Below, one piece after another: positions 1 through 64,000 of a DNA stretch of 64,000 nt. The notes beneath the pieces were generated by a model. The model did no database searches. It saw only the letters and a list, made by a program, of their open reading frames with translations, and was not told the origin of the DNA. Source of the DNA: Megasphaera paucivorans. Its GTDB lineage: Bacteria > Bacillota > Negativicutes > Veillonellales > Megasphaeraceae. Made by a program: the position numbers and the translations under genes. Numbering within the stretch: position 1 is the first letter of the stretch; every line of letters begins with the position of its first letter. The DNA lies in contig NZ_FNHQ01000004.1 in the NCBI RefSeq assembly GCF_900103535.1, positions 1-64,000 of the forward strand, written 5' to 3'.

Positions 1-2
1 AT

Positions 3-251
3 GGCAGTGCCGTAAGGAAGGTGATGTATACCACCAATGCGATAGAGAGCGTGAATTCCAGCTTCCGAAAAGTCACCAAGAAGGGCTCGTTCTCCAGCGA
101 GGAATCTGTCTTCAAGGTTCTCTATCTCAGGGTAAAGGAACTCTATGCCAAGTGGGAAGGGCATCATATCCAGAACTGGGCGATGGTCAGAAACCAGTTG
201 GCTATGGATGATAAGCTGCAAGCTCGTATCCTGAAATACGAGAAATTTTAA
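3..251 (+). CDS. IS256/mutator-family transposase, C-terminal fragment (runs off left edge)
   Basis: The frame is open to the first bases of the window, so this is the tail of a gene that starts outside it and not a short gene starting at 21. It reads YTTNAIESVNSSFRK followed by a helical region rich in K, Y and W. This is the conserved C-terminal block of IS256-type (mutator) DDE transposases, where the final catalytic Glu is the E of NAIES. The stop is at 249-251. About 75 bases of non-coding sequence follow, ending near 325 in a segment containing AACTTGACAAACCC, which is probably the terminal inverted repeat. Whether the element is intact cannot be told because its 5' part is off the window. 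Confidence 0.85.
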   Translation, partial: GSAVRKVMYTTNAIESVNSSFRKVTKKGSFSSEESVFKVLYLRVKELYAKWEGHHIQNWAMVRNQLAMDDKLQARILKYEKF

Positions 252-340
252 AGCCAGCAATCACTGGTAACGCATCTTCTTTTATGATACCTAAAAAAAC
301 TTACACACTTAACTTGACAAACCCATTTGTTTTAATTATA
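252..340. mobile_element. Probable right end of the IS256-type element and junction to host DNA
   Basis: This short AT-rich stretch lies between the transposase stop and the next gene. A terminal repeat is expected here. The run TTACACACTTAACTTGACAA at 301-320 is the best candidate, but the partner repeat lies outside the window, so the exact boundary and any target duplication cannot be fixed. Confidence 0.4.
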
Positions 341-1744
341 TCATTGCATTTGGAGTAATTCATTGAAATATTTACGCTGATAAGGTTTATATTTTTCTTC
401 TATGTTGCAACTGTTTTTTTCAATCATAATATATACGATATCTAATAATTGATTAATTTTTCTGCTTACATTATTGTTTTTTTCTTTTATCATTTCGCTG
501 CATTGTTCAAGTACGTTTTTGGCTTCTCCATATTCTTTTTTTAAAATTAACCAACGGGCTTGAAATAAAAAACGGTAAGAATCTTCAAAATTGGTAATAT
601 AATAATACTTATCCCAGGATTTACAGAAAGCGTCTTCCTGATGGCTTCGCAAGTATAGTTTGAATAATCCAAAATACATGTGCTTAAAACCAGAGATCAT
701 TTTTTGATTTTGCCGGCGGATACAATCTATTTCACAGGCAAGTGTATAATATTTTTCAGCTTTTTTATATAAAAGAGCCGGGTCGGAACATCGTGTATAT
801 TGTAATGAATAGTCATAAAATTTACCTATCATATAATAAACATCCCAAGATCTAGCAATGATTTGTTCGCGGTTGGCAAGAGTTTGTATATCTATGATAT
901 CGCCGGTATCTGCCGGAAGGCCCTCCTCCTGCAAAATGCGTGTTAAGCAATGGTTTATTTCGGAGAATTTTTTCATTTCAAAAGGGGTAATTCCTTGTTC
1001 TTTTGGTTGAAAATCAAAAAGCAATATTAATTCATTGAGCAGTGAAGATCGCTTGGCGATTAATCCCAGTCCGCAGCGGCAGACACCATAACAGGATTTG
1101 ATGTAGATTCGTTGCAAACGCTTCTTTTCTTTTTCCGGCAAATGTTCATATTTTTCTACTGCTTGTAAGTATAAAATATAGGCTTTTTTTCTTTTTTCCA
1201 TAATTTCACTGAAGGATTGGACAGAATGTATATTATTGGAAGCCATATATAATAGATGAGCATAGCGGTATAAATCCAATACATCGGGCTTATGCAATCT
1301 TATTTTTTCATATAAAATATCTGCATTCCGTTCACATTCATCTATACTAAGAGGCCAAGAGGATTTATTAGAGAAAAGCAATGAATTATAGCCGATATAT
1401 TCACTATAGTATAAATATGCCATTCCTTTAATAGTATTGTGATTTTCTTCGTTTTTTGTTTTTTGAAGAGCTATTGTATAAGTTTGATGTGCTAATTTAA
1501 TATATTTTGCATGCTGTTCCTCCGCGCGTGCAGCATGCATATAAATAAATGCTAACTTGTTTAATAATACCGGTGAATTTTTGTACTCATTAGGTATACT
1601 GTTTTCTGCTTGAAGCTGTTGTAAACAATATTGCCATTCTTTCATTTTCAGACCATGATCCATCATATCTAATATAAATTTTTCTCTGTTTTGTATCATT
1701 TCACTACTCCCGTCATTATAAATTTTACTGAGTTCCTTATTCAT
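341..1744 (-). CDS. Hypothetical all-helical (TPR-like) protein, 467 aa
   Basis: I do not recognise this protein. It is cytoplasmic by appearance, with no signal peptide or membrane segment. It is rich in Lys, Tyr, Leu and Glu and reads as a succession of amphipathic helices with aromatic spacing like tetratricopeptide or helical-repeat proteins. The first ATG (1744) has no obvious Shine-Dalgarno sequence. The ATG of residue 16 (1699) is preceded by GGGAG seven bases upstream and may be the true start. It lies between an IS fragment and a MarR gene, and its base composition is visibly more AT-rich than the housekeeping genes after 2489, so it could be an accessory gene. Only the coding call is firm. 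Confidence 0.6.
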   Translation of the reverse strand: MNKELSKIYNDGSSEMIQNREKFILDMMDHGLKMKEWQYCLQQLQAENSIPNEYKNSPVLLNKLAFIYMHAARAEEQHAKYIKLAHQTYTIALQKTKNEENHNTIKGMAYLYYSEYIGYNSLLFSNKSSWPLSIDECERNADILYEKIRLHKPDVLDLYRYAHLLYMASNNIHSVQSFSEIMEKRKKAYILYLQAVEKYEHLPEKEKKRLQRIYIKSCYGVCRCGLGLIAKRSSLLNELILLFDFQPKEQGITPFEMKKFSEINHCLTRILQEEGLPADTGDIIDIQTLANREQIIARSWDVYYMIGKFYDYSLQYTRCSDPALLYKKAEKYYTLACEIDCIRRQNQKMISGFKHMYFGLFKLYLRSHQEDAFCKSWDKYYYITNFEDSYRFLFQARWLILKKEYGEAKNVLEQCSEMIKEKNNNVSRKINQLLDIVYIMIEKNSCNIEEKYKPYQRKYFNELLQMQ

Positions 1745-1830
1745 TATGACGGCAGAAGTTTGTATTTCAATTAAAGTTTGATTATAGGATATTTATAATT
1801 TCTCTAATATACATTAAAATTACATTAAAA

Positions 1831-2316
1831 TTAAATGTCTGCAATTTTTGTCAATAAACGAATTAATTCATTTTGTTCCTCCTCTGTTAAGTTCTCCATG
1901 ACTTTTGAAATTCGCAGATAATGCTCTGGAAGAATGGTATCCATTAATTGCCTTCCTTGCGGTGTCAGTGTAATTTTTTTTGAACGACCATCTGAAATAT
2001 CATGGATCGAATTGATTAAATGGTCACGAATCATACGGCGGAGCATGACGCTGATAGTTGCCTTTGTTACACCGGCATGCCGGGCCAAAAACGAAGGAGC
2101 TGTACCTTCCGGATGTTGATGAAGGATAATCATAATGCGTAATTTTCCTTCTGATAATTGATATTTTTTTTCTAAAACATCCTGAATAGAGGATTTAATT
2201 TTTTCATAAGCCTGCATAATACTTAACATAGCTAATATGGAAGCTGGTTTTATTTCCGGTATAATCTCAGCATGCTGTTCCAATTCTTTTTTTGTTGGCA
2301 TAACTTCTAATTTCAT
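1831..2316 (-). CDS. MarR-family transcriptional regulator
   Basis: This 161-residue protein has a winged-helix core around residues 45-130. It contains the recognition-helix stretch TKATISVMLRRMIRDHLI and the wing DGRSKKITLTPQGRQLMD, both typical of MarR proteins, which bind palindromes as dimers and are often released by small aromatic ligands. The N-terminal extension of about 30 residues is slightly long for the family. GAGGTG lies five bases before the ATG. It is followed in the same direction, after 86 bases, by the unknown helical protein. Its regulated targets are not evident in the window. Confidence 0.85.
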   Translation of the reverse strand: MKLEVMPTKKELEQHAEIIPEIKPASILAMLSIMQAYEKIKSSIQDVLEKKYQLSEGKLRIMIILHQHPEGTAPSFLARHAGVTKATISVMLRRMIRDHLINSIHDISDGRSKKITLTPQGRQLMDTILPEHYLRISKVMENLTEEEQNELIRLLTKIADI

Positions 2317-2440
2317 AACAACACCTCGGTATATCGTGAGTCAACGAATACTATAAAATAATGCAAATTGCAGCAAAGGAGAACAAATGTTTTTCGTGAC
2401 ACTGCTGCCTGTCATCGAACATTTGTTTCTTATGCGGAAC

Positions 2441-2475
2441 AAAAAAGGCCGCATGATTACTATATGCGGCCTTTT
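2441..2475 (-). terminator. Rho-independent terminator of the rpsB-proS operon
   Basis: An 8-bp GC-rich stem, GGCCGCAT (2447-2454) with ATGCGGCC (2464-2471), is flanked on both sides by A/T runs. Read on the minus strand it is followed by six U and lies 14 bases after the proS stop. The T run on the other side makes it potentially bidirectional. Confidence 0.85.
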
Positions 2476-2488
2476 CAATATTTAATAT

Positions 2489-4216
2489 TTATTTATTGTT
2501 TTCCCGTAAGGAATTTATTATATCTCGAACGCGGCCTGCAGCTTGTTTAATAGATACGACTTCCACTTCATCCGTACGACGAAGTTTGATTTCCACGGTT
2601 TCTTCAGCAGCGGATTTTTTTCCTATGGTAATGCGAATAGGATATCCGATTAAATCAGCATCATTAAATTTAACACCCGCTCTTTCATTTCGGTCATCAA
2701 GAAGCGTTTCAATGCCGGCAGCTTGTAATTCAGCATATAATGTGCCGGCAATATCCATCATTGCGCAATCTTTAGTGCTGACAGGCAGTATAGCAACTTC
2801 ATAGGGTGCTATATTTACCGGCCAAATAATTCCCTTTTCATCATGATATTGTTCTATGGCAGCTGCCATTGTGCGTGTTACACCTATGCCATAACAGCCC
2901 ATAACATATGGTTTTGCTTTACCATTCTGATCTAAAAATGTTGCCTGCAAGGAGGTCGAATACTTCGTCCCCAATTCGAAAACCTGTCCGACTTCAATAC
3001 CGTGAACCATATGAATAGGAGCTCCGCATACCGGACAAACATCGGACTCCATCATCAGACGTATTGTTGCTACTGTAATATTTTTAAAATCGCGGGAAGG
3101 CGTTACATTTTTATAGTGATACCCATGTTTATTAGCACCCGTTACGCCATTATATACATTCATTGCGGTGGGGTCTACGATAATAATAAAAGTATCGTCT
3201 GGATCTGCTGCATGAATAGGGCTCATATACCCGGCTTCTAACCCATGAGCTGCCAGCAGTTCTGGAGCGGCGGGTTCAATGGTATTGCCGCCTACAAAAT
3301 TTTGAACAGCGACATCATTAACTTCATGATCTCCTCGAATCATGCAAAGAGCTAATTTCCCATCTACATCAAAAGCGACGGCTTTAATCGTTTTTTCTAT
3401 AGGAATTTCCAGGAAATTGGTCAAATCATCAATAGTTGAACAGTCAGGAGTTTCAATAATTTCTAACTCTTTTAAAGATTCTTCCGGCATATCAAGTGTA
3501 CAAGGAACTGCTTTTTCAACATTTGCGGCAAAATCACAAGCCGAGCAGGAAACGACATCAGCTTCACCTGCATCTGCTAATGCCATAAATTCATGTGTGC
3601 GGCTTCCGCCTATTTGACCGGAATCGGCTAAGACGGGCTTATAGTTTAAACCGCAGCGATCAAAAATTCTACTGTAGGCATCGTACATGACCTGATAACT
3701 CTGGTGCAAGCCTTCTTCATCCATGTCAAAGGAATAAGCATCCTTCATTACAAATTCCCGGCTCCGCATTAAACCAAACCGAGGACGAATTTCATCACGA
3801 TACTTATTCTGCATTTGATATAAAGTTAAAGGCATTTGTTTATATGAACGAAGTTCATTGCGAACTAAGGTAGTAATAAGTTCTTCATGTGTTGGTCCTA
3901 AACAATAATCATTGCCATGTCTATCTTGTAATTTAAACATTTCTGCGCCATAAGCACTCCAGCGGCCGGATTCATGCCAAATTTCAGCAGGCTGCATAAT
4001 TGGCATCATAATTTCCTGAGCGCCTGTCGCATCCATTTCTTCGCGGACGATGGCTTCAATTTTACGAACAACACGCCGGCCAAGAGGTAAAAAAGTATAC
4101 ACTCCCCCGGCATTTTTCCGAATCATACCTGCTTTTAACATATATTGATGACTTACTACTTCGGCTTCGGCCGGTATTTCCCGTAATGTCGGGCAATATA
4201 ATTTAGATGCTAACAT
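2489..4216 (-). CDS. proS: Prolyl-tRNA synthetase (bacterial type with editing insertion)
   Basis: This class II synthetase charges tRNA-Pro. Motif 1 is around SHQYMLKAGMIRKNAGGVYTF. Motif 2 is around residues 135-160 (YRDEIRPRFGLMRSREFVMKDAYSF). Motif 3 lies near residue 440 (CYGIGVTRTMAAAIEQ). Between motifs 2 and 3 sits the roughly 180-residue INS (YbaK-like) domain that deacylates mischarged Ala-tRNA-Pro, and the C-terminal anticodon-binding domain follows. Length (575 aa) is normal. The longer frame starts at a TTG (4225). I prefer the ATG at 4216 because family members begin M-x-A-S-K-L-Y. It is the last gene of the operon and starts just after the ispG stop. Confidence 0.97.
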   Translation of the reverse strand: MLASKLYCPTLREIPAEAEVVSHQYMLKAGMIRKNAGGVYTFLPLGRRVVRKIEAIVREEMDATGAQEIMMPIMQPAEIWHESGRWSAYGAEMFKLQDRHGNDYCLGPTHEELITTLVRNELRSYKQMPLTLYQMQNKYRDEIRPRFGLMRSREFVMKDAYSFDMDEEGLHQSYQVMYDAYSRIFDRCGLNYKPVLADSGQIGGSRTHEFMALADAGEADVVSCSACDFAANVEKAVPCTLDMPEESLKELEIIETPDCSTIDDLTNFLEIPIEKTIKAVAFDVDGKLALCMIRGDHEVNDVAVQNFVGGNTIEPAAPELLAAHGLEAGYMSPIHAADPDDTFIIIVDPTAMNVYNGVTGANKHGYHYKNVTPSRDFKNITVATIRLMMESDVCPVCGAPIHMVHGIEVGQVFELGTKYSTSLQATFLDQNGKAKPYVMGCYGIGVTRTMAAAIEQYHDEKGIIWPVNIAPYEVAILPVSTKDCAMMDIAGTLYAELQAAGIETLLDDRNERAGVKFNDADLIGYPIRITIGKKSAAEETVEIKLRRTDEVEVVSIKQAAGRVRDIINSLRENNK

Positions 4217-4221
4217 AAATC

Positions 4222-5295
4222 TCAAGACCCCTTCTGTATATATTTTCGTATTTCCTCAAGTAAACTTTCCACAAGTTTGTCTTCCGGTACCCGTTTTAAA
4301 ATTTTCCCATGAGAAAAAATAATGCCGCTGTCTTTGCCGCCTGCGATACCAAAGTCAGCTTCACGTGCTTCACCTGGACCATTTACAACACAACCCATAA
4401 CGGCAACTTTCAATGGTATTTTTAAAGGGGCAATAGCCTGCTGTACTTTTTCAGCTAACCCAATTAAATTGACCTGTGTACGTCCGCATGTGGGACAAGA
4501 TATGAGAGTTGTACCAAACTGCCTGAGGCCCAGAGAACTTAATATGGTTTGGCCTGCTTTGATTTCTTCGGCAGGATCACCCGTTAAGGAAACACGAATG
4601 GTATCGCCTACTCCATGATATAACAACGTTCCAATTCCAATTGCCGATTTAATACTGCCTTCTCTTATCAAACCGGCTTCCGTTACACCTAGATGGAGTG
4701 CGTACGGAATGCGTTCGGCTAAATTCATATAGGCTTGTATCATCAAAAGGACATCGGATGATTTTAATGAAATAACCATATTTCTGTAATCCAAGCGTTC
4801 CAAAATCCGGATGTGGCGCAGTGCTCCTTCTACCATTCCATCCGCTGTAGGATGTCCGCCATGTTCGGCTAAGATATCTTCCGGCAAAGAACCTGAGTTA
4901 ATACCGATACGAATCGGTATATTGGATGATCGGACTTTTTCAACGACACAGGCTACATTTTTATCAGGACCTATATTGCCGGGATTGATGCGTAATGCCG
5001 CGACCCCGCTTTCAACAGCTTGCAGGGCCAGCTTATAATCAAAGTGAATATCTGCCACAATAGGAACCGGAGATGCGTTTACCACTTCTCTGAGTCCCAT
5101 GGCAGCTTTCATATCGGGAACTGCAAAACGAATAATTTCTGCACCATAAGCAGCAAGTCTCCGTGCATCAGCTGACGCTTTTTCGGTATCCGACGGCGTA
5201 ATAGTTGACATGGTTTGCACTGAAATAGGTGCATTTCCGCCAATCATCAAGTCACCCGCCATAACAGCAATTGATTTTCTGCGTTTTATCATCAT
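4222..5295 (-). CDS. ispG: 4-hydroxy-3-methylbut-2-enyl diphosphate synthase (flavodoxin/ferredoxin)
   Basis: IspG (GcpE) converts MEcPP to HMBPP in the penultimate step of the MEP isoprenoid pathway using a [4Fe-4S] cluster. The N-terminal TIM barrel starts with SVQTMSTITPSDTE. The C-terminal iron-sulfur domain has the cysteine set SCPTCGRTQVN and GCVVNGPGEA. At 357 residues it is the compact bacterial form without the plant-type insertion. AGAGG stands a few bases before the paired ATG-ATG start. It sits between rseP and proS in the operon. dxr of the same pathway is two genes upstream, and uppS and cdsA feed the same lipid carrier and phospholipid supply. Confidence 0.97.
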   Translation of the reverse strand: MMIKRRKSIAVMAGDLMIGGNAPISVQTMSTITPSDTEKASADARRLAAYGAEIIRFAVPDMKAAMGLREVVNASPVPIVADIHFDYKLALQAVESGVAALRINPGNIGPDKNVACVVEKVRSSNIPIRIGINSGSLPEDILAEHGGHPTADGMVEGALRHIRILERLDYRNMVISLKSSDVLLMIQAYMNLAERIPYALHLGVTEAGLIREGSIKSAIGIGTLLYHGVGDTIRVSLTGDPAEEIKAGQTILSSLGLRQFGTTLISCPTCGRTQVNLIGLAEKVQQAIAPLKIPLKVAVMGCVVNGPGEAREADFGIAGGKDSGIIFSHGKILKRVPEDKLVESLLEEIRKYIQKGS

Positions 5296-5304
5296 ACCAC
5301 CTCT

Positions 5305-6327
5305 TTAAAACCGGCTGATATCTTGCATCATTGCAAATATAAAAACCGCTGCTAGGATACACATCCCCACCATTTGCATGTAATATAACGCCCTTGCAGG
5401 TAAGCGGCGCCGAGTAACTCCTTCTAATATCAAAAGGATAATATATCCCCCATCAAGCATAGGAATAGGCAGTAAATTGATAATCCCTAAATTGATGCTT
5501 AAAAACGCCGTAAACATGAGTAAATTAACAAAACCTAAAGAGGCTACCTGTCCGGCTAATTGAGCAACGCCGATTGGGCCTGCAATATCAGCTTTTTCTG
5601 TTCCAGCCGCCATATGATATAATCCAACAATCATCATTTTGCAAATTTGACCGGTACGTTCTACCGACAATACGGCAGATTCAAAAAAACCATGATTTTG
5701 CGTTATAATAACAGGAACAACGCCAATTATCGGACGTTGTGTTTGAGCTTCCAATTTTGGAATCATCGTTAAATCTATATTTTCATTATTACGCTGTACG
5801 GTCACCGTCAGGACTTCCTGACTATGTTGGGCAACAGCTGCAGAAATATCACTCCATTTTTCAATCGAGATACCGCTGATGGCAATAATCCGATCACCTT
5901 TTTCAATATGAGCAGCTGAAGCAGCCGAATCAGTCATGACAGAGCCAACGATCGGTTCTGAAGAAATATCCTTGGTACCAATCGTAAACATCAAACCCCA
6001 AATAATAAAAATTGCCAGAATAAAGTTCATCGCCGCTCCGGCAGCAATGACAAAAAGACGAGAAGAGACACCTTTTGATAAAAAAGATGTAGCTGTTAAT
6101 TCTTCTTCTTCCGACATACCGGAAATGCGGTTAAATCCACCTAAAGGAATAGCCCGTAAAGAATATAATGTAGGTCCGTACTGATAACTGTATATTTTAG
6201 GACCAAAACCGATAGCAAATTCATCAACTTGCATTCCGGTTGCCTTGGCCGTCATAAAATGACCTAATTCATGAACAAAAACAATAACACTAAAGACGAA
6301 AACCGTCGCGGCAATCGTTACCAACAT
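5305..6327 (-). CDS. rseP: RIP zinc metalloprotease RseP (site-2 protease)
   Basis: This is an intramembrane protease of the M50 family that cleaves anti-sigma factors and signal-peptide remnants in the inner membrane. The first transmembrane segment carries the zinc-binding HELGH, a PDZ domain occupies roughly residues 115-190, and the third metal ligand lies in the C-terminal membrane segment (LLPIPMLDGG). The frame could begin 36 bases further upstream at 6363, but the ATG at 6327 is preceded by AGGAGGGAGG and gives the usual short N-terminus before the HELGH helix. It sits 14 bases after dxr, as in many Firmicutes operons. Confidence 0.95.
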   Translation of the reverse strand: MLVTIAATVFVFSVIVFVHELGHFMTAKATGMQVDEFAIGFGPKIYSYQYGPTLYSLRAIPLGGFNRISGMSEEEELTATSFLSKGVSSRLFVIAAGAAMNFILAIFIIWGLMFTIGTKDISSEPIVGSVMTDSAASAAHIEKGDRIIAISGISIEKWSDISAAVAQHSQEVLTVTVQRNNENIDLTMIPKLEAQTQRPIIGVVPVIITQNHGFFESAVLSVERTGQICKMMIVGLYHMAAGTEKADIAGPIGVAQLAGQVASLGFVNLLMFTAFLSINLGIINLLPIPMLDGGYIILLILEGVTRRRLPARALYYMQMVGMCILAAVFIFAMMQDISRF

Positions 6328-6341
6328 ATGCGGCCTCCCTC

Positions 6342-7487
6342 CTAAATAAGTGAAACAGCGCAACGTCTAGACCAAGAATCGGCACTGCTGATGGAATCCA
6401 AAGTGATATCGTGGCATACAGTGTGTTTTTCCATCACGGCACGTACGATTTCAAAAATACGGGTAAAAGAAATTTTCTTATGCAGAAATGCATATACGGC
6501 TACTTCATTCGCACCGTTCAGCACACAGGGCATAGTACCGCCAATCATACCAGCTTCATAAGCCAGAGGAATAGCCGGGAATTTTTCATTATCCGGTGCA
6601 TAGAAATCCAAATGGGCTAATGTATTCCAATTGATTTTCTTTGCATTGCGGACAGGAAATCTGTCAGGATAGGTAAAAGCATATTGAATAGGCAATCTCA
6701 TATCCGGCATGCCAAATTGTCCGATAACCGAGCCATCAATAAATTGAATCATAGAATGAATAATACTTTGTGGCTGCACAACGACTTCAATTCTATTAAA
6801 AGGCATATTAAACAGCCAGTGGGCTTCAATTACTTCCAGCCCTTTATTAAACATAGTGGCGGAGTCAATCGTTATTTTCCCCCCCATGTTCCAGGTGGGA
6901 TGATTTAAACATTGTTCTACCGTAATATGGGGAAAGTCCTCTGCCGGAAGTCGAAAATGAGGACCGCCTGAGGCGGTTATCAAAAGTTTTTCCACTTCTT
7001 CGCTCTTTCGTCCATGGAGACATTGAAAGATAGCACCGTGTTCACTGTCAACCGGTAAAATACGAACTCCTCGGCGGGCAGCTTCCTCCATGACTAATTC
7101 ACCTGCGGCAACCAATGTCTCTTTGTTGGCCAAGGCAATATCTATGCCGCGTTGAATTGCCGATAAGGTCGGCGCAATACCGGCAGCTCCGACAAGAGAA
7201 GTCAGAACCATATCGGCATCTGTTTCTTCAATAAGGTGCAGCAGGCCTTCTTGCCCCTGAAAAATGGTACATATATCCCCTACTTCCGAACGCAAATGTT
7301 CAGAAGCCGTCTTATCAATCATACAGGCAAAGGCAGGTTTATATTTCTTTATCTGACAGGCAGCAGTGTGCCAATTGGTATTTGCTGCTACAGCGGTTAA
7401 AGAAAATAAATCAGGATGTGCATCGATAACATCGACTGCTTGTGTGCCAATTGATCCTGTACTGCCTAATACTGCAATTTTTTTCAT
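6342..7487 (-). CDS. dxr: 1-deoxy-D-xylulose-5-phosphate reductoisomerase
   Basis: Dxr makes 2-C-methyl-erythritol 4-phosphate, the committed step of the MEP pathway, using NADPH and a divalent metal. The N-terminal Rossmann motif is LGSTGSIGTQ. The metal and substrate region shows PVDSEHGAIFQCL and the ASGGPHF loop, followed by a conserved GGKITIDSATMFNKGLE. The C-terminal helical domain is complete. Length of 381 residues is typical. It is in an operon between cdsA and rseP. The last residues diverge from the usual family end but the frame is intact. Confidence 0.97.
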   Translation of the reverse strand: MKKIAVLGSTGSIGTQAVDVIDAHPDLFSLTAVAANTNWHTAACQIKKYKPAFACMIDKTASEHLRSEVGDICTIFQGQEGLLHLIEETDADMVLTSLVGAAGIAPTLSAIQRGIDIALANKETLVAAGELVMEEAARRGVRILPVDSEHGAIFQCLHGRKSEEVEKLLITASGGPHFRLPAEDFPHITVEQCLNHPTWNMGGKITIDSATMFNKGLEVIEAHWLFNMPFNRIEVVVQPQSIIHSMIQFIDGSVIGQFGMPDMRLPIQYAFTYPDRFPVRNAKKINWNTLAHLDFYAPDNEKFPAIPLAYEAGMIGGTMPCVLNGANEVAVYAFLHKKISFTRIFEIVRAVMEKHTVCHDITLDSISSADSWSRRCAVSLI

Positions 7488-7516
7488 GATTCACTCCTAA
7501 GTAATTTTACATAGTA

Positions 7517-8347
7517 CTACCGCCCAATAAGTAATAAATACACGTATACTGCAGGGCCCGCAAACAATAAGCTGTCGAAACGGTCTAATATCCCGCCGTG
7601 ACCGGGAATAATATTTCCCGAATCTTTAACATCGCATACTCGTTTGAGGATTGACTCTATTAAATCTCCTAATGGAGCCATAATAGCAATAATTATACCT
7701 ATGACTAAGCCATGAAGAAGAGAAAATTTAAAAATCAATGAAAAGACAACTGCGGTTATAATTGTCCCAAGAATACCGCCAAAAAAACCTTCTACGGTTT
7801 TACCCGGACTGACAGCTGGACAAAGCTTGTTTTTTCCTTTTAATTTACCAACGGCAAAAGCAAAAGTATCACTAGCCCAAGTAGAAAATACTAATAAGAA
7901 AACAACAAATTTTGAGGGTTCAATCATTGCCGTTTGAAAGTAATGATTAAGAGAATCACCAATCATCCCGTTGCGCAAAACCAACATAGATAAAAAACCG
8001 CCGGCAATGTAAATCAAGCCATATAAGGAGTAGGCACTATCCACGGGTTTTACAAATTCATGCCGTATGACGGTACGCAGTAAAATCCAAGACATCATAA
8101 TCACACTGAGCAGCATGATTACTTTATTATTTGTAAACCAATAAGCAAAAAACAAACATACAATCCAAATATGACCCGTTATCACAGTCAAATTCGCATT
8201 CATCTTTTTCATGAGCCGGACATATTCTTGCCAGCCCAGCATAGCGAGAATCGTCATCATGGCAAAAAACAACCAATTTCCTTCATAAATAACAAAAATC
8301 GTAAAAGCTGCACCTATAACACCTGTCGTTATTCTTTTAAACAACAT
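7517..8347 (-). CDS. cdsA: Phosphatidate cytidylyltransferase
   Basis: CdsA makes CDP-diacylglycerol from phosphatidate and CTP in the inner membrane. The protein is strongly hydrophobic with about eight membrane segments. It has the family signature at the C-terminus (GDLIESILKRVCDVKD, then GHGGILDRFDS) plus SPGKTVEGFFGG in the middle. At 276 residues the length is usual. It follows uppS after 15 bases in the operon. Confidence 0.96.
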   Translation of the reverse strand: MLFKRITTGVIGAAFTIFVIYEGNWLFFAMMTILAMLGWQEYVRLMKKMNANLTVITGHIWIVCLFFAYWFTNNKVIMLLSVIMMSWILLRTVIRHEFVKPVDSAYSLYGLIYIAGGFLSMLVLRNGMIGDSLNHYFQTAMIEPSKFVVFLLVFSTWASDTFAFAVGKLKGKNKLCPAVSPGKTVEGFFGGILGTIITAVVFSLIFKFSLLHGLVIGIIIAIMAPLGDLIESILKRVCDVKDSGNIIPGHGGILDRFDSLLFAGPAVYVYLLLIGR

Positions 8348-8362
8348 AACTACGTTACCACC

Positions 8363-9130
8363 TTACTTCAATCCGCCAAACCGGCGATCCCGGCTTTGAA
8401 AAGATAAAATAGCTTCCATTAATGTTTCTTTAGTAAAATCCGGCCAGCACAATTCTGTAAACCAAAACTCAGCATACGCCATTTGCCATAACAAGAAATT
8501 GCTTATTCTTTTATCAGCACCCGGACGAATAAGCAGATCTACATCATTATGGGGTGCCGTATACAAGTATTTTTCGACAAGTGATTCATTGATCTCGTCA
8601 ATTGTTATTGTATGATCCAGTACGTCGGATGCGATATGCTGCATGGCTTCCGTAATTTCAAGACGCCCGCCGTAGTTAATTGCTAAATTCAATACTAATC
8701 CTGTGTTATTTACAGTATCTTTTTCAGCTTCACGAATGATTTGCTGTAATTTGCTATTCAGTCTACCGATATCTCCGATGAAATGCAGCGAAACATTATT
8801 TTCTTCAAGAGAACGAAGATTTTTACGTAAATACTCTTCAATTAAATTCATCAGATAAGAAACTTCGTCCTCCGGTCTCTTCCAATTCTCCGTTGAAAAA
8901 GCATAAACAGTTAATACTTTTACTCCTAAATCACTGGCATCCCGCACAATTTGTTTGAGCGTATCCGCACCCGCATGATGACCATAACTGCGAGGCATTC
9001 CCCGTCGTTTAGCCCAACGGCCATTGCCATCCATTATAATGGCAATATGATGGGGAATGTTATTTCTATCGAGCATATCTTCAGATATATGCGTATTATT
9101 TGACTCTTTTTTAAAAAATAAGTTCTTCAT
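8363..9130 (-). CDS. uppS: Isoprenyl transferase (undecaprenyl diphosphate synthase)
   Basis: This cis-prenyltransferase builds the C55 carrier lipid for peptidoglycan and polysaccharide synthesis. The catalytic segment HIAIIMDGNGRWAKRR contains the essential Asp, SYGHHAG and AFSTENWKRP follow, and the C-terminal RPGADKRISNFLLWQ is intact. Several starts are possible. The ATG at 9130, with AGGA about 12 bases upstream, gives a 20-residue basic leader before the core, as in relatives. This start overlaps the end of the preceding 87-residue gene by 20 bases, which suggests translational coupling. Confidence 0.95.
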   Translation of the reverse strand: MKNLFFKKESNNTHISEDMLDRNNIPHHIAIIMDGNGRWAKRRGMPRSYGHHAGADTLKQIVRDASDLGVKVLTVYAFSTENWKRPEDEVSYLMNLIEEYLRKNLRSLEENNVSLHFIGDIGRLNSKLQQIIREAEKDTVNNTGLVLNLAINYGGRLEITEAMQHIASDVLDHTITIDEINESLVEKYLYTAPHNDVDLLIRPGADKRISNFLLWQMAYAEFWFTELCWPDFTKETLMEAILSFQSRDRRFGGLK

Positions 9131-9374
9131 AGTCACCATTCCTGTCTCGCAAAATGTTGCGAACATCCTCACTGGCTTCTAAACTATAATTAACCAGCAG
9201 ATGAATTTGCTCATTTGCATAAGTGGCCCGTATAACATAGATGGCCTGCTCATTACATTTAAAAAAATGACTGCGGGATTTTGTTTCTTCAACAGTAAAA
9301 GGAATCGCTTGCTCTTCTAAGACAGATTTGGCATACCGTAAGGGCATGCCAATAAAAATCCGTATATCCATCAT
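9111..9374 (-). CDS. Small conserved-position protein between frr and uppS, 87 aa, unknown function
   Basis: I do not recognise the family. The protein has no signal peptide or membrane span. It reads as a small alpha/beta domain: a strand (IRIFI), GMPLRYAKSVLEEQAI as a helix, then several beta strands including YVIRATY and IHLLVNYSL. The G-x-x-x-x-x-A-K-x-x-L-E-x-x-x-I pattern resembles the start of PASTA-like or I13/I78 inhibitor-like folds, but this is only a visual similarity. The start codon overlaps the frr stop by four bases and its end overlaps uppS, so it is clearly translated as part of the operon. Confidence 0.7.
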   Translation of the reverse strand: MMDIRIFIGMPLRYAKSVLEEQAIPFTVEETKSRSHFFKCNEQAIYVIRATYANEQIHLLVNYSLEASEDVRNILRDRNGDYEELIF

Positions 9375-9931
9375 ACTTCCATTACTTCTTTTTCTTTCTT
9401 TGCCTTCATTTCATCAATTTCTTTAATTTTTTTATCTGTCAATTTTTGGATATTAGTCTGTGCTTCCTTGCTGTCATCCTCCGTAATATCCCGTTTCTTT
9501 TCTAATTTCTTAATAGATTCATTTGCATCACGTCGTATATTGCGGATGACTACACGAGCTTCTTCCGCATGTTTATTAACCTTTTTTGAGAGATCTTTGC
9601 GACGTTCTTCGGTGAGCTGAGGAATTTCCAATCGGATCATCGTTCCGTCATTATTGGGATTTAAACCAAGATCGGATTTTAATATCGCTTTTTCAATGGG
9701 GGCCAGCATATTTTTTTCCCAAGGAACAATGGTAATCAGGCGCGGTTCCGGCGCAGAAACATTAGCGACCTGTTTTATAGGCGTAGGTATACCGTAATAT
9801 TCCACAGAAACACGGTCTAATAAAGTAGTACTTGCTCTGCCTGTACGAATAGATGCTAAATCTAATTTAAAGCTGGAAATGGCTTTGTTCATGCGTTCTT
9901 CTTCCTGTGTAAATAAACTCTGAATATCCAT
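9371..9931 (-). CDS. frr: Ribosome recycling factor
   Basis: Frr splits post-termination ribosomes together with EF-G. The 186-residue protein shows the standard N-terminus (F-x-x-x-E-E-R-M-N-K-A) and the SIRTGRAS segment of domain I. It also has the hinge and beta-domain sequence YYGIPTPIKQVANVSAPEPR, and C-terminal helices with IKKLEKKRDITEDD. It lies 58 bases downstream of pyrH, in the canonical order pyrH-frr. Confidence 0.97.
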   Translation of the reverse strand: MDIQSLFTQEEERMNKAISSFKLDLASIRTGRASTTLLDRVSVEYYGIPTPIKQVANVSAPEPRLITIVPWEKNMLAPIEKAILKSDLGLNPNNDGTMIRLEIPQLTEERRKDLSKKVNKHAEEARVVIRNIRRDANESIKKLEKKRDITEDDSKEAQTNIQKLTDKKIKEIDEMKAKKEKEVMEV

Positions 9932-9989
9932 TTTAAATCACTTCCCTTTTCTATAATTATAAATATGATATATAACTATAATACAGCTA

Positions 9990-10715
9990 TTACCCTTCTT
10001 TGTCGACTAAAGTTCCTATATCTTTTCCGCTTGCAGCAGCTACGATATTTCCCGGGATATCTATACTGAATACTAATATAGGGATATTATTGGTCATGCA
10101 TAATGTCGTTGCTGTTGCATCCATGACGGCAAGCTGACGTTTAATAACTTCAATATAAGAAAGTTTTTTGAACTTTTTCGCAGCAGGATTTATTTTAGGA
10201 TCGCTGTCATATACACCGTCCACGCACTTTTTAGCCATAAAGATACCATCTGCTTCGATTTCAGCTGCGCGCAATGCTGCCGTTGTATCTGTCGAAAAAT
10301 AGGGATTTCCCGTACCAGCACCAAAAATCACGACACGGCCTTTTTCTAAATGGCGGATAGCTCTCCGGCGGATATAAGGTTCAGCAACTTGCTGCATATT
10401 GATTGCTGTCTGTACACGTGTTGCAATCCCTTTTTTTTCCAAAGCATCCTGTAATGCCAACGAATTCATTACCGTTGCCAGCATTCCCATATAGTCGGCT
10501 GAAACTCGATCCATTCCTTTTGCGCTGCCGGATAAGCCGCGCCATATATTACCGCCGCCTACTACGATAGCAACTTGAATACCCATTTTTGATATAGCGA
10601 CTACATCATCTGCAATCTTATCTACTGTCTCAGGATCAATTCCATAGCCTACATTTCCGGCTAATGCTTCTCCGCTTAATTTTAAAACGATTCGTTTAAA
10701 CTTTCTTGTATCCAT
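9990..10715 (-). CDS. pyrH: UMP kinase
   Basis: PyrH phosphorylates UMP to UDP in pyrimidine nucleotide synthesis and belongs to the amino-acid-kinase fold. It has [12 protein letters not shown] at the N-terminus, [10 protein letters not shown] in the phosphate-binding loop, [11 protein letters not shown], and [17 protein letters not shown], all family hallmarks. The frame extends to 10778, but the ATG at 10715 has AGGAGG six bases upstream and matches relatives. It lies downstream of the tsf terminator-like hairpin, so part of its expression may come from read-through. Confidence 0.97.
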
Positions 10716-10784
10716 ATGGTGCCTCCTGTTGGGAAAGAAATTTTTCTGAAAAAACTCAGATACATGACAATACGCCACATTAGA

Positions 10785-10820
10785 AAATAAGAGAACACAT
10801 GTGACGGTGTTCTCTTATTT
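10785..10820 (-). terminator. Perfect 14-bp hairpin between tsf and pyrH
   Basis: The arms 10785-10798 and 10807-10820 pair perfectly around an 8-base loop, and the distal arm ends in a T-rich segment on the minus strand. It follows the tsf stop directly. Because the operon continues, it is probably a partial terminator or processing site that lowers pyrH and later genes relative to rpsB-tsf. Confidence 0.65.
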
Positions 10821-10824
10821 GATC

Positions 10825-11469
10825 TTATTTAGCTTGTGCCATTACTTCCGAAACGAAGTCATCATTGCGCTTTTCCAACCCTTCGCCTAATTCGTAGCGC
10901 GTATAACGGCGGATATCAATTTTTTCACCAATCTTCGCAATATTCTCATTAATGACATGAGTAATGTCTTTGTCAGGATCTTTAATGAAAGGCTGTTCCA
11001 TTAAACAATTTTCTTTATAAAATTTTTCAATTCGGCCAATTGTCATTTTTTCAACAATTTTTTCCGGTTTACCTTCATTCAATGCTTGAATACGAAGAAC
11101 TTCTCTTTCATGATCAATAACAGATTCAGGAACTTCTTCTCTTTTTAAATATGTCGGTTTAGCTGCAGCAATCTGCATAGCGATGTCTTTACAAAGAGAT
11201 TTAAAATTATCGGTTTGTGCAACAAAGTCGGTTTCACAATTTACTTCAACAAGGACGCCAATACGTCCATTGCCATGAATATAAGAGTAAACTAAGCCTT
11301 CAGCAGCAATACGACTTGCTTTTTTAGCTGCCGCAGCTAACCCTTTTTCACGTAAAAAATCAACAGCTTTGTCCATATCACCATCGGTAGCCGCCAGCGC
11401 TTTTTTACAGTCCATCATACCAGCACCGGTTTTTGTTCTTAAATCTTTTACCATGCTTGCAGTAATCAT
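10825..11469 (-). CDS. tsf: Elongation factor Ts
   Basis: EF-Ts is the nucleotide-exchange factor of EF-Tu. The N-terminal UBA-like module and TDFV contact region read [19 protein letters not shown], and [13 protein letters not shown] follows. It is 214 residues, the short form with a single core subdomain, unlike the 280-residue E. coli protein. It is placed after rpsB as usual. Confidence 0.97.
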
Positions 11470-11510
11470 AATATTCCTCCTAAAATTATAATAATTATAA
11501 TTCAGTTTAA

Positions 11511-11545
11511 TAAAGGTAAGGAATCAAAATAACTCCTTACCTTTA
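11511..11545 (-). terminator. 12-bp hairpin between rpsB and tsf (probable attenuator)
   Basis: The arms 11511-11522 and 11534-11545 are perfectly complementary around an 11-base loop. There is no long U tract on the minus strand, so it more likely acts as a processing site or partial terminator within the rpsB-tsf transcript than as a full stop. Confidence 0.5.
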
Positions 11546-11584
11546 TATGATCAAAATCATTTAATTCTCAAAAAACGTCATATA

Positions 11585-12328
11585 TTATTCTGCCGAATCT
11601 GTTACTTCGCCTTCCGCTCCAACAGTTTCGGATTCTTCGTTTTGTTCTCCCTGACGACCTTCAAGAATGGCATCTGCAATACGGCCAGTTAATAATTTAA
11701 CTGCACGGATTGCATCATCGTTAGCCGGAATAGGATAATCAATTACATCGGGATCGCAATTAGTATCAACCGTAGCGATAATAGGAATATGCAGCTTACG
11801 TGCTTCAGCAACTGCAATTTCTTCTTTTTTAGGATCAATAATGAACAATGCACTTGGCAATACTTTCATTTCTTTGATACCGCCCAAATACTTCTGCAAT
11901 TTATCCATTTCGTGTTTCAAACCGATAACTTCTTTTTTCGGTAATACATCAAATGTACCGTCTTCTTCTTGTTTTTCTAATGTTTTTAGACGTTTTACAC
12001 GTTTTTCAATGGTCTGATAATTTGTCAGCATACCACCGAGCCAACGTTCATTTACATAAAACATGTTGCAGCGTTCTGCTTCACTTTTAATGGATTCCTG
12101 TGCTTGTTTTTTGGTGCCGACAAAAAGAACCGTACCACCTTCTGCTGCTAAATCGCGAACAAAATTATACGCTTCGTCCATTTTTTTAACGGTTTTCTGT
12201 AAATCAATAATGTAAATACCGTTACGTTCGGTAAAGATAAAACGAGCCATTTTCGGGTTCCAGCGTCTTGTTTGGTGACCAAAATGAACGCCTGCTTCTA
12301 ACAATTGTTTCATAGATACTACTGCCAT
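11585..12328 (-). CDS. rpsB: 30S ribosomal protein S2
   Basis: S2 joins the small subunit late and is required for S1 binding. The sequence has [22 protein letters not shown] at the start, [19 protein letters not shown] and [14 protein letters not shown], all diagnostic. The open frame extends to 12379 but the ATG at 12328 with AGGAGG upstream is the family start. The C-terminus has an acidic tail rich in Glu. It is the first gene of the long operon. Confidence 0.98.
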
Positions 12329-12435
12329 AATTATAATTCCTCCTGTTTTGTCCTCCGTCCGGTCATTACCTATTATCACCGAATAAACGGCACAGCAATA
12401 AGTTCGACGTGACGTGTGTATTTTTAACCTTTAAT

Positions 12436-12464
12436 ATTATATCATACCCCTAACCTGTGCACAA
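12436..12464 (-). promoter_or_regulatory. Sigma-70-type promoter of the rpsB operon
   Basis: On the minus strand a TATAAT at 12441-12436 lies 17 bases from TTGTGC (12464-12459). This leaves a leader of about 100 bases before rpsB, long enough for the autoregulatory binding of S2 known in other bacteria, though I see no specific motif. Confidence 0.6.
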
Positions 12465-12516
12465 GTATTTTTTTAAAAGGAAACCCAAGGAACAGAAACA
12501 GCCGTATAATTAGAAA

Positions 12517-12550
12517 AAAACGATTGCATTCAATTGAACACAATCGTTTT
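12517..12550 (-). terminator. Rho-independent terminator after the 3D-domain gene
   Basis: The arms AAAACGATTG (12517-12526) and CAATCGTTTT (12541-12550) flank a 14-base loop, with an A run on the distal side giving a U tract on the minus strand. It lies just beyond the stop at 12559. Confidence 0.75.
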
Positions 12551-12558
12551 CGTACTCA

Positions 12559-13536
12559 TTAATTAAGTATATACACTTCAACACTGCGACGTCCAAACTG
12601 CATGCAGGAACCATAATCTTCCATGCATAAATCAATTCGATTCCCTACAATAGCACTCCCTGTATCAGCAGCAATTGCTTCACCGTAACCGGGGACAAAA
12701 ACTCGGGAACCTAAAGGAATGACATGCGGGTCAACGGCAACTACGCCGTAATGTGCAGGTATTCCTGTAGCTGTAATACCATCGCCCGAACCATCAGTGG
12801 GAAGATAGGCAGTGGCTTCCATGCTAAATACTGCCCGATATCGTGAAATATTACCACGGGAAACTTCGACAGTTGCTCGTGTTCCAACGTGACGAATCAT
12901 GGGTTTCATTTCGGCGATGACAGAGGAAGAAATTATTTCTTTGCCAACTATTTCTCCGTCTAAACTTACGATATTTGTTTTTACTGTTCTGCGTCCATTA
13001 ATGCCTTCTTGAATAAGTTGTTCTTCACCTTGTGCCAGATTATCATCGGGAACGCTCTCCACAGTATAGGGAATAACTTCATCTTCCGTAACCTTTTTTT
13101 TAGATAACGTACCCACACGAATCCACATACCTTTTTGGACTTTCATTGAAGGATCACCGTAAACACGATAATTTTTTCGATCATAGCCGTATTGTTCAGC
13201 AACTTCCTGCGTTGTCTGCTTGGCTGTTTCTACAACCTGAGACTTATCTTTAAAAATCAGCATGACCGGGACAGCACGGTGTACTTCTAAAGTACTGCCA
13301 GATTTAAGCGTCGGTGTGGATAGTGCGGCTTCATCGTTAGGCCCTAAGGAAATATTCTCTTCACGCAAAAGAGCTTCTGTATTCACTGCTCGTGTAAAAA
13401 CAGTATTTGTCTGACCATCAGCAGTTATCGTTACCGATTTTCCTTTTGTGACAAAACCAGTCAAGGAAACGATAACAAGCAGCGAAATAAGAATCAAATA
13501 CATTTGCGTAAAGGGACCTCTTTGCAATTTATTCAT
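12559..13536 (-). CDS. G5 and 3D domain-containing envelope protein (YabE-like)
   Basis: The protein has an N-terminal membrane anchor or signal (residues 10-30, YLILISLLVIVSLTGFV). A DUF348-type repeat and a G5 domain follow (EEQLIQEGINGRRTVKTNIVSLDGE). The C-terminal 3D domain (about residues 240-325) has the three conserved Asp in DGSGDG, VDPHVIPLG and AADTGSAIVGNRIDLC. 3D domains are found in MltA-like and resuscitation-promoting-factor-like cell-wall lytic proteins, so a role in peptidoglycan turnover is likely. It is shorter than B. subtilis YabE. The ATG at 13536 has GGAGGG five bases upstream. It has its own promoter and terminator. Confidence 0.88.
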   Translation of the reverse strand: MNKLQRGPFTQMYLILISLLVIVSLTGFVTKGKSVTITADGQTNTVFTRAVNTEALLREENISLGPNDEAALSTPTLKSGSTLEVHRAVPVMLIFKDKSQVVETAKQTTQEVAEQYGYDRKNYRVYGDPSMKVQKGMWIRVGTLSKKKVTEDEVIPYTVESVPDDNLAQGEEQLIQEGINGRRTVKTNIVSLDGEIVGKEIISSSVIAEMKPMIRHVGTRATVEVSRGNISRYRAVFSMEATAYLPTDGSGDGITATGIPAHYGVVAVDPHVIPLGSRVFVPGYGEAIAADTGSAIVGNRIDLCMEDYGSCMQFGRRSVEVYILN

Positions 13537-13558
13537 CAAATCCCTCCTAAGCACTTAC

Positions 13559-13587
13559 ATTCTACCAAAGAAGGACAATGACGTCAA
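13559..13587 (-). promoter_or_regulatory. Sigma-70-type promoter of the 3D-domain gene
   Basis: On the minus strand TTGACG (13587-13582) and TAGAAT (13564-13559) are separated by exactly 17 bases. Transcription would begin about 16 bases before the ATG at 13536. Confidence 0.65.
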
Positions 13588-13904
13588 TTTTTAATGGTTT
13601 ACAATTAACAGCTAAAACATGATGATATCATATTATTTGCTATTTGTTAACCATGATCATTAACTAAAAACAATAGATACTATCTATAATGAAGGCATTA
13701 TTGAGATTACATTGCATATTTTCCCACATGAAAGTAAAATTTACCAAAAAACAGTCATTAATTCGCCACTTATCGACCATAATTTTACTTTTACTACCAC
13801 TTTATAATTATAAATAAACTGTATTATCTGTATTGTTGTTATAATTGTTCTTTAATTGATTTTTTGTGTCTCCTGTAAAAAGACATACAATATATGGTGC
13901 ATAT
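13588..13904. other. AT-rich intergenic stretch without a recognised gene
   Basis: No convincing reading frame or RNA gene is visible. The only structure noted is an 11-bp inverted repeat, AAAGTAAAATT at 13731-13741 and its complement at 13791-13801, 49 bases apart. Confidence 0.5.
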
Positions 13905-13950
13905 TATATATCCGGACAATAATTTTTAATCATTACTGTCCGGATATATA
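13905..13950 (-). terminator. Terminator-like hairpin after abfD
   Basis: A 14-bp perfect stem (13905-13918 with 13937-13950) has the core TCCGGACA and an 18-base AT-rich loop. It begins 18 bases after the abfD stop, the usual position of an operon end. Confidence 0.65.
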
Positions 13951-13967
13951 AATTAAATTATGAAATA

Positions 13968-15515
13968 TTAATTTTTATCGATTTTTGGCAAGTCGCCATA
14001 GTTGCATATGCGTCCTTTTCTTTTCCCAATTGAATCAAGAAATTCTTCTGCCTTAGCTGTATCTTTTTCTATACCGGCAGCAACCTTCACCAATTCTTTT
14101 ACATAATCCCAGTCAGTATACATACGTGCCATAACAGTTGAAGCTTCTTGATTGCCGCCGCCATGAAGTGCCATCGCAGTCCAGTTAGATCCTCTCACCA
14201 TATGTTCTATGAAACGAGAGGCTCGAAGTCTGTCAAGTGCTGTGTAATCAGGGTTTCCTGGATTAAAAGCTCGTTGACAAATACTCCCTACCCCGGCACT
14301 GCGCATATCCATTTCAGAAGGTGCTGTTTCACCAAACCCAGCCAAAATATCACGGGCATACCGCACGGCATCAAACGGGATTTTTGTGCAAGTATATTTA
14401 CAAGTATGAGACATCAAGGGGTTAGGAATCCAAAAGCCGCTGGGATGCTGAAATCCTTCGACTCCGGAAGCAAGCGATAACCCATATACGGTCTCTGCCG
14501 TCATAGACATTTCTGTTAACTTAGTACGAATATGTCCTGCTTTTTGCACACCGATCATATCGGCAATCAGACTGGCTGCACCGCAAAGAGCAGAACAGCC
14601 TCCGGCTTTGCATCCGCCGGCCGTAAGGCGATGAACGGCTGTAAAATAGCTAAGCAGTCTTCCAACATACTTTACTTCTCCACAGAGGAATACGCGGTCA
14701 TTGGGAACAAAAACTTTATCAAAGTATACTAATGCTTGGTGATCTGCATATTTTTTACCCAAGTCGATACCTTCAATATCATCGTTCACTTCAAAAAATC
14801 GTTTATCTTGCGGTGTCCGCCCCAGCACAAAAGTAATTCCCGGTGAATCGGCGGGAACAGCACAAGCAACGGCAAAGTCTTTATCTTCCGGTTTCATATT
14901 AGTCGTTGGCACAATCACAATTTCATGAGCAAAAAGTATGCCGGTTTGATTACATTTGAAACCGCTGATAACAATACCATCGTCACGTATTTCATCGACA
15001 TGTACATACATATCCTTATCTGGCTGTGCATGAGGCGGAAGGGTACGCAGTCCTTTTACATCTGTCACTGTTACTGTACAAGTTAAATCATGTTTTTGCA
15101 CATAATCGAGAAATGTCATGAATCGTTCAAAATAATGCGTCCCCAAATCATGATCCATATCATAGCAAGCAGGACCTAATCCGGCGAAGGCTTCTGAGCC
15201 GGTGCAGCGGTGCGTACAGCAGCCGATTACTTCAGCCAAGGCCCGCGCAGCCCGTGTTTTTCTATTAGCATCTTCGGCAGAACGAAGCGGTGCATTATAA
15301 ATGCTGACATCTTCACCATTTAAATGGGATTTTACCGTAATCAGATCTTTCCAAGCCGGGCGTTGTGCCAATTCATAAACTTTGGAGATGGCATTAAAAC
15401 TCGCGGCCAATGGAGGAAATGCTGTCAAATTTTCAATTTTTTTCCCTAGAAACCAGACATTCATTGGGTTACGAGCACGAATACTGTCTTGAAATTGTTT
15501 TTTTGTCATTAACAT
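13968..15515 (-). CDS. abfD: 4-hydroxybutyryl-CoA dehydratase / vinylacetyl-CoA delta-isomerase
   Basis: AbfD dehydrates 4-hydroxybutyryl-CoA to vinylacetyl-CoA and isomerises it to crotonyl-CoA by a ketyl-radical mechanism using FAD and an oxygen-sensitive [4Fe-4S] cluster. The four cluster ligands of the Clostridium aminobutyricum enzyme are all recognisable: Cys100 and Cys104 in CCTHRC, and His295 and Cys302 in HRLTAGGC. The protein is 515 residues, slightly longer than the roughly 490-residue prototype. AGGAGG lies seven bases before the ATG at 15515. It is 27 bases after abfT and so in one operon. The 4-hydroxybutyrate dehydrogenase that often accompanies it is not in the window. Confidence 0.95.
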   Translation of the reverse strand: MLMTKKQFQDSIRARNPMNVWFLGKKIENLTAFPPLAASFNAISKVYELAQRPAWKDLITVKSHLNGEDVSIYNAPLRSAEDANRKTRAARALAEVIGCCTHRCTGSEAFAGLGPACYDMDHDLGTHYFERFMTFLDYVQKHDLTCTVTVTDVKGLRTLPPHAQPDKDMYVHVDEIRDDGIVISGFKCNQTGILFAHEIVIVPTTNMKPEDKDFAVACAVPADSPGITFVLGRTPQDKRFFEVNDDIEGIDLGKKYADHQALVYFDKVFVPNDRVFLCGEVKYVGRLLSYFTAVHRLTAGGCKAGGCSALCGAASLIADMIGVQKAGHIRTKLTEMSMTAETVYGLSLASGVEGFQHPSGFWIPNPLMSHTCKYTCTKIPFDAVRYARDILAGFGETAPSEMDMRSAGVGSICQRAFNPGNPDYTALDRLRASRFIEHMVRGSNWTAMALHGGGNQEASTVMARMYTDWDYVKELVKVAAGIEKDTAKAEEFLDSIGKRKGRICNYGDLPKIDKN

Positions 15516-15542
15516 GATAAAACCTCCTTTTATACTGTTCTG

Positions 15543-16850
15543 TCAAATAATTAAATGCATTTTTTTGGCAGCTGTCGTCAACTCTTCACGAAACGCCGGA
15601 TGTGCAATACTGATAATCGCTTTTGCCCGCTGTGAACAAGTCATTCCCTTTAGCCGTACCACACCAAACTCTGTTACTAGATAGTCGACATCATTTCGAG
15701 TGGTACTGACACAAGAACCTTCCGTAAGAATCGGTTTTATTTTTGACAAGCTGCCTTTTTTCGCAGAAGATTTAAATGCCAGAAAAGATTTTCCACCCTT
15801 AGATGCGGCCGCTCCGCGAATAAAATCAACTTGCCCGCCTACTCCGCTGTAATTCATCATCCCCATGGTTTCCGAACATACTTGTCCGAATAAATCTACT
15901 TCCATGCAAGAGTTAATAGAAATAACATTATCATTTTGTGCAATAATTCTTGGATCGTTGACATAATCAACGGGTAAAAATTCAACGGCAGGATTGTCAT
16001 CGATAAAATCATAGGTGCCGCGGGATGCAAAGGTAAAAGTTACAACTGATTTTCCCGGATGTATTTTTTTTCGTTCATTCGTAATGGCACCCGTTCGATA
16101 TAAATCGACCATACTGTCACAAAACATCTCGCTATGGATACCTAAATCTTTTTTTGAAGATAAAGCTTTCGCTACCGCATTGGGGATACCTCCTATACCT
16201 AATTGCAGTGTTGCTCCATCCGGAATCATATCAGCGATCATTCCTCCGATTTTTAAATCATCATCGGTAATAGGCGGCGATGCTACTTCTGTGATAGGCG
16301 TATTATTTTCCATAAGCCCATCAATTTCAGTAATATGGATAAAAGATCCAAAAGTACGCGGCATAGTAGGATTGACTTCCAGAAAAATCTTTTTTGCCCG
16401 TTTGCGGATATCACTTAAATCCGCCGCTGTACCGCAGCTGAAATATCCATGTTTATCCATAGGGGATACGGTTGCATAAAATATATCAGGAGCACCTAAT
16501 ATTTCCTTCCATACTAAGGGCACCTGACTATAATTAGCAGGCAAATAATCAGCACGTCCCTGCCAAATCGCTTCACGATCAAACGCACTGACAAAATGGG
16601 AAACATGGCGTATATATTTCTCCATGCCCGCTGCCATATACGACTGATTGCGAAGAGGTAGTAAGATATAATGATATATATCTGTTATTTTATTGGCTGT
16701 AGCGTATGCTGCCAACGCCGATAAAATTCCTACAGGTTCCGTAACTTGTCCATTACTGACACAAATATTCCCTGTTTTAAATTGTGCCGCGATTTCCTGC
16801 GGCAGCATTTTTTTCTTTTCATATATCCTATTCCAAGTATCCATTGTCAT
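15543..16850 (-). CDS. abfT: 4-hydroxybutyrate CoA-transferase (acetyl-CoA hydrolase/transferase family)
   Basis: This enzyme transfers CoA from acetyl-CoA or butyryl-CoA to 4-hydroxybutyrate, supplying the substrate of the adjacent dehydratase. The two Rossmann-like CoA-transferase halves are visible. The second contains LQLGIGGIPNAVAKAL, then SEMFCDSMVDL, whose Glu (about residue 241) fits the catalytic Glu that forms the enzyme-CoA thioester. VDFIRGAAASKGGKSF and the C-terminal LVTEFGVVRLKG are also typical. GGGAGGAGCG precedes a double start (ATG-ACA-ATG). The family includes acetate and succinate CoA-transferases. The 4-hydroxybutyrate assignment rests on the abfD neighbour. Confidence 0.88.
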   Translation of the reverse strand: MTMDTWNRIYEKKKMLPQEIAAQFKTGNICVSNGQVTEPVGILSALAAYATANKITDIYHYILLPLRNQSYMAAGMEKYIRHVSHFVSAFDREAIWQGRADYLPANYSQVPLVWKEILGAPDIFYATVSPMDKHGYFSCGTAADLSDIRKRAKKIFLEVNPTMPRTFGSFIHITEIDGLMENNTPITEVASPPITDDDLKIGGMIADMIPDGATLQLGIGGIPNAVAKALSSKKDLGIHSEMFCDSMVDLYRTGAITNERKKIHPGKSVVTFTFASRGTYDFIDDNPAVEFLPVDYVNDPRIIAQNDNVISINSCMEVDLFGQVCSETMGMMNYSGVGGQVDFIRGAAASKGGKSFLAFKSSAKKGSLSKIKPILTEGSCVSTTRNDVDYLVTEFGVVRLKGMTCSQRAKAIISIAHPAFREELTTAAKKMHLII

Positions 16851-16903
16851 CGCTCCTCCCTAAAAAAATTACCGGCATGTCATACATTCTTCATTTATTT
16901 ATG

Positions 16904-16919
16904 TGAAATACGTATGCCA
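16904..16919 (-). promoter_or_regulatory. Candidate sigma-54 (-24/-12) promoter of abfT-abfD
   Basis: Read on the minus strand the 16 bases are TGGCATACGTATTTCA. This matches the -24 element (TGGCA) and the -12 element (TT-C-A) of the sigma-54 consensus with correct spacing, but the G of the -12 GC is a T. It lies 54 bases upstream of abfT and downstream of a gene for a sigma-54 activator. Confidence 0.5.
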
Positions 16920-16961
16920 AATACAGAAAACCTCTATTTTACCGTGCAGACGCACTGTCTA

Positions 16962-17021
16962 AAAAATAATACGCGCCCCTGTTGATGCAAAAACACATCA
17001 ACAGGGGCGCGTATTATTTTT
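16962..17021 (-). terminator. Strong bidirectional terminator between the sigma-54 activator gene and abfT
   Basis: A perfect 26-bp stem (16962-16987 with 16996-17021) has an 8-base loop, a GC-rich middle and A/T runs at both bases. It isolates the abf operon from read-through of the activator gene. Confidence 0.85.
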
Positions 17022-17054
17022 AATCTGCTTAGATAACAATATCTAGAATGATGA

Positions 17055-17086
17055 AGAAATGCATCAAATAATGTAGATATGCATCA
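17055..17086 (-). promoter_or_regulatory. Paired direct repeats, candidate upstream activating sequences for the abf activator
   Basis: The 12-base units AGAAATGCATCA (17055-17066) and AGATATGCATCA (17075-17086) differ at one base and are exactly 20 bases apart, about two helical turns. They lie 136-182 bases upstream of the candidate -24/-12 promoter, the usual range for enhancer sites of sigma-54 activators. The second overlaps the activator stop codon. Confidence 0.45.
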
Positions 17087-18787
17087 CCGACAAAGTTTAT
17101 TCATCTTTCGGGAAACTGTTGCTTGGTCTATTCCCAGTGCATGGGCCATTTCTCTGGTGGTTTTATACTTTTTAGCAGCCTGCATCAGCAATTGCCGCTC
17201 CACATCTTGTACCGCTTCCTTCATTGGCTGTATTCCATGGACAACAATTCCAGGATTGCTGTCTTCTGCTACTTTTTGAGGCAAATGTTCAGGCAAAAGC
17301 AAATTTCCGGGAACAAGTACTACCATCGTTTCAATAACATTTTCCAATTCCCGTATATTGCCCGGCCAATTTCGTTCTCCTAAAGAATGACATATTTCTA
17401 ATGATAATTTTTTATTTTTTTTGTATTTTTCATTGTAAATTTGAACGAAATATCTTGCTAACGGAATAATGTCATCCCGTCGTTCCCGCAAAGGCGGGAC
17501 TTCAATATTGATCACATTTAAGCGATAATATAAATCTTGCCTGAAGGTCCCGGCCTCTACCATTTTCCATAAATTGCGATTTGTGGCAGCTATGATGCGG
17601 ACATCAATGGGTACCGGCTTGCTTCCGCCAATGCGCAATACTTCTTTTTCCTGAATAACACGCAGTAATTTTACTTGGGAAGCTAAACTTAGTTCGCCAA
17701 TTTCATCCAGCAATAATGTGCCTGTGTTAGCTAGTTCAAAAAAACCGATTTTACCATTTTTACGGGCACCTGTAAAAGAACCATGTTCATATCCGAATAA
17801 TTCAGATTCAAACAATGTATCGGGAATAGCTCCGCAGTTGATTTTAATAAGAGGCTTAGTATTTCGGTTACTGTGCTGGTAAATTGCATCAACGACTCTT
17901 TCCTTGCCAGTTCCTGATTCACCGGTAATAAGAACCGTAGAATCAACAGAAGAAACTACGTTAATGATTTCCATAATGCGAGTCATTTTTTTGCTGTGGA
18001 CGATAATAGTATCCTGGACGATATCCTTGCTTTTCATATTGGCGATTTCCCGTACATAATCAGCCATAGCCAGCTCCTGTTTCTCGAGCTTGTGTCTAAG
18101 CATATTCATTGCCGATACATCTTGAATGGTTACAATAACACATGTAAGTTTCTTTTCATTAAAACTTGGAATTCCCGTATAAATTAATTTTTTACCGGCA
18201 TATTCAGAGGCTACGATTACTTTATCCCGCTGCTGCAAGACCTTTTCTACAATACCTTCTCTAAAAACACCTTTTTGTACAATGAGCGTGGAAGACTGTC
18301 CGATTAACGTTTTGCGATGTACATTAAAAGTCCGTTCTACGGCTTTGTTGATGCGAATAATAATTCCATTTCCATCTGCTACGATGACCCCGTCTGCAAC
18401 CGATTCAATAATTGCATCAATTTCTTTCAAGGTATTGGTTAAAATATCCACTTCCTGTGAAGCGCATACAGCATGACCGGATTCATGCAGAACCAAAATG
18501 CTCCCATTCCGTTTTTCTTTATTTTCCCAAGGATAAATATTGCAAATAATCCAATTTTCTCCATTATCAACGGAAAAACGTCCCTGTCCGTTTCCTATAT
18601 CAATTTGCTCCGATAATTTTGCCAACAGTTCATGGTAATTTACATTTGATTCTTTTGCTAGTTTCTGGGCTGCCAAATTATAATAAATGGGATGTCCGTC
18701 TCGATTTACAATGAGAATAGAGCAATATATAGCATTGATGACATTTTCATAATCATGGGTAGTTAAATGCAGCAGTGTGTTGTTCAT
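17084..18787 (-). CDS. Sigma-54-dependent transcriptional activator with PAS sensing domains
   Basis: This is a bacterial enhancer-binding protein of about 567 residues. Two PAS-like regions occupy the N-terminal half (around YCSILIVNRDGHPIYYN and ESVADGVIVADGNGIIIRINKA). The AAA+ domain follows, with Walker A GESGTGKE, the sigma-54 contact loop GSFTGA (the family form is GAFTGA), and Walker B TLLLDEIGEL. A Fis-type helix-turn-helix forms the C-terminus (REMAHALGIDQATVSRKM). No receiver domain is present, so it probably senses a metabolite directly. The frame extends to 18820 but the ATG at 18787 has AAGGAG nine bases upstream. It lies immediately upstream of abfT and probably controls it. 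Confidence 0.92.
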   Translation of the reverse strand: MNNTLLHLTTHDYENVINAIYCSILIVNRDGHPIYYNLAAQKLAKESNVNYHELLAKLSEQIDIGNGQGRFSVDNGENWIICNIYPWENKEKRNGSILVLHESGHAVCASQEVDILTNTLKEIDAIIESVADGVIVADGNGIIIRINKAVERTFNVHRKTLIGQSSTLIVQKGVFREGIVEKVLQQRDKVIVASEYAGKKLIYTGIPSFNEKKLTCVIVTIQDVSAMNMLRHKLEKQELAMADYVREIANMKSKDIVQDTIIVHSKKMTRIMEIINVVSSVDSTVLITGESGTGKERVVDAIYQHSNRNTKPLIKINCGAIPDTLFESELFGYEHGSFTGARKNGKIGFFELANTGTLLLDEIGELSLASQVKLLRVIQEKEVLRIGGSKPVPIDVRIIAATNRNLWKMVEAGTFRQDLYYRLNVINIEVPPLRERRDDIIPLARYFVQIYNEKYKKNKKLSLEICHSLGERNWPGNIRELENVIETMVVLVPGNLLLPEHLPQKVAEDSNPGIVVHGIQPMKEAVQDVERQLLMQAAKKYKTTREMAHALGIDQATVSRKMNKLCR

Positions 18788-18868
18788 ATCGATTTTCTCC
18801 TTTTTGAGTCTGAAAATCAAAGATGGCTGGAGAGCGTCTTATATAATACTATTATATATACAGTAAAA

Positions 18869-20926
18869 TCATTCAAGCTGCTTGATTCGTTCTTCAACTT
18901 TTTTTAACAGTGTAAGCTGGGCGTATACCTTTTTCCTTGAATCAGAAACTTCCTCTCTGTGGTATGAACCATCGGCTTCCATACAATATGCTTTTACATT
19001 ATCCTCCAAATACAGGTGCAAAATTTTCTTGATTCTTTGTTTATGCTGTTCGTAATCGACAGGAATCATCAATTCTACTCGTTCATTGAGATTGCGCGGC
19101 ATCCAGTCTGCTGATGAAATAAACACATCTTCCCTGCCGTTATTGTAAAAATAAAATAAACGGCTGTGTTCCAAAAAACGTCCGACAATACTGCGAACCG
19201 TGATATTCTCACTAACATTTTTTATACCCGGACGCAGTACGCAAATTCCCCTTATGATTAATTCAATTTTAACACCGGCACAGGAAGCTTCATACAGTTT
19301 AGCAATAACATGTTTATCTAAAAGAGAATTCATTTTGGCTATAATTTTTGCCTTTTGTCCTGTCTTAGCAATAGCTATTTCCTGATCTATTTCAGATATA
19401 ATACGTTCTCTTAAATTTAAAGGAGCTACTACAAATTTATTCCAAACAGGAGGATCCGAATAACCTGACAGCAGATTGAAAAACGCGGAAGCATCAATGC
19501 CAATAAGCGGATCTTTCGTGAAAATACCGATATCCGTATATATTTTAGCCGTTAATCCGTTATAATTTCCGGTCGCCAAGTGTACATACCGTCTAATTCC
19601 TTCTTCCTCTCGTCTTACTACCAGCGTAATTTTCGAATGGGTTTTTAATCCTTGTATGCCGTATATGACATGACAGCCCGATTTTTCCAGTTTACGAGCC
19701 ATTAAAATATTATTTGCTTCATCAAAACGAGCCTTCACTTCCATCAAAACCGTTACTTGTTTGCCGTTTTCTGCGGCATCACTTAAAGCCGCAATAATAG
19801 GAGATTCATTACTGACACGGTATAACGTCTGCTTAATAGCCAAAACATTAGGATCAGAGGCTGCTAAACGAATAAAATTTTCTACTATGGTAAATGACTC
19901 AAAGGGATGATGAACCATGATATTCTGCGATGAAACGGCTTCCCAGAAGTCTCCTGCAGTACCCGCTAATTCATAAGACGGCTGCGGTGTAAATGGCTTA
20001 TATCGTAAATAATCATATCCGTGAATACGAGCAAATATCTTACAATCCAGCGGACCCTTTATCATGTAAATATCTTGATCATCTAACTGTAATTCATGAG
20101 ATAAAAACAAGCGTATGGTACGACTTGCGTTATATGCAAGCTCTAGCCGTACAGCAGCTCCCTTCCGCCTTTTTTTTAAAGATTTTTCTACTTCTGTTAA
20201 TAAATCCTCTACATCATCATCAATATCCAGATCTGCATCCCGGGTTACACGAAAAGGCGTTACCTCTAAAATAGTGCAGCCATGAAAGAAATGTTTGGCA
20301 TACGCGCTTAATATATCCTCTAAAAGCAAAAATTTTTCAGGACTTTCCGTACCGGGAACTTTAATAATTCTATTTAAAACAGCCGATGGGACCGGGAGTA
20401 CTGCCGTACGCACGGCAGGATCTTTTTTCGTACGCAAAAGAACAGCAAGATTCAAACTAAGACTGGAAAGAAAAGGGAACGGATGACTGGAATCGACAGC
20501 CATAGGAGTTACAACAGGATATATTTCACTTTCGAAAAAAGTATTCAGCCATATCTTTTGTTCTTCCGTAAGTTGATGAACCGTAACAAATTGCAACCCT
20601 TTGGTAAGCAGTTTATTCCTTATGATGCTCAAATATCGATATTGTTCGTTTACTAATATATGAGCCATGGACTCAATGGCATTAAACTGTTCCTGCGGTG
20701 TCATGTTGGCAATATCATGGTGATCCACACCGCTTTCTATAAGATGCTTTACTCCTGCAACCCGGATCATAAAAAATTCATCCATATTAGAAGCCGCTAT
20801 GGCAATAAAATTAAGTTGTTCCAATAGCGGATTAGATTCTACCATGGCTTCATTTAATACTCGTTCATTAAACTTCAGCCAGGTACATTCTCTATTTAAA
20901 TAATATGCTGTATCATAAAAATTCAT
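18869..20926 (-). CDS. ppk: Polyphosphate kinase 1
   Basis: Ppk1 reversibly polymerises the gamma-phosphate of ATP into polyphosphate. The order is an N-terminal helical domain (ECTWLKFNERVLNEA), the head domain, and two PLD-like catalytic lobes. ALSDAAENGKQVTVLMEVKARFDE begins the first, the autophosphorylated His is in GLKTHSKITLV, and the second lobe ends with SADWMPRNLNERVE. At 685 residues it is standard length. The upstream GTG (20935) lies too near the Shine-Dalgarno sequence. The ATG at 20926 follows AGGTG with good spacing. It starts ten bases after the stop of the degenerate Ppx-like gene. Confidence 0.97.
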   Translation of the reverse strand: MNFYDTAYYLNRECTWLKFNERVLNEAMVESNPLLEQLNFIAIAASNMDEFFMIRVAGVKHLIESGVDHHDIANMTPQEQFNAIESMAHILVNEQYRYLSIIRNKLLTKGLQFVTVHQLTEEQKIWLNTFFESEIYPVVTPMAVDSSHPFPFLSSLSLNLAVLLRTKKDPAVRTAVLPVPSAVLNRIIKVPGTESPEKFLLLEDILSAYAKHFFHGCTILEVTPFRVTRDADLDIDDDVEDLLTEVEKSLKKRRKGAAVRLELAYNASRTIRLFLSHELQLDDQDIYMIKGPLDCKIFARIHGYDYLRYKPFTPQPSYELAGTAGDFWEAVSSQNIMVHHPFESFTIVENFIRLAASDPNVLAIKQTLYRVSNESPIIAALSDAAENGKQVTVLMEVKARFDEANNILMARKLEKSGCHVIYGIQGLKTHSKITLVVRREEEGIRRYVHLATGNYNGLTAKIYTDIGIFTKDPLIGIDASAFFNLLSGYSDPPVWNKFVVAPLNLRERIISEIDQEIAIAKTGQKAKIIAKMNSLLDKHVIAKLYEASCAGVKIELIIRGICVLRPGIKNVSENITVRSIVGRFLEHSRLFYFYNNGREDVFISSADWMPRNLNERVELMIPVDYEQHKQRIKKILHLYLEDNVKAYCMEADGSYHREEVSDSRKKVYAQLTLLKKVEERIKQLE

Positions 20927-20935
20927 TATTTTCAC

Positions 20936-22480
20936 CTAGCCTTTCACCAATATAGGGGTCAATCCAAATACTTCTTCAAAACCAGGAACCGCTTTTTTAA
21001 AAGTCCAGCGTTCCAAAGAAATATCAAAATCAGATACATATTTAACCACTACGTTTCGTTCACGGATTTCTGCCGTAATCCGGTTTATTTTTCCATTATG
21101 GCCAGCATCCAATGCATCGGCTAATCGAAAAATAGTTACTAGTTTTATAAGAATTATTTTTTGTTTTGGATTTAGGGACCGATAATTTACATCTTCATTG
21201 CTGGGAGTGCCTTTATAAGAATAATAGTCTATATTGGCTACGATTTCCTTTTCTTCATCTGTTATGCCGAATATATCAGTTGCCATAATCAGTTCGTATG
21301 TATATCGATTATGTCCCCGCATGTTAATAAACTTTCCCGTTTCGTGTAAAATAGCGGCTAATCTCAATAAATAGCCAGTATTATGGGGGAGCCCGATTTG
21401 TTTATACAAGCTATGAAACAATATTGCCGCAAATTGTTCTATTCGGGAGGAATGCGTCTGATCCGATACATATTTAGAAGCAATCGTCCGCGTCAAATCC
21501 AAAAGCAGCATACGTTGCTTGCGAAGATACAGATCGTTTTCCCGGTCAGCAATATAAAACATGGAATATCCTTGTGTAAATGTAATTCCCATTAAAAGAA
21601 TAACATCTACGTCAATAACACGAAACAGTTCATAATATAATAAAATAGTCGGCATGATGATGTTGGCTCTGTTTTCAGAAAGATGAAAACGCTGCATCAA
21701 TTTGAATGGCGTAACTCCGCAAAAAGAATCAACAAATGCGAAAAATTCATGTGGTTTGATCAAACATATGCCATTCCTCATTTTTTCACCCATTAAATTA
21801 CCGATCAAATTAGCTTCTATACCGGATAAAATGACATATTTAACATGGTGTTTTTTTACGCTTACCCACAGCGGAGACAAGGTACTGTGGATATACTCGC
21901 GAACTGCGGTGGGGAATGTTATTTCACACCGCTGCTTTTTATCAAAGTTCTCCAATATCCGAAGGGCACCAATATGTACATTTTGCTGAAATAATAATTT
22001 GCCGTTCTGCCAGCCAGTTAATCCCAGTCCGCCGGAAGTAATATCCATCAGCAGCACCGCTTCTCCCGCAAAATCAATATGATGTTTTTGGACCGAATAA
22101 TATAAGCCAAAAAATTTATAATATATTTCTTTTGTCATATCCAATACATCCACATGAAATCCTGTCCGGATATAAATTTGATCAATTACATTCAACGTAT
22201 TTTCTGCTTCCCGCACGGAAGTCGTTGCCAGTACTTTTACATCCGCGACGCCGTAATCTTTAAGGAGCTGATGAAAACCGCTAAGTATGCGGCACATTGA
22301 ATTCAAAGATCGAAAGCTGATGCGGCGGGTCTGAAATACCTCTTCACCATAATCGACTTCGTGCGTGACATTATCTATTACCTCCATATCATCCATAGAA
22401 GTCCCTGATATGATCCGTAATGTCATACGCGCTGATCCGATATGAATAATGCCAAATAAATACTTCATTCCACTGCTCAT
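20936..22480 (-). CDS. Degenerate Ppx/GppA-like protein with C-terminal HD-like domain, in operon with ppk
   Basis: The 514-residue protein has the layout of long exopolyphosphatases: an ASKHA fold followed by a C-terminal HD-type helical domain. However, the catalytic motifs are eroded. The N-terminal phosphate loop reads GIIHIGSARM instead of the Asp-containing AIDIGSNS. The middle glycine loop reads DITSGGLGLT instead of DIGGGS. The final GIGGT loop reads LSGIEANLIG, and the HD motif reads HETGK. It is therefore probably not an active phosphatase and may be a regulatory subunit or a polyphosphate or (p)ppGpp sensor. GAGGTG lies five bases before the ATG. It is directly coupled to ppk and divergent from a canonical paralogue. 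Confidence 0.85.
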   Translation of the reverse strand: MSSGMKYLFGIIHIGSARMTLRIISGTSMDDMEVIDNVTHEVDYGEEVFQTRRISFRSLNSMCRILSGFHQLLKDYGVADVKVLATTSVREAENTLNVIDQIYIRTGFHVDVLDMTKEIYYKFFGLYYSVQKHHIDFAGEAVLLMDITSGGLGLTGWQNGKLLFQQNVHIGALRILENFDKKQRCEITFPTAVREYIHSTLSPLWVSVKKHHVKYVILSGIEANLIGNLMGEKMRNGICLIKPHEFFAFVDSFCGVTPFKLMQRFHLSENRANIIMPTILLYYELFRVIDVDVILLMGITFTQGYSMFYIADRENDLYLRKQRMLLLDLTRTIASKYVSDQTHSSRIEQFAAILFHSLYKQIGLPHNTGYLLRLAAILHETGKFINMRGHNRYTYELIMATDIFGITDEEKEIVANIDYYSYKGTPSNEDVNYRSLNPKQKIILIKLVTIFRLADALDAGHNGKINRITAEIRERNVVVKYVSDFDISLERWTFKKAVPGFEEVFGLTPILVKG

Positions 22481-22615
22481 GGAAACACCTCACTTATTTC
22501 TTTCGTAATTTCTATATTATATATTATACATGAAATTTATAGATTATCCTTTATCTTTCTGCATATTTTATGTAAAATGTATATCATAGAAATGATTATT
22601 GAAGAGAGGAAAAAT

Positions 22616-24145
22616 ATGGAAAAATTAGCTATCATTGATATGGGGTCAAATTCAATCCGCTTTGTAGTCATACAAATAGCTGATAATAATTCATACTCTA
22701 TGTTATATCAGCAAAAAGAAAGTATTCGTCTGGGTGAAGGGCTGTCTGTTTCCGGATGCTTAAGTGCCGATGGAATGGAGCGTGCCATGATTTGTCTTAA
22801 GGTGTATGAGCATATGATGCATGTCATGAAAATTCATACCTGCCTGGCCGTGGCAACTGCAGCTGTCCGTAATGCAAAAAATGGAGAAATGTTTTTGAAC
22901 CGGATAACAAACGAAACCGGAATTCATATAGATATTATCTCGGGAGAACGTGAAGCATATCTTGGATATCTAGGTGTAATCAATACCATTGCCATGAAGG
23001 ACTTTATTCTTTTTGATTTAGGCGGAGCGAGCGTGGAATTGTCTTTGATTCAAAATAGTATTGTAAAATATGCCGTATCGATACCTATAGGAGCAGTCAC
23101 GCTTACGGAAAAATTTAAATTGCAAAACAATATAGCGTTAGATAATTTACAAGAATGCACCAAACTAATTCGTCATTATATGGCTGCGATTCCTTGGTTA
23201 AAAAATTCACAGCTTCCATTAATTGGTATCGGCGGAACGGTGCGTAATCTCGGTAAGATGGATCAAAAAGCGACAAATTATCCCCTGCCAAAACTGCATA
23301 ATTATCAGCTGCCGCGTGAGCGATTTGAAAATCTGTATACTACGGTTATAAATAAATCCTATGCCAATAGAAAAAAAATTGCCGGATTATCCAGTGAACG
23401 AGCAGATATTATTGTTGCGGGTGCTGCCGTCATTCAATGCCTTTTTGAACTGACCCGCGACAATGAATTGACAATCAGCGGGTATGGCTTGCGTGAAGGA
23501 CTGTTTTTTGAACATTATAGTGACTATTGCCATCTGAAAAAAGGTTGGAATGCGGATATTTTGGCTTTCAGTTCAAATAATTTTTTACGAACTTTGGATA
23601 ATATAGATTTTCAGCATGTAGACAAAGTATGTCAAATTACAGAGCGCCTTTTTGATTTATTAAAAGATATTCATGGATATGGTGAAACAGAAAGACGATT
23701 GTTAATTACAGCCGCACGTCTTCATGATATAGGAAAAGTTATCAATTATTATGATCATGCCCGTAATTCGGCATTTATGATCGGACATGCTTCTCTGTAT
23801 GGACTAACGCAAAAAGAACAAATTATTACTGCCTGCATCGCCGGATTTCATCACGGTATCAGTAATAAAACCGTACGTGCTTATCGCTATTCCAATGTTC
23901 CAACAGCAGAAGACTGGACCATGATCCGAAAATTATCTACGCTGCTGGCTCTGGCAGAAGCAGCAGATGTCACGTATGAACACATCGTCTTGGATGTATC
24001 ATTAACAATAGCAGATAATGTTATTGTATTAGTATTAACGACCACACCGGGAGCCGTCACTAGTGCTGCCGATTACGAGATGAACCAGCTTTTAAAACAA
24101 TTTAAAAAAGAATTTCAAATGACGTTGTTGCTTATTTGGAAATAA
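22616..24145 (+). CDS. ppx: Exopolyphosphatase / guanosine pentaphosphatase family protein with HD domain
   Basis: This is a Ppx/GppA phosphatase with the catalytic features present: AIIDMGSNSIRFVV at the N-terminus, SGEREAYLGYLG with the catalytic Glu, FDLGGASVEL and GIGGTVRNLG. The C-terminal domain (residues 330-500) has an intact LHDIGK HD motif and further His residues (YYDHAR, GFHHG). It removes terminal phosphates from polyphosphate or pppGpp. The frame opens at 22577, but the ATG at 22616 follows GAGAGG and is the family start. It is divergent from the degenerate paralogue and ppk, with about 135 bases of shared upstream region. Confidence 0.93.
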   Translation: MEKLAIIDMGSNSIRFVVIQIADNNSYSMLYQQKESIRLGEGLSVSGCLSADGMERAMICLKVYEHMMHVMKIHTCLAVATAAVRNAKNGEMFLNRITNETGIHIDIISGEREAYLGYLGVINTIAMKDFILFDLGGASVELSLIQNSIVKYAVSIPIGAVTLTEKFKLQNNIALDNLQECTKLIRHYMAAIPWLKNSQLPLIGIGGTVRNLGKMDQKATNYPLPKLHNYQLPRERFENLYTTVINKSYANRKKIAGLSSERADIIVAGAAVIQCLFELTRDNELTISGYGLREGLFFEHYSDYCHLKKGWNADILAFSSNNFLRTLDNIDFQHVDKVCQITERLFDLLKDIHGYGETERRLLITAARLHDIGKVINYYDHARNSAFMIGHASLYGLTQKEQIITACIAGFHHGISNKTVRAYRYSNVPTAEDWTMIRKLSTLLALAEAADVTYEHIVLDVSLTIADNVIVLVLTTTPGAVTSAADYEMNQLLKQFKKEFQMTLLLIWK

Positions 24146-24153
24146 CCTCATTG

Positions 24154-24197
24154 AAAAAGCGCGGCTCCCCTATTGTTGCAAGGGAGCCGCGCTTTTT
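24154..24197. terminator. Bidirectional terminator between ppx and thiC
   Basis: A perfect 16-bp stem (24154-24169 with 24182-24197), core GCGCGGCTCCC, has A5 and T5 at its ends. It serves the convergent ends of ppx (plus) and thiC (minus). Confidence 0.93.
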
Positions 24198-24206
24198 ATT
24201 TAACAA

Positions 24207-25514
24207 TTAATCCTCATTCAATGTAATATCTTCTCCGGCTAGAATACGTTTCATATTACGAGCTGGACACATTTTGCCGCACATAGTGCAAGTACCTTCA
24301 CATTCCGGTTTACTGGATTCATAATATGTTCTGGCTTTTACAGGATCTATTGCAAGCTTTATCATCGTGTCAAAGTCGACATCGACACGGGCTTTGCTCA
24401 TTGTATCATCCCACGCCTGGGCTCCAGGAATGCCTTTGGCCAAATCAGCCGCATGCGCTGCAATTTTCACAGCAATAATACCTTCTTTTACATCATTTAC
24501 ATCGGGAAGACGCAAATGTTCTGCCGGGGTGACATAGCAAAGGAAATCAGCTCCGCAGGAAGCAGCAATAGCACCGCCTATAGCACTGGTAATATGATCG
24601 TAACCAGGCGCTATATCAGTGACCAAAGGTCCTAATACATAAAACGGTGCATTGTGACACAACCGTTTTTCCAATTTCATATTGGCTGCAATTTCAGTTA
24701 ATACCATATGTCCCGGGCCTTCGATCATTACCTGGACGTTTTTTTCCCAAGCCCGCTTAGTCAATTCCCCTAAGGTAATTAGTTCTTCAATTTGTGCGGC
24801 ATCTGTCGCATCATGCGTACAGCCGGGTCGGCAGGCATCACCAAGACTGATGGTCACATCATATTTTGCACAAATATCAAGAAGCCGATCATAATATTCA
24901 TAGAAAGGATTTTCTTTTTTGTTCATTTCCATCCAGGCAAATAACAGTGATCCACCGCGGGATACAACATTTGTTAAACGTGGATTGCGTTTTATGCGTT
25001 CTGCCGTTTTTTGATTCATGCCGCAATGGACAGTTATAAAATCAACGCCATCTTCTGCATGCTGCTGAACGACAGAGAAAAATTCATCTACTGTAATTTC
25101 CTTTAAATCTTTATCAAGCATTCCAACCGCATCATACATCGGAACCGTACCAATCATGGCAGTAGACATATCAATAAGTTTACGGCGAAAATCACGTGTT
25201 TTGCCAAAACAACTTAAATCCATGATAGCTTCCGCCTTCATATCAATGGCATTTTGTACTTTCTTCAATTCTTCATCATAGTCATTATGATCTTTGGAGA
25301 CGCCCAAATTTACATTGATTTTTGTACGGCATCTTTTTCCTACGGCCTCCGGATCGAGATGGGGATGATTTTTATTAGCCGGAATAACTACCTCTCCTGC
25401 AGCAATTAACTCCCGCAATGTTTCTACGGACATTTGTTCTTTTTCTGCGACAATACGCATCTGATTCGTTATAATTCCCTTGCGTGCAGCATCCATCTGT
25501 GTTGTGTAATTCAT
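24207..25514 (-). CDS. thiC: Phosphomethylpyrimidine synthase
   Basis: ThiC is the radical-SAM enzyme that rearranges aminoimidazole ribotide to hydroxymethylpyrimidine phosphate for thiamine. It has [47 protein letters not shown] and [11 protein letters not shown], all diagnostic. The C-terminal cysteine cluster reads C-x3-C-x2-C-x3-C. At 435 residues it is the shorter, Clostridia-type protein. AGGAGG lies 11 bases before the ATG. It is a single-gene unit under a TPP riboswitch. No other thiamine gene is present in the window. Confidence 0.97.
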
Positions 25515-25542
25515 ATATGTATTTTCCTCCTAAAAAAATTCT

Positions 25543-25572
25543 AAAAAAAAGCTCACCTTCGCAGGTGAGCTT
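25543..25572 (-). terminator. Expression-platform terminator of the thiC TPP riboswitch
   Basis: A perfect 10-bp stem AAGCTCACCT/AGGTGAGCTT has a tetraloop and is followed on the minus strand by a run of eight U. It lies between the aptamer and the thiC Shine-Dalgarno sequence, which indicates control by premature termination. Confidence 0.9.
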
Positions 25573-25591
25573 CTAATACTATCAAATACTT

Positions 25592-25678
25592 AAATGCTTT
25601 CCTACGGTAGGATTACCTACATCAGGTTGTAAGGGACAAACAAATATGTTATCTCAGCCAATAATGGCACCCCTAGCT
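25592..25678 (-). promoter_or_regulatory. TPP riboswitch (THI box) upstream of thiC
   Basis: The minus strand carries the two conserved thiamine-pyrophosphate aptamer blocks: GGCTGAGAT in the first half, and ACCTGATGTAGGTAAT followed by CCGTAGG in the second. These sit in a fold of normal size that begins with GGGGTGCC. Ligand binding is expected to favour the terminator at 25543-25572 and shut off thiC. Confidence 0.95.
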
Positions 25679-25696
25679 CTTATTCTATTTGATTAT

Positions 25697-25725
25697 ATTA
25701 TATTATATACGGATAGTATATGCAA
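25697..25725 (-). promoter_or_regulatory. Promoter of the thiC transcript
   Basis: On the minus strand TTGCAT (25725-25720) is 17 bases from TATAAT (25702-25697), placing the start about ten bases before the aptamer. Confidence 0.6.
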
Positions 25726-25791
25726 ATTATTTTCGAAAATAGTCAAATTTAATAGACCATGATATAATAACGATACTAGGAGGTAACTATT

Positions 25792-26517
25792 ATGAAATAT
25801 AATCTTTTGAAAAAATTTATGGTCTCTGCTCTGCTTATCTCTGCAGCAGTTAGCTGTTTGCCAACCCAGGCAGAAGCACAACAGCCTGCGCAAGAATCCA
25901 TCGTTCATGTAACCGGTTATGCACAGCAGCAAGTAGCTCCGGATACGGCGATGATTACGGTAGGCGCAGAAACCACCGAATCGGATGCATCAGAAGCTCG
26001 TCAGAAAAATAATATTATTATGCAGCAAGTTACAAATTCCTTGACAAATATGGGAATAAATAAAATGGATATGCGCACAAACGGGTTTACTGTATCACCT
26101 AATTACGACAATGGAAAAAATAGAAAAATCATATCGTATACGGTAAGTAATTCTTTGCGGATAAAAATCAATGATTTCGATCTTATATCAAAAGTGATCA
26201 ATACGTCTGAAGCCGCAGGTGCTAACCAAATTTACGGTGTGCAATTCCTGACTGAACATAGTGATGTGATAAAAGACAGCTTAATTAAAGAAGCTGTCCA
26301 AAACGGACGACGTGCCGCAGAAGCCGCTGCTTTGGCAGCCGGCGTAACCTTGGGGAAGGTGAAAGAAATCAACGTTTCTGGAAATTCACCATCCTACGGT
26401 TCTAATTTTACCATGAGGTCATCACTGGTATCTATGAAACAAGCTGACTATACACCGATTGAAAGCGGTTCCAATACAGTCAGTGAATCCGTGGACATTA
26501 CTTTCTATTTACAATAA
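25792..26517 (+). CDS. Secreted SIMPL (DUF541) domain protein
   Basis: This 241-residue exported protein has a clear signal peptide (KKFMVSALLISAAVSCLPTQAEA, cleavage after about residue 26). A SIMPL domain follows, beginning with VHVTGYAQQQVAPDTAMITVG. It contains the typical YTVSNSLRIKINDFD and AAEAAALAAGVTLGKVKEI segments. The family (YggE/BP26) forms periplasmic or outer-membrane-associated oligomers and is linked to oxidative-stress tolerance in some bacteria. Its exact role is unknown. A TATAAT at 25763-25768 and AGGAGG seven bases before the ATG give it its own expression unit, divergent from thiC. Confidence 0.9.
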   Translation: MKYNLLKKFMVSALLISAAVSCLPTQAEAQQPAQESIVHVTGYAQQQVAPDTAMITVGAETTESDASEARQKNNIIMQQVTNSLTNMGINKMDMRTNGFTVSPNYDNGKNRKIISYTVSNSLRIKINDFDLISKVINTSEAAGANQIYGVQFLTEHSDVIKDSLIKEAVQNGRRAAEAAALAAGVTLGKVKEINVSGNSPSYGSNFTMRSSLVSMKQADYTPIESGSNTVSESVDITFYLQ

Positions 26518-26530
26518 ATAAATTAGTATG

Positions 26531-26597
26531 AAAAAAACGGAATGCAGCGTACGGTCAGAGTTTTCCCACTCTGTCGTACGCTGCATTCCGTTTTTTT
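26531..26597. terminator. Bidirectional terminator between the SIMPL gene and the lipase gene
   Basis: A 22-bp perfect outer stem (26531-26552 with 26576-26597) has A7 and T7 ends and an internal CAGAG/CTCTG helix. It ends two bases inside the lipase stop region, so it serves both convergent genes. Confidence 0.92.
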
Positions 26598-27969
26598 AGG
26601 CTGTTTTTTCTATATGCGTTATATGCTGTAACGATGTTTGCGCTTTTGCTTGAAGATATAATACAGATTCAATAGGCGTCATCTCCGCTGTATCTGTAAT
26701 AGATTCGCTTGTTGTTATTAAATTCCCTGCAGTATCAAAAACTTCCTCTAAAAATGATAGCTTAAATCGATACGGCAGATTTTTCATTCGTACACCTTGG
26801 ATGAAATCCAATACAATATAAGAATAACCAGCAAGAGCCGCTTCTGCACACACACTTTCTAAACTACGAACTTTGCCGGCGGAAAAAATAATATGACCGG
26901 AAAATCTTCTGCGCAGTTCCTCTTGCACCGCTTGCCGCATATATTTTTCATCATTTTGAATGCATTCATCCAGTTGAAACGAAATAGGACCGGCATATAC
27001 AATCGGCGGTTCTGCGGAACTATTACCAAGTGTATTCCGCTCAGCCGAAAATCTATTTTTTATATCATAATAGTTTCGTAATGCGGCATCCGCATAAAGA
27101 GCAACAGCATGAAAAAATTGGTCGGAATTTGGATTTCTGTACCATTCCGTTTTTTTACCAAATTGTTTATATTCACCGGATGTAATCGTTTGCAATACGC
27201 CCTTCACTGGATCATTTTTTATTACGACACGATCAAGTAATAGCTCTTTCCCGTATATATCGGAAAATGCTTGGTTTCCTACTGCGGGAGCGCCAAATGA
27301 GATAACTTCAATCTGTTTTGCCGGTACTCCGATATCAATAAGCCTCGCTGCCATTAAGGTAGCTACCGCCCCCCCTAAACTATGTCCAGTCAGCAATATA
27401 TGCGCTTTCGGATTACTTTTAAGTCCGGCTGCAAGGCTTTCTCCAAGCGTATCTCCTTTACTGCCCACGGGGGTAAAAAACACAGTATTTGTATATTCGT
27501 TAAACCCTTGATGAACCATAGGCGTCTGTGAAGTGATATGCCCGTTATCAGCAATCGATTTAAATGCGGCAGGTACCGTTCCGCCAAAAGGGACTTTGCG
27601 GAATTTCATATCTGACGCAATGTCTTTATCATTTTCAGTTCCGGCTATTGCTAAAATATCCATCGTATCGCCGGTTTGATCCGCTGTACGTTCAACAAGA
27701 TAAAATTTTGCATCCGCTTTAGCCGTATCGCGATGAAATCCGATAACCTTCCAGCCATGCTGTGACAATTCGGAACGAGCCACTTCTTGTACACGTCCGT
27801 CATATGCGGCCAACGCTGCCCAAGCGCAGATATATTGCTTATATGCCGTATCCAGTTTGCTGCTTATGCGTGGATCCGCAGTCTGGACAGTCGGGACTGC
27901 CGCCGAAGTAAGCAGTGCTGTCTGGAAAAAACAAATAAAGCTGATGAGGAAAACCAAAAAATATCGCAT
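26596..27969 (-). CDS. Secreted lipase, class 3 (alpha/beta hydrolase)
   Basis: The 457-residue protein begins with a hydrophobic signal peptide (residues 2-24). The lipase core holds the nucleophile elbow ILLTGHSLGGAVATLMA (Ser near residue 196), AIAGTEND in place of the usual GT oxyanion strand, and VISFGAPAVGNQAFS before the catalytic Asp region. A DPVKGVLQ segment and a His-containing helix follow. The C-terminal 130 residues form a separate domain with no family I recognise. It is expected to act on acylglycerols or acyl esters in the periplasm or outside. AGGAGGGG lies before the ATG. It has no obvious partner gene. Confidence 0.85.
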   Translation of the reverse strand: MRYFLVFLISFICFFQTALLTSAAVPTVQTADPRISSKLDTAYKQYICAWAALAAYDGRVQEVARSELSQHGWKVIGFHRDTAKADAKFYLVERTADQTGDTMDILAIAGTENDKDIASDMKFRKVPFGGTVPAAFKSIADNGHITSQTPMVHQGFNEYTNTVFFTPVGSKGDTLGESLAAGLKSNPKAHILLTGHSLGGAVATLMAARLIDIGVPAKQIEVISFGAPAVGNQAFSDIYGKELLLDRVVIKNDPVKGVLQTITSGEYKQFGKKTEWYRNPNSDQFFHAVALYADAALRNYYDIKNRFSAERNTLGNSSAEPPIVYAGPISFQLDECIQNDEKYMRQAVQEELRRRFSGHIIFSAGKVRSLESVCAEAALAGYSYIVLDFIQGVRMKNLPYRFKLSFLEEVFDTAGNLITTSESITDTAEMTPIESVLYLQAKAQTSLQHITHIEKTA

Positions 27970-28020
27970 ACTAGTCCCCTCCTGTATTTGTTTTACAATA
28001 ACGATTCACTTACAAGCATA

Positions 28021-29460
28021 TTATTCATGAGATAAAATTGTAAAAACTTCACGATTTGCATGAGTGCTTTCTTCAAAAAACAACGAACGTGCCAACTCCC
28101 GTTCCATAGCAGCTTTGCGCTTCTTATCTTGTAAAATGGATAACACATCACGATGTGCTTGAATTAATAAATCTCCCTTGATATGACGAACATGCACCAT
28201 ATCACGCAAACGACGAATTATTTGAATGGCAACAGATTCCGGCGAATATAAATATCCTGTTCCTCCGCATACGTCGCAAGGACTGAACTGGACTTGATGA
28301 AGTCCCTGGCGTGATTTTTTTCGGGTAATTTCTACCAAATTCAATGCAGTCATACCTAAAACACGTGTTTTCATCCTGTCCAAAGCGGTTTCTCGTTCCA
28401 AAATCCGCAGTATTTCCTCACGCTGTGAAGGAAGTGCCATATCAATAAAATCAATAATAATAATACCGCCAATATCGCGAAGCCGTAATTGTCTAGAAAT
28501 TTCTGCAGCGGCTTCTTTATTGACATGAAAAATAGTATCTTGAACGGTACTATTGCCTGTATATTTTCCTGAGTTCACATCAATAACAGTCAAGGCTTCT
28601 GTCCGGTCAAAAACTAACGTCGCTCCTGAAGGAAGTGTTACTTTACGATATTTTAGCCGCCGTACGTCTTCTTCGATTTGATATGCTTCAAACACAGGCT
28701 GCTGTCCTTCATAATATTCTATACGTCCCCGCCAGGACTCTTTTGTGCCTGTAAAAAGCTGACATATCCGTTCATAGGAATCTTTATCATCAACAATTAC
28801 TTTTTTTATATCAAATGTAAAGTAATCACGAATCATACGCATTACTAAATCAGCTTCACGATATAATAACGTTGGCTTTTTTGCCAGTTTATACCGACGC
28901 TGTATACCTGCCCAGGTGCCAAGAAGGTAATGTATATCATGCAGCAGTTCTTCTTCCTCTACCCCTTTAGCTACGGTTCTGATGATCAGTCCCATTCCTT
29001 TAGGTTTTACTGATTCTACGATGGCACGCAGGCGGTTTCGTTCCGCCTCATCGCGGATTTTTTTCGATACGCCAATATAATCTACTGTCGGCATAAGTAC
29101 ACCGTAACGTCCGGCAAGACTAATATTAGCAGTAACTTTTGGCCCTTTCGTGTCCGTTTCTTCTTTGATTACTTGGACAAGAATATTTTGGCCTACAGAA
29201 ATATGTGTTTGCTGTATTTCTTCCTTTGTGGCCGCACGGGGAAATATATCGCCTAAATACAGAAACGCATTTTTTTTACGTCCCAGATCTACAAAGGCAG
29301 CCTGCATTGCCGGCAATATGTTTTTGATAACACCTTTATATATATGGTTTACTATATGGGTTTCATCATCTCGTTCAATAGCAAAATCACGCAGCACACC
29401 GTCTTCTACAACAGCCATACGTGTCTCTTCTGCCATAACGTTGCCTATAAGCATTTTCAT
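28021..29460 (-). CDS. rng: Ribonuclease G/E
   Basis: This endoribonuclease processes rRNA and mRNA. The N-terminal S1 domain spans about residues 38-120 (YKGVIKNILPAMQAAFVDLG). The catalytic DNase-I-like domain has the metal-binding Asp residues in VIDVNSGKYTG and IIIDFIDM. The zinc-link cysteines are in CDVCGGTG near residue 400. At 479 residues it lacks the long C-terminal scaffold of E. coli RNase E, so it is the RNase G-like short form. It lies downstream of two radical-SAM-linked genes, an arrangement often seen in Firmicutes before rplU. Confidence 0.95.
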   Translation of the reverse strand: MKMLIGNVMAEETRMAVVEDGVLRDFAIERDDETHIVNHIYKGVIKNILPAMQAAFVDLGRKKNAFLYLGDIFPRAATKEEIQQTHISVGQNILVQVIKEETDTKGPKVTANISLAGRYGVLMPTVDYIGVSKKIRDEAERNRLRAIVESVKPKGMGLIIRTVAKGVEEEELLHDIHYLLGTWAGIQRRYKLAKKPTLLYREADLVMRMIRDYFTFDIKKVIVDDKDSYERICQLFTGTKESWRGRIEYYEGQQPVFEAYQIEEDVRRLKYRKVTLPSGATLVFDRTEALTVIDVNSGKYTGNSTVQDTIFHVNKEAAAEISRQLRLRDIGGIIIIDFIDMALPSQREEILRILERETALDRMKTRVLGMTALNLVEITRKKSRQGLHQVQFSPCDVCGGTGYLYSPESVAIQIIRRLRDMVHVRHIKGDLLIQAHRDVLSILQDKKRKAAMERELARSLFFEESTHANREVFTILSHE

Positions 29461-29495
29461 GAATTACACACCTTTGCAAAAATAATAAAATAGAT

Positions 29496-30209
29496 TTATG
29501 AGTCAGATACCTCAAATAAAGAATAACAAATACCTTCTGCACGATGAAAAATACCAATGCGTCTGGCCAGCATCATGTCGGCTGCTGCTGCCATAGCAAA
29601 CTGTTCGCACAATACTTCCCATACCTGGCCTGGCTTGATCGCACCATTTTCATTTTGAAGTATGCCGATGCGGATCGAAATGGTATCTCCGGCAATCGAT
29701 CCTGTTACAGGCTCTACAATATGTTCTTTTACATCGATCATACGTTTTCGATGCGTTTTAGGAGAAAATCGTTCATATATAATAGTGTCACTTTGATTAA
29801 ATTTTTCCAGCAATGTATTTAATTCCCCTTGATCCATGATTCCTACTAACGGACCCGATAATTCGTAGACGGCATAATTAGCCATAGCCATTAATTTAGG
29901 AGCTTTTTCGTCCACATAGGCTCCTTTTAAAACGGCAAATCCTTGGGAAGATTTTTCATTCATGCTGCGAATTACTTCTGCTACGGGTATCTCTTCGATA
30001 AGTTCCATATCCATATATTCGATATCAGCCGCCACACCTACACCTAAAGCAGAGGCAAAACTGATTTTCATATGAGGGTTAAATCCCTCTGAATAACAAA
30101 CAGGAATACCGGCACGAATAATAATGTATCGTACGGTTCTGGCAAAATCCAGATGAGAAAGAAAGCGGAGTGCCTTTTCTTTTTTAACAGCTAAACGAAG
30201 TCTTTTCAT
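29496..30209 (-). CDS. TIGR03936 family radical-SAM-linked protein (DUF2344)
   Basis: The protein has the DUF2344 signature: LRFLSHLDFARTVRYIIIRAGIPVCYSEGFNPHMKIS written in two conserved blocks, followed by ALGVGVAADIEYMD. Its function is unknown. It nearly always accompanies, or is fused to, the B12-binding-domain radical SAM protein encoded just upstream, and is suspected to modify or bind RNA. The ATG at 30209 follows AAGGAGGG with eight-base spacing, in preference to the longer frame to 30245. It overlaps the upstream gene by 26 bases. Confidence 0.9.
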   Translation of the reverse strand: MKRLRLAVKKEKALRFLSHLDFARTVRYIIIRAGIPVCYSEGFNPHMKISFASALGVGVAADIEYMDMELIEEIPVAEVIRSMNEKSSQGFAVLKGAYVDEKAPKLMAMANYAVYELSGPLVGIMDQGELNTLLEKFNQSDTIIYERFSPKTHRKRMIDVKEHIVEPVTGSIAGDTISIRIGILQNENGAIKPGQVWEVLCEQFAMAAAADMMLARRIGIFHRAEGICYSLFEVSDS

Positions 30210-32073
30210 AATCTCGGCCCTCCTTGTTATCGATAATATGAACACCTAAAGAAGGACAAACGCCGCATCCGGTACACGATAAATGTCGGCAGTCCGGAGT
30301 TAATTCACCGGCAGCAGCTCGCTGCCACTCACGTTGTAAAAAGGGTTTAACTGCGCCGTTTGATAAATGATCCCAGGGCAGTGCTTCGTTTACATTTCGT
30401 GAACGTGCCGCATAATAATCGGGATCAACACCCGCATTGGCAAAAGCTTGGAGCCAGCGGTCATAATTGAAAAATTCAGACCAGCCGTCAAATTTAGCCC
30501 CTAATTTCCAAGCCTCCATGAGTACGCTTCCTAACCGGCGGTCACCTCGTGCAAAAGCGGCTTCTATATGTCCGGTTTTGGCGTCATGGTAATGATAGCT
30601 AATATGTTTATCTCGAATCAAGGTCTTGATGTATTCTTGTTTACGCCGAATTTCTTCGATAGGCATCTGACCGAACCACTGGAAAGCGGTGTGGGATTTT
30701 GGCACAAAACTGGAAACGCTTACGGTAACGCGGCCATTATTTTTCCCTGTTATCTTACGATATAAATTCAGCACTTTATATGCCAAATCAGCAATACCGG
30801 CTAAATCTTCATCTGTTTCAGTAGGAAGCCCCATCATAAAATATAATTTGACGGTAGACCATCCGTTTTTAAACGCGTTTTCACAAGCCGCCAGCATATT
30901 TTCTTCCGTTACCCCTTTATTGATAACATCACGCAATCGCTGCGTACCTGCCTCTGGAGCAAAAGTCAGCCCGCTTTTTCGTACCTGCTGTACTTTTTTT
31001 GCAATATCGACCGAAAAGCTGTCGACACGCAATGAAGGTAGACTTACACTGACCTTTTTCCCTTCAAATTCCTGCAGCAGCATGTCCACTAATTCGCCTA
31101 AACAAGAATAGTCAGCAGAACTGAGACTCATAAGAGATATTTCATTATATCCAGAATTAGCAATTATTTCTTTTGCTAATTGGAGCAGATGTTCCGGAGT
31201 TTTTTCCCGGACAGGACGATACAGCATGCCTGCCTGGCAAAAACGACAGCCGCGGCTGCAGCCGCGGAATAGTTCAAGGACTGCACGATTATGTACAATA
31301 TCAATGTTGGGAACAATCGGTTTAGTTGGGAAAAAAACATGTTCTTCATCAGCCACAATACATTTTTCAATACATGTCTTTGCCTCCGGTTCGGAGGGTG
31401 TCAAAGATACAAAATTCCCATTCTCATCATAGCTGACATTGTAAAAAGCCGGAATATAATTTCCCTGCTGACCGGCAAGAATCTTCAATACTCCTTTTTT
31501 GCCGCCCGGTTTTCCATTTTCCTTCCAATCAATAATGGTATCTGCCAGCAACTGTACGGATTCTTCCGATTCTCCCAAGCAGAACACATCAATATAATCA
31601 GCCAAAGGTTCTGCATTAAACGCACAAGGCCCTCCTGCTATAATGAGCGGCATATCTTCTCCCCGGTCTTTCGAAAGCATGGGGATGCCGGCTAAGTAAA
31701 GCATATTTAATATATTAGAAAAACTCAGTTCATATTGAAGAGTAAATCCGACTACATCAAAATCGCAAACCCTTGTTTTTGTTTCCAATGAAAATAATGG
31801 ATATCCTTTATCCAACATAAGTTCTTCCATATCCGGCCAAGGAGTATATACTCTCTCCGCAGCAACATCGATTCGTTCATTTAATAATGCATATAAAATT
31901 CGTAATCCTAAATGACTCATGCTGACTTCATACACATCAGGAAATGCATAAGCTACTGTTAATTTTACTGTCTGGTGGTCCTTAACCACACTATTCCATT
32001 CTCCGCCGATATATCTGGCGGGTTTGCTGACTTTTCCCAAAAGAATGGGATCTATATGTACCGTATGAGACAC
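30184..32073 (-). CDS. TIGR03960 family B12-binding-domain radical SAM protein
   Basis: This 629-residue protein has an N-terminal B12-binding-like Rossmann domain (VAYAFPDVYEVSMSHLGLRIL). A radical SAM core follows, with the cluster motif C-x3-C-x2-C in RGCSRGCRFCQAG near residue 275. A C-terminal cysteine-rich segment, CRHLSCTGCGVCPS, suggests a second metal site. The reaction is unknown. The invariable DUF2344 partner follows with overlap and rng after that. In the long run downstream of mreB it follows rodA after 14 bases. Confidence 0.92.
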   Translation of the reverse strand: MSHTVHIDPILLGKVSKPARYIGGEWNSVVKDHQTVKLTVAYAFPDVYEVSMSHLGLRILYALLNERIDVAAERVYTPWPDMEELMLDKGYPLFSLETKTRVCDFDVVGFTLQYELSFSNILNMLYLAGIPMLSKDRGEDMPLIIAGGPCAFNAEPLADYIDVFCLGESEESVQLLADTIIDWKENGKPGGKKGVLKILAGQQGNYIPAFYNVSYDENGNFVSLTPSEPEAKTCIEKCIVADEEHVFFPTKPIVPNIDIVHNRAVLELFRGCSRGCRFCQAGMLYRPVREKTPEHLLQLAKEIIANSGYNEISLMSLSSADYSCLGELVDMLLQEFEGKKVSVSLPSLRVDSFSVDIAKKVQQVRKSGLTFAPEAGTQRLRDVINKGVTEENMLAACENAFKNGWSTVKLYFMMGLPTETDEDLAGIADLAYKVLNLYRKITGKNNGRVTVSVSSFVPKSHTAFQWFGQMPIEEIRRKQEYIKTLIRDKHISYHYHDAKTGHIEAAFARGDRRLGSVLMEAWKLGAKFDGWSEFFNYDRWLQAFANAGVDPDYYAARSRNVNEALPWDHLSNGAVKPFLQREWQRAAAGELTPDCRHLSCTGCGVCPSLGVHIIDNKEGRDYEKTSFSC

Positions 32074-32086
32074 GGTGCGACCTCCT

Positions 32087-33199
32087 TTAAAAAATCATGG
32101 TTTGTTGTCTTCGATATATGCTGAGAAGTAATCCCAAGGACATCATGTTTGTGGTTAAAGCACTTACCCCATAGCTCATAAAGGGCAGCGGAATTCCCGT
32201 AACCGGCATAATGCCGCAGGTCATTCCTACATTAATCAAAATCTGAAAAGCCCACATGGACAAAATACCCACAGCAATCAGCATACCGAAACTATCTTTA
32301 CAATCTTTTGCAGTTATAAGCGCTCGATATACCAAAATAAAATATAGAGCTAAAATAAAAATACATCCTAAAAAACCTAACTCTTCGCCAATGACCGAAA
32401 ATATAAAATCTGTATGATTTTCAGGTAAAAAATTCAACTGGCTCTGTGTACCCTGGAATAAGCCCTTTCCAAAAAACATTCCGGATCCAATCGCAATTTT
32501 TGACTGGATAATATGATAGCCTGCACCGAAAGGATCGCTGTTGGGATCCAAAAATACCAAAATACGCGACTTTTGATAATCCTTCATAAAAAACCAGCTA
32601 ATCGGTGCCAATACGATGCAAGCAGCAAAAATATTACGCAAGAGCTTTATATTGATATTCGCAATAAACAACATGCCTAAGGTAATTGCCAAAAAGACTA
32701 AACTGGTACCTAAATCAGGCTGTTTCAAGACAAGTAAAAAGGGAATACCTACAAACAGGGCAATCGGAAAAAGTTTTTTATAGGAACGCAAATCATCAAC
32801 ATGGTCGGAAAGCAGTGCGGCCAAGCATATGATCATAATCAGTTTTGAAAATTCTGATGGCTGGACGGTAATCGGTCCCAACTGAATCCAACGCTGGGCA
32901 CCCAGTGCGGATTTTCCTAAAAACATTACCGCTACCAGCATCAATAAATTAATAATATATAAAGGGATGGCAAATCGTTTCAACTTTTTATAGTCAAATC
33001 GGCAAATGCCCAATATAAGGAGAAAATTTACAATGAAAAATCCTCCCTGACGTATAACAAAGTCATAATTAATAGATCCTTTATTGATATGGGTAGCACT
33101 GCCGATAATGCATAAACTCACACATACAAGCAGTATACAGGCACCTAACATTACTTTATCCAAACTTTTCCATTCTCGCTTATTAAAAAAACTAAACAT
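32087..33199 (-). CDS. rodA: Rod-shape peptidoglycan glycosyltransferase RodA
   Basis: RodA is a SEDS-family polymerase with about ten membrane segments that acts with PBP2 in lateral wall synthesis. Family motifs are seen: GAQRWIQLGPITVQPSEFSK, LKQPDLGTSLVF, and the C-terminal GIPLPFMSYGVSALTTNM. The frame continues upstream to 33289 but the ATG at 33199 follows GGAG and gives the normal N-terminus. At 370 residues it is complete. It follows minD after ten bases, with mrdA (its cognate PBP) two genes upstream, which favours RodA over FtsW. Confidence 0.93.
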   Translation of the reverse strand: MFSFFNKREWKSLDKVMLGACILLVCVSLCIIGSATHINKGSINYDFVIRQGGFFIVNFLLILGICRFDYKKLKRFAIPLYIINLLMLVAVMFLGKSALGAQRWIQLGPITVQPSEFSKLIMIICLAALLSDHVDDLRSYKKLFPIALFVGIPFLLVLKQPDLGTSLVFLAITLGMLFIANINIKLLRNIFAACIVLAPISWFFMKDYQKSRILVFLDPNSDPFGAGYHIIQSKIAIGSGMFFGKGLFQGTQSQLNFLPENHTDFIFSVIGEELGFLGCIFILALYFILVYRALITAKDCKDSFGMLIAVGILSMWAFQILINVGMTCGIMPVTGIPLPFMSYGVSALTTNMMSLGLLLSIYRRQQTMIF

Positions 33200-33209
33200 A
33201 GTTACACTC

Positions 33210-34127
33210 CTAACGACGGTACCGGCGCCATGACAAAGACTCTTGGCGCCGCTGCCGCAAAGAAAGTCCGGCAGGCTTTTTTTCTGCATTTTGCTTTGTT
33301 AATTCGAGTTCTTCTTCAACCATAGTTACCTCTTCTGGTGTATCTCTTCCTTCCTGCGGAAGTAGTGCATCAGGAGCCTTCGGCAATAACGCTTCCAACT
33401 CAGAAATTGGCAGTTCTGTCCCTTTTTTAATGTAATCCAACGTATAATGTAAAGAGGTAAAGAAAGGTTCGCTTTCAGGAACAGATAATAATGCACCTTG
33501 CTGGGCAGCCCCCTGTATTACATCACTATGAGGCAATATGCCGGCTAAATGTTCTGGATCAAGCATATTCAACATAGTACGCACAGAAACAAAGGTATCA
33601 GAAGGCTGATAAAAATTATTGAGCAATATAGCATAATTAAATTTTTTGTGTTTATCACAGAATTGCATTACGCGTGATGTATCCCGCATAGAAGTCCAAG
33701 TCGGTTCTACAACGAAAAATATATAATCAGCGATAGCCACGGCTTTTTTATATGCCTGGCCTCTTCCAGGCGGGCAATCCAGCAAAACGTAATCATACTG
33801 TTCTGCCAAATCTTCCAGTACATATTGATAGGAGGAAGCATCAATTTTTTCCCATGTATGTTTTTGACTAGCCGCCAAAAAATCCAAGCCGGGGGAAATT
33901 GCAAGAATCGCGTTATTAGGCATACAGCGCTGCTTTATTATATCCACAGCATCATATAAAATTTCATCTTGCACACCAAACATCAAATCCAGATTCCGTA
34001 ATCCCATATCAGCATCAACCGCCAATACGGAATAGCCATGCCGCTGCAGGGAAATGGCTAAAGTTGAGGTTACTAACGTCTTGCCTACACCGCCCTTGCC
34101 GGAGGCAATAGAAATGATTGTTGACAT
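33210..34127 (-). CDS. minD: MinD/ParA-family ATPase in the rod-shape cluster
   Basis: The deviant Walker A motif SGKGGVGKT, the VDADMGLRNLDLMFG segment and LLDCPPGRG are MinD-like. The C-terminus ends in the basic stretch SLRQRRQESLSWRRYRR, which could be an amphipathic membrane-targeting helix but differs from the usual short MinD tail and follows a 40-residue acidic linker. The ATG at 34127 follows GAGGAG with seven-base spacing. It lies between mrdA and rodA, where many Clostridia have minCDE, but neither minC nor minE is present. A division-site or wall-synthesis positioning role is likely, but the exact MinD identity is less sure. Confidence 0.8.
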   Translation of the reverse strand: MSTIISIASGKGGVGKTLVTSTLAISLQRHGYSVLAVDADMGLRNLDLMFGVQDEILYDAVDIIKQRCMPNNAILAISPGLDFLAASQKHTWEKIDASSYQYVLEDLAEQYDYVLLDCPPGRGQAYKKAVAIADYIFFVVEPTWTSMRDTSRVMQFCDKHKKFNYAILLNNFYQPSDTFVSVRTMLNMLDPEHLAGILPHSDVIQGAAQQGALLSVPESEPFFTSLHYTLDYIKKGTELPISELEALLPKAPDALLPQEGRDTPEEVTMVEEELELTKQNAEKKPAGLSLRQRRQESLSWRRYRR

Positions 34128-34148
34128 GGGAAATCTCCTCTCTTGCAA

Positions 34149-35984
34149 TTAATGTTTTTTATCAGTCGAATTCGCGGCAGCTGTGCCGGGATTCGCATAG
34201 GTACCTATATGGAAGAATGCTTCCAGCATAGCTTTTACAATAGGTCCGGACGAGGAAACACCATACCCGCCCTGTTCCGTCAGAACGGCGATAACTATAC
34301 GCGGATGATCATACGGTGCATAGGCAACAAACCAACCATGATCAGCACCGCTGAAATTTTCAGCGGTCCCCGTTTTACCAGCGACCTGAATCGGAAAATC
34401 AGCAAATAAACTACCGCCCGTGCCTGATTCTTCAGCCACATTGCGCATGCCTTCACGTATATAATCTAACGTAGATTTTGAAACCGATAAGGTTCCTACT
34501 TGTTCAGGTGCAAAAATCTTATACGGTGTTCCATCCAGATTATCAATACGGCTGACTAAAAATGGCCTATATTGAATGCCGCCATTTGCAATTTCACTAA
34601 CGATCATGGCCGCCTGTAACGGCGTTACCAGTTGGAACCCCTGTCCGATAGCGGCATTAAGCGTATCGCCCAGATACCAATCTTGATGAAATACCTTTTC
34701 CTTGTATTCTTCGCTGGCTATCAATCCGGAAGCTTCTCCGCGCAGTGCGATTCCTGTTTTTTTACCCATGCCGAACATACTGGCATATTCAGCCAACTTA
34801 TCAATTCCAACACGCCGTCCCATTTCATAAAAGTAAACATTATCGGATTTAGCCAGCGCTTCCTCAAAATTAATCCAGCCCAACGCTTCGCCGCCGGCAT
34901 TTCTCATATTAACCTGCCAATCACGGCCACTGTCGAAAATCAACTCATCGGGACGTACTTTTTTTAATTCCAATGCCGCGGTTCCGGTAATAATTTTAAA
35001 AGTTGAACCAGGCGGATATTCTCCGGCAATGACTCGATTTTCCATAGGATGAGCTGGATTATCATTAATCTGTTTCCATTCTTTTTCAGTAATCCCCCGG
35101 GTAAACCAGTTTGGATTATATGCCGGCCGGCTGGCCATTGCCAGAACAGCACCTGTATTAGGATCTATGGCAACAGCGGCGATTCCTGCCGTTCCTATCC
35201 CATTGGCTATTTGCGAATTCATCGCTTGTTCTGTTGCTTTCTGCAAATTTAAGTCAATGGTCAAGTGAATATTATGGCCGGATATAGACTTTTTACGATC
35301 CATTTCCTTTACAGGACTGCCGGCAGCATCGACTTCTACCTGACGGCCGCCATCTTTGCCTCGCAGCAAATCATCATAATATGCTTCCAGTCCTGCCCTG
35401 CCGATACTGGTAACACTGGAAACGCCTTCCTGTCCTTTTATGCGTTCCATATCCGTTTCATCGATCTGTCCGACATATCCAAATATTTGAGCCGCCATAG
35501 AATTATACGGATAATAGCGAATAGGCTGTACATCAATAGCAATTCCGGGAAGTTCATTCCGGCGTTCCTCTATTTTTGTAACTACATCCTGCGTAAGATC
35601 TTGTGCAAGAACCGTAGGTTCATACGAACTGTTGATCTTTTTCATTTTTTTCTGCAGCGTATCGGGAGTAATGTTCAACAGCTGGGATAATTCTGTTACT
35701 TCACTATCCGGCATGTTCTTTTTTGTAGGAACATACGTCAGTATAAAGCTTGGCCGTGAACCGACGAGAATTTGACCGTTGCGGTCATACATGATTCCCC
35801 GCATCGCTGCAATAGGAATTGTACGCAAGCGGTTTCCTTCGGCCAGCGAATGATAATAATTCCCGGCAAATATTTGCAAATAAATCAGACGACTGATCAA
35901 CAAGAAAAAAATAAAAATCAATATCCAATACAGATATTTGAATCGGCCATCTTGATGTTTCTTTTTCATTAACGCTTCAAGCAT
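34149..35984 (-). CDS. mrdA: Penicillin-binding protein 2 (elongasome transpeptidase)
   Basis: This class B PBP has an N-terminal membrane anchor (residues 15-38, YLYWILIFIFFLLISRLIYLQ) and a dimerisation domain with RGIMYDRNGQIL. The transpeptidase domain has its three active-site motifs: STFK, KSDN, and KTGT near residue 540. At 611 residues it is standard. AAGGAG lies eight bases before the ATG. It pairs with RodA, encoded two genes downstream, for lateral peptidoglycan synthesis. Confidence 0.95.
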   Translation of the reverse strand: MLEALMKKKHQDGRFKYLYWILIFIFFLLISRLIYLQIFAGNYYHSLAEGNRLRTIPIAAMRGIMYDRNGQILVGSRPSFILTYVPTKKNMPDSEVTELSQLLNITPDTLQKKMKKINSSYEPTVLAQDLTQDVVTKIEERRNELPGIAIDVQPIRYYPYNSMAAQIFGYVGQIDETDMERIKGQEGVSSVTSIGRAGLEAYYDDLLRGKDGGRQVEVDAAGSPVKEMDRKKSISGHNIHLTIDLNLQKATEQAMNSQIANGIGTAGIAAVAIDPNTGAVLAMASRPAYNPNWFTRGITEKEWKQINDNPAHPMENRVIAGEYPPGSTFKIITGTAALELKKVRPDELIFDSGRDWQVNMRNAGGEALGWINFEEALAKSDNVYFYEMGRRVGIDKLAEYASMFGMGKKTGIALRGEASGLIASEEYKEKVFHQDWYLGDTLNAAIGQGFQLVTPLQAAMIVSEIANGGIQYRPFLVSRIDNLDGTPYKIFAPEQVGTLSVSKSTLDYIREGMRNVAEESGTGGSLFADFPIQVAGKTGTAENFSGADHGWFVAYAPYDHPRIVIAVLTEQGGYGVSSSGPIVKAMLEAFFHIGTYANPGTAAANSTDKKH

Positions 35985-36010
35985 GAATTACACTCCTTGT
36001 ACTCGATTGC

Positions 36011-36514
36011 CTACCAACGATATCCAAAACCATAGGCATCTTCCCGTCTTAATTTCCAAACAAAATGGTCTAAAGGAAGTGCAAGAATACCATGGTAAAC
36101 AAGCATTGGTACACTATATTCAAACAAATATGCCATAACTTTTACAAACTGGCCGGACATCAATAAAACACCGCAAGTAAGCAAGAGACAACATTCTGTT
36201 GCCACTAAAACGATAACTAAAGATAACAGCCATTGTTCACGTTCTACATTGCGTCCCATCGCACTGCAAATAAACGCAATGACTAAGTATGGCAGCAAAT
36301 GCAGTCCGAAGAAATTACCAATAATAACATCTTGGCAGAATCCGCCTAAAAGAGCGGCAGTAATACCTGCACGCTGTCCGTGATGAAGCGCAATCAGGAC
36401 AACAAGGACAAAAATAATATTAGGCTGATATATGCCGTTAAATATAAAGGGGAAAATTGAACTTTGCAATATAAATGCTGCAAGCGCCATCATAAAACAT
36501 GCCGTCTTTTTCAT
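36011..36514 (-). CDS. mreD: Rod-shape-determining membrane protein MreD
   Basis: This 167-residue, very hydrophobic protein has five or six membrane segments and the family-like sequence GIYQPNIIFVLVVLIALHHGQRAGITAALLGG in two hydrophobic parts. It connects MreC and the cytoskeleton to the elongasome. The sequence is weakly conserved in general, but its place right after mreC with a four-base overlap makes the call secure. Confidence 0.93.
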   Translation of the reverse strand: MKKTACFMMALAAFILQSSIFPFIFNGIYQPNIIFVLVVLIALHHGQRAGITAALLGGFCQDVIIGNFFGLHLLPYLVIAFICSAMGRNVEREQWLLSLVIVLVATECCLLLTCGVLLMSGQFVKVMAYLFEYSVPMLVYHGILALPLDHFVWKLRREDAYGFGYRW

Positions 36515-37431
36515 AATGCTGCAGCTCCTTTTATGCCTTCGACTTTATCACGCTGCGTTTGTGGAACCAGTTTAGGATCCACCGTCGGTTTTTCATAAGA
36601 TCCCGTATCGGAAAATTTCAAAATTACAAAGACTTCTTCCAGTTTTGAAAAATCAACACTGGGACGAATAACGGCATACTTGACAAAATCATTGTCACTT
36701 TGATGAATAGAGATAATGGTACCGACATACAAACCTTTCGGATAAATGGAACCATAGCCGGACGTAACCAGCGTGTCGCCTTCGAGGATATCCGAATCCT
36801 TGGCAATATTGACAAATTGCGGTTCCGTTGGTGTATTGCCGTTGCCGCGAACAACGGAAGACACCCGGGATTCGGGACGCTGCACAATGGCACCGATACT
36901 AGTCCGCGGATCAAGCATCAATTGTACCCGGGCAGAATGAGGATATACATCACTGATAAATCCAACTACCCCTTTAGGCGTAATTACCGGCATATCCTTA
37001 GCAACCCCTTCGGCGCTGCCTTGATCAATAATCAAAGTATTGCTCCATGTTCCATAATCACGGGATATGACGGATCCCGCTAATAATTTATATTGGTGGT
37101 TATTAGAACGGAAATCAAGCAACGCGCGGAGTCTCTTGTTTTCTGCCCGCAGTTCGTCATAATTAATGCTCCGTTCTTTTAATTCTTCGTTTTGCTTTTC
37201 CAACGCTTCCCATTCAATCCGGTTTTTAAGACTAATATCAACGATGTGAATACCCGTGGAAAATCCGTTCATAATACGGCTGAAGCTGTATTCAAAAGGT
37301 TCTGCTGCAAGTGCCAGCGGTCTGGTAATATAGGGAAATGCTTCGCGTCGGTTCCAAATCCAGCCAACGGCGGCTATTAATATAAATAGTATCAGCATAA
37401 TAATGATGCTTTTTTTACCGAATGAAAACAA
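36511..37431 (-). CDS. mreC: Rod-shape-determining protein MreC
   Basis: A single N-terminal membrane helix (residues 9-26) is followed by a coiled coil (around residues 70-105, WEALEKQNEELKERS and ENKRLRALLDF). Two beta-barrel subdomains follow, with VISRDYGTWSNTLIIDQGSAEG, VGFISDVYPHSARVQL and the LEGDTLVTSGYGSIYPKGL motif. MreC is a periplasmic scaffold that activates PBP2-RodA. It starts two bases after the mreB stop. Confidence 0.95.
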   Translation of the reverse strand: MFSFGKKSIIIMLILFILIAAVGWIWNRREAFPYITRPLALAAEPFEYSFSRIMNGFSTGIHIVDISLKNRIEWEALEKQNEELKERSINYDELRAENKRLRALLDFRSNNHQYKLLAGSVISRDYGTWSNTLIIDQGSAEGVAKDMPVITPKGVVGFISDVYPHSARVQLMLDPRTSIGAIVQRPESRVSSVVRGNGNTPTEPQFVNIAKDSDILEGDTLVTSGYGSIYPKGLYVGTIISIHQSDNDFVKYAVIRPSVDFSKLEEVFVILKFSDTGSYEKPTVDPKLVPQTQRDKVEGIKGAAAL

Positions 37432-37433
37432 TT

Positions 37434-38474
37434 TTAAAATCTCCTCCTGTAGATATGCTGTGCGCCCTCAACTAAAGCCGGCAACTTTTCTCTACTCATT
37501 AATGCTTTTCCTATGCCGGTTACTACGGCTAATTCCGGATTAGCTCCTATCATAACAGGTACGCGCAGCTCCTGACTGAAAAGTTTATCCAGCCCATGAA
37601 GCAGTGCCCCGCCGCCAGTCAATACAATACCATGTTCCATCACATCTGCCGATAATTCAGGCGGTGTTTCCCGCAGTACGTTTCTGACTAACTCAAGAAT
37701 ACGATACAAAGGTTTGGCGATTACCTGATAAATCTCACTGGATTTAACGGCGACCTCCTTAAGCAAGCCATCGTCCAGTCCGCGGCCGGTAAAATAATAC
37801 GGCTGATCCTCCAGCGGCAGTACGGCAGAACCGATACGGACCTTAATCTCTTCTACGGTAGAATCACCTGTCACTACATCATATTTCTCACGCAGATACT
37901 CTTTTATTGCAGCATCTAAATCCAATCCGCCTAAATGAACTGATTTTGCTACAGCAATGCCGCCTAATGATAAAGTGGCAATACTTGTCGTACCACCGCC
38001 CATATCAATAACCATATTTCCTAACGGTTCAAATATGGGGAGATTCGAACCAATGGCAGCAGCCGCAGCCGTTTCCATCAAATAGGCTTCTTTCGCCCCG
38101 GCCTGAAAAACGGCTTCTAACACGGCTCGTTTCTCCACATTGGACGCAGCTGAAGGAACCCCTACGATAATGCGCAGACGCTGTACACTGCGCACGGATT
38201 TACTGAGCAAATAGCCGAGCATGGTTCTCGTAACATTATAATCGGCAATTACTCCATTCAGCAACGGCTTATGTACCTTCACTGTTTCCGGTGATTTAGC
38301 CAGAAGTCCGGCAGCAGCATTGCCTACGGCAATTACTTTCTTATTACGTTCATCTGTCGCTATCAAAGAAGGCTCAGAAAGAACGACGCCTCGTCCTTCT
38401 ACATAGACTTGCGTAGTACAAGTTCCTAAATCTATACCTACATTTTTTGTTAACGGCGAAAAAATAGAGCTCAT
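37434..38474 (-). CDS. mreB: Rod-shape-determining actin homologue MreB
   Basis: MreB is a cytoskeletal ATPase directing lateral wall synthesis. It has the actin-type phosphate loops VGIDLGTCTTQVYV and MVIDMGGGTTSIATLSLGG and the adenosine loop VLTGGGALLHGLDKL. At 346 residues it is full length. The ATG at 38474 follows AAGGGA with seven-base spacing, in preference to the upstream start at 38492. It is the first gene of the run mreB-mreC-mreD-mrdA-minD-rodA. Confidence 0.96.
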   Translation of the reverse strand: MSSIFSPLTKNVGIDLGTCTTQVYVEGRGVVLSEPSLIATDERNKKVIAVGNAAAGLLAKSPETVKVHKPLLNGVIADYNVTRTMLGYLLSKSVRSVQRLRIIVGVPSAASNVEKRAVLEAVFQAGAKEAYLMETAAAAAIGSNLPIFEPLGNMVIDMGGGTTSIATLSLGGIAVAKSVHLGGLDLDAAIKEYLREKYDVVTGDSTVEEIKVRIGSAVLPLEDQPYYFTGRGLDDGLLKEVAVKSSEIYQVIAKPLYRILELVRNVLRETPPELSADVMEHGIVLTGGGALLHGLDKLFSQELRVPVMIGANPELAVVTGIGKALMSREKLPALVEGAQHIYRRRF

Positions 38475-38571
38475 TACAAAATCCCTTTCCATACTTTTCT
38501 AATACTTTTTTGTCATTATTATATTTTACCACAAACGACACATTCCGTCAGTATAATTCCCATTAAAATAT

Positions 38572-38611
38572 CCCCGAATCATACACAGCATATCAGCTAT
38601 GATTTCGGGGA
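38572..38611 (-). terminator. Terminator-like hairpin after the ABC ATPase gene
   Basis: The arms CCCCGAATCATA and TATGATTTCGGGG pair with a single bulge and a 14-base loop. On the minus strand a loose U-rich stretch follows. It lies 73 bases past the ATPase stop and just upstream of mreB, separating the two transcripts. Confidence 0.6.
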
Positions 38612-38683
38612 TGCAAATAGTTTTAGTACGTGTATTTTTGAATACAGTCAATGACCTATCTGCCTTGTGCATGATGCAAGCAG

Positions 38684-39997
38684 TTATTTGTCGATTTCTT
38701 CTTCCTCTTCGTCTTCCAAATATACTTTTTCCGTTGCATCATCATATTCGATAAGTTCTGCATACCGCATCCAGCCTATAATCAAATCCATTTGCTGCGC
38801 TGCCTTTTTTTCGCCAAAAGCTTCCGCCAATTGTTCTTCAAAAAAGTCAATATCCATTTTGTTATCCGTATCTTTTTCCAAACTATCTACCATTTTCCCT
38901 ACAAAGGGAACATTATTCAGCAAATGTTCTCTGAATAATTCTTTGCGTTCCAGAACACTGGCTCTGGCAAATGCGATCCCTGCCTGTGTTAATTCTATAT
39001 CTCCTTCAGATACAATTGTAAACCGCAATAAATTAGACATTTCAACCAATGGGAAAAAATCTTCTATGTCCATCACAAAGCGATCGGCTAATTTATATAA
39101 ATCTGTTTTTTCGTTTAAATCCTCCAGCAATTCCAAAAAACCGGTAAGTGCACCTGCCGTGACATTGGGAAGTAAGGTATATTGAGATGGCGATGTTTTG
39201 ATTCTGGCAGCCGCTGTTACTGATTCACGCACAGTCGGCCGCTTGGTCATGAAAGAATAGATCTGATCCACATAAGACAAAAATTCAGGTGATTTCTTAT
39301 CTCGCCACCGCGGTAACGGAATCAGCATGTTTTCCATTACCGTTGCCGGGCGTGTAGAAAGTATAATGGCTCGATCAGCCATATATACCGCTTCTTCGAT
39401 TCCATGCGTAACGAGTATAATTGCTTTCGTAGGAATTTGCTTTTCCAGCCAGAGTTCCAATAAATCACGGCGCAGATTTTCTGCCGTCAACACATCCAAA
39501 GCAGAAAAAGCTTCATCCATCAGCAATATATCCGGTTCACTTACCAAAGCCCGTCCGATACCTACACGCTGTCTCATGCCGCCTGAAAGTTCTTTGGGAA
39601 ACGCGCTTTCAAACCCATCGAGTCCGACTATATCTAATATTTTTAATGATTTTTTTTCTTTTTCTTCTTTTGTTACATCTTTTCCTTCAAGTCCCAGCAT
39701 TACATTTTGCAATACCGTAAGCCAAGGAAATAAGGCAAAGGATTGAAAAACCATAGCGACTCCTGGATTTACGCCGGTAATCGGTTTTCCCAAATACGCG
39801 ACGGTACCTGAAGAGGCCGGTATTAATCCGGCTATGATGCGTAATAATGTAGATTTCCCTGAACCGGACGGGCCTAAAATAGCCAAAAACTCTCCTTCTT
39901 TAACAGCAAAATTTACATTTTCCAATACCGCTGTATTGGCGGAACCTTTTATATTAAATGTGCGGCCTATACCTGTTAATGTAAGTAATTCACTCAT
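38684..39997 (-). CDS. ABC transporter ATPase, NitT/TauT type with C-terminal AAA-associated domain
   Basis: The N-terminal 260 residues are a standard ABC ATPase of the nitrate/sulfonate/taurine class: Walker A GPSGSGKS, signature LSGGMRQRVGIGRAL, Walker B ILLMDEAFSALD, and H-loop ILVTHGIEEA. The remaining 170 residues form the 'AAA-associated' C-terminal domain of unknown function found in a subset of these ATPases (residues 290-420, with ITLTQAGIAFA-like helices and an acidic tail). The ATG at 39997 with AGGAG upstream is preferred to the GTG at 40006. It follows the fused permease by 13 bases. The substrate is unknown. Confidence 0.9.
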   Translation of the reverse strand: MSELLTLTGIGRTFNIKGSANTAVLENVNFAVKEGEFLAILGPSGSGKSTLLRIIAGLIPASSGTVAYLGKPITGVNPGVAMVFQSFALFPWLTVLQNVMLGLEGKDVTKEEKEKKSLKILDIVGLDGFESAFPKELSGGMRQRVGIGRALVSEPDILLMDEAFSALDVLTAENLRRDLLELWLEKQIPTKAIILVTHGIEEAVYMADRAIILSTRPATVMENMLIPLPRWRDKKSPEFLSYVDQIYSFMTKRPTVRESVTAAARIKTSPSQYTLLPNVTAGALTGFLELLEDLNEKTDLYKLADRFVMDIEDFFPLVEMSNLLRFTIVSEGDIELTQAGIAFARASVLERKELFREHLLNNVPFVGKMVDSLEKDTDNKMDIDFFEEQLAEAFGEKKAAQQMDLIIGWMRYAELIEYDDATEKVYLEDEEEEEIDK

Positions 39998-40010
39998 TCT
40001 GCCCACGCTC

Positions 40011-41753
40011 CTAATCTAAATGAAATTTTGATTCTGCCAAGCTATACAGCCGGCGCCAAACAAGGCGGTTGGCGCAAACTACAAAAACACAGGTAGTCAT
40101 AACCCCAATCACAATATGCGGCCAATCTCCTGCCGTAGTTGCCTGACTGACATAAGCTCCCAGCCCGGTAGCTGTCAGTGTAACATCTTTCCATGCAACT
40201 AATTCCGAAACAATACTTGCGTTCCATGCTCCACCGGAGGCAGTAATCAAACCGGTAACCAGGCTCGGGAAAATACTGGGAAGAATGAGAGATTTCCATT
40301 TTTTCCAACCGGTAATTTTAAATACAGCCGCAGCTTCCAACAAATCATTGGGAATACTCATGGCCCCGGCAATGACATTAAACAGAATATACCATTGTGT
40401 TCCTAATATCATTAAAAAAACGGATCCGGTTTCAAAATTCAATTGATATTTTAAAAAGATAATTGTCACAAAAGGAAAAATCATATTGGCAGGGAAAGAT
40501 GCTACAATTTGGATGATCGGCTGCAGTTTAGCCGATAATTTAGGGTGAAGACCAATTTTTACACCCACAGGAATAGTCCACAAGGCTCCGATAGCCAGCG
40601 CGGCAATCACTCTGCAAAACGTATATACTCCCAAGGAAAATACAGTAAAGATTTCGTGCAGTCCCATGTCATATACCATGACAGCAGAATTTTTTGCCGG
40701 CCCGTATAATGCATATATAACAAGAATAAAAATAAATAATCGGAGTACTCTATGTACGCTCTTTTGATTTTTATTACCATTAATGGTCCCTGTGATTTTA
40801 GTTGTCATATTAGCCAGCATATTACCGCAGGAATTCAAAAAACAAAGAATCGGTGCAAAAAGTAAATGCTGCAGAAAATCCATCAGCCAGGATGCATGCA
40901 AAATATCATATACAAAAGAAGACGGCTGTACATCACTTTCAGAAAATTCAACTTTAAATTTCTGGCTCCAAACTACCAATGGACGCCAAAACAGCTGGTC
41001 TACTAAAAAAATCATTATCAACATGGTAAGCATGGCATAAATCATCGCAGATACATTGCCGGCATCAATGGCCGCAGCCAGATAAGACCCAACTCCGGGA
41101 AGTTGAATATCTTGTCCCAATACACTGATAGCTTCGCTGGCAGCTAAAAAAAACCAAGCGCCGCCAAAAGACATCATGCTGTTCCAAATAAGGCCGATAA
41201 TAGAAACGGGAAGTTCCAAACGGGTAAATTGCTGCCACCAATTTAAATGCAGCAATTCCGCCGCTTCACGCAGATCTTTGGGAGCCGTCATAATAGACTG
41301 ATACACACTAAACGTCATATTCCACGCCATGCTGGTAAAAATAGCAAAAATAGATGCAATTTCTACGCCTAATAAACTGTTTGGAAAAAAATTAATAAAC
41401 ATAAGAATCGTTGCCGATAAAAAGCCCAGCACGGGAATGGATTGTAAAATGTCCAGAAGCGGAATCAGTATCTTTCTGGCAAATTCATTTTTAGCTGCGA
41501 TATAGCCATATACAATAGAAAAAATAAGGGAAGCGCCAAAGGCAATAAACATCCTAAGCAGCGATCTGCCGCCATAATAAGGCAGCAAGGATAGCTGCAG
41601 ATCGACTTTGGGCTCATGTTCCACAGAAAAAGGAATAATCATACCTGCACTTAGATGAACTACGCCATATAAAATAAAAAATATACAAGCTAAAAGTATG
41701 ATATCTATCATTCGAATACGTTGATTTTCAGGGTTCCCCGTAAATATAGACAC
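40011..41753 (-). CDS. ABC transporter permease, two BPD domains fused in one chain
   Basis: This 580-residue inner-membrane protein contains two binding-protein-dependent permease domains in tandem. The first covers about residues 60-265, with its EAA-like loop at LREAAELLHLNWWQQFTRLELP. The second covers about 370-570, with its loop at LLEAAAVFKITGWKKWKSLILP. A 100-residue linker with another membrane span joins them. This replaces the usual homodimeric permease of NitT/TauT importers. The start is a GTG with AGGAGG five bases upstream. The ATPase gene follows. No substrate-binding protein gene is adjacent, so the substrate cannot be inferred. Confidence 0.9.
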   Translation of the reverse strand: MSIFTGNPENQRIRMIDIILLACIFFILYGVVHLSAGMIIPFSVEHEPKVDLQLSLLPYYGGRSLLRMFIAFGASLIFSIVYGYIAAKNEFARKILIPLLDILQSIPVLGFLSATILMFINFFPNSLLGVEIASIFAIFTSMAWNMTFSVYQSIMTAPKDLREAAELLHLNWWQQFTRLELPVSIIGLIWNSMMSFGGAWFFLAASEAISVLGQDIQLPGVGSYLAAAIDAGNVSAMIYAMLTMLIMIFLVDQLFWRPLVVWSQKFKVEFSESDVQPSSFVYDILHASWLMDFLQHLLFAPILCFLNSCGNMLANMTTKITGTINGNKNQKSVHRVLRLFIFILVIYALYGPAKNSAVMVYDMGLHEIFTVFSLGVYTFCRVIAALAIGALWTIPVGVKIGLHPKLSAKLQPIIQIVASFPANMIFPFVTIIFLKYQLNFETGSVFLMILGTQWYILFNVIAGAMSIPNDLLEAAAVFKITGWKKWKSLILPSIFPSLVTGLITASGGAWNASIVSELVAWKDVTLTATGLGAYVSQATTAGDWPHIVIGVMTTCVFVVCANRLVWRRLYSLAESKFHLD

Positions 41754-41827
41754 ACGATTACCTCCTCATAAGCGAAACTAAAAAAACGATATATATGCCG
41801 TGTCTCTTGACTACCTCCGTCGTCCAT
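41708..41827 (-). CDS. Possible 39-codon leader ORF overlapping the permease start
   Basis: An ATG at 41827 is preceded by a very strong Shine-Dalgarno sequence (GGGGGGAG, five bases away). It opens a 39-codon frame that starts MDDGGSQETR and ends at a TGA inside the permease gene, overlapping it by 46 bases out of frame. Translation would run through the permease ribosome-binding site, so it could be a leader peptide coupling or attenuating the operon. There is no homology evidence and it could be chance. Confidence 0.3.
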   Translation of the reverse strand: MDDGGSQETRHIYRFFSFAYEEVIVCLYLRGTLKINVFE

Positions 41828-41900
41828 ATTTACTCCCCCCTTTATTTTAAAAAGTCAATCGATGCTCTTGTAGGTAACTAATGAAAGAAATACCATATAC

Positions 41901-41929
41901 ATTATAGTATGACTGAAAGGTATTGTACA
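41901..41929 (-). promoter_or_regulatory. Promoter of the ABC permease-ATPase operon
   Basis: On the minus strand TGTACA (41929-41924) is 17 bases from TATAAT (41906-41901). It leaves a leader of about 140 bases that contains the possible small ORF. Confidence 0.55.
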
Positions 41930-41977
41930 TAAAAATTCTGCGGTTTTGACATTATATTTACAAATAAAATACCGATG

Positions 41978-42005
41978 TTGACAAAAAGATAAATGTACAT
42001 ATAAT
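41978..42005 (+). promoter_or_regulatory. Promoter of the KimA-type transporter gene
   Basis: A perfect TTGACA (41978-41983) and a perfect TATAAT (42000-42005) are separated by 16 bases. The expected start is about 60 bases before the ATG. No riboswitch fits in this leader. Confidence 0.75.
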
Positions 42006-42071
42006 GAATAGGATAGCAATACTATTTATAGTAACAAATATATATGCTGTATTTCAGCAGGAGGAACATAT

Positions 42072-43928
42072 ATGATGTTCAAGACACTCAGCCGATATCT
42101 CATCGGCAAACCGCTAGAAAATAAGCAGCTGGAAAATGAACGCATTCCCAAATGGAAAGCGCTGCCGATTTTTTCCTCTGATGCCCTATCTTCTGTCGGA
42201 TACGGGCCGGAACAGATTGCCCTTGTATTGGCTTCCGTACCGGCACTGGAATTGTATTCTTATTTTGGCCCCATAATTATCGCTATTATTATTTTACTGG
42301 CCGTTGTAGCATTATCGTATGCGCAAGTGGTAAAAGTGAATCCCGGCGGCGGCGGATCCTACGGAATTGCCATGAAATATTTAGGCGTATATCCTGCATT
42401 GATTGCCGGTGCCGCCTTATTTGCTGATTATTTACTTACTGTCGCTGTTTCTATTTCTTCCGGAACCGAAGCATTAACAAGTGCGTTCCCTTTTTTGATG
42501 CCCTATCATCTGCATATGGATATTGCTGTTTTATTGGTCATGATGTTGGTTAACTTACGGGGAACACGGGAAGCTTCCACATTTTTTGTATGGCCGACAT
42601 ATATTTTTATCATTTCCATGTTCATGACGATTTTAGGTGGATTTTATCAGATTTTCGTATTGCAGGTTCCTGCCGGCACAGTAGCATCAGCAAGTACTGC
42701 GATGCCGATGAACGCTTTTACCATGCTGATTATTCTGCGTGCCTTTGCTAACGGTTGTAGTTCTATGACCGGGGTAGAAGCCATCGCTAATGGGGTAACG
42801 ATGTTTAAAGAACCGCAGGAAAGCAACGCTATCAAAACAACCGCCATTATGGCCGCCATTTTGGCAAGCATGCTGGGCGGACTGGGGTATTTAATTATTT
42901 ACTTCCATATTTTGCCGACAGAAGGATATACCTTGTTGTCTTTGCTCATCGAAGAGATTTTCAGCAGAGGTTTGATTTTTTATTTCATTCAAATCATGAT
43001 GATGTTGATTTTGTACTTGGCGGCCAACACAGCCTATAACGGATTACCTCCGCTATTATCGTTTATGGCTGTTGATGGCTATGTTCCCCGTTACTTTGCA
43101 AACCGCGGTGAACGCCTTAATTATTCTAACGGGATTGAATTGCTTACGTTAGCTACTGCTATATTGATTATCGCGTTTGATGGAAATGTAGAACACCTGA
43201 TTTCCTTATACGCCATCGGCGTATTCTTATCTTTTACCATTGCTCAATCCGCAATGGTCGTACATTGGCATAAGAGCAAACCACGCAATTGGCAGCTCTA
43301 TGCCGGGATAAACGGTTTGGGAGCTGTAGTTACTGCCTGTGTCGTAATAATCGTTTTACTGACGAAATTCATTTATGGTGCATGGATTATTGTTTTGCTT
43401 ATCCCCATTCTGGTAAAAATTTTCTTTAAAATTCACCATCATTACAACGATGTGCGGGAACAGTTAGTATTAACTCCCAATGAATACAAAACGTTCATGC
43501 ATGCAAGTTTAGGCCGCAGCATTATTGTCATTCCCATAGCGTCGCCTACACAAGCCGTAGCAAGGGCAATCCGTTATGCTAAAACGATCAGCGGCGATGA
43601 GGATAAAATTTATGCTGTTCACGTGTACAGTGATGACGCACGCGGATTGAAAATCCAAAAATTGTGGCAGGAACTAGAGCCGGATATTGAAATGATCATG
43701 ATTCAATCTCCTTACCGGCAATTAACAGACCCGTTGATCGACTTTATTACAAATCTTCGCAAAACAATACATGCGAATGATATTATCACTGTGCTCGTTC
43801 CCGAATTTGAAACAAAGAAACTATGGCACCGGCTGCTCCACAATCAAAGCGGCTGGATACTGCGCATTCGCATGCTGCAGTTCTTGGATGTTGTTGTCTC
43901 TACAGTTCCTTTGAAATTTACCCGCTGA
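42072..43928 (+). CDS. kimA: KimA-type high-affinity potassium transporter (APC superfamily)
   Basis: The protein resembles Bacillus KimA (YdaO) along its length: RYLIGKPL at the start, FSSDALSSVGYGPEQI, NPGGGGSYGIA, FADYLLTVAVSISSGTEALTSAFP, GCSSMTGVEAIANGV, and NRGERLNYSNGIELL. About twelve membrane segments are followed by a cytoplasmic universal-stress-protein-like domain (residues 465-618, IIVIPIASPTQAVARAIRYAK). KimA imports K+ with protons and in Bacillus is inhibited by c-di-AMP through that domain. At 618 residues the length fits. AGGAGGAAC precedes the ATG. Other APC permeases are the alternative. Confidence 0.85.
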   Translation: MMFKTLSRYLIGKPLENKQLENERIPKWKALPIFSSDALSSVGYGPEQIALVLASVPALELYSYFGPIIIAIIILLAVVALSYAQVVKVNPGGGGSYGIAMKYLGVYPALIAGAALFADYLLTVAVSISSGTEALTSAFPFLMPYHLHMDIAVLLVMMLVNLRGTREASTFFVWPTYIFIISMFMTILGGFYQIFVLQVPAGTVASASTAMPMNAFTMLIILRAFANGCSSMTGVEAIANGVTMFKEPQESNAIKTTAIMAAILASMLGGLGYLIIYFHILPTEGYTLLSLLIEEIFSRGLIFYFIQIMMMLILYLAANTAYNGLPPLLSFMAVDGYVPRYFANRGERLNYSNGIELLTLATAILIIAFDGNVEHLISLYAIGVFLSFTIAQSAMVVHWHKSKPRNWQLYAGINGLGAVVTACVVIIVLLTKFIYGAWIIVLLIPILVKIFFKIHHHYNDVREQLVLTPNEYKTFMHASLGRSIIVIPIASPTQAVARAIRYAKTISGDEDKIYAVHVYSDDARGLKIQKLWQELEPDIEMIMIQSPYRQLTDPLIDFITNLRKTIHANDIITVLVPEFETKKLWHRLLHNQSGWILRIRMLQFLDVVVSTVPLKFTR

Positions 43929-43942
43929 CAGTAACATACCGC

Positions 43943-44038
43943 AAAAAAACAACCACTGAAAATTCTGTAATGACCCCATAAGTTAGATTTCTAGGTCTAA
44001 CTTTATGGAGGCACTACATTCTCAGTGGTTGTTTTTTT
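43943..44038. terminator. Bidirectional terminator after kimA, interrupted by a small inverted-repeat element
   Basis: The outer arms 43943-43959 and 44022-44038 pair perfectly over 17 bases with A7 and T7 ends. Without the 56 bases 43966-44021 the loop would be AAATTC, a textbook six-base terminator loop. It can serve kimA on the plus strand and the RND operon on the minus strand. Confidence 0.85.
43966..44018. mobile_element. Mini-element or IS remnant: two IS3-like terminal inverted repeats abutting
   Basis: The left 25 bases (43966-43990) and the reverse complement of the right 26 (43993-44018) match at 20 of 25 aligned positions with one gap. Both start TGTA and share CCATAA and GTTAGA, like IS3/IS150-type ends. 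Only two bases lie between them. A direct repeat TTC (43963-43965 and 44019-44021) flanks the unit, as a 3-bp target duplication would. It sits in the loop of the kimA terminator. Confidence 0.55.
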
Positions 44039-44100
44039 AGCTGCGGTACCAGATACAGTCCGATCGTATATGAAATTTTACCATACCGATTCCCCTGTCA

Positions 44101-47100
44101 TCATGAATCTTTTTTTACTTTAAACCAAGCCGCATATAATGTTGGCAGAACAAGCAAGGTCAAAACAGTTGCTATAAAAAGTCCGCTGGCAATGGCGACT
44201 GCCATAGGCCCCCAGAAAATACTCCGCATAAGCGGCACCATACCCAGTATTGCCGCAGCTGCCGTCAGCATGATAGGACGGAAACGCATTACAGCCGAAT
44301 CAATAATGGCATTCCAGGGACTCTCCCCTTCCTTCATATGCTTATCGATCTGATCGATTAATATGACGGAATTACGAATGATCATACCACTAAGGGCCAG
44401 AATTCCCAAATCGGCGACAAAACCTAATGGTTTACCGAAAATGAGCATTCCAAAAGCGACACCGATAATTCCCATGGGAGCTGTAATCAACGTTAAGAAC
44501 ATAAGAGACGGACGACGCAGCTGGAGCATAAGTAATGTCATGATAATCAGAATCATGATAGGAACAGGAACCAGCAGATAATTTAATGACTTTTCACTGT
44601 TTTCCAATGTGCCGTCAACAGCCACGGAATACCCAAAGGGAAGGCTGTCACGAATATCTTTGATAGAATCATAGGCTTTTTGTGTCGCGTCATTACTCGT
44701 GCCTGATTTAATATTGCCCTGAACGGTGATAGTTGGCTTCAAATTCCTGCGCCAAATAAGGCCATCTTCTGCTGCATAACTGATTTTAGCTACCTGTTCC
44801 AGCGGTACATAACCAGCAGAACCTAAATAAATGGGTATGTTTTTGATACGGGCCAAATCATCCCGATCACTATCTTTTAAACGAACTTGAATATCAATCG
44901 TCTTATCGGCAGCATAATATTCTGCCACCGTAGCTCCCGATAATTCCGTATATAGAGTCTGCGCCACGTCCTGTCCCGCAAGTCCCATAGCCCGCAGTTT
45001 ATCTTGATCCAGTTCAAGATGCATCACTTTATTTTTTTGGTTCCAATTCAAATGCAAGCTCTCTAAATTGGGATCTTTAGACAGGCGATTCAAAATTTGC
45101 TGTGCATATTCTTTCACTTTAGCCGTGTCATACCCGGATACGCGGAGCATCATAGGATAATCTGACGGCGGACCCGTCTGTATATATTGTATATTACTGC
45201 GCACATTCGGTTGTTTTTCCGCTATTTCTTTACGGATACCCTCCGTCAAATCTTCCCGTGATTTGACATCTTTGGCAACGACAACGAATTGCGCATAATT
45301 ATCTGCCGGCAGTACCGGATCTGTGGTCAATACAAAACGCGGAGCTCCTTCTCCGACATAGTAGGAATAATTATCTATTTCATCCATATGAGATGACAGA
45401 TACTTAGAAAGTGTATCACTTTCCTGCTGGGTTGCCTTCATAGAAGAACCTTCCGGAAGCGTCATTCCTACTATAATCTCCGGACGCAGAGAGGGGGGGA
45501 AAAATTCCTGAGGTACCAATTTCAATACAAAAAGAGAAACGACAAATATAATGCCTGTTCCTGCCAGAACCGGTAATTTATGAGTTAAACACCAACATAA
45601 TACGCCGCGGAAGTAGTGATAAAATTTATTTTGATATAAGGGTTTTTCCATACCCTCCGGCTTGACCTTAATCAGATAATATCCGAAAAGAGGTGCGACC
45701 ATAACAGAAACAATCCAAGAAATCAACAATGAGGAAGAAATAACCGGGAATAAAGCTTTGCAGAATTCGGAAGCGGCCCCTTGGGCAAACGCGACGGGAA
45801 TGAATCCGGCACAGGTAACGAGCGTCCCTGTCAGCATTGGTTTGGCAGTAGCATTAAACGCATAACAAGCCGCATCAAGACGATTCTTTCCTTTCTCCAA
45901 TTGAACACTCATCATTTCTACGGCAATAATAGCATCATCCACCATAAGGCCCAAAGCGATAATCAAAGAGCCCAGTGATACTTTATGCAAATCGATGCCG
46001 GCAATTCCCATCACACAAAACACTCCGGCCAGTACCAGCGGAATACATCCGGCCACAACAAGACCCGTACGGAAACCAAGACTGAGGAAACTAACAATCA
46101 TAACAATGATGATGGCTTCTCGCAAGGTATTGACAAAATCACTGATAGAATCCTTAACTACTTGCGGCTGATCAGAAACCTGATGAATTTCCATGCCTGC
46201 CGGCAAGTCATTCGCATTCACACTGTGGACTAAGCCATGAAGCTGATCCCCCAGCGTCAGAATATTACCGCCGGGGGTCATCGATACGGCAATACCTACC
46301 GCCGGTTTTCCATTATAAAACATCTTGGGATCAGACGGTTCCGTATACTTGCGTTCTACCTTGGCAATATCACCCAAACGGAAAATCCTGCCATTTGCAT
46401 TAATTGGCAGTGCTTTGATTGCATCAATGTTCTTAAACGTTCCGGTTACCCGCAGATAGACATTATCTGATTTTGTATCGACCATGCCGGCAGGAGTCAT
46501 TTCATTCTGACCTTTGACAGCATTTGCGATCGCCGTCGGCGAAATACCCAATTCTGCCAATTTGGAATTTTCAACTTCAATGTACACCTTTTCCGATTGT
46601 TCTCCGAGAATTTCCGCTTTGCTGACATTTTTGACATCCAGCATCATACGACGTATTTTTTCTGCCTTGACACGCAGCTGTTCATAGGAATATCCGTCGC
46701 CGGTTACCGCATAAATAGAACCATATACATCATCAAACCGATCATTAAAATACGGTCCGTAAACCCCTTGCGGCAAATCCTGCTTCATATCTTCCGTCAG
46801 ATTCCGGACTTCCTTCCACGTGTCGCGAATCTTACTGGAATCAACTTCATCATTTAACGTAACATAAATAACAGATTGTCCCGGTCTGGCATAACTTTTT
46901 ATATAGTCCAGATGAGGTGTATCCTGCAGTTTCTTTTCAATTTTATCATTGATTTGTTCATCCATTTGCTGTGCGGATGCACCGGGCCAGGCAACCGTAA
47001 CTACCATTTGCCGTACGGTAAATGCCGGATCTTCCATGCGCCCCAGTTTTATATAAGAAAATATACCGGCAATGGCAACAACTATAATAAAATACCAGAC

Positions 47101-47142
47101 AAGAGTTTTATTCTTCAAAGCCACTTCTGAAAGATTTCTCAT
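44101..47142 (-). CDS. RND-family efflux permease (AcrB-like)
   Basis: This 1013-residue inner-membrane proton antiporter has one N-terminal membrane helix, a large periplasmic porter domain and six further helices, and the whole pattern is repeated. Family motifs include GRMEDPAFTVRQMVVTVAWPGA in the first porter subdomain. Helix 4 contains GLMVDDAIIAVEMM with the proton-relay Asp pair. In the second half, MLTAAAAILGMVPLM and GIVFASG-like glycine helices are present. It is slightly shorter than AcrB. It works with the adjacent membrane-fusion protein. No TolC-like outer-membrane gene is in the window, so that part is supplied elsewhere. Confidence 0.93.
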   Translation of the reverse strand: MRNLSEVALKNKTLVWYFIIVVAIAGIFSYIKLGRMEDPAFTVRQMVVTVAWPGASAQQMDEQINDKIEKKLQDTPHLDYIKSYARPGQSVIYVTLNDEVDSSKIRDTWKEVRNLTEDMKQDLPQGVYGPYFNDRFDDVYGSIYAVTGDGYSYEQLRVKAEKIRRMMLDVKNVSKAEILGEQSEKVYIEVENSKLAELGISPTAIANAVKGQNEMTPAGMVDTKSDNVYLRVTGTFKNIDAIKALPINANGRIFRLGDIAKVERKYTEPSDPKMFYNGKPAVGIAVSMTPGGNILTLGDQLHGLVHSVNANDLPAGMEIHQVSDQPQVVKDSISDFVNTLREAIIIVMIVSFLSLGFRTGLVVAGCIPLVLAGVFCVMGIAGIDLHKVSLGSLIIALGLMVDDAIIAVEMMSVQLEKGKNRLDAACYAFNATAKPMLTGTLVTCAGFIPVAFAQGAASEFCKALFPVISSSLLISWIVSVMVAPLFGYYLIKVKPEGMEKPLYQNKFYHYFRGVLCWCLTHKLPVLAGTGIIFVVSLFVLKLVPQEFFPPSLRPEIIVGMTLPEGSSMKATQQESDTLSKYLSSHMDEIDNYSYYVGEGAPRFVLTTDPVLPADNYAQFVVVAKDVKSREDLTEGIRKEIAEKQPNVRSNIQYIQTGPPSDYPMMLRVSGYDTAKVKEYAQQILNRLSKDPNLESLHLNWNQKNKVMHLELDQDKLRAMGLAGQDVAQTLYTELSGATVAEYYAADKTIDIQVRLKDSDRDDLARIKNIPIYLGSAGYVPLEQVAKISYAAEDGLIWRRNLKPTITVQGNIKSGTSNDATQKAYDSIKDIRDSLPFGYSVAVDGTLENSEKSLNYLLVPVPIMILIIMTLLMLQLRRPSLMFLTLITAPMGIIGVAFGMLIFGKPLGFVADLGILALSGMIIRNSVILIDQIDKHMKEGESPWNAIIDSAVMRFRPIMLTAAAAILGMVPLMRSIFWGPMAVAIASGLFIATVLTLLVLPTLYAAWFKVKKDS

Positions 47143-48230
47143 TGATCCTCACTCTCCGTCCGGACCGTCTGCCCTTCGTTTAATCTATGTACGCCGGCAG
47201 TAACTACACGATCACCGTTTTTCAGTCCCGTTACTTTGACTTTATTATCACCAAAATTTTCTACGTTCACATTTTTCAGCGTAACGGTTTTATCACTGCC
47301 GACGACCCATACTTGTGCCTGAGTTCCTGTTTGATAAATCGCCGATAACGGCAAGATTATCGTTTGACCGGACGCACCCGCTTCTTGTGAAAGATTGGTC
47401 ACTGTCGCCGTCATTCCCAGCTGCATGCCTTCCGGTGGATTCGGCAGAGATATGCTGACTTTATACGTTCGTGAGGTGGGATTGGCCATCGGGGATACCT
47501 CTCTGATAGTACCGCTTACATGTTGTCCCTGCAGCGCCCAAAAAGACACACTCACTTCTTTGCCTATCACAAAATTCTGTACTTTATTTTCAGGAACATT
47601 AATTTGCACTTCTAAATCTCCCGTGTGCACCAATGTCAAAACCGTCTGTCCCGCAGCCACTACTTGACCAACTTCTCCGGATAAGGCAGATATAACGCCA
47701 TCTGCATCAGCGGTCAAATTGGTATAGGACAAAAGGTTTGTTTCCTGTGCCGCAGTAGCTTGTGACTGATTATACGCTGCTACGGCTTGATTATACGCCG
47801 TACTGTATTGATCCAGTACGGCTGCCGAGACAGCATCCTGCTGATACAGTGCCTGATAACGGGATAGATTAGAAGCGGCCAGATCCATCTGCGCTTTTGC
47901 CGATTCTACGGCTGCCTGAGATCGATTTACCGATTGAGCCGCATCCTTAGGATCTACGGTCATAAGGACATCGCCGGCTTTTACCCGGCTGCCCAGCTGT
48001 ACATTGCGTGCCGATATTCTGCCCCCCGCTTGAAATGCTAAATTACTTTCATAGCGGCCGCGAACTTCACCGGCGTATTGTGCCTCACTGGCATTTTGTC
48101 CTGTACCCACGGTTGTTACCTTGACCAGCTGCGGTAATTCTTTATCAGCCGGCTGCTGACCGCACCCGGATAATGTGATCATAGCAGCGAAAATAACAAC
48201 TAGGCTTGCTGCTGTATAGGAACGGCTCAT
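47139..48230 (-). CDS. RND efflux periplasmic adaptor (membrane fusion lipoprotein)
   Basis: The N-terminus is a lipoprotein signal (LVVIFAAMITLSGCGQQ, lipobox Cys at residue 22). A lipoyl/hairpin adaptor layout follows: GEVRGRYESNLAFQAGGRISARNVQLGSRVKAGDVLMTVDPKDA, an alpha-helical hairpin rich in Ala and Gln (residues 90-150), then the second lipoyl half and a beta-barrel. It bridges the RND pump to an outer-membrane channel. It overlaps the pump gene by four bases and the marR gene by four bases, so translation of all three is coupled. Confidence 0.93.
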   Translation of the reverse strand: MSRSYTAASLVVIFAAMITLSGCGQQPADKELPQLVKVTTVGTGQNASEAQYAGEVRGRYESNLAFQAGGRISARNVQLGSRVKAGDVLMTVDPKDAAQSVNRSQAAVESAKAQMDLAASNLSRYQALYQQDAVSAAVLDQYSTAYNQAVAAYNQSQATAAQETNLLSYTNLTADADGVISALSGEVGQVVAAGQTVLTLVHTGDLEVQINVPENKVQNFVIGKEVSVSFWALQGQHVSGTIREVSPMANPTSRTYKVSISLPNPPEGMQLGMTATVTNLSQEAGASGQTIILPLSAIYQTGTQAQVWVVGSDKTVTLKNVNVENFGDNKVKVTGLKNGDRVVTAGVHRLNEGQTVRTESEDQ

Positions 48231-48682
48231 TTTGCCTCACTCCCCCTGTTTGATTTAATAACGATAGTAGCTGCATTTTCCGTAATTTTTCGCAATCCCT
48301 GTATGGTATGTTCAACAACAATCGGTTCTAATCCTGCGGTAATATGGGTAACCCACGTTTCTAATACGGCATATAATTTATCTTTGATGCATAATGCCTG
48401 TTCCGTAGAATAAATATGTTTCTGCCGTTTATCGTGCATATCTTGTTCACGCCGTATATACCCTTTGTCTTCCAGATTTTTTACAGTCCTGGCCATCAGC
48501 CCTTTATCCGTTATTAAGAGATAGGCTAGTTCATCCAAGGTGGCACCTTCATTTTCATATAACTTAGTAAGAAGAACAAATTCAGAAAAACCAATATTCC
48601 ATGGTATACAGGCACTGACAATAAATGCCTGGGAGCGTCTGTATAATACGCCGAAATGATGTGCTGCGTCACGATAATCCAT
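48227..48682 (-). CDS. MarR-family regulator of the RND efflux operon
   Basis: This 151-residue winged-helix protein has the MarR core: FVLLTKLYENEGATLDELAYLLITDKGLMARTVKNLEDKGYIRRE, then the wing DKRQKHIYSTEQA. It is the first gene of the marR-adaptor-pump operon. Two inverted repeats overlap its own promoter, so autorepression relieved by pump substrates is likely. AGGGA lies six bases before the ATG. Confidence 0.92.
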   Translation of the reverse strand: MDYRDAAHHFGVLYRRSQAFIVSACIPWNIGFSEFVLLTKLYENEGATLDELAYLLITDKGLMARTVKNLEDKGYIRREQDMHDKRQKHIYSTEQALCIKDKLYAVLETWVTHITAGLEPIVVEHTIQGLRKITENAATIVIKSNRGSEAK

Positions 48683-48708
48683 ATGCCGTCCCTTCCCTTC
48701 ATAAACAA

Positions 48709-48760
48709 GTTGACCATATCAACTACTTTATAGTATAGCAAATTGAAAATAAATATTCAA
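48709..48760 (-). promoter_or_regulatory. Promoter and two palindromic operators of the marR-RND operon
   Basis: On the minus strand TTGAAT (48760-48755) is 17 bases from TATACT (48737-48732). A palindrome TTGAA-N8-TTCAA (48743-48760) covers the -35 and spacer. A second, GTTGA-N5-TCAAC (48709-48723), covers the start point. TTGA/TCAA half-sites are typical of MarR operators. Confidence 0.6.
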
Positions 48761-48797
48761 CCCATTATCAAAGAAGATCTTGAAATTTATTTTAAAT

Positions 48798-48834
48798 AAA
48801 AAAAGACAGAACATCCCTAGCCGATGTTCTGTCT
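48798..48834 (-). terminator. Rho-independent terminator after the 2-hydroxyacid dehydrogenase gene
   Basis: A perfect 12-bp stem (48804-48815 with 48823-48834), core GACAGAACATC, has a seven-base loop and is followed by a U7 tract on the minus strand. It ends 40 bases after the stop. Confidence 0.92.
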
Positions 48835-48873
48835 GCTATATAACTCCAGCATATCGCTAGGTGCTGCAGCACG

Positions 48874-49869
48874 TTATTTCTTTTGCAATACTTCCGGATT
48901 GATACAGTCATGCAAGGGATTGCCCGCAAAATAATCAAGTATATTCTGAGCGGCTGCATATCCTTTTTCTTTCCAAGCCTTGTTCGTTGATCCACCAATA
49001 TGCGGTGTGATAATCACATTATCCATTGTCAGCAGCGGATGATTGTCAGGCAGCGGCTCCGGATCGACCACATCAAAAGCGGCTTGATTGATTTCGCCCT
49101 GCTGCAGTGCCGTTACCAAGTCCTCTGTTTTCACTGTATCACCACGTCCGACATTGACAAAAAGTGCAGTTTTCTTCATCTGACGAAATACGGATATGTC
49201 AATACTGTGTTTGGTGGCTGCTGTCGAGGGAAGAACATTTACCACAACATCTGATTGGGCATACAGTTCTCTATCAGACGTAAACATCATGCCGCTGTTA
49301 TCGGCATCCCTGCGAGGATGACGGTTATGATATAAAATTTTCATTCCGCAACCTTGGGCCATTTTAGCAATGGAAAATCCAATATGCCCCATTCCGAGTA
49401 TCCCCAATACTGCCCCATGCAGATCCCAGCCAAACAGGAACGGCGCCTTTTCCCCGGCACTCCAGGCCCCGCTGTGGGCATATTGATTATTGCGCGTGAT
49501 GTTGCGCGCGGAAGCAAAAATCAATGCCATCGCCATTTCAGCAACCGTATCTGTTGATTGACTGCCTGTATTGCAAAAGGGAATGCCGAATTCTGTACAT
49601 GCTGCTACATCTACATCTTCATAACCAACAAAAGGCTGCACGATAATCTTAAGATTTTTTCCGGCAGCTATGACCTCACGCGAAATAATCGACCGATATG
49701 ACACAATAAGCGCATCGGCATCGGCAATTGCTTCTTTTGTTTGCTCTTCACTCATGACGGTAGATTTTTTCCAATCTCTGATTTCAAATGCTCCGCTTTG
49801 TTCCAATAACGGCAAAACTTGTCGATTAATTCTCCCATTAATTAAAATAATAGGTTTTTTTTGTCCCAT
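48874..49869 (-). CDS. D-isomer-specific 2-hydroxyacid dehydrogenase
   Basis: This NAD(P)-dependent dehydrogenase of the PGDH/formate-dehydrogenase fold has the Rossmann motif GILGMGHIGFSIAK. The catalytic trio is in VNVGRGDTVK (Arg), DVVDPEPLPDNHPL (Glu) and ITPHIGGST (His). No ACT domain is present, so it is not full-length SerA. Glyoxylate, hydroxypyruvate or branched 2-oxoacids are possible substrates, and which one cannot be told. Three ATG codons occur close together. The one at 49869 has GGGAG eight bases upstream and is preferred over 49884 and 49875. It is a single-gene unit. Confidence 0.88.
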   Translation of the reverse strand: MGQKKPIILINGRINRQVLPLLEQSGAFEIRDWKKSTVMSEEQTKEAIADADALIVSYRSIISREVIAAGKNLKIIVQPFVGYEDVDVAACTEFGIPFCNTGSQSTDTVAEMAMALIFASARNITRNNQYAHSGAWSAGEKAPFLFGWDLHGAVLGILGMGHIGFSIAKMAQGCGMKILYHNRHPRRDADNSGMMFTSDRELYAQSDVVVNVLPSTAATKHSIDISVFRQMKKTALFVNVGRGDTVKTEDLVTALQQGEINQAAFDVVDPEPLPDNHPLLTMDNVIITPHIGGSTNKAWKEKGYAAAQNILDYFAGNPLHDCINPEVLQKK

Positions 49870-49949
49870 TCCCATCACTCCCATGACAATGTAACTCGTA
49901 TATTTTTATTACCTAACAGGGCAGCTCAAAAAAATGCCGCAAAATAGAC

Positions 49950-49980
49950 AGACGCTTCCTCAAAAAATGAGAAAACGTCT
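49950..49980 (-). terminator. Terminator at the end of the cobalamin operon
   Basis: A 13-bp stem (49950-49962 with 49968-49980), including G-U pairs, has a short loop and is followed by a U-rich stretch on the minus strand. It lies 85 bases after the stop of the last gene of the operon. Confidence 0.65.
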
Positions 49981-50064
49981 TTGTTTACTTGCTATTACCT
50001 ATAATTTTAACTGCAGTCCCTCTGAATGTCAAGATTATACAGCTTGTTCGACATAAAATTCATC

Positions 50065-51024
50065 TTATTCCCAGCCTAGCGCCTGGCGCTGGATATGTAT
50101 CTTATGATCCAGTTCCTGTATATCAGAAGGGATAAATTCATGAACAAGAAACTGCGGCTCCAACGTGCGGATGATTTTCTGCACCGCTTGATTCGTAAAG
50201 GGTTCATGAGAATCTATGTCCAATGTATAGGATAAGGATTCCCGCAATGTCTTCAACGGTTTTTTTTGCATGCATTGCAATGCATATTGACCGGATAAAG
50301 CACAATGAAGATGAACACCATATATTTTTTTTCTTGTTTTTTTAAGAGATTGCAGTGCATGAAGTATATAATCAATACTTTCTTGTTCCGTGCGGATCTG
50401 GGGCCTGCTGCAAAGAAAATGCCCCGTATCAAACATAAATCCGCTATGTTTATGATGCACTTCCTGCAGGAGATATGCGGCAGCTTCATCATTTTGCAAG
50501 GTAAGACCGGACCACCAGAGATTTTCAAAAAGAAGCAGCCGGTCCTCCGGTATATCCTCAGTAACTGCATTAATATAGTCTGCCGCTGCTTTGATCACCT
50601 CTCGGTCAGAAGAAGCAAACTGTCGGCTATGAAGCTCCCAAGGCCGCATGTTAGTTACGTGAAAAACAAAATACGGTGCGCCGCTGGCAGCGGCAACGCG
50701 TAGATTTTTTCGAAACAATTCCAGCCATTGCCGGCAATCATCTGTACCAAACTCCGATATAAGTGCGTCTCTGTTGGGAAATATACGCTGTAAATTATAT
50801 GAATTATGCTGCCAGAAATCCAGCCAGCTTGGCCAAAAACGAAGATGGACCCCTTGAATGTATTGACGCCCCGGAAATATTCCGTCCCAAGGCGCAGCAA
50901 ACATCATTTCTACCCCATCCAGATTATGACGGGAAAGCAGATCTTTTAACACATTCGGCTGTCCTTTTAATAAGACCTGTAAATCATAATCAGTATTAGA
51001 TAAATTAATTAATTCTTTCATCAT
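50065..51024 (-). CDS. cbiR: Probable cobamide-remodelling hydrolase CbiR (AP-endonuclease-2-type TIM barrel)
   Basis: The 319-residue protein is a xylose-isomerase/AP-endonuclease-2 superfamily TIM barrel. Barrel strands with putative metal ligands are LLFENLWWSG (Glu), FMFDTGHFLC (Asp, His) and YGVHLHCA (His), and FVFHVTN is an earlier strand. In Akkermansia and Rhodobacter, CbiR is a member of this superfamily that hydrolyses the nucleotide loop of cobamides so they can be rebuilt with another lower ligand. Here it directly follows btuB (stop and start adjacent, weak Shine-Dalgarno, hence coupled) in an operon under a cobalamin riboswitch. The identity rests on fold plus context. A sugar isomerase is the alternative. 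Confidence 0.65.
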   Translation of the reverse strand: MMKELINLSNTDYDLQVLLKGQPNVLKDLLSRHNLDGVEMMFAAPWDGIFPGRQYIQGVHLRFWPSWLDFWQHNSYNLQRIFPNRDALISEFGTDDCRQWLELFRKNLRVAAASGAPYFVFHVTNMRPWELHSRQFASSDREVIKAAADYINAVTEDIPEDRLLLFENLWWSGLTLQNDEAAAYLLQEVHHKHSGFMFDTGHFLCSRPQIRTEQESIDYILHALQSLKKTRKKIYGVHLHCALSGQYALQCMQKKPLKTLRESLSYTLDIDSHEPFTNQAVQKIIRTLEPQFLVHEFIPSDIQELDHKIHIQRQALGWE

Positions 51025-52914
51025 TTAAAATGTATACTTCACGCCAAGCTGAAAATACCGTCCAGGCATAGGATAATCTCCGATACCATAACCGGAAGCA
51101 TAAGTTTCATATTGCCTATTTGTAATATTATTCATTTTAAAATATATTGTTGTATTTTTAGCAGCATCATAGCTTACACTGCCATCCCAAATAACATATG
51201 AGCTATGGCTGTACACCGTCGTATTCCGTCCGGTACCGGCAGTCATAAGCAAATTGGCCTTCCATGCGTTTTTAGCATAATGTAGGCCGGCATGGTATCC
51301 GTTAGGCTGGCTGTTCTTAATATCTGCGGTTAATCCGGTGCCATTCCCCGTATCTGTTTCCGTGTTAATATAGGAATATCCTAAATCATAGTTCCACACT
51401 GTATTCATTTTTTTCTTGAAGGTGATATCAATGCCGCTTTTCTTTTCATTATTTAAATTGCCGGCATACCAATTATAATAGGCATCTGCATACCAGCGGA
51501 TAGCATCATGGATTTCACTTTTGAAAAGACTGACAGAAAGGCTTGTTTTATCGTCAAAATTATGATTCATGCCAATCGTTTCCGAATACCCTGTTTCCGG
51601 TTTCAAATTAGGATTTCCATACATGCCGTATCCATAGGCACTATAGTATACATTATAGAACATATCTTCTACCTGCGGTGCTGAAAAGACACGTCCCCAT
51701 GAAGCAAAGAAATTAGTTGCAGCTCCGGCCGCATAGTTTAATGCAATTTTAGGCGTCTTATGGAAACCGAAGCGGCTGTTATTATCCAAACGAATACCAG
51801 GGGTTACGGTTAATTTTTTATTCAACTTGATAATATCTTCGGCATACGCTCCTTGATTCATAATAACCACATCGGAATATCCCCGGGAAAGATTGGAAGA
51901 ATTGCTTTCCCGCCATTCTAATCCTCCTGTTACTTTCTGATTGGAAGAGATATTCCAAGTATTTTGAACATCTACTCCCTTGGTACGGGAAGTAAACCGT
52001 GATTCATTAAAGGTTGTCATATAGTTGTCATAATATCGTATGTAAGCGGGAGTATCGCTGTTTTCCTTGAAATTGTAGGTAACTGCCCAATTATTCGTCA
52101 ATCGCTGGAGGGCGGTTGGTGACGGATAGCTGATAGTTCCCGGCAATTTTCCATCAAAGGTTTTATGATCATAATCAAAACGCAGTGAGCTGTTATTGCT
52201 CAATTGCTGATCGACGCGCATAGTAAGTGTATTGTCTTTAAAATCCGTATTGTCCAATTTCGCGTTGCCATCGGCACCGTTATATTTTAAATAATTGCGC
52301 TTATCATATCCGGCACTGACAAACCAGCTGGTCTTATCGTGAACGCCTTCATTCGTCAGTGTGTAACTTGGCGTTCCCCATGATCCCGTATTGACATCAA
52401 GGGTCGATTGATTTTTCTTTCCTTTTTTGGTAATAATATTGACAACGCCGCCTACGGCGTCACTGCCGTATAATGCCGAACCATTTCCTCGAACTACTTC
52501 GATACGATCAATATTTTGTATCGAAGGAAATGTCGCAAGATTGATATTAGAACGGCCGTACCCAGTTCCCATATCACTGTTCATACGCCGGCCATCTACG
52601 AGGACTACAACACGGTCATCTCCATTGATACGGAGCAAATCCAGTGTTCCCGGCGTAGATTCCGATACGACAACGCCGTTTACCTGCTGCAGTACTTCTC
52701 CGATACTCGTATAATGATTATCTTCAATTTGCTGACTTGTAATTACCGAAACAGCTGCCGCTGTTTCAATTTTTTTTGTTGGAATGCGATTTGCCGTAAC
52801 CACGACGGTATCGACATCGTCGGTATCAGAACTATGTAAAGCAGATGCATTGACTGCCATTCCGCCTGTAATAGATAAAAAAACAAGAAATGATGTTATT
52901 TTTCTATAGGTCAT
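51025..52914 (-). CDS. btuB: TonB-dependent cobalamin receptor (BtuB-like)
   Basis: A signal peptide (residues 1-26) is followed by a TonB box region (DDVDTVVVTANR) and the plug domain (IGEVLQQVNGVVVSE, DRIEVVRGNGSALYGSDAVGGVVNIITK). A 22-strand barrel follows, with the C-terminal YFQLGVKYTF ending in Phe as outer-membrane proteins do. At 629 residues it is close to E. coli BtuB (about 600). Alone it could be a siderophore receptor. The cobalamin riboswitch at the operon head and the neighbouring btu-type genes give the assignment. Confidence 0.87.
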   Translation of the reverse strand: MTYRKITSFLVFLSITGGMAVNASALHSSDTDDVDTVVVTANRIPTKKIETAAAVSVITSQQIEDNHYTSIGEVLQQVNGVVVSESTPGTLDLLRINGDDRVVVLVDGRRMNSDMGTGYGRSNINLATFPSIQNIDRIEVVRGNGSALYGSDAVGGVVNIITKKGKKNQSTLDVNTGSWGTPSYTLTNEGVHDKTSWFVSAGYDKRNYLKYNGADGNAKLDNTDFKDNTLTMRVDQQLSNNSSLRFDYDHKTFDGKLPGTISYPSPTALQRLTNNWAVTYNFKENSDTPAYIRYYDNYMTTFNESRFTSRTKGVDVQNTWNISSNQKVTGGLEWRESNSSNLSRGYSDVVIMNQGAYAEDIIKLNKKLTVTPGIRLDNNSRFGFHKTPKIALNYAAGAATNFFASWGRVFSAPQVEDMFYNVYYSAYGYGMYGNPNLKPETGYSETIGMNHNFDDKTSLSVSLFKSEIHDAIRWYADAYYNWYAGNLNNEKKSGIDITFKKKMNTVWNYDLGYSYINTETDTGNGTGLTADIKNSQPNGYHAGLHYAKNAWKANLLMTAGTGRNTTVYSHSSYVIWDGSVSYDAAKNTTIYFKMNNITNRQYETYASGYGIGDYPMPGRYFQLGVKYTF

Positions 52915-52943
52915 TCAAAATCCTCCTTAAATACTTTCTCTAA

Positions 52944-53720
52944 TCATTGTAAGTCAAAAGGTATATGTAATAATTTTGTACTGCTGACATCCTGCCCATT
53001 GCTATTTACAGCAGGTCTATATCGACATAAATAGGCAATTTGTATTGCTGCCGCATCCATATCGGCATATCCGGAGGAATCAGATACAGCTGCCTGAGAT
53101 ACGTCTCCATCAGAAGAAATAATAACTGATAGTGTCACGGTTCCGGTAATTCCTTTCTGCCGAAGTTCCTGCGGATAATACCGGGTGACTTCAGGTTTTG
53201 AAATCAAGACAGCACGATGTGCTGGGCTCTTGCCGGACTCCTGTCCTACCCCAGCCGTTCCGCTGCCGATTCCGGGTATGCCGTTTTCTGCGCCGCTGTT
53301 CGTACTCTCTCCCTTATGCGTCATATTGCCAGAATTCCCTGCCTCCGCATCAGTTTGATAATTTCCTGTCGTAATATGTTGGGCCGTGTCGTTACTTATC
53401 TGTTGTTCCTCTGTCATTTTATCGGCTTTTCGTTCTTCTGCTATAGCCTGCGTATATTTTTCATTAATTGCAGGAAGTGCTGTATGCGATGCTATTTCCA
53501 TCATATCGCCCGCTGCATCCGCTTGTCCATTCCCGACAAATTCGGCGTTTCCATTAGAAACGGTATGCTGCTGTGCTTCTTCCTGATAGAGCGTCACATC
53601 TATGGGAACCGTCTCATGATGCTGCAAGAAAGCAAAAAGCCCGCCAGCCGCTAACAACATAAATAGTAGTATATGTACTGCAGCGGAAAATAAAACCGCT
53701 ATCCGTTTATGGGTATTCAT
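52944..53720 (-). CDS. tonB: TonB energy-transducing protein
   Basis: The 258-residue protein has an N-terminal membrane anchor (residues 8-30, VLFSAAVHILLFMLLAAGGLFAF). A long low-complexity periplasmic linker follows, rich in Gln, Glu, Gly and Asn instead of the Pro-Lys repeats of enteric TonB. The C-terminal TonB domain reads YPQELRQKGITGTVTLSVIISSDGDV and ends in CRYRPAVNSNGQ. It spans the periplasm to the receptor plug. It overlaps exbD by four bases and precedes btuB by 29. Confidence 0.92.
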   Translation of the reverse strand: MNTHKRIAVLFSAAVHILLFMLLAAGGLFAFLQHHETVPIDVTLYQEEAQQHTVSNGNAEFVGNGQADAAGDMMEIASHTALPAINEKYTQAIAEERKADKMTEEQQISNDTAQHITTGNYQTDAEAGNSGNMTHKGESTNSGAENGIPGIGSGTAGVGQESGKSPAHRAVLISKPEVTRYYPQELRQKGITGTVTLSVIISSDGDVSQAAVSDSSGYADMDAAAIQIAYLCRYRPAVNSNGQDVSSTKLLHIPFDLQ

Positions 53721-54139
53721 TTTTCATTGCTGCCTTCAGCCGCTAGTCCAAAGTGCGTAATACCGGCACCTTTCAGTTCATCGAGCAAAGCAATTACCTG
53801 ACCGTAATCCAGTCCTTGATCAGCTCGTATAACAACAGCAAACTGAGGATGTATTCTGCGTTCTTCAGCAGCTCTTTTCAGTAACTCCGATGTATCTATC
53901 TGACGGTCATCCAGCCAAAGTGTGCCATCTTTTTTTAACGTTACCAAATAATTCACTTTAGCTTGTGTATCTGAGTGGGCAGCTTGCGGCAAATGGACGG
54001 CAATCGTCTTGACATCTACCATATACAAGGTGCTGATCATGAAAAACACCAATAAGAAAAACATGACATCAATCATAGGAATAATCATGACTTCCGGTTT
54101 AGTAAACGATCGTCTATCCCGCAGCCGCATATATCTCAC
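53717..54139 (-). CDS. exbD: Biopolymer transport protein ExbD
   Basis: The 140-residue protein has one membrane helix (residues 18-40, VMIIPMIDVMFFLLVFFMIST) containing the conserved proton-channel Asp of the IPMIDV motif. A periplasmic domain follows with VVIRADQGLDYGQVIALLDELKGAG. It forms the TonB-energising motor with ExbB. It overlaps exbB and tonB by four bases on each side. Confidence 0.95.
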   Translation of the reverse strand: MRYMRLRDRRSFTKPEVMIIPMIDVMFFLLVFFMISTLYMVDVKTIAVHLPQAAHSDTQAKVNYLVTLKKDGTLWLDDRQIDTSELLKRAAEERRIHPQFAVVIRADQGLDYGQVIALLDELKGAGITHFGLAAEGSNEK

Positions 54140-54753
54140 CTTCCTTGTATATCCGCACTATGCAGTTCCAGTGCAGAAAAACACATTTCCATATCGGTAA
54201 TGATATGATCCAGCCGCTGTATAAAATAAGCATGGATCACTAATGACAATATGGCGACACAAAGTCCAAATGCTGTAGCTATGAGTGCTTCTCCCACTCC
54301 TCCGGTAATAGCTGCCGCCTGTCCGGACTCAATATTAAAAATACTGAAAGACGTAATCATGCCGCTGATAGTACCTAATAATCCCAGCAAAGGCGCCATG
54401 GTAACGATACTATTCAAATAATACAGCCGACTGCGCAAGTTAGCTAGAAGAATACCTGATTGAATTTCCACAAACCCGTTAATCGGCATGGTGTCCTCCC
54501 GACTCATGGCTTCCTCGAGAATGTCAGCCAATCCGCCTTTGCTATGTTGTGAAAATTCTTTAGCTTTTTCATATTGTTTGGTTTTGATTAATGTATAAAA
54601 TCGAGCAGCAAAAGAACGCCCCGAGTCTGCCGTTTGATAATACAGCCATCGTTCTGCCCCGATATACACAACAAACAAAGAACACGCAAGGAGCACATAC
54701 ATGACAAAACCGCCCTTGTGAAATAATTGAAACCCTTGCCATATCCAATCCAT
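54136..54753 (-). CDS. exbB: Biopolymer transport protein ExbB (MotA/TolQ/ExbB proton channel)
   Basis: Three membrane helices are present (about residues 14-35, 105-130 and 150-175 of the 205-residue protein). The family motif LYYLNSIVTMAPLLGLLGTISGMITSF and the C-terminal GGVGEALIATAFGLCVAILSLVIH channel helix are clear. The frame extends upstream to 54813, but GGAGG lies five bases before the ATG at 54753, which also gives the expected N-terminus (MDWIWQGF). It is the pentameric channel subunit of the TonB motor. Confidence 0.95.
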   Translation of the reverse strand: MDWIWQGFQLFHKGGFVMYVLLACSLFVVYIGAERWLYYQTADSGRSFAARFYTLIKTKQYEKAKEFSQHSKGGLADILEEAMSREDTMPINGFVEIQSGILLANLRSRLYYLNSIVTMAPLLGLLGTISGMITSFSIFNIESGQAAAITGGVGEALIATAFGLCVAILSLVIHAYFIQRLDHIITDMEMCFSALELHSADIQGR

Positions 54754-54819
54754 ACATTCCTCCGTTTTCCTGTACCTGCCTAAAAATATGCCGATCGTTT
54801 CTGTACATTTCATGTTTGT

Positions 54820-55830
54820 TTATTTTAACCGTTTATGCAATATGTATAAAAAGTAAGGAGTTCCCAATAATGCAGTCATAATACCTGCCCTGATTTCTGT
54901 TTGCGGTACAATGACACGTCCCAGCGTATCGCAAAAAACAAGAAAAACTCCTCCGGCAAAGGCTGCTGCCGGAATGAGCCGCCGATGATCAGACCCGACG
55001 ATAAATCGCATCATATGCGGCATGACAAGACCTACAAAACCAATATTTCCGCTGACACAGACACTGATAGCTGTCAATAAGGAGGCTAAAGTCAATACAC
55101 ATAGCCGGAAAGGAATAACACGCATTCCCAACGCTTGTGCTTCCATATCTCCCAGAACCAGGACATTAAGATGCCGCGCCAACATACTGGTTATACAAAT
55201 ACATCCAATAATTGGTCCTGCCGCAATATATACATGATCCCAGCTGCGATAGTCCAATCCTCCTATGGTCCAAAATAAATATTGATGAAGCTGTTGATTC
55301 GTTCCCATGGTGAGCAACCCGGATGTAAGTGCGTTAAACAACATACCGACCACAATGCCGGCTAACAGCAGGGGCATAATTTTAACTCTGCCATGCCGTA
55401 CAGCCAGCAGTACCGTCAAACTGACGGCCAGCATAGCTCCCACGATAGCAAAAAGCGGCATATATACAGTTCCCAGAACGACGCTTCCCGAAAAAATAGC
55501 AAGAACAGCACCTAAAGAAGCCCCGCTGGAAACTCCTAAAATTGCGGGATCGGCCAAGGGATTCAGGAAAACAGCCTGCATGATAGTCCCTGAAACAGCC
55601 AATCCTCCCCCTACCAAAAATCCTACGGCCGTGCGCGGCATGCGGATATTCCAAAGTACGGCCTGTTCCTCTGCTGCAGAAGTCCCGCCATCCTGCAAAA
55701 ATATACCTTGTAAAATATGCGAAACAGAAATAGGAAATTGCCCTAACGATAAAGACAAAAGCACTACAAACAGACAGACGATTCCCATGCCGAGCCAAAT
55801 CAGCCAAACAGGCTTTTTTGCATTACTCAT
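54820..55830 (-). CDS. btuC: Cobalamin ABC transporter permease (BtuC/FecCD family)
   Basis: This 336-residue protein has about ten membrane helices and the BtuC/FecCD motifs RMPRTAVGFLVGGGLAVSGTIMQAVFLNPLADPAILGVSSGASLGA and GFVGLVMPHMMRFIVGSDHRRLIPAAAFAGG, each visible in pieces. The family transports vitamin B12, haem or ferric siderophores. The riboswitch favours B12. It overlaps the ATPase gene by eight bases. Confidence 0.9.
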   Translation of the reverse strand: MSNAKKPVWLIWLGMGIVCLFVVLLSLSLGQFPISVSHILQGIFLQDGGTSAAEEQAVLWNIRMPRTAVGFLVGGGLAVSGTIMQAVFLNPLADPAILGVSSGASLGAVLAIFSGSVVLGTVYMPLFAIVGAMLAVSLTVLLAVRHGRVKIMPLLLAGIVVGMLFNALTSGLLTMGTNQQLHQYLFWTIGGLDYRSWDHVYIAAGPIIGCICITSMLARHLNVLVLGDMEAQALGMRVIPFRLCVLTLASLLTAISVCVSGNIGFVGLVMPHMMRFIVGSDHRRLIPAAAFAGGVFLVFCDTLGRVIVPQTEIRAGIMTALLGTPYFLYILHKRLK

Positions 55831-56680
55831 GATCTGCTCCTCCTGTCTTGCCGATGATCACATCCAGTAACGCATCGCGTCCGGAAGCAGATGACGGGGC
55901 ACTGTAAATATCGAGATGTCCCGTTGTACTATTTTGCCGCACGGCGATAGGCATCCCATATACAGCACTGAGATTTTCTTCGGTCAATACCTCGGCCGGT
56001 TTTCCTATGGCTGCCGTCATCCCTGCTCCCAGCAATATCAGTTTTGTACAGAAACGGGCGGCCAGTGCCAATTCATGAACAACAAGAATTACCGTCTTGC
56101 CGCGAGTACAGAGGACACGGCAAAGACGCAGTATCTCCTCCTGATAGAAGACATCTAATCCGGCCGTCGGTTCATCCAAAAACAAGAGCGGTGTTTGCTG
56201 TGCCAAAATCTTTGCCAGTAACACCCGCTGCTGCTGTCCTCCGGAAAGTGTGAGCATATCCCTATCTGCAACCTGCATCACTCCGGTGTACTGCATACAG
56301 GCATCGACGATACGACGATCATTTTCACCTTCCTGCTGCCACCAATGCAGATGCGGATATCGCCCTGTCGCGACCACATCTCGTACCGTATACCCCGGCA
56401 GCAGGCCATCGTGCTGCTTCAAATACGCTGCCTGTTGTGCAAACGTTCCGGCACGTAATTTTCCGATAGGAGTACCGCACAGTTCTACGACTCCCTGCCG
56501 GATAGGCAAAAAACCTCGTATTGTCTTAAGCAGTGTACTCTTTCCTGCACCATTAGGACCAATAATGCCGATCATGTCCCCACGGTGTACCGTTAAATCG
56601 ATGTTTTGCAAAACTGTCAGTGTACCATAGCCGGCAGAAAGCCTATGTATATGTAAAACTATATCAGTAGATTCAATCAT
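55823..56680 (-). CDS. btuD: Cobalamin ABC transporter ATPase
   Basis: The 285-residue ATPase has Walker A GPNGAGKS, Q-loop YLKQHD, signature LSGGQQQRVLLAKIL, Walker B PLLFLDEPTAGLD, and the H-loop VILVVHE. It groups with BtuD/FecE/HmuV importers by length and neighbours. The C-terminal 30 residues extend beyond the usual domain. It is transcribed between btuF and btuC. Confidence 0.9.
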   Translation of the reverse strand: MIESTDIVLHIHRLSAGYGTLTVLQNIDLTVHRGDMIGIIGPNGAGKSTLLKTIRGFLPIRQGVVELCGTPIGKLRAGTFAQQAAYLKQHDGLLPGYTVRDVVATGRYPHLHWWQQEGENDRRIVDACMQYTGVMQVADRDMLTLSGGQQQRVLLAKILAQQTPLLFLDEPTAGLDVFYQEEILRLCRVLCTRGKTVILVVHELALAARFCTKLILLGAGMTAAIGKPAEVLTEENLSAVYGMPIAVRQNSTTGHLDIYSAPSSASGRDALLDVIIGKTGGADHE

Positions 56681-56691
56681 GATGATCCCTC

Positions 56692-57687
56692 TTATAGAAC
56701 AGCTGAAATGTGTTGTCCGTCAGCCTGTGCAAAAGACTGTCCATATACAGAAAAAGCAATTTCACGAATACCGAAAACAATATCCTGTGACCCGTTATAC
56801 AGGTAGCTCTCACGTGGTTTCACCAAGTGATTTTCCTTCACTGCTGTCAAGGTTTGTAGAGCCGGATCTTCCAAATATTGCTGCACAAAGCGGTCGGAAT
56901 CATAATTGCCGTGATTTGTATAGGAAGGCAGAAACAAGTAATCCGGATTTATTTTAACCAGCATTTCTTTGCTCATTGCCTGTCCATTGCGGATACCTGC
57001 CGTGGCCATTCCGTTAGTTACACCGGCATACCGGCAGGCATCATCAAACAAGCAGCCTATGCCGCCATAGGTGTTCATAAGAGAAATAAGAACAACGGAT
57101 TTTCGCTGTTCCTGCGGAATCGCATCTACCTGCCGTTTAATATCCGCAAGCTGCACATCCATCTGCCGGATTATCTCGCTGCCGCGTTCTTCTTCTCCGA
57201 TAACCTGGGACAGGAGACGTATGGTATCTTTAACCTCTGCCATTGTCACGGCTCCTTTACACACTACAACAGGGATTCCCAAGTCACGCAGCGGAACAAC
57301 CTTCTCCAAACTTCCCCAATCCGGAATAATAACGACATCCGGTTTCATGGCAGCGATGGCTTCTACAGAAGGATCTGTTATTTTCACCGGAATCTGTTGT
57401 GCCTGCGGCACAACCGTAGAGTTTAACGGATCGTCGAGCAGCGCATTGACAGCCACCATGTTACTGGGGGATACTAAGCCCAGCATCATCTCATCCGTTT
57501 CCATGGAAAGGGTCAAAATACGCTGTGGTTTACTGTTAAAATGAACAACAGTCCCCTGCACGTCAGTCACATCATATCCACCAGCGGAAACAGCAGAAGC
57601 CGTCGTTGCTGCAGGAGCATGACAACCTGATAAAATAAGCAGCATGGATAATAAAAGAATACAAAGAGCTCCATATATACGCTTCAA
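56692..57687 (-). CDS. btuF: Cobalamin-binding periplasmic lipoprotein
   Basis: This is a helical-backbone (class III) binding protein of the BtuF/FhuD type. The lipoprotein signal (YGALCILLLSMLLILSGC) is followed by two lobes with VTDVQGTVVHFNSKPQRILTL and KPDVVIIPDWGS. The second lobe includes NPDYLFLPSY. The longer frame starts at 57708 inside the Shine-Dalgarno region. The better start is a TTG at 57687 placed nine bases after GGAGG, which gives a 331-residue protein beginning MKRIYG. It is the first gene behind the cobalamin riboswitch. Confidence 0.87.
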   Translation of the reverse strand: MKRIYGALCILLLSMLLILSGCHAPAATTASAVSAGGYDVTDVQGTVVHFNSKPQRILTLSMETDEMMLGLVSPSNMVAVNALLDDPLNSTVVPQAQQIPVKITDPSVEAIAAMKPDVVIIPDWGSLEKVVPLRDLGIPVVVCKGAVTMAEVKDTIRLLSQVIGEEERGSEIIRQMDVQLADIKRQVDAIPQEQRKSVVLISLMNTYGGIGCLFDDACRYAGVTNGMATAGIRNGQAMSKEMLVKINPDYLFLPSYTNHGNYDSDRFVQQYLEDPALQTLTAVKENHLVKPRESYLYNGSQDIVFGIREIAFSVYGQSFAQADGQHISAVL

Positions 57688-57706
57688 AAAGCAATTCCTC
57701 CAACAC

Positions 57707-57735
57707 AAAAAAGCCGCAAGGAAAAACCTTACGGC
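57707..57735 (-). terminator. Expression-platform terminator of the cobalamin riboswitch
   Basis: A nine-bp stem (57713-57721 with 57727-57735, one G-U pair) has a five-base loop and is followed on the minus strand by six U. It sits right before the btuF Shine-Dalgarno sequence, so B12 probably causes premature termination. Confidence 0.88.
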
Positions 57736-57765
57736 AGCTTATCTAAAAAAAGTCCAGACAATCTC

Positions 57766-57955
57766 CATTCCCATCGCTCGCAGGTCAATCGGTGATTATG
57801 AATCAGGCAGTTCTTCTGACTTAAGTTCATTGCTTTGCTGCGCCTTCCCGGAATACTCCAGTGACATTGTGCAACGCGGCTCACTTTTACAGCGGCGGGA
57901 CCGTGCCGGATTTCAACCGGCTTATCTATTAAGCCCATAGGGGCACCTGATCTAC
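57766..57955 (-). promoter_or_regulatory. Cobalamin (adenosylcobalamin) riboswitch
   Basis: On the minus strand the conserved aptamer features appear in order: GTGCCCC, AAGCCGGTTGAAATCCGGCA, CGGTCCCGCCGCTGTAA, the B12-box-like TGTCACTGG, CCGGGAAGGCG, and the closing GTCAG-AGAACTGCC segment. It controls the eight-gene transport and remodelling operon from btuF to the cbiR-like gene. Confidence 0.95.
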
Positions 57956-57960
57956 TATAT

Positions 57961-58338
57961 ATAGTTGTAAAAACAGCACGGATAAGTTAGCTAAACAACA
58001 TGTTCAGTTCCTTACCGGTACTAAAAGAATACTATGAATTTCTATTATGGCCAAATAAACCCATATATTCTCTTGTCGTACATATACCAAGCTTGACCTG
58101 TTTCCATCTATGTAAGCCACCCTGGCATGTAAATTATACACTGAACGTAAAGATAAATGCAATATTTTTTTATAAATATCATGAATTATACAAGTGAAAT
58201 TCTATTATTTCAAAAAAAATGCAAATTTAATTTGTGCCAAAATACAGTAAGCATCTACAATGAGCATCTCCTGGGTGTACTGTCCAGATAGAGAATATCA
58301 TCTAACATGTATTTTTCTTATGATCAAGTAATTAAAAC
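57961..58338. other. Intergenic stretch between the riboswitch and the AT-rich island
   Basis: No gene is visible. It should hold the promoter for the riboswitch transcript near 57960-57985 (a weak TATATA with no convincing -35) and the 3' trailer of the neighbouring island gene. Composition becomes clearly AT-rich after about 58150. Confidence 0.5.
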
Positions 58339-60873
58339 TCATACGGATATATCATGTTGGTTGATAATATTGAGTTTTTCTAATTTGAAATTTGATTCAG
58401 AAAGACAATTGATCCAAAGCGTAACCATTTGAAAAATTTGCAATTTAATCTTATCATTTGAAGATTCAGCTGAAGAGACAAAATTTATGTTCTTCATCTT
58501 ATCATAAATTTTACGGCGTTTATATTCAAACTGAATCAGTACATTTAACTCTTGCTCTGAAAAAATTCTATTATCAGCTTTACTATCAATATATACTACA
58601 TCATATTGTATCAACAAAATCGCTTCCGGAATATTCTTAACATGATCTCTATAAAAACTTTTTGGACTTTCTCCTAATTCTTCCCACTTTAAAGAAACGT
58701 CATCACCTGTAACTACCATAGCATCATCTAATGCATTAAATTTATTTCGTAATAGTTCAGCGATTGCATCAATTTTTTCGCTGAAAATAGCGTCATGCAT
58801 CATATATCGTAAGAATACATTTTCATCAAGATGAAGCTTTAACTGTTCTTTGGGCGGCAGGAAAGACTGTTCCCATTTTTTAGCCTGCGTTAACATGCTC
58901 ATATCCATAATCGCTTCTACGGACCTCGATTCATGCTTATATTTAGGTATTTTCAACATGGCTCTGAGAACACCATTATCAATTTGTGCGGTACCTTTTT
59001 CGTTGATTAAATGAGGGAATTTTTGTTCAAGAAGCGATCGAATCAACATCGCTCGTCTAATCATAAAGAATTGATCGAATTCATTGACTTGATTTGGGCC
59101 AAGTATATTAATATACCCTCTTAACCGACTAATAAAATCAGGGCCTTTACTTTCTTTAAACTTATTCAAAAATAGTTGTTTTTCTTTTTCAATTTCAATT
59201 TTTTCTCCACAAAATTCAGCAAAAGAACTACTGGTCCCTCCAACAAAAACAAATATAGCCTTGCCGATTGGGTGAAAACTTTCTTCATCTTTATAAATTC
59301 CATCCTGCATAGGTGACAGAAAATATTTTAACCACCCCCAGCTTTCATGAAAATACGAGTCAAATTCATCAAAAATAACAAAGGGTATTTTTCCTCGCAG
59401 ATTGGAATCACTTATTTGATGAAATGCCTTCTGTAATTCGAGTACTGTTGAAAATTGAGAAATATTATAGCTCATTTTTGTTATGCTTTCAGAAAATTTA
59501 CTGATAGCCATTTGATTGAGACCATAAGATTTACCGGAACCCGGAGTACCAAATATTGCAATAGATAAGGGTCTGTTAGCGTTTTTTGATACAATATATT
59601 CCGAAATTAAGTTATGTATGGTTCGATAACTTTCAATTTCAATTCGATCTATTGTTTTTAATTTTCCGAATTTAGCGGTAGGGATATGCATTAGCACATT
59701 TTCTTCCCCATTTTTGACCAAATCAAATGCCATTTGTGAAATGCTGGCAGAACTTTTTTCTTGTAGAATACACCAATTATCCTGATATTCCCTATTCAAA
59801 ACATTTGGTATTTTTACATCTTGTACATATTCAGGATCTGTATCTTTAATTAAATTTTGTTCAAACATAAGAGGATTGGGAAACGAAGAACTGTCCGGTT
59901 TTTCTCCAAAACCATAGTAAAAATACTTTCTTACAGCACTAATTCCTTCTCGAATTCCTTGAAAAATTAAAATGGGAAGCTCTTCTGCTTTATATTCTAA
60001 AAATGCAGTTGAAAATCCAGCTACAAAAGCAGAAACAAGACCATACATTTCTCCATCATTGTTATTCCTGAAATCTCCTTCAAACTCATACGGCAAAAAA
60101 TACAAAAACGATTGGTGCGTATCATCATTTTCACAATAAATGACACCTTCCAATCCAAAAATAACAATAAGATGTTTACATTTTAATAAAAATGATAAAT
60201 TAGGATTATTTTCTAGCTGCCAAGTAAAATCATGCGCCGTTTTTTCCCAAGATATGCTTTTGCTGATATTGACCCCTTTTGAACGAAGATCATCCGCATT
60301 AATAATAATAATAGTTTTATCCCTATGATACCTGAATAAGTGCTGTAAAAGAGGATTTCCTTCTATGGGATTATCCATTTTATAAAAAACAACAGGTGTT
60401 ATCCCTGTACTTTTGATAGCCAGCGGCCAATACCCGGCATGTTGATTAAATCCATTATTTTCATCATCAATAACAACAATGGGAGCATCAATTACATCTT
60501 CTTCCAAGGGTAATACATTTAAATTATTGTTTGTTGTTCCACCTGAAAACCCCATAAATCTATATAGTCTATAAACTTTAGATTCTTTTTGATTAGTTGA
60601 ACGAGGATATGGCTTTATTTCAACAAAGGAATACAAAAAATGATCATGATAGAAGCTATTCTCTTTAGGAATAACTGGAGAAATAATAGTTTGATCCGTT
60701 GCCAAAGCAATCATTTTTGCTAAAAGAAATGCCGCACCCGGTACGGATAACTGATGTAAATTAATGCTGTTTTCCCAATTGAGTTTTTTTTCTTCCTGCG
60801 GAAGTATATTCCAGAGCAATACGTTGACACATATATCGCCTGTAACAATAATTTTTATTTTTTGCTTTTCCAC
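58339..60873 (-). CDS. Large multidomain P-loop ATPase: PfkB-like N-terminus, AAA+ core, RyR-like C-terminus
   Basis: No named gene is recognised. Residues 1-330 resemble a degenerate PfkB/ribokinase fold: IIVTGDICVN at the start, HLIVIFGLEGVIYC, and GEMYGLVSAFVAGF, which parallels the GAGDAFVAGF active-site helix but lacks the catalytic Asp. After a linker (IPTAKFGKLKTIDR) comes an AAA+-type domain with Walker A FGTPGSGKS (Lys near 451), Walker B FVIFDEFD (near 505), and VFVGGTSSSF as sensor 1. Near residues 725-800, WEELGESPKSFYRDHVKNIPEA followed by FSEQELNVLIQFEYKRR resembles bacterial RyR-type ligand-binding domains. The GTG at 60873 follows GGAGG by eight bases. Composition is AT-rich. 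A nucleotide- or ligand-sensing signalling role is inference. Confidence 0.75.
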   Translation of the reverse strand: MEKQKIKIIVTGDICVNVLLWNILPQEEKKLNWENSINLHQLSVPGAAFLLAKMIALATDQTIISPVIPKENSFYHDHFLYSFVEIKPYPRSTNQKESKVYRLYRFMGFSGGTTNNNLNVLPLEEDVIDAPIVVIDDENNGFNQHAGYWPLAIKSTGITPVVFYKMDNPIEGNPLLQHLFRYHRDKTIIIINADDLRSKGVNISKSISWEKTAHDFTWQLENNPNLSFLLKCKHLIVIFGLEGVIYCENDDTHQSFLYFLPYEFEGDFRNNNDGEMYGLVSAFVAGFSTAFLEYKAEELPILIFQGIREGISAVRKYFYYGFGEKPDSSSFPNPLMFEQNLIKDTDPEYVQDVKIPNVLNREYQDNWCILQEKSSASISQMAFDLVKNGEENVLMHIPTAKFGKLKTIDRIEIESYRTIHNLISEYIVSKNANRPLSIAIFGTPGSGKSYGLNQMAISKFSESITKMSYNISQFSTVLELQKAFHQISDSNLRGKIPFVIFDEFDSYFHESWGWLKYFLSPMQDGIYKDEESFHPIGKAIFVFVGGTSSSFAEFCGEKIEIEKEKQLFLNKFKESKGPDFISRLRGYINILGPNQVNEFDQFFMIRRAMLIRSLLEQKFPHLINEKGTAQIDNGVLRAMLKIPKYKHESRSVEAIMDMSMLTQAKKWEQSFLPPKEQLKLHLDENVFLRYMMHDAIFSEKIDAIAELLRNKFNALDDAMVVTGDDVSLKWEELGESPKSFYRDHVKNIPEAILLIQYDVVYIDSKADNRIFSEQELNVLIQFEYKRRKIYDKMKNINFVSSAESSNDKIKLQIFQMVTLWINCLSESNFKLEKLNIINQHDISV

Positions 60874-60927
60874 ATTAAACACCTCCCCACATATGAACTG
60901 ACATTTTTATATTGAACAATGTGACAT

Positions 60928-62184
60928 TTATTTATTATTGGATTGCTTTAACACATTAATTAACTTCAACCAAACAACTTGAGTCCGCTTAAAATCCTCA
61001 TAATGTTTTTTCACATGTAAATGAAAATAATCAAACTCATCTAAAATGAGTTCAAACTTATCTTCATTAAAATAATTACATATACAAGGCACCACATGTT
61101 TAAGTTTTTCTCTGATTAACGCTATTTCGTTTTCATAATTTTTATTTTGTGTTACGTAGAGTAACAGTGGTTTATACCGAATCCATCCAATAGCCACTTT
61201 TAAAAATCTTTGAGTAGTTGTTCCTGGATCAATCTTTATACTTTTTAGATTACCCGGAAGTGAACCAAAAAGTAATTGTTCACAGGATAAAAAGCTATCA
61301 TGAAACGTATAACAAGGGATTTTTTTGACAACTCTATTACAAATACACGTACTTAAAAATGTGTCTTCTCCTCTTGCTCCTGGGGGATTATAAAACGGAA
61401 ATATTTTATCAATTTTTGTTAAATTGAATCCTAAATTAGAACCAGAAATAAATTTCATTCCATTCGTTTCCTTAACATGTATCGTTTTATTATTAGTTTT
61501 TATGTTAACATCTGCATACGTAATTCCGCCATCCTCCATCTTTGTTTTTACAGATTGCCAGTTGATGATGTCATTACTTACCGCCTCGATAAAAATCCGA
61601 AAATCATTTTCTGAAAGTTTAGAATTAAACTCCAATTGCGGCATTGGTGAAATATATCCACAATGATACCCGTGTGTTATATCAGCATACTTAAGATTTT
61701 GGATATGTGTCAGCAGTACATTTTCTCCCTTCCATAAAATAGTATTATTCATTTTAATATTTGCTATTGGATATTCATCATCATCAAAAAAAACAAGATA
61801 ATCCATTCCTTTTTTTATAGCAAAATATAAAACCGCATTTCTTTTCATGGCATATCCCTCGCCAAATATTAGTTCGGCTTCTTCTAATGTGACAATATTT
61901 TTTTTGACCAATGTTTCTATTTCGCTTAGAATCACAGTATTATTTAAATAATGAATGGAATCCATCATTTCTAATATTTTAGGATCCGTAATGGTGTAAT
62001 CATTTACAACTGTATTTGTATAATGCAAATCATATGCAATAAACAGATGAATCCCTATATTATCATTATGTATCAATCCCGATTCTTTCCAATTGTGCAC
62101 ATACATTTTTATTACATTTTTAAAATTTTTGCGGCCTGTCACAAAACCAATACCAATATTTATTTTTTTTTCTTTACTATCCAA
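60928..62184 (-). CDS. GT-A-fold glycosyltransferase-like protein
   Basis: The protein (about 418 residues) has features of a GT2-like nucleotide-sugar transferase. NIGIGFVTGRKNFKNVIKMYVHNW begins the fold. DYLVFFDDDEYP near residue 130 supplies a metal-binding DxD, and GARGEDTFLST near 273 resembles the acidic-base ED motif. No membrane helix is seen. The longer frame starts at 62277, but a TTG at 62184 with AGGAGG nine bases upstream starts at the conserved first strand. The acceptor is unknown. It lies 54 bases upstream of the large ATPase gene in the same direction and shares its AT-rich composition, so the two probably form one unit. Confidence 0.7.
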   Translation of the reverse strand: MDSKEKKINIGIGFVTGRKNFKNVIKMYVHNWKESGLIHNDNIGIHLFIAYDLHYTNTVVNDYTITDPKILEMMDSIHYLNNTVILSEIETLVKKNIVTLEEAELIFGEGYAMKRNAVLYFAIKKGMDYLVFFDDDEYPIANIKMNNTILWKGENVLLTHIQNLKYADITHGYHCGYISPMPQLEFNSKLSENDFRIFIEAVSNDIINWQSVKTKMEDGGITYADVNIKTNNKTIHVKETNGMKFISGSNLGFNLTKIDKIFPFYNPPGARGEDTFLSTCICNRVVKKIPCYTFHDSFLSCEQLLFGSLPGNLKSIKIDPGTTTQRFLKVAIGWIRYKPLLLYVTQNKNYENEIALIREKLKHVVPCICNYFNEDKFELILDEFDYFHLHVKKHYEDFKRTQVVWLKLINVLKQSNNK

Positions 62185-62253
62185 TTGAACACGCCTCCTA
62201 TATTTTAATGATATTTTTACACATACTGTCGTTTTCTCTATCTTTTGATAAGT

Positions 62254-62299
62254 GTATTTACTAAGACCCACTTTCATAAAAGTGGGTCTTAGTAAATAC
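62254..62299. repeat. Perfect 21-bp hairpin, copy A of a small dispersed repeat
   Basis: The arms 62254-62274 and 62279-62299 pair perfectly around a CATA loop. The right arm and the following AT-rich tail (to about 62316) closely match the hairpin at 63519-63574. It lies between the thioesterase end and the glycosyltransferase start, and could double as the thioesterase terminator although the U tract is weak. Confidence 0.75.
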
Positions 62300-62498
62300 G
62301 TCCATTTTTATTTTGTTGACAATAATATATTATTATAATTTTATATTTATTCAATATAGTATGAAATTAAGATACAAAAATATAACTAAAATGGTATGTA
62401 AATCATAATATGCATCACATTTTATGTTTCTAATCCGAAAGATTTTTTTACTATTTCCATAAATTTTTAAGACAACTCTCCCGAAATTCCAAAATAAA
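62300..62498. other. AT-rich gap after the thioesterase gene
   Basis: No gene is seen. Short frames here have no ribosome-binding site. A TTGACA at 62315-62320 lacks a properly spaced -10. Confidence 0.4.
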
Positions 62499-63254
62499 CT
62501 ATGTATAATAAAAGTTACTTTCAAAACAATTATGTTCTCCCTGTTTACCGATAACAGTAATTTTTTGTTCTTTAAGATTAACTGCACCAAATAGATAAAT
62601 TGTTTCATCTTTTATCGTTTCTTTTGAATAGTTTATAAAAAAATCGGTAAAATCTTTTTCTTGATATATTTCAGGTAAACAATCTATAGCAAACGCACAA
62701 TACCGTGAAGCATTCATATGTCCATTTATATCTATATCTGAAAAATAAACATACCGTTTGCCAAGAAAAACTAAGTCATGCGGTATACTAATTTTCCCCA
62801 GTTTCCTATAATAGCCGCTTTCTTGTCTTGTACTCTCTGGACGCAGTGTAAATTTTTTTGTCCGGATAATTTTATGTGATTTATAATCAACAAGCAACCA
62901 TGAACTGTATCCTTTTATAAGAATTTTTTTATTTTGCGCGGTTATATTATACGCGCGTGTCAATTGAAACGGTCCCGGCTTTTCCTCCCATGTGCTAATT
63001 GTGATACGATCATTTGCACAAGGAAGTGAACAAAAATGAAACATAATACGAGAAAGTAAAATAGTAACACCATGATTATACAGTATTTTTCTTGATAACC
63101 CTTGTCGGGTATAATCTTCATCGGCAATGCTTGTAGCGAGACGTAATAATTCAAAAATATTAAGCTGTCCCCGAACATTACATTGACAAAGATCAATATT
63201 TATTTCATTATAAAATGTAAGATTTTTATCATACCAGTGATTATATGTAATCAT
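62499..63254 (-). CDS. Acyl-ACP thioesterase (FatA/FatB-like, PF01643)
   Basis: This double hot-dog-fold enzyme releases fatty acids from acyl-ACP. The first domain has CQCNVRGQLNIFELLRLATSIADED and TWEEKPGPFQLTRAY. The second has VYFSDIDINGHMNASRYCAFAIDCLP, whose D-x-N-G-H-x-N motif holds the catalytic Asn and His region. At 251 residues it is of normal bacterial length. The ATG at 63254 follows GGAGGG with a four-base gap. The upstream GTG at 63266 is inside the Shine-Dalgarno region. It has its own promoter and lies between two copies of a hairpin repeat, in AT-rich DNA. Confidence 0.9.
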   Translation of the reverse strand: MITYNHWYDKNLTFYNEINIDLCQCNVRGQLNIFELLRLATSIADEDYTRQGLSRKILYNHGVTILLSRIMFHFCSLPCANDRITISTWEEKPGPFQLTRAYNITAQNKKILIKGYSSWLLVDYKSHKIIRTKKFTLRPESTRQESGYYRKLGKISIPHDLVFLGKRYVYFSDIDINGHMNASRYCAFAIDCLPEIYQEKDFTDFFINYSKETIKDETIYLFGAVNLKEQKITVIGKQGEHNCFESNFYYT

Positions 63255-63293
63255 TTTTCCCTCCACACTTTCAACCCTTTTTCTTTATGATAA

Positions 63294-63322
63294 ATTCTAG
63301 AAAAACCTGAGAATAAACGCAA
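63294..63322 (-). promoter_or_regulatory. Promoter of the thioesterase gene
   Basis: On the minus strand TTGCGT (63322-63317) and TAGAAT (63299-63294) are 17 bases apart, about 40 bases before the ATG. Confidence 0.55.
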
Positions 63323-63518
63323 GGAAAAGCAGTCTATGACAGAAAAGCCAAGTAAATTGATATCACCATTATATCTGATAAAAATGTTTTTTATGTGCAA
63401 TTTTACTGTCATTAATTGGTTTCAATGCTGTGCTGGAAAATATTTTTAACTTTTTAAAATATAAGCTACTTAGTCTCTGATAAGTAAAACTAACTTGGAA
63501 AAAATCTTAAACTACTAC
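63323..63518. other. AT-rich gap without recognisable gene
   Basis: No frame with a ribosome-binding site and no RNA gene is visible in this part of the gap between the thioesterase and the MacB-like gene. Confidence 0.4.
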
Positions 63519-63574
63519 AAAAAGAGCCACTTTAATAAAAGTGGCTTTTACCAATTACATTCCATTTTTATTTT
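63519..63574. repeat. Hairpin with AT tail, copy B of the small dispersed repeat
   Basis: The core GCCACTTT (63526-63533) pairs with AAAGTGGC (63538-63545) around a short loop and extends through A/T pairs. The tail TCCATTTTTATTTT (63561-63574) is identical to 62301-62314 of copy A. It is about 220 bases past the stop of the MacB-like gene. Confidence 0.6.
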
Positions 63575-63764
63575 ATTTTATTTCCAATAATCCTTTTTTA
63601 TTATACCATTAATTGAAGATAATATCAATATTTGATGACACCGTGTATGTGTCTGTAGGTTTGTCAAACATATATTTTTGTATTATTGTGCAATATTAAA
63701 CATTTTTAATCAATCAAACAATACGTTATTTTATGTAAAAATGATTATATAAACAGTATTTTTT

Positions 63765-64000
63765 TTACTCATATCGTAACGCTTCAATAGGGTCTAATTT
63801 TGCGGCCTTACGTGCGGGGTAAATGCCAAAAAACAAGCCGATACCCACCGAAAATCCAAAGGAAAGAATAATAGGAGCCGCCGTGATAACCGTAGTAAAC
63901 CCACCGAACTTTGAAATGAGCAGTGAGGTGGAGATACCAAAAACGATACCTAAAAAACCGCCAATGACACCGATACTGATCGATTCAATTAAAAATTGCA
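63765..64000 (-). CDS. MacB/FtsX-type ABC transporter permease, C-terminal part (runs off right edge)
   Basis: The minus strand reads without stop from the window edge to a TAA at 63765-63767. The frame gives two or three membrane helices and the ending YPARKAAKLDPIEALRYE, the invariant C-terminus of MacB-like FtsX-domain permeases. Such proteins form tripartite efflux or lipoprotein-release systems with an ATPase and an adaptor. The rest of the gene lies outside the window. Confidence 0.93.
   Translation of the reverse strand, partial: QFLIESISIGVIGGFLGIVFGISTSLLISKFGGFTTVITAAPIILSFGFSVGIGLFFGIYPARKAAKLDPIEALRYE

Follow-up and report, generated by a model that had tools for sequence, protein, structure and literature searches.

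A patchily distributed bacterial AAA+ ATPase with predicted pseudokinase and RyR- or SLOG-type C-terminal domains, encoded in Megasphaera paucivorans

SLOG domains are predicted or reported to sense or process cADPR-like nucleotides in TIR systems, and SLATT domains have been assigned as effectors in published analyses (PMC9503650). Here we describe a gene of Megasphaera paucivorans, located in the first 64,000 nucleotides of contig NZ_FNHQ01000004.1 (hereafter the window), whose protein is predicted to combine a ribokinase/PfkB-like pseudokinase domain, an AAA+ core, and a C-terminus related to RyR domains, with a putative SLOG-type domain taking the last position in one clade of its homologues. 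A search of the literature for this pseudokinase-AAA+-RyR/SLOG architecture found no description of it, and the proteins apparently represent an undescribed family of bacterial ATPases.

The gene occupies positions 58339..60882 of the minus strand as a frame of 847 codons that opens with a GTG at 60882, while the plus strand at the same coordinates contains stops throughout. A second in-frame GTG at 60873, preceded by a Shine-Dalgarno-like GGGAGG, would give 844 codons and the stop; this start matches the 845-residue frame of a preliminary description of this DNA, which was right about the open frame but is corrected here as to its strand. Scans of the 847-aa protein against Pfam, NCBIfam, and PADLOC returned no model above cut-off, and an AlphaFold model built from three sequences had a mean pLDDT of 42. 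A 99% identical copy is present in a second Megasphaera genome, a MAG (L002), and an 81% identical copy in another genus of the same family (L019). These two copies, together with a whole-gene dN/dS of 0.12 between the two Megasphaera-family genera, show that the gene is no chance open reading frame. When calculated by part, dN/dS was 0.16 for the N-terminus, 0.04 for the AAA+ core, 0.22 for the C-terminus, and 0.36 for the RyR region, placing the strongest selection on the AAA+ core and leaving the RyR region to evolve faster. Given the values for the whole gene and for the AAA+ core, we consider the gene to be maintained under strong purifying selection.

As had been claimed before, the gene lies in an AT-rich island, with a G+C content of 0.29-0.32 over about 58-63 kb vs 0.40-0.47 on both sides. 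Upstream of the gene, the same island contains an acyl-ACP thioesterase gene (62499..63266, minus strand; Pfam PF01643/PF20791), which is not seen at the sister locus within that locus's short contig. On the other side of the ATPase gene, a cobalamin riboswitch (57789-57965, minus strand; RF00174, 111 bits) precedes genes for a periplasmic substrate-binding protein and an ABC transporter. The composition of the island, the long branch occupied by the Megasphaera pair in the phylogenetic tree, and the loss of the RyR core described below would all be expected if the gene were decaying or selfish cargo of the island with no present function in its host, but a frame that is intact in three genomes and dN/dS values of 0.12 overall and 0.04 in the AAA+ core already make this account very improbable.

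The AAA+ core is of the Clp/Lon kind and spans residues 395-692 (58807..59700; this and all motifs that follow are on the minus strand). It contains the Walker A motif GTPGSGKS (59527..59550), the Walker B motif VIFDEFD (59359..59379), a candidate arginine finger in the sequence SRL (59122..59130; R586, aligned with FINRI of ClpB), and a sensor-2-like arginine in the sequence ESRS (58921..58932; R653, GARP in ClpB). Both Walker motifs and both arginines occur in order and are invariant across 22 diverse homologues, and together with the alignments they bear out the complete Walker A/B core of the preliminary description. In HHalign comparisons the core ranked closest to Lon (E 1e-8), followed by ClpB (2e-5), RavA (3e-5), and ClpA (3e-5), and comparison with the D2 domain of ClpB alone gave an E-value of 4e-6; PDB sequence matches, although weak, were of the Clp/Hsp104/torsin kind and agree with HHalign. 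The DEFD...GWLxYFLAPMQDG block corresponds to the LDDG segment of ClpB.

Residues 1-345 (59848..60882, minus strand) are predicted to form a ribokinase/PfkB-like pseudokinase domain. A Pfam scan of this domain gave no match, the signal lying below Pfam detection, and a search of the N-terminal profile against PDB sequences recovered no kinase; profile-profile comparison alone revealed one. Global HHalign of the N-terminal profile to an alignment of PfkB proteins taken from related genomes gave an E-value of 4.9e-8 and a probability of 93%, compared to 0.07 or worse for controls in the same global mode (the profile reversed, and 12 shuffles of its columns), and adding E. coli RbsK to the PfkB alignment resulted in an E-value of 6e-8. 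Local profile-profile alignment to PfkB recovered the expected register with P about 5e-4 to 7e-4, against 0.02 or worse for four unrelated profiles compared with the same domain. Its alignment to RbsK is collinear between the GD motif and the GAGD region, where GEMYGLVSAFVAGF (residues 277-290; 60013..60054, minus strand) forms the counterpart of the PfkB GAGD signature in both the family and RbsK alignments, with the catalytic Asp replaced. HHalign sets the catalytic Asp255 of RbsK opposite an Ala of the reference homologue; in the window protein this position is a Ser according to the family alignment, and the catalytic Asp is absent from every homologue aligned (about 40 were collected). 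Because the alignment is collinear with clean controls and the Asp is lost family-wide, sequence comparison identifies the N-terminus as a PfkB-derived domain predicted to lack the usual phosphotransfer chemistry, consistent with the degenerate, sugar-kinase-like N-terminus and altered Asp region noticed earlier.

An RyR-like C-terminus had also been proposed, which is supported as a statement of ancestry but not as one of an intact sensor in this protein. The Pfam RyR model (PF02026) does not match the window protein, in which the EHxxW...GW...LVPW core is missing. Alignment to the intact RyR domains of relatives delimits a degenerate RyR domain at about residues 774-838 (58369..58563, minus strand), where the first and last helices are retained, the EHxxW and GW core is lost, and the net loss amounts to ~13 residues. 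The same core loss is found in L002 and L019, and a sequencing error was ruled out as the source of the deletion, which is common to three genomes. Relatives, among them members of the same class, carry canonical PF02026 above cut-off at their C-terminus (L004, E 1.1e-14; L017, E 7.7e-12), an RyR match at E 0.1 or better was found in 10/22 homologues scanned, and a profile of the relatives' C-terminus matched RyR structures. Judged by its collinearity with these true RyR domains, the C-terminus of the window protein descends from a domain that is intact in its relatives. A PF02026 search of the M. paucivorans genome gave no match, and its controls gave none either.

In one clade (support 100/99), a putative SLOG-type domain stands where most branches have RyR. 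This C-terminus resembles YpsA, labelled a SLOG family by Pfam, with a weak E-value of 0.08, and tblastn searches related it to two proteins from TIR neighbourhoods: one with DUF4231, next to a TIR gene (E 5e-16), and one with DUF1273, from within a TIR-caspase-TIR cluster (E 5e-8). We take DUF4231 and DUF1273 to belong to the SLATT and SLOG groups. Another member of the family, encoded on a 117-kb contig from a viral collection (L020, 8249-11143), has a C-terminus that by eye is neither RyR nor SLOG.

With a rough probability of 0.5, we propose that the end domains of the ATPase gate a soluble AAA+ motor of the Clp/Lon type, and the swap between RyR and SLOG is the best evidence that such a motor is gated by a ligand. 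The N-terminal ribokinase-like domain, having lost phosphotransfer, would serve as a binding site for either a small molecule or a partner protein, and the C-terminal RyR domain of most branches, or the SLOG domain of another, would bind an adenine-nucleotide or ADP-ribose-like ligand. Binding may then alter how the AAA+ ring assembles or turns over ATP, and the ring in turn would remodel a target. Since the RyR part has decayed in Megasphaera, gating there probably depends on the pseudokinase and on a putative operon partner, a glycosyltransferase-like enzyme. The ligand-gated machine anticipated by the preliminary description is consistent with the architecture of the family as a whole, which looks like that of a ligand-gated ATPase, but the intact RyR sensor it assumed is not found in the window protein itself.

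The glycosyltransferase-like gene lies upstream and is co-directional (60928..62184, minus strand), with a TTG start after AGGAGG, and its assumed enzymatic character is based on DDDEYP and RGED motifs; searches of Pfam, NCBIfam, and PDB gave no match to a known GT family. The pair is kept in L019, where the glycosyltransferase-like gene has 77% identity and a dN/dS of 0.16, and the spacing between the two genes is 45-54 bp. Members of the glycosyltransferase-like family occur in 20/398 Bacillota genomes, where they are mostly solitary. There is a second copy elsewhere in the M. paucivorans genome (G000:C32:112394-113632), and in two related genomes the same protein adjoins a second glycosyltransferase-like protein of 515 residues (L110, 4152-6952; L111, 7829-10665).

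A glycosyltransferase partner had been expected for this ATPase, and a glycosyltransferase-like neighbour is indeed present, but the two genes are adjacent only in the Megasphaera family and unlinked in other genomes; clustering of the neighbours of 40 loci led us to reject a constant partner of this kind outside that family. Four of the six ATPase genomes in the phylum sample also encode the enzyme (hypergeometric P 7e-5, ignoring kinship), and in one family the ATPase is found in 5/8 enzyme genomes vs 16/54 overall. The co-occurrence in the phylum sample, the conservation of the closely spaced pair across two genera at 77-81% identity, and purifying selection on both genes could indicate a regulator of glycan synthesis, in which the motor and the enzyme form a two-gene module for surface or protein glycosylation. 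We regard this as unlikely, given that most ATPase genomes in class-wide and family-wide surveys lack the enzyme, several enzyme genomes lack the ATPase, and both genes may have been transferred as a unit; moreover, the activity of the enzyme is assumed from its motifs, and the surface-modification reading is derived entirely from this putative function of the neighbour.

The ATPase is a single gene with a patchy distribution. Profile searches of whole genomes detected it in 6/398 genomes of the phylum and 17/250 of the class, profile searches of two other families found it in 16/54 and 8/46 genomes, and a protein search of its own family found it in 3/17. Distant relatives were recovered by tblastn on a Methylobacterium and a Streptomyces plasmid; one plasmid copy adjoins SIR2 and transposase genes and another adjoins integrase genes. 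A search of phage records for the ATPase gave no match, and viral contigs gave one. When the neighbours of the 40 loci were clustered, conserved partners appeared only among close relatives, and generic transporter and regulator families were the neighbours most widely shared; neither a conserved defence partner nor the defence-island enrichment that had been suggested was found. The PADLOC matches listed among the neighbours were rejected as defence genes, as they appear to be generic ATPases with transporter or DNA-binding roles. At one locus (L017, 7812-13066), three adjacent genes encode an RyR membrane protein, a TIR protein, and a pseudokinase-AAA-RyR protein, possibly a complete signalling or defence cluster.

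A defence role of the ATPase is possible. More specifically, it may be an anti-phage or conflict ATPase that uses its RyR/SLOG end to sense a nucleotide alarm raised by TIR, SIR2, or phage activity, its motor then bringing about arrest or blocking the invader, a reading that agrees with the patchy presence in the class and the two families, the settings of the plasmid copies, the transposase fragments beside the sister locus, the adjoining TIR and RyR-membrane genes at L017, and the SLOG-type tail common to TIR-linked systems. We nevertheless consider it rather doubtful, as the neighbourhoods hold no conserved defence partner and the families they share most widely are generic, the gene has a stable position beside NAD-biosynthesis-like genes in one genus and ordinary chromosomal settings at other loci, and in many loci its G+C content differs little from that of the flanking DNA.

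In this motor protein, the RyR tail of one branch and the SLOG tail of another hint that RyR and SLOG read similar ligands, offering a direct and testable lead on the ligands of bacterial RyR domains. More speculatively, these proteins may belong to a widespread and so far undescribed group of signal-gated Clp/Lon-like motors that use a dead ribokinase domain together with an exchangeable RyR or SLOG domain to read nucleotide-type messages; if true, this would tie prokaryotic RyR to ADP-ribose-like signalling and provide a prokaryotic model for the RyR ligand. The analysis also brings to light a pseudokinase-AAA+ family for which no curated model was found, together with an adjoining undescribed glycosyltransferase-like family.

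Several known systems share parts of this locus. The glycosyltransferase-like neighbour has weak matches to the TET-associated glycosyltransferases (PF20691) and the phage glycosyltransferase phrog_2456, but these are not significant and it represents a family of its own. The N-terminus follows the PfkB/ribokinase family, with the difference that members of the present family lack the catalytic Asp and fall below Pfam detection. Bacterial RyR proteins (PF02026) and ryanodine receptors share the canonical RyR domain that relatives carry at the same place, whereas the window and sister proteins lack the EHxxW/GW core, and the family is otherwise unrelated to the channel. The SLOG/YpsA sensors of TIR-linked nucleotide systems (PMC9503650) have a putative counterpart in the sister ATPase clade, where a domain that resembles them replaces RyR, although most ATPase loci have no TIR or SLATT partner and the window protein has no SLOG domain. 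Lastly, Clp/Hsp100 proteins and Lon, with their HCLR-type core, share Walker A and B, the MQDG/LDDG segment, the arginine finger, and the sensor-2 Arg along ClpB D2, but in place of a protease domain the present family has ribokinase-like and RyR/SLOG ends.
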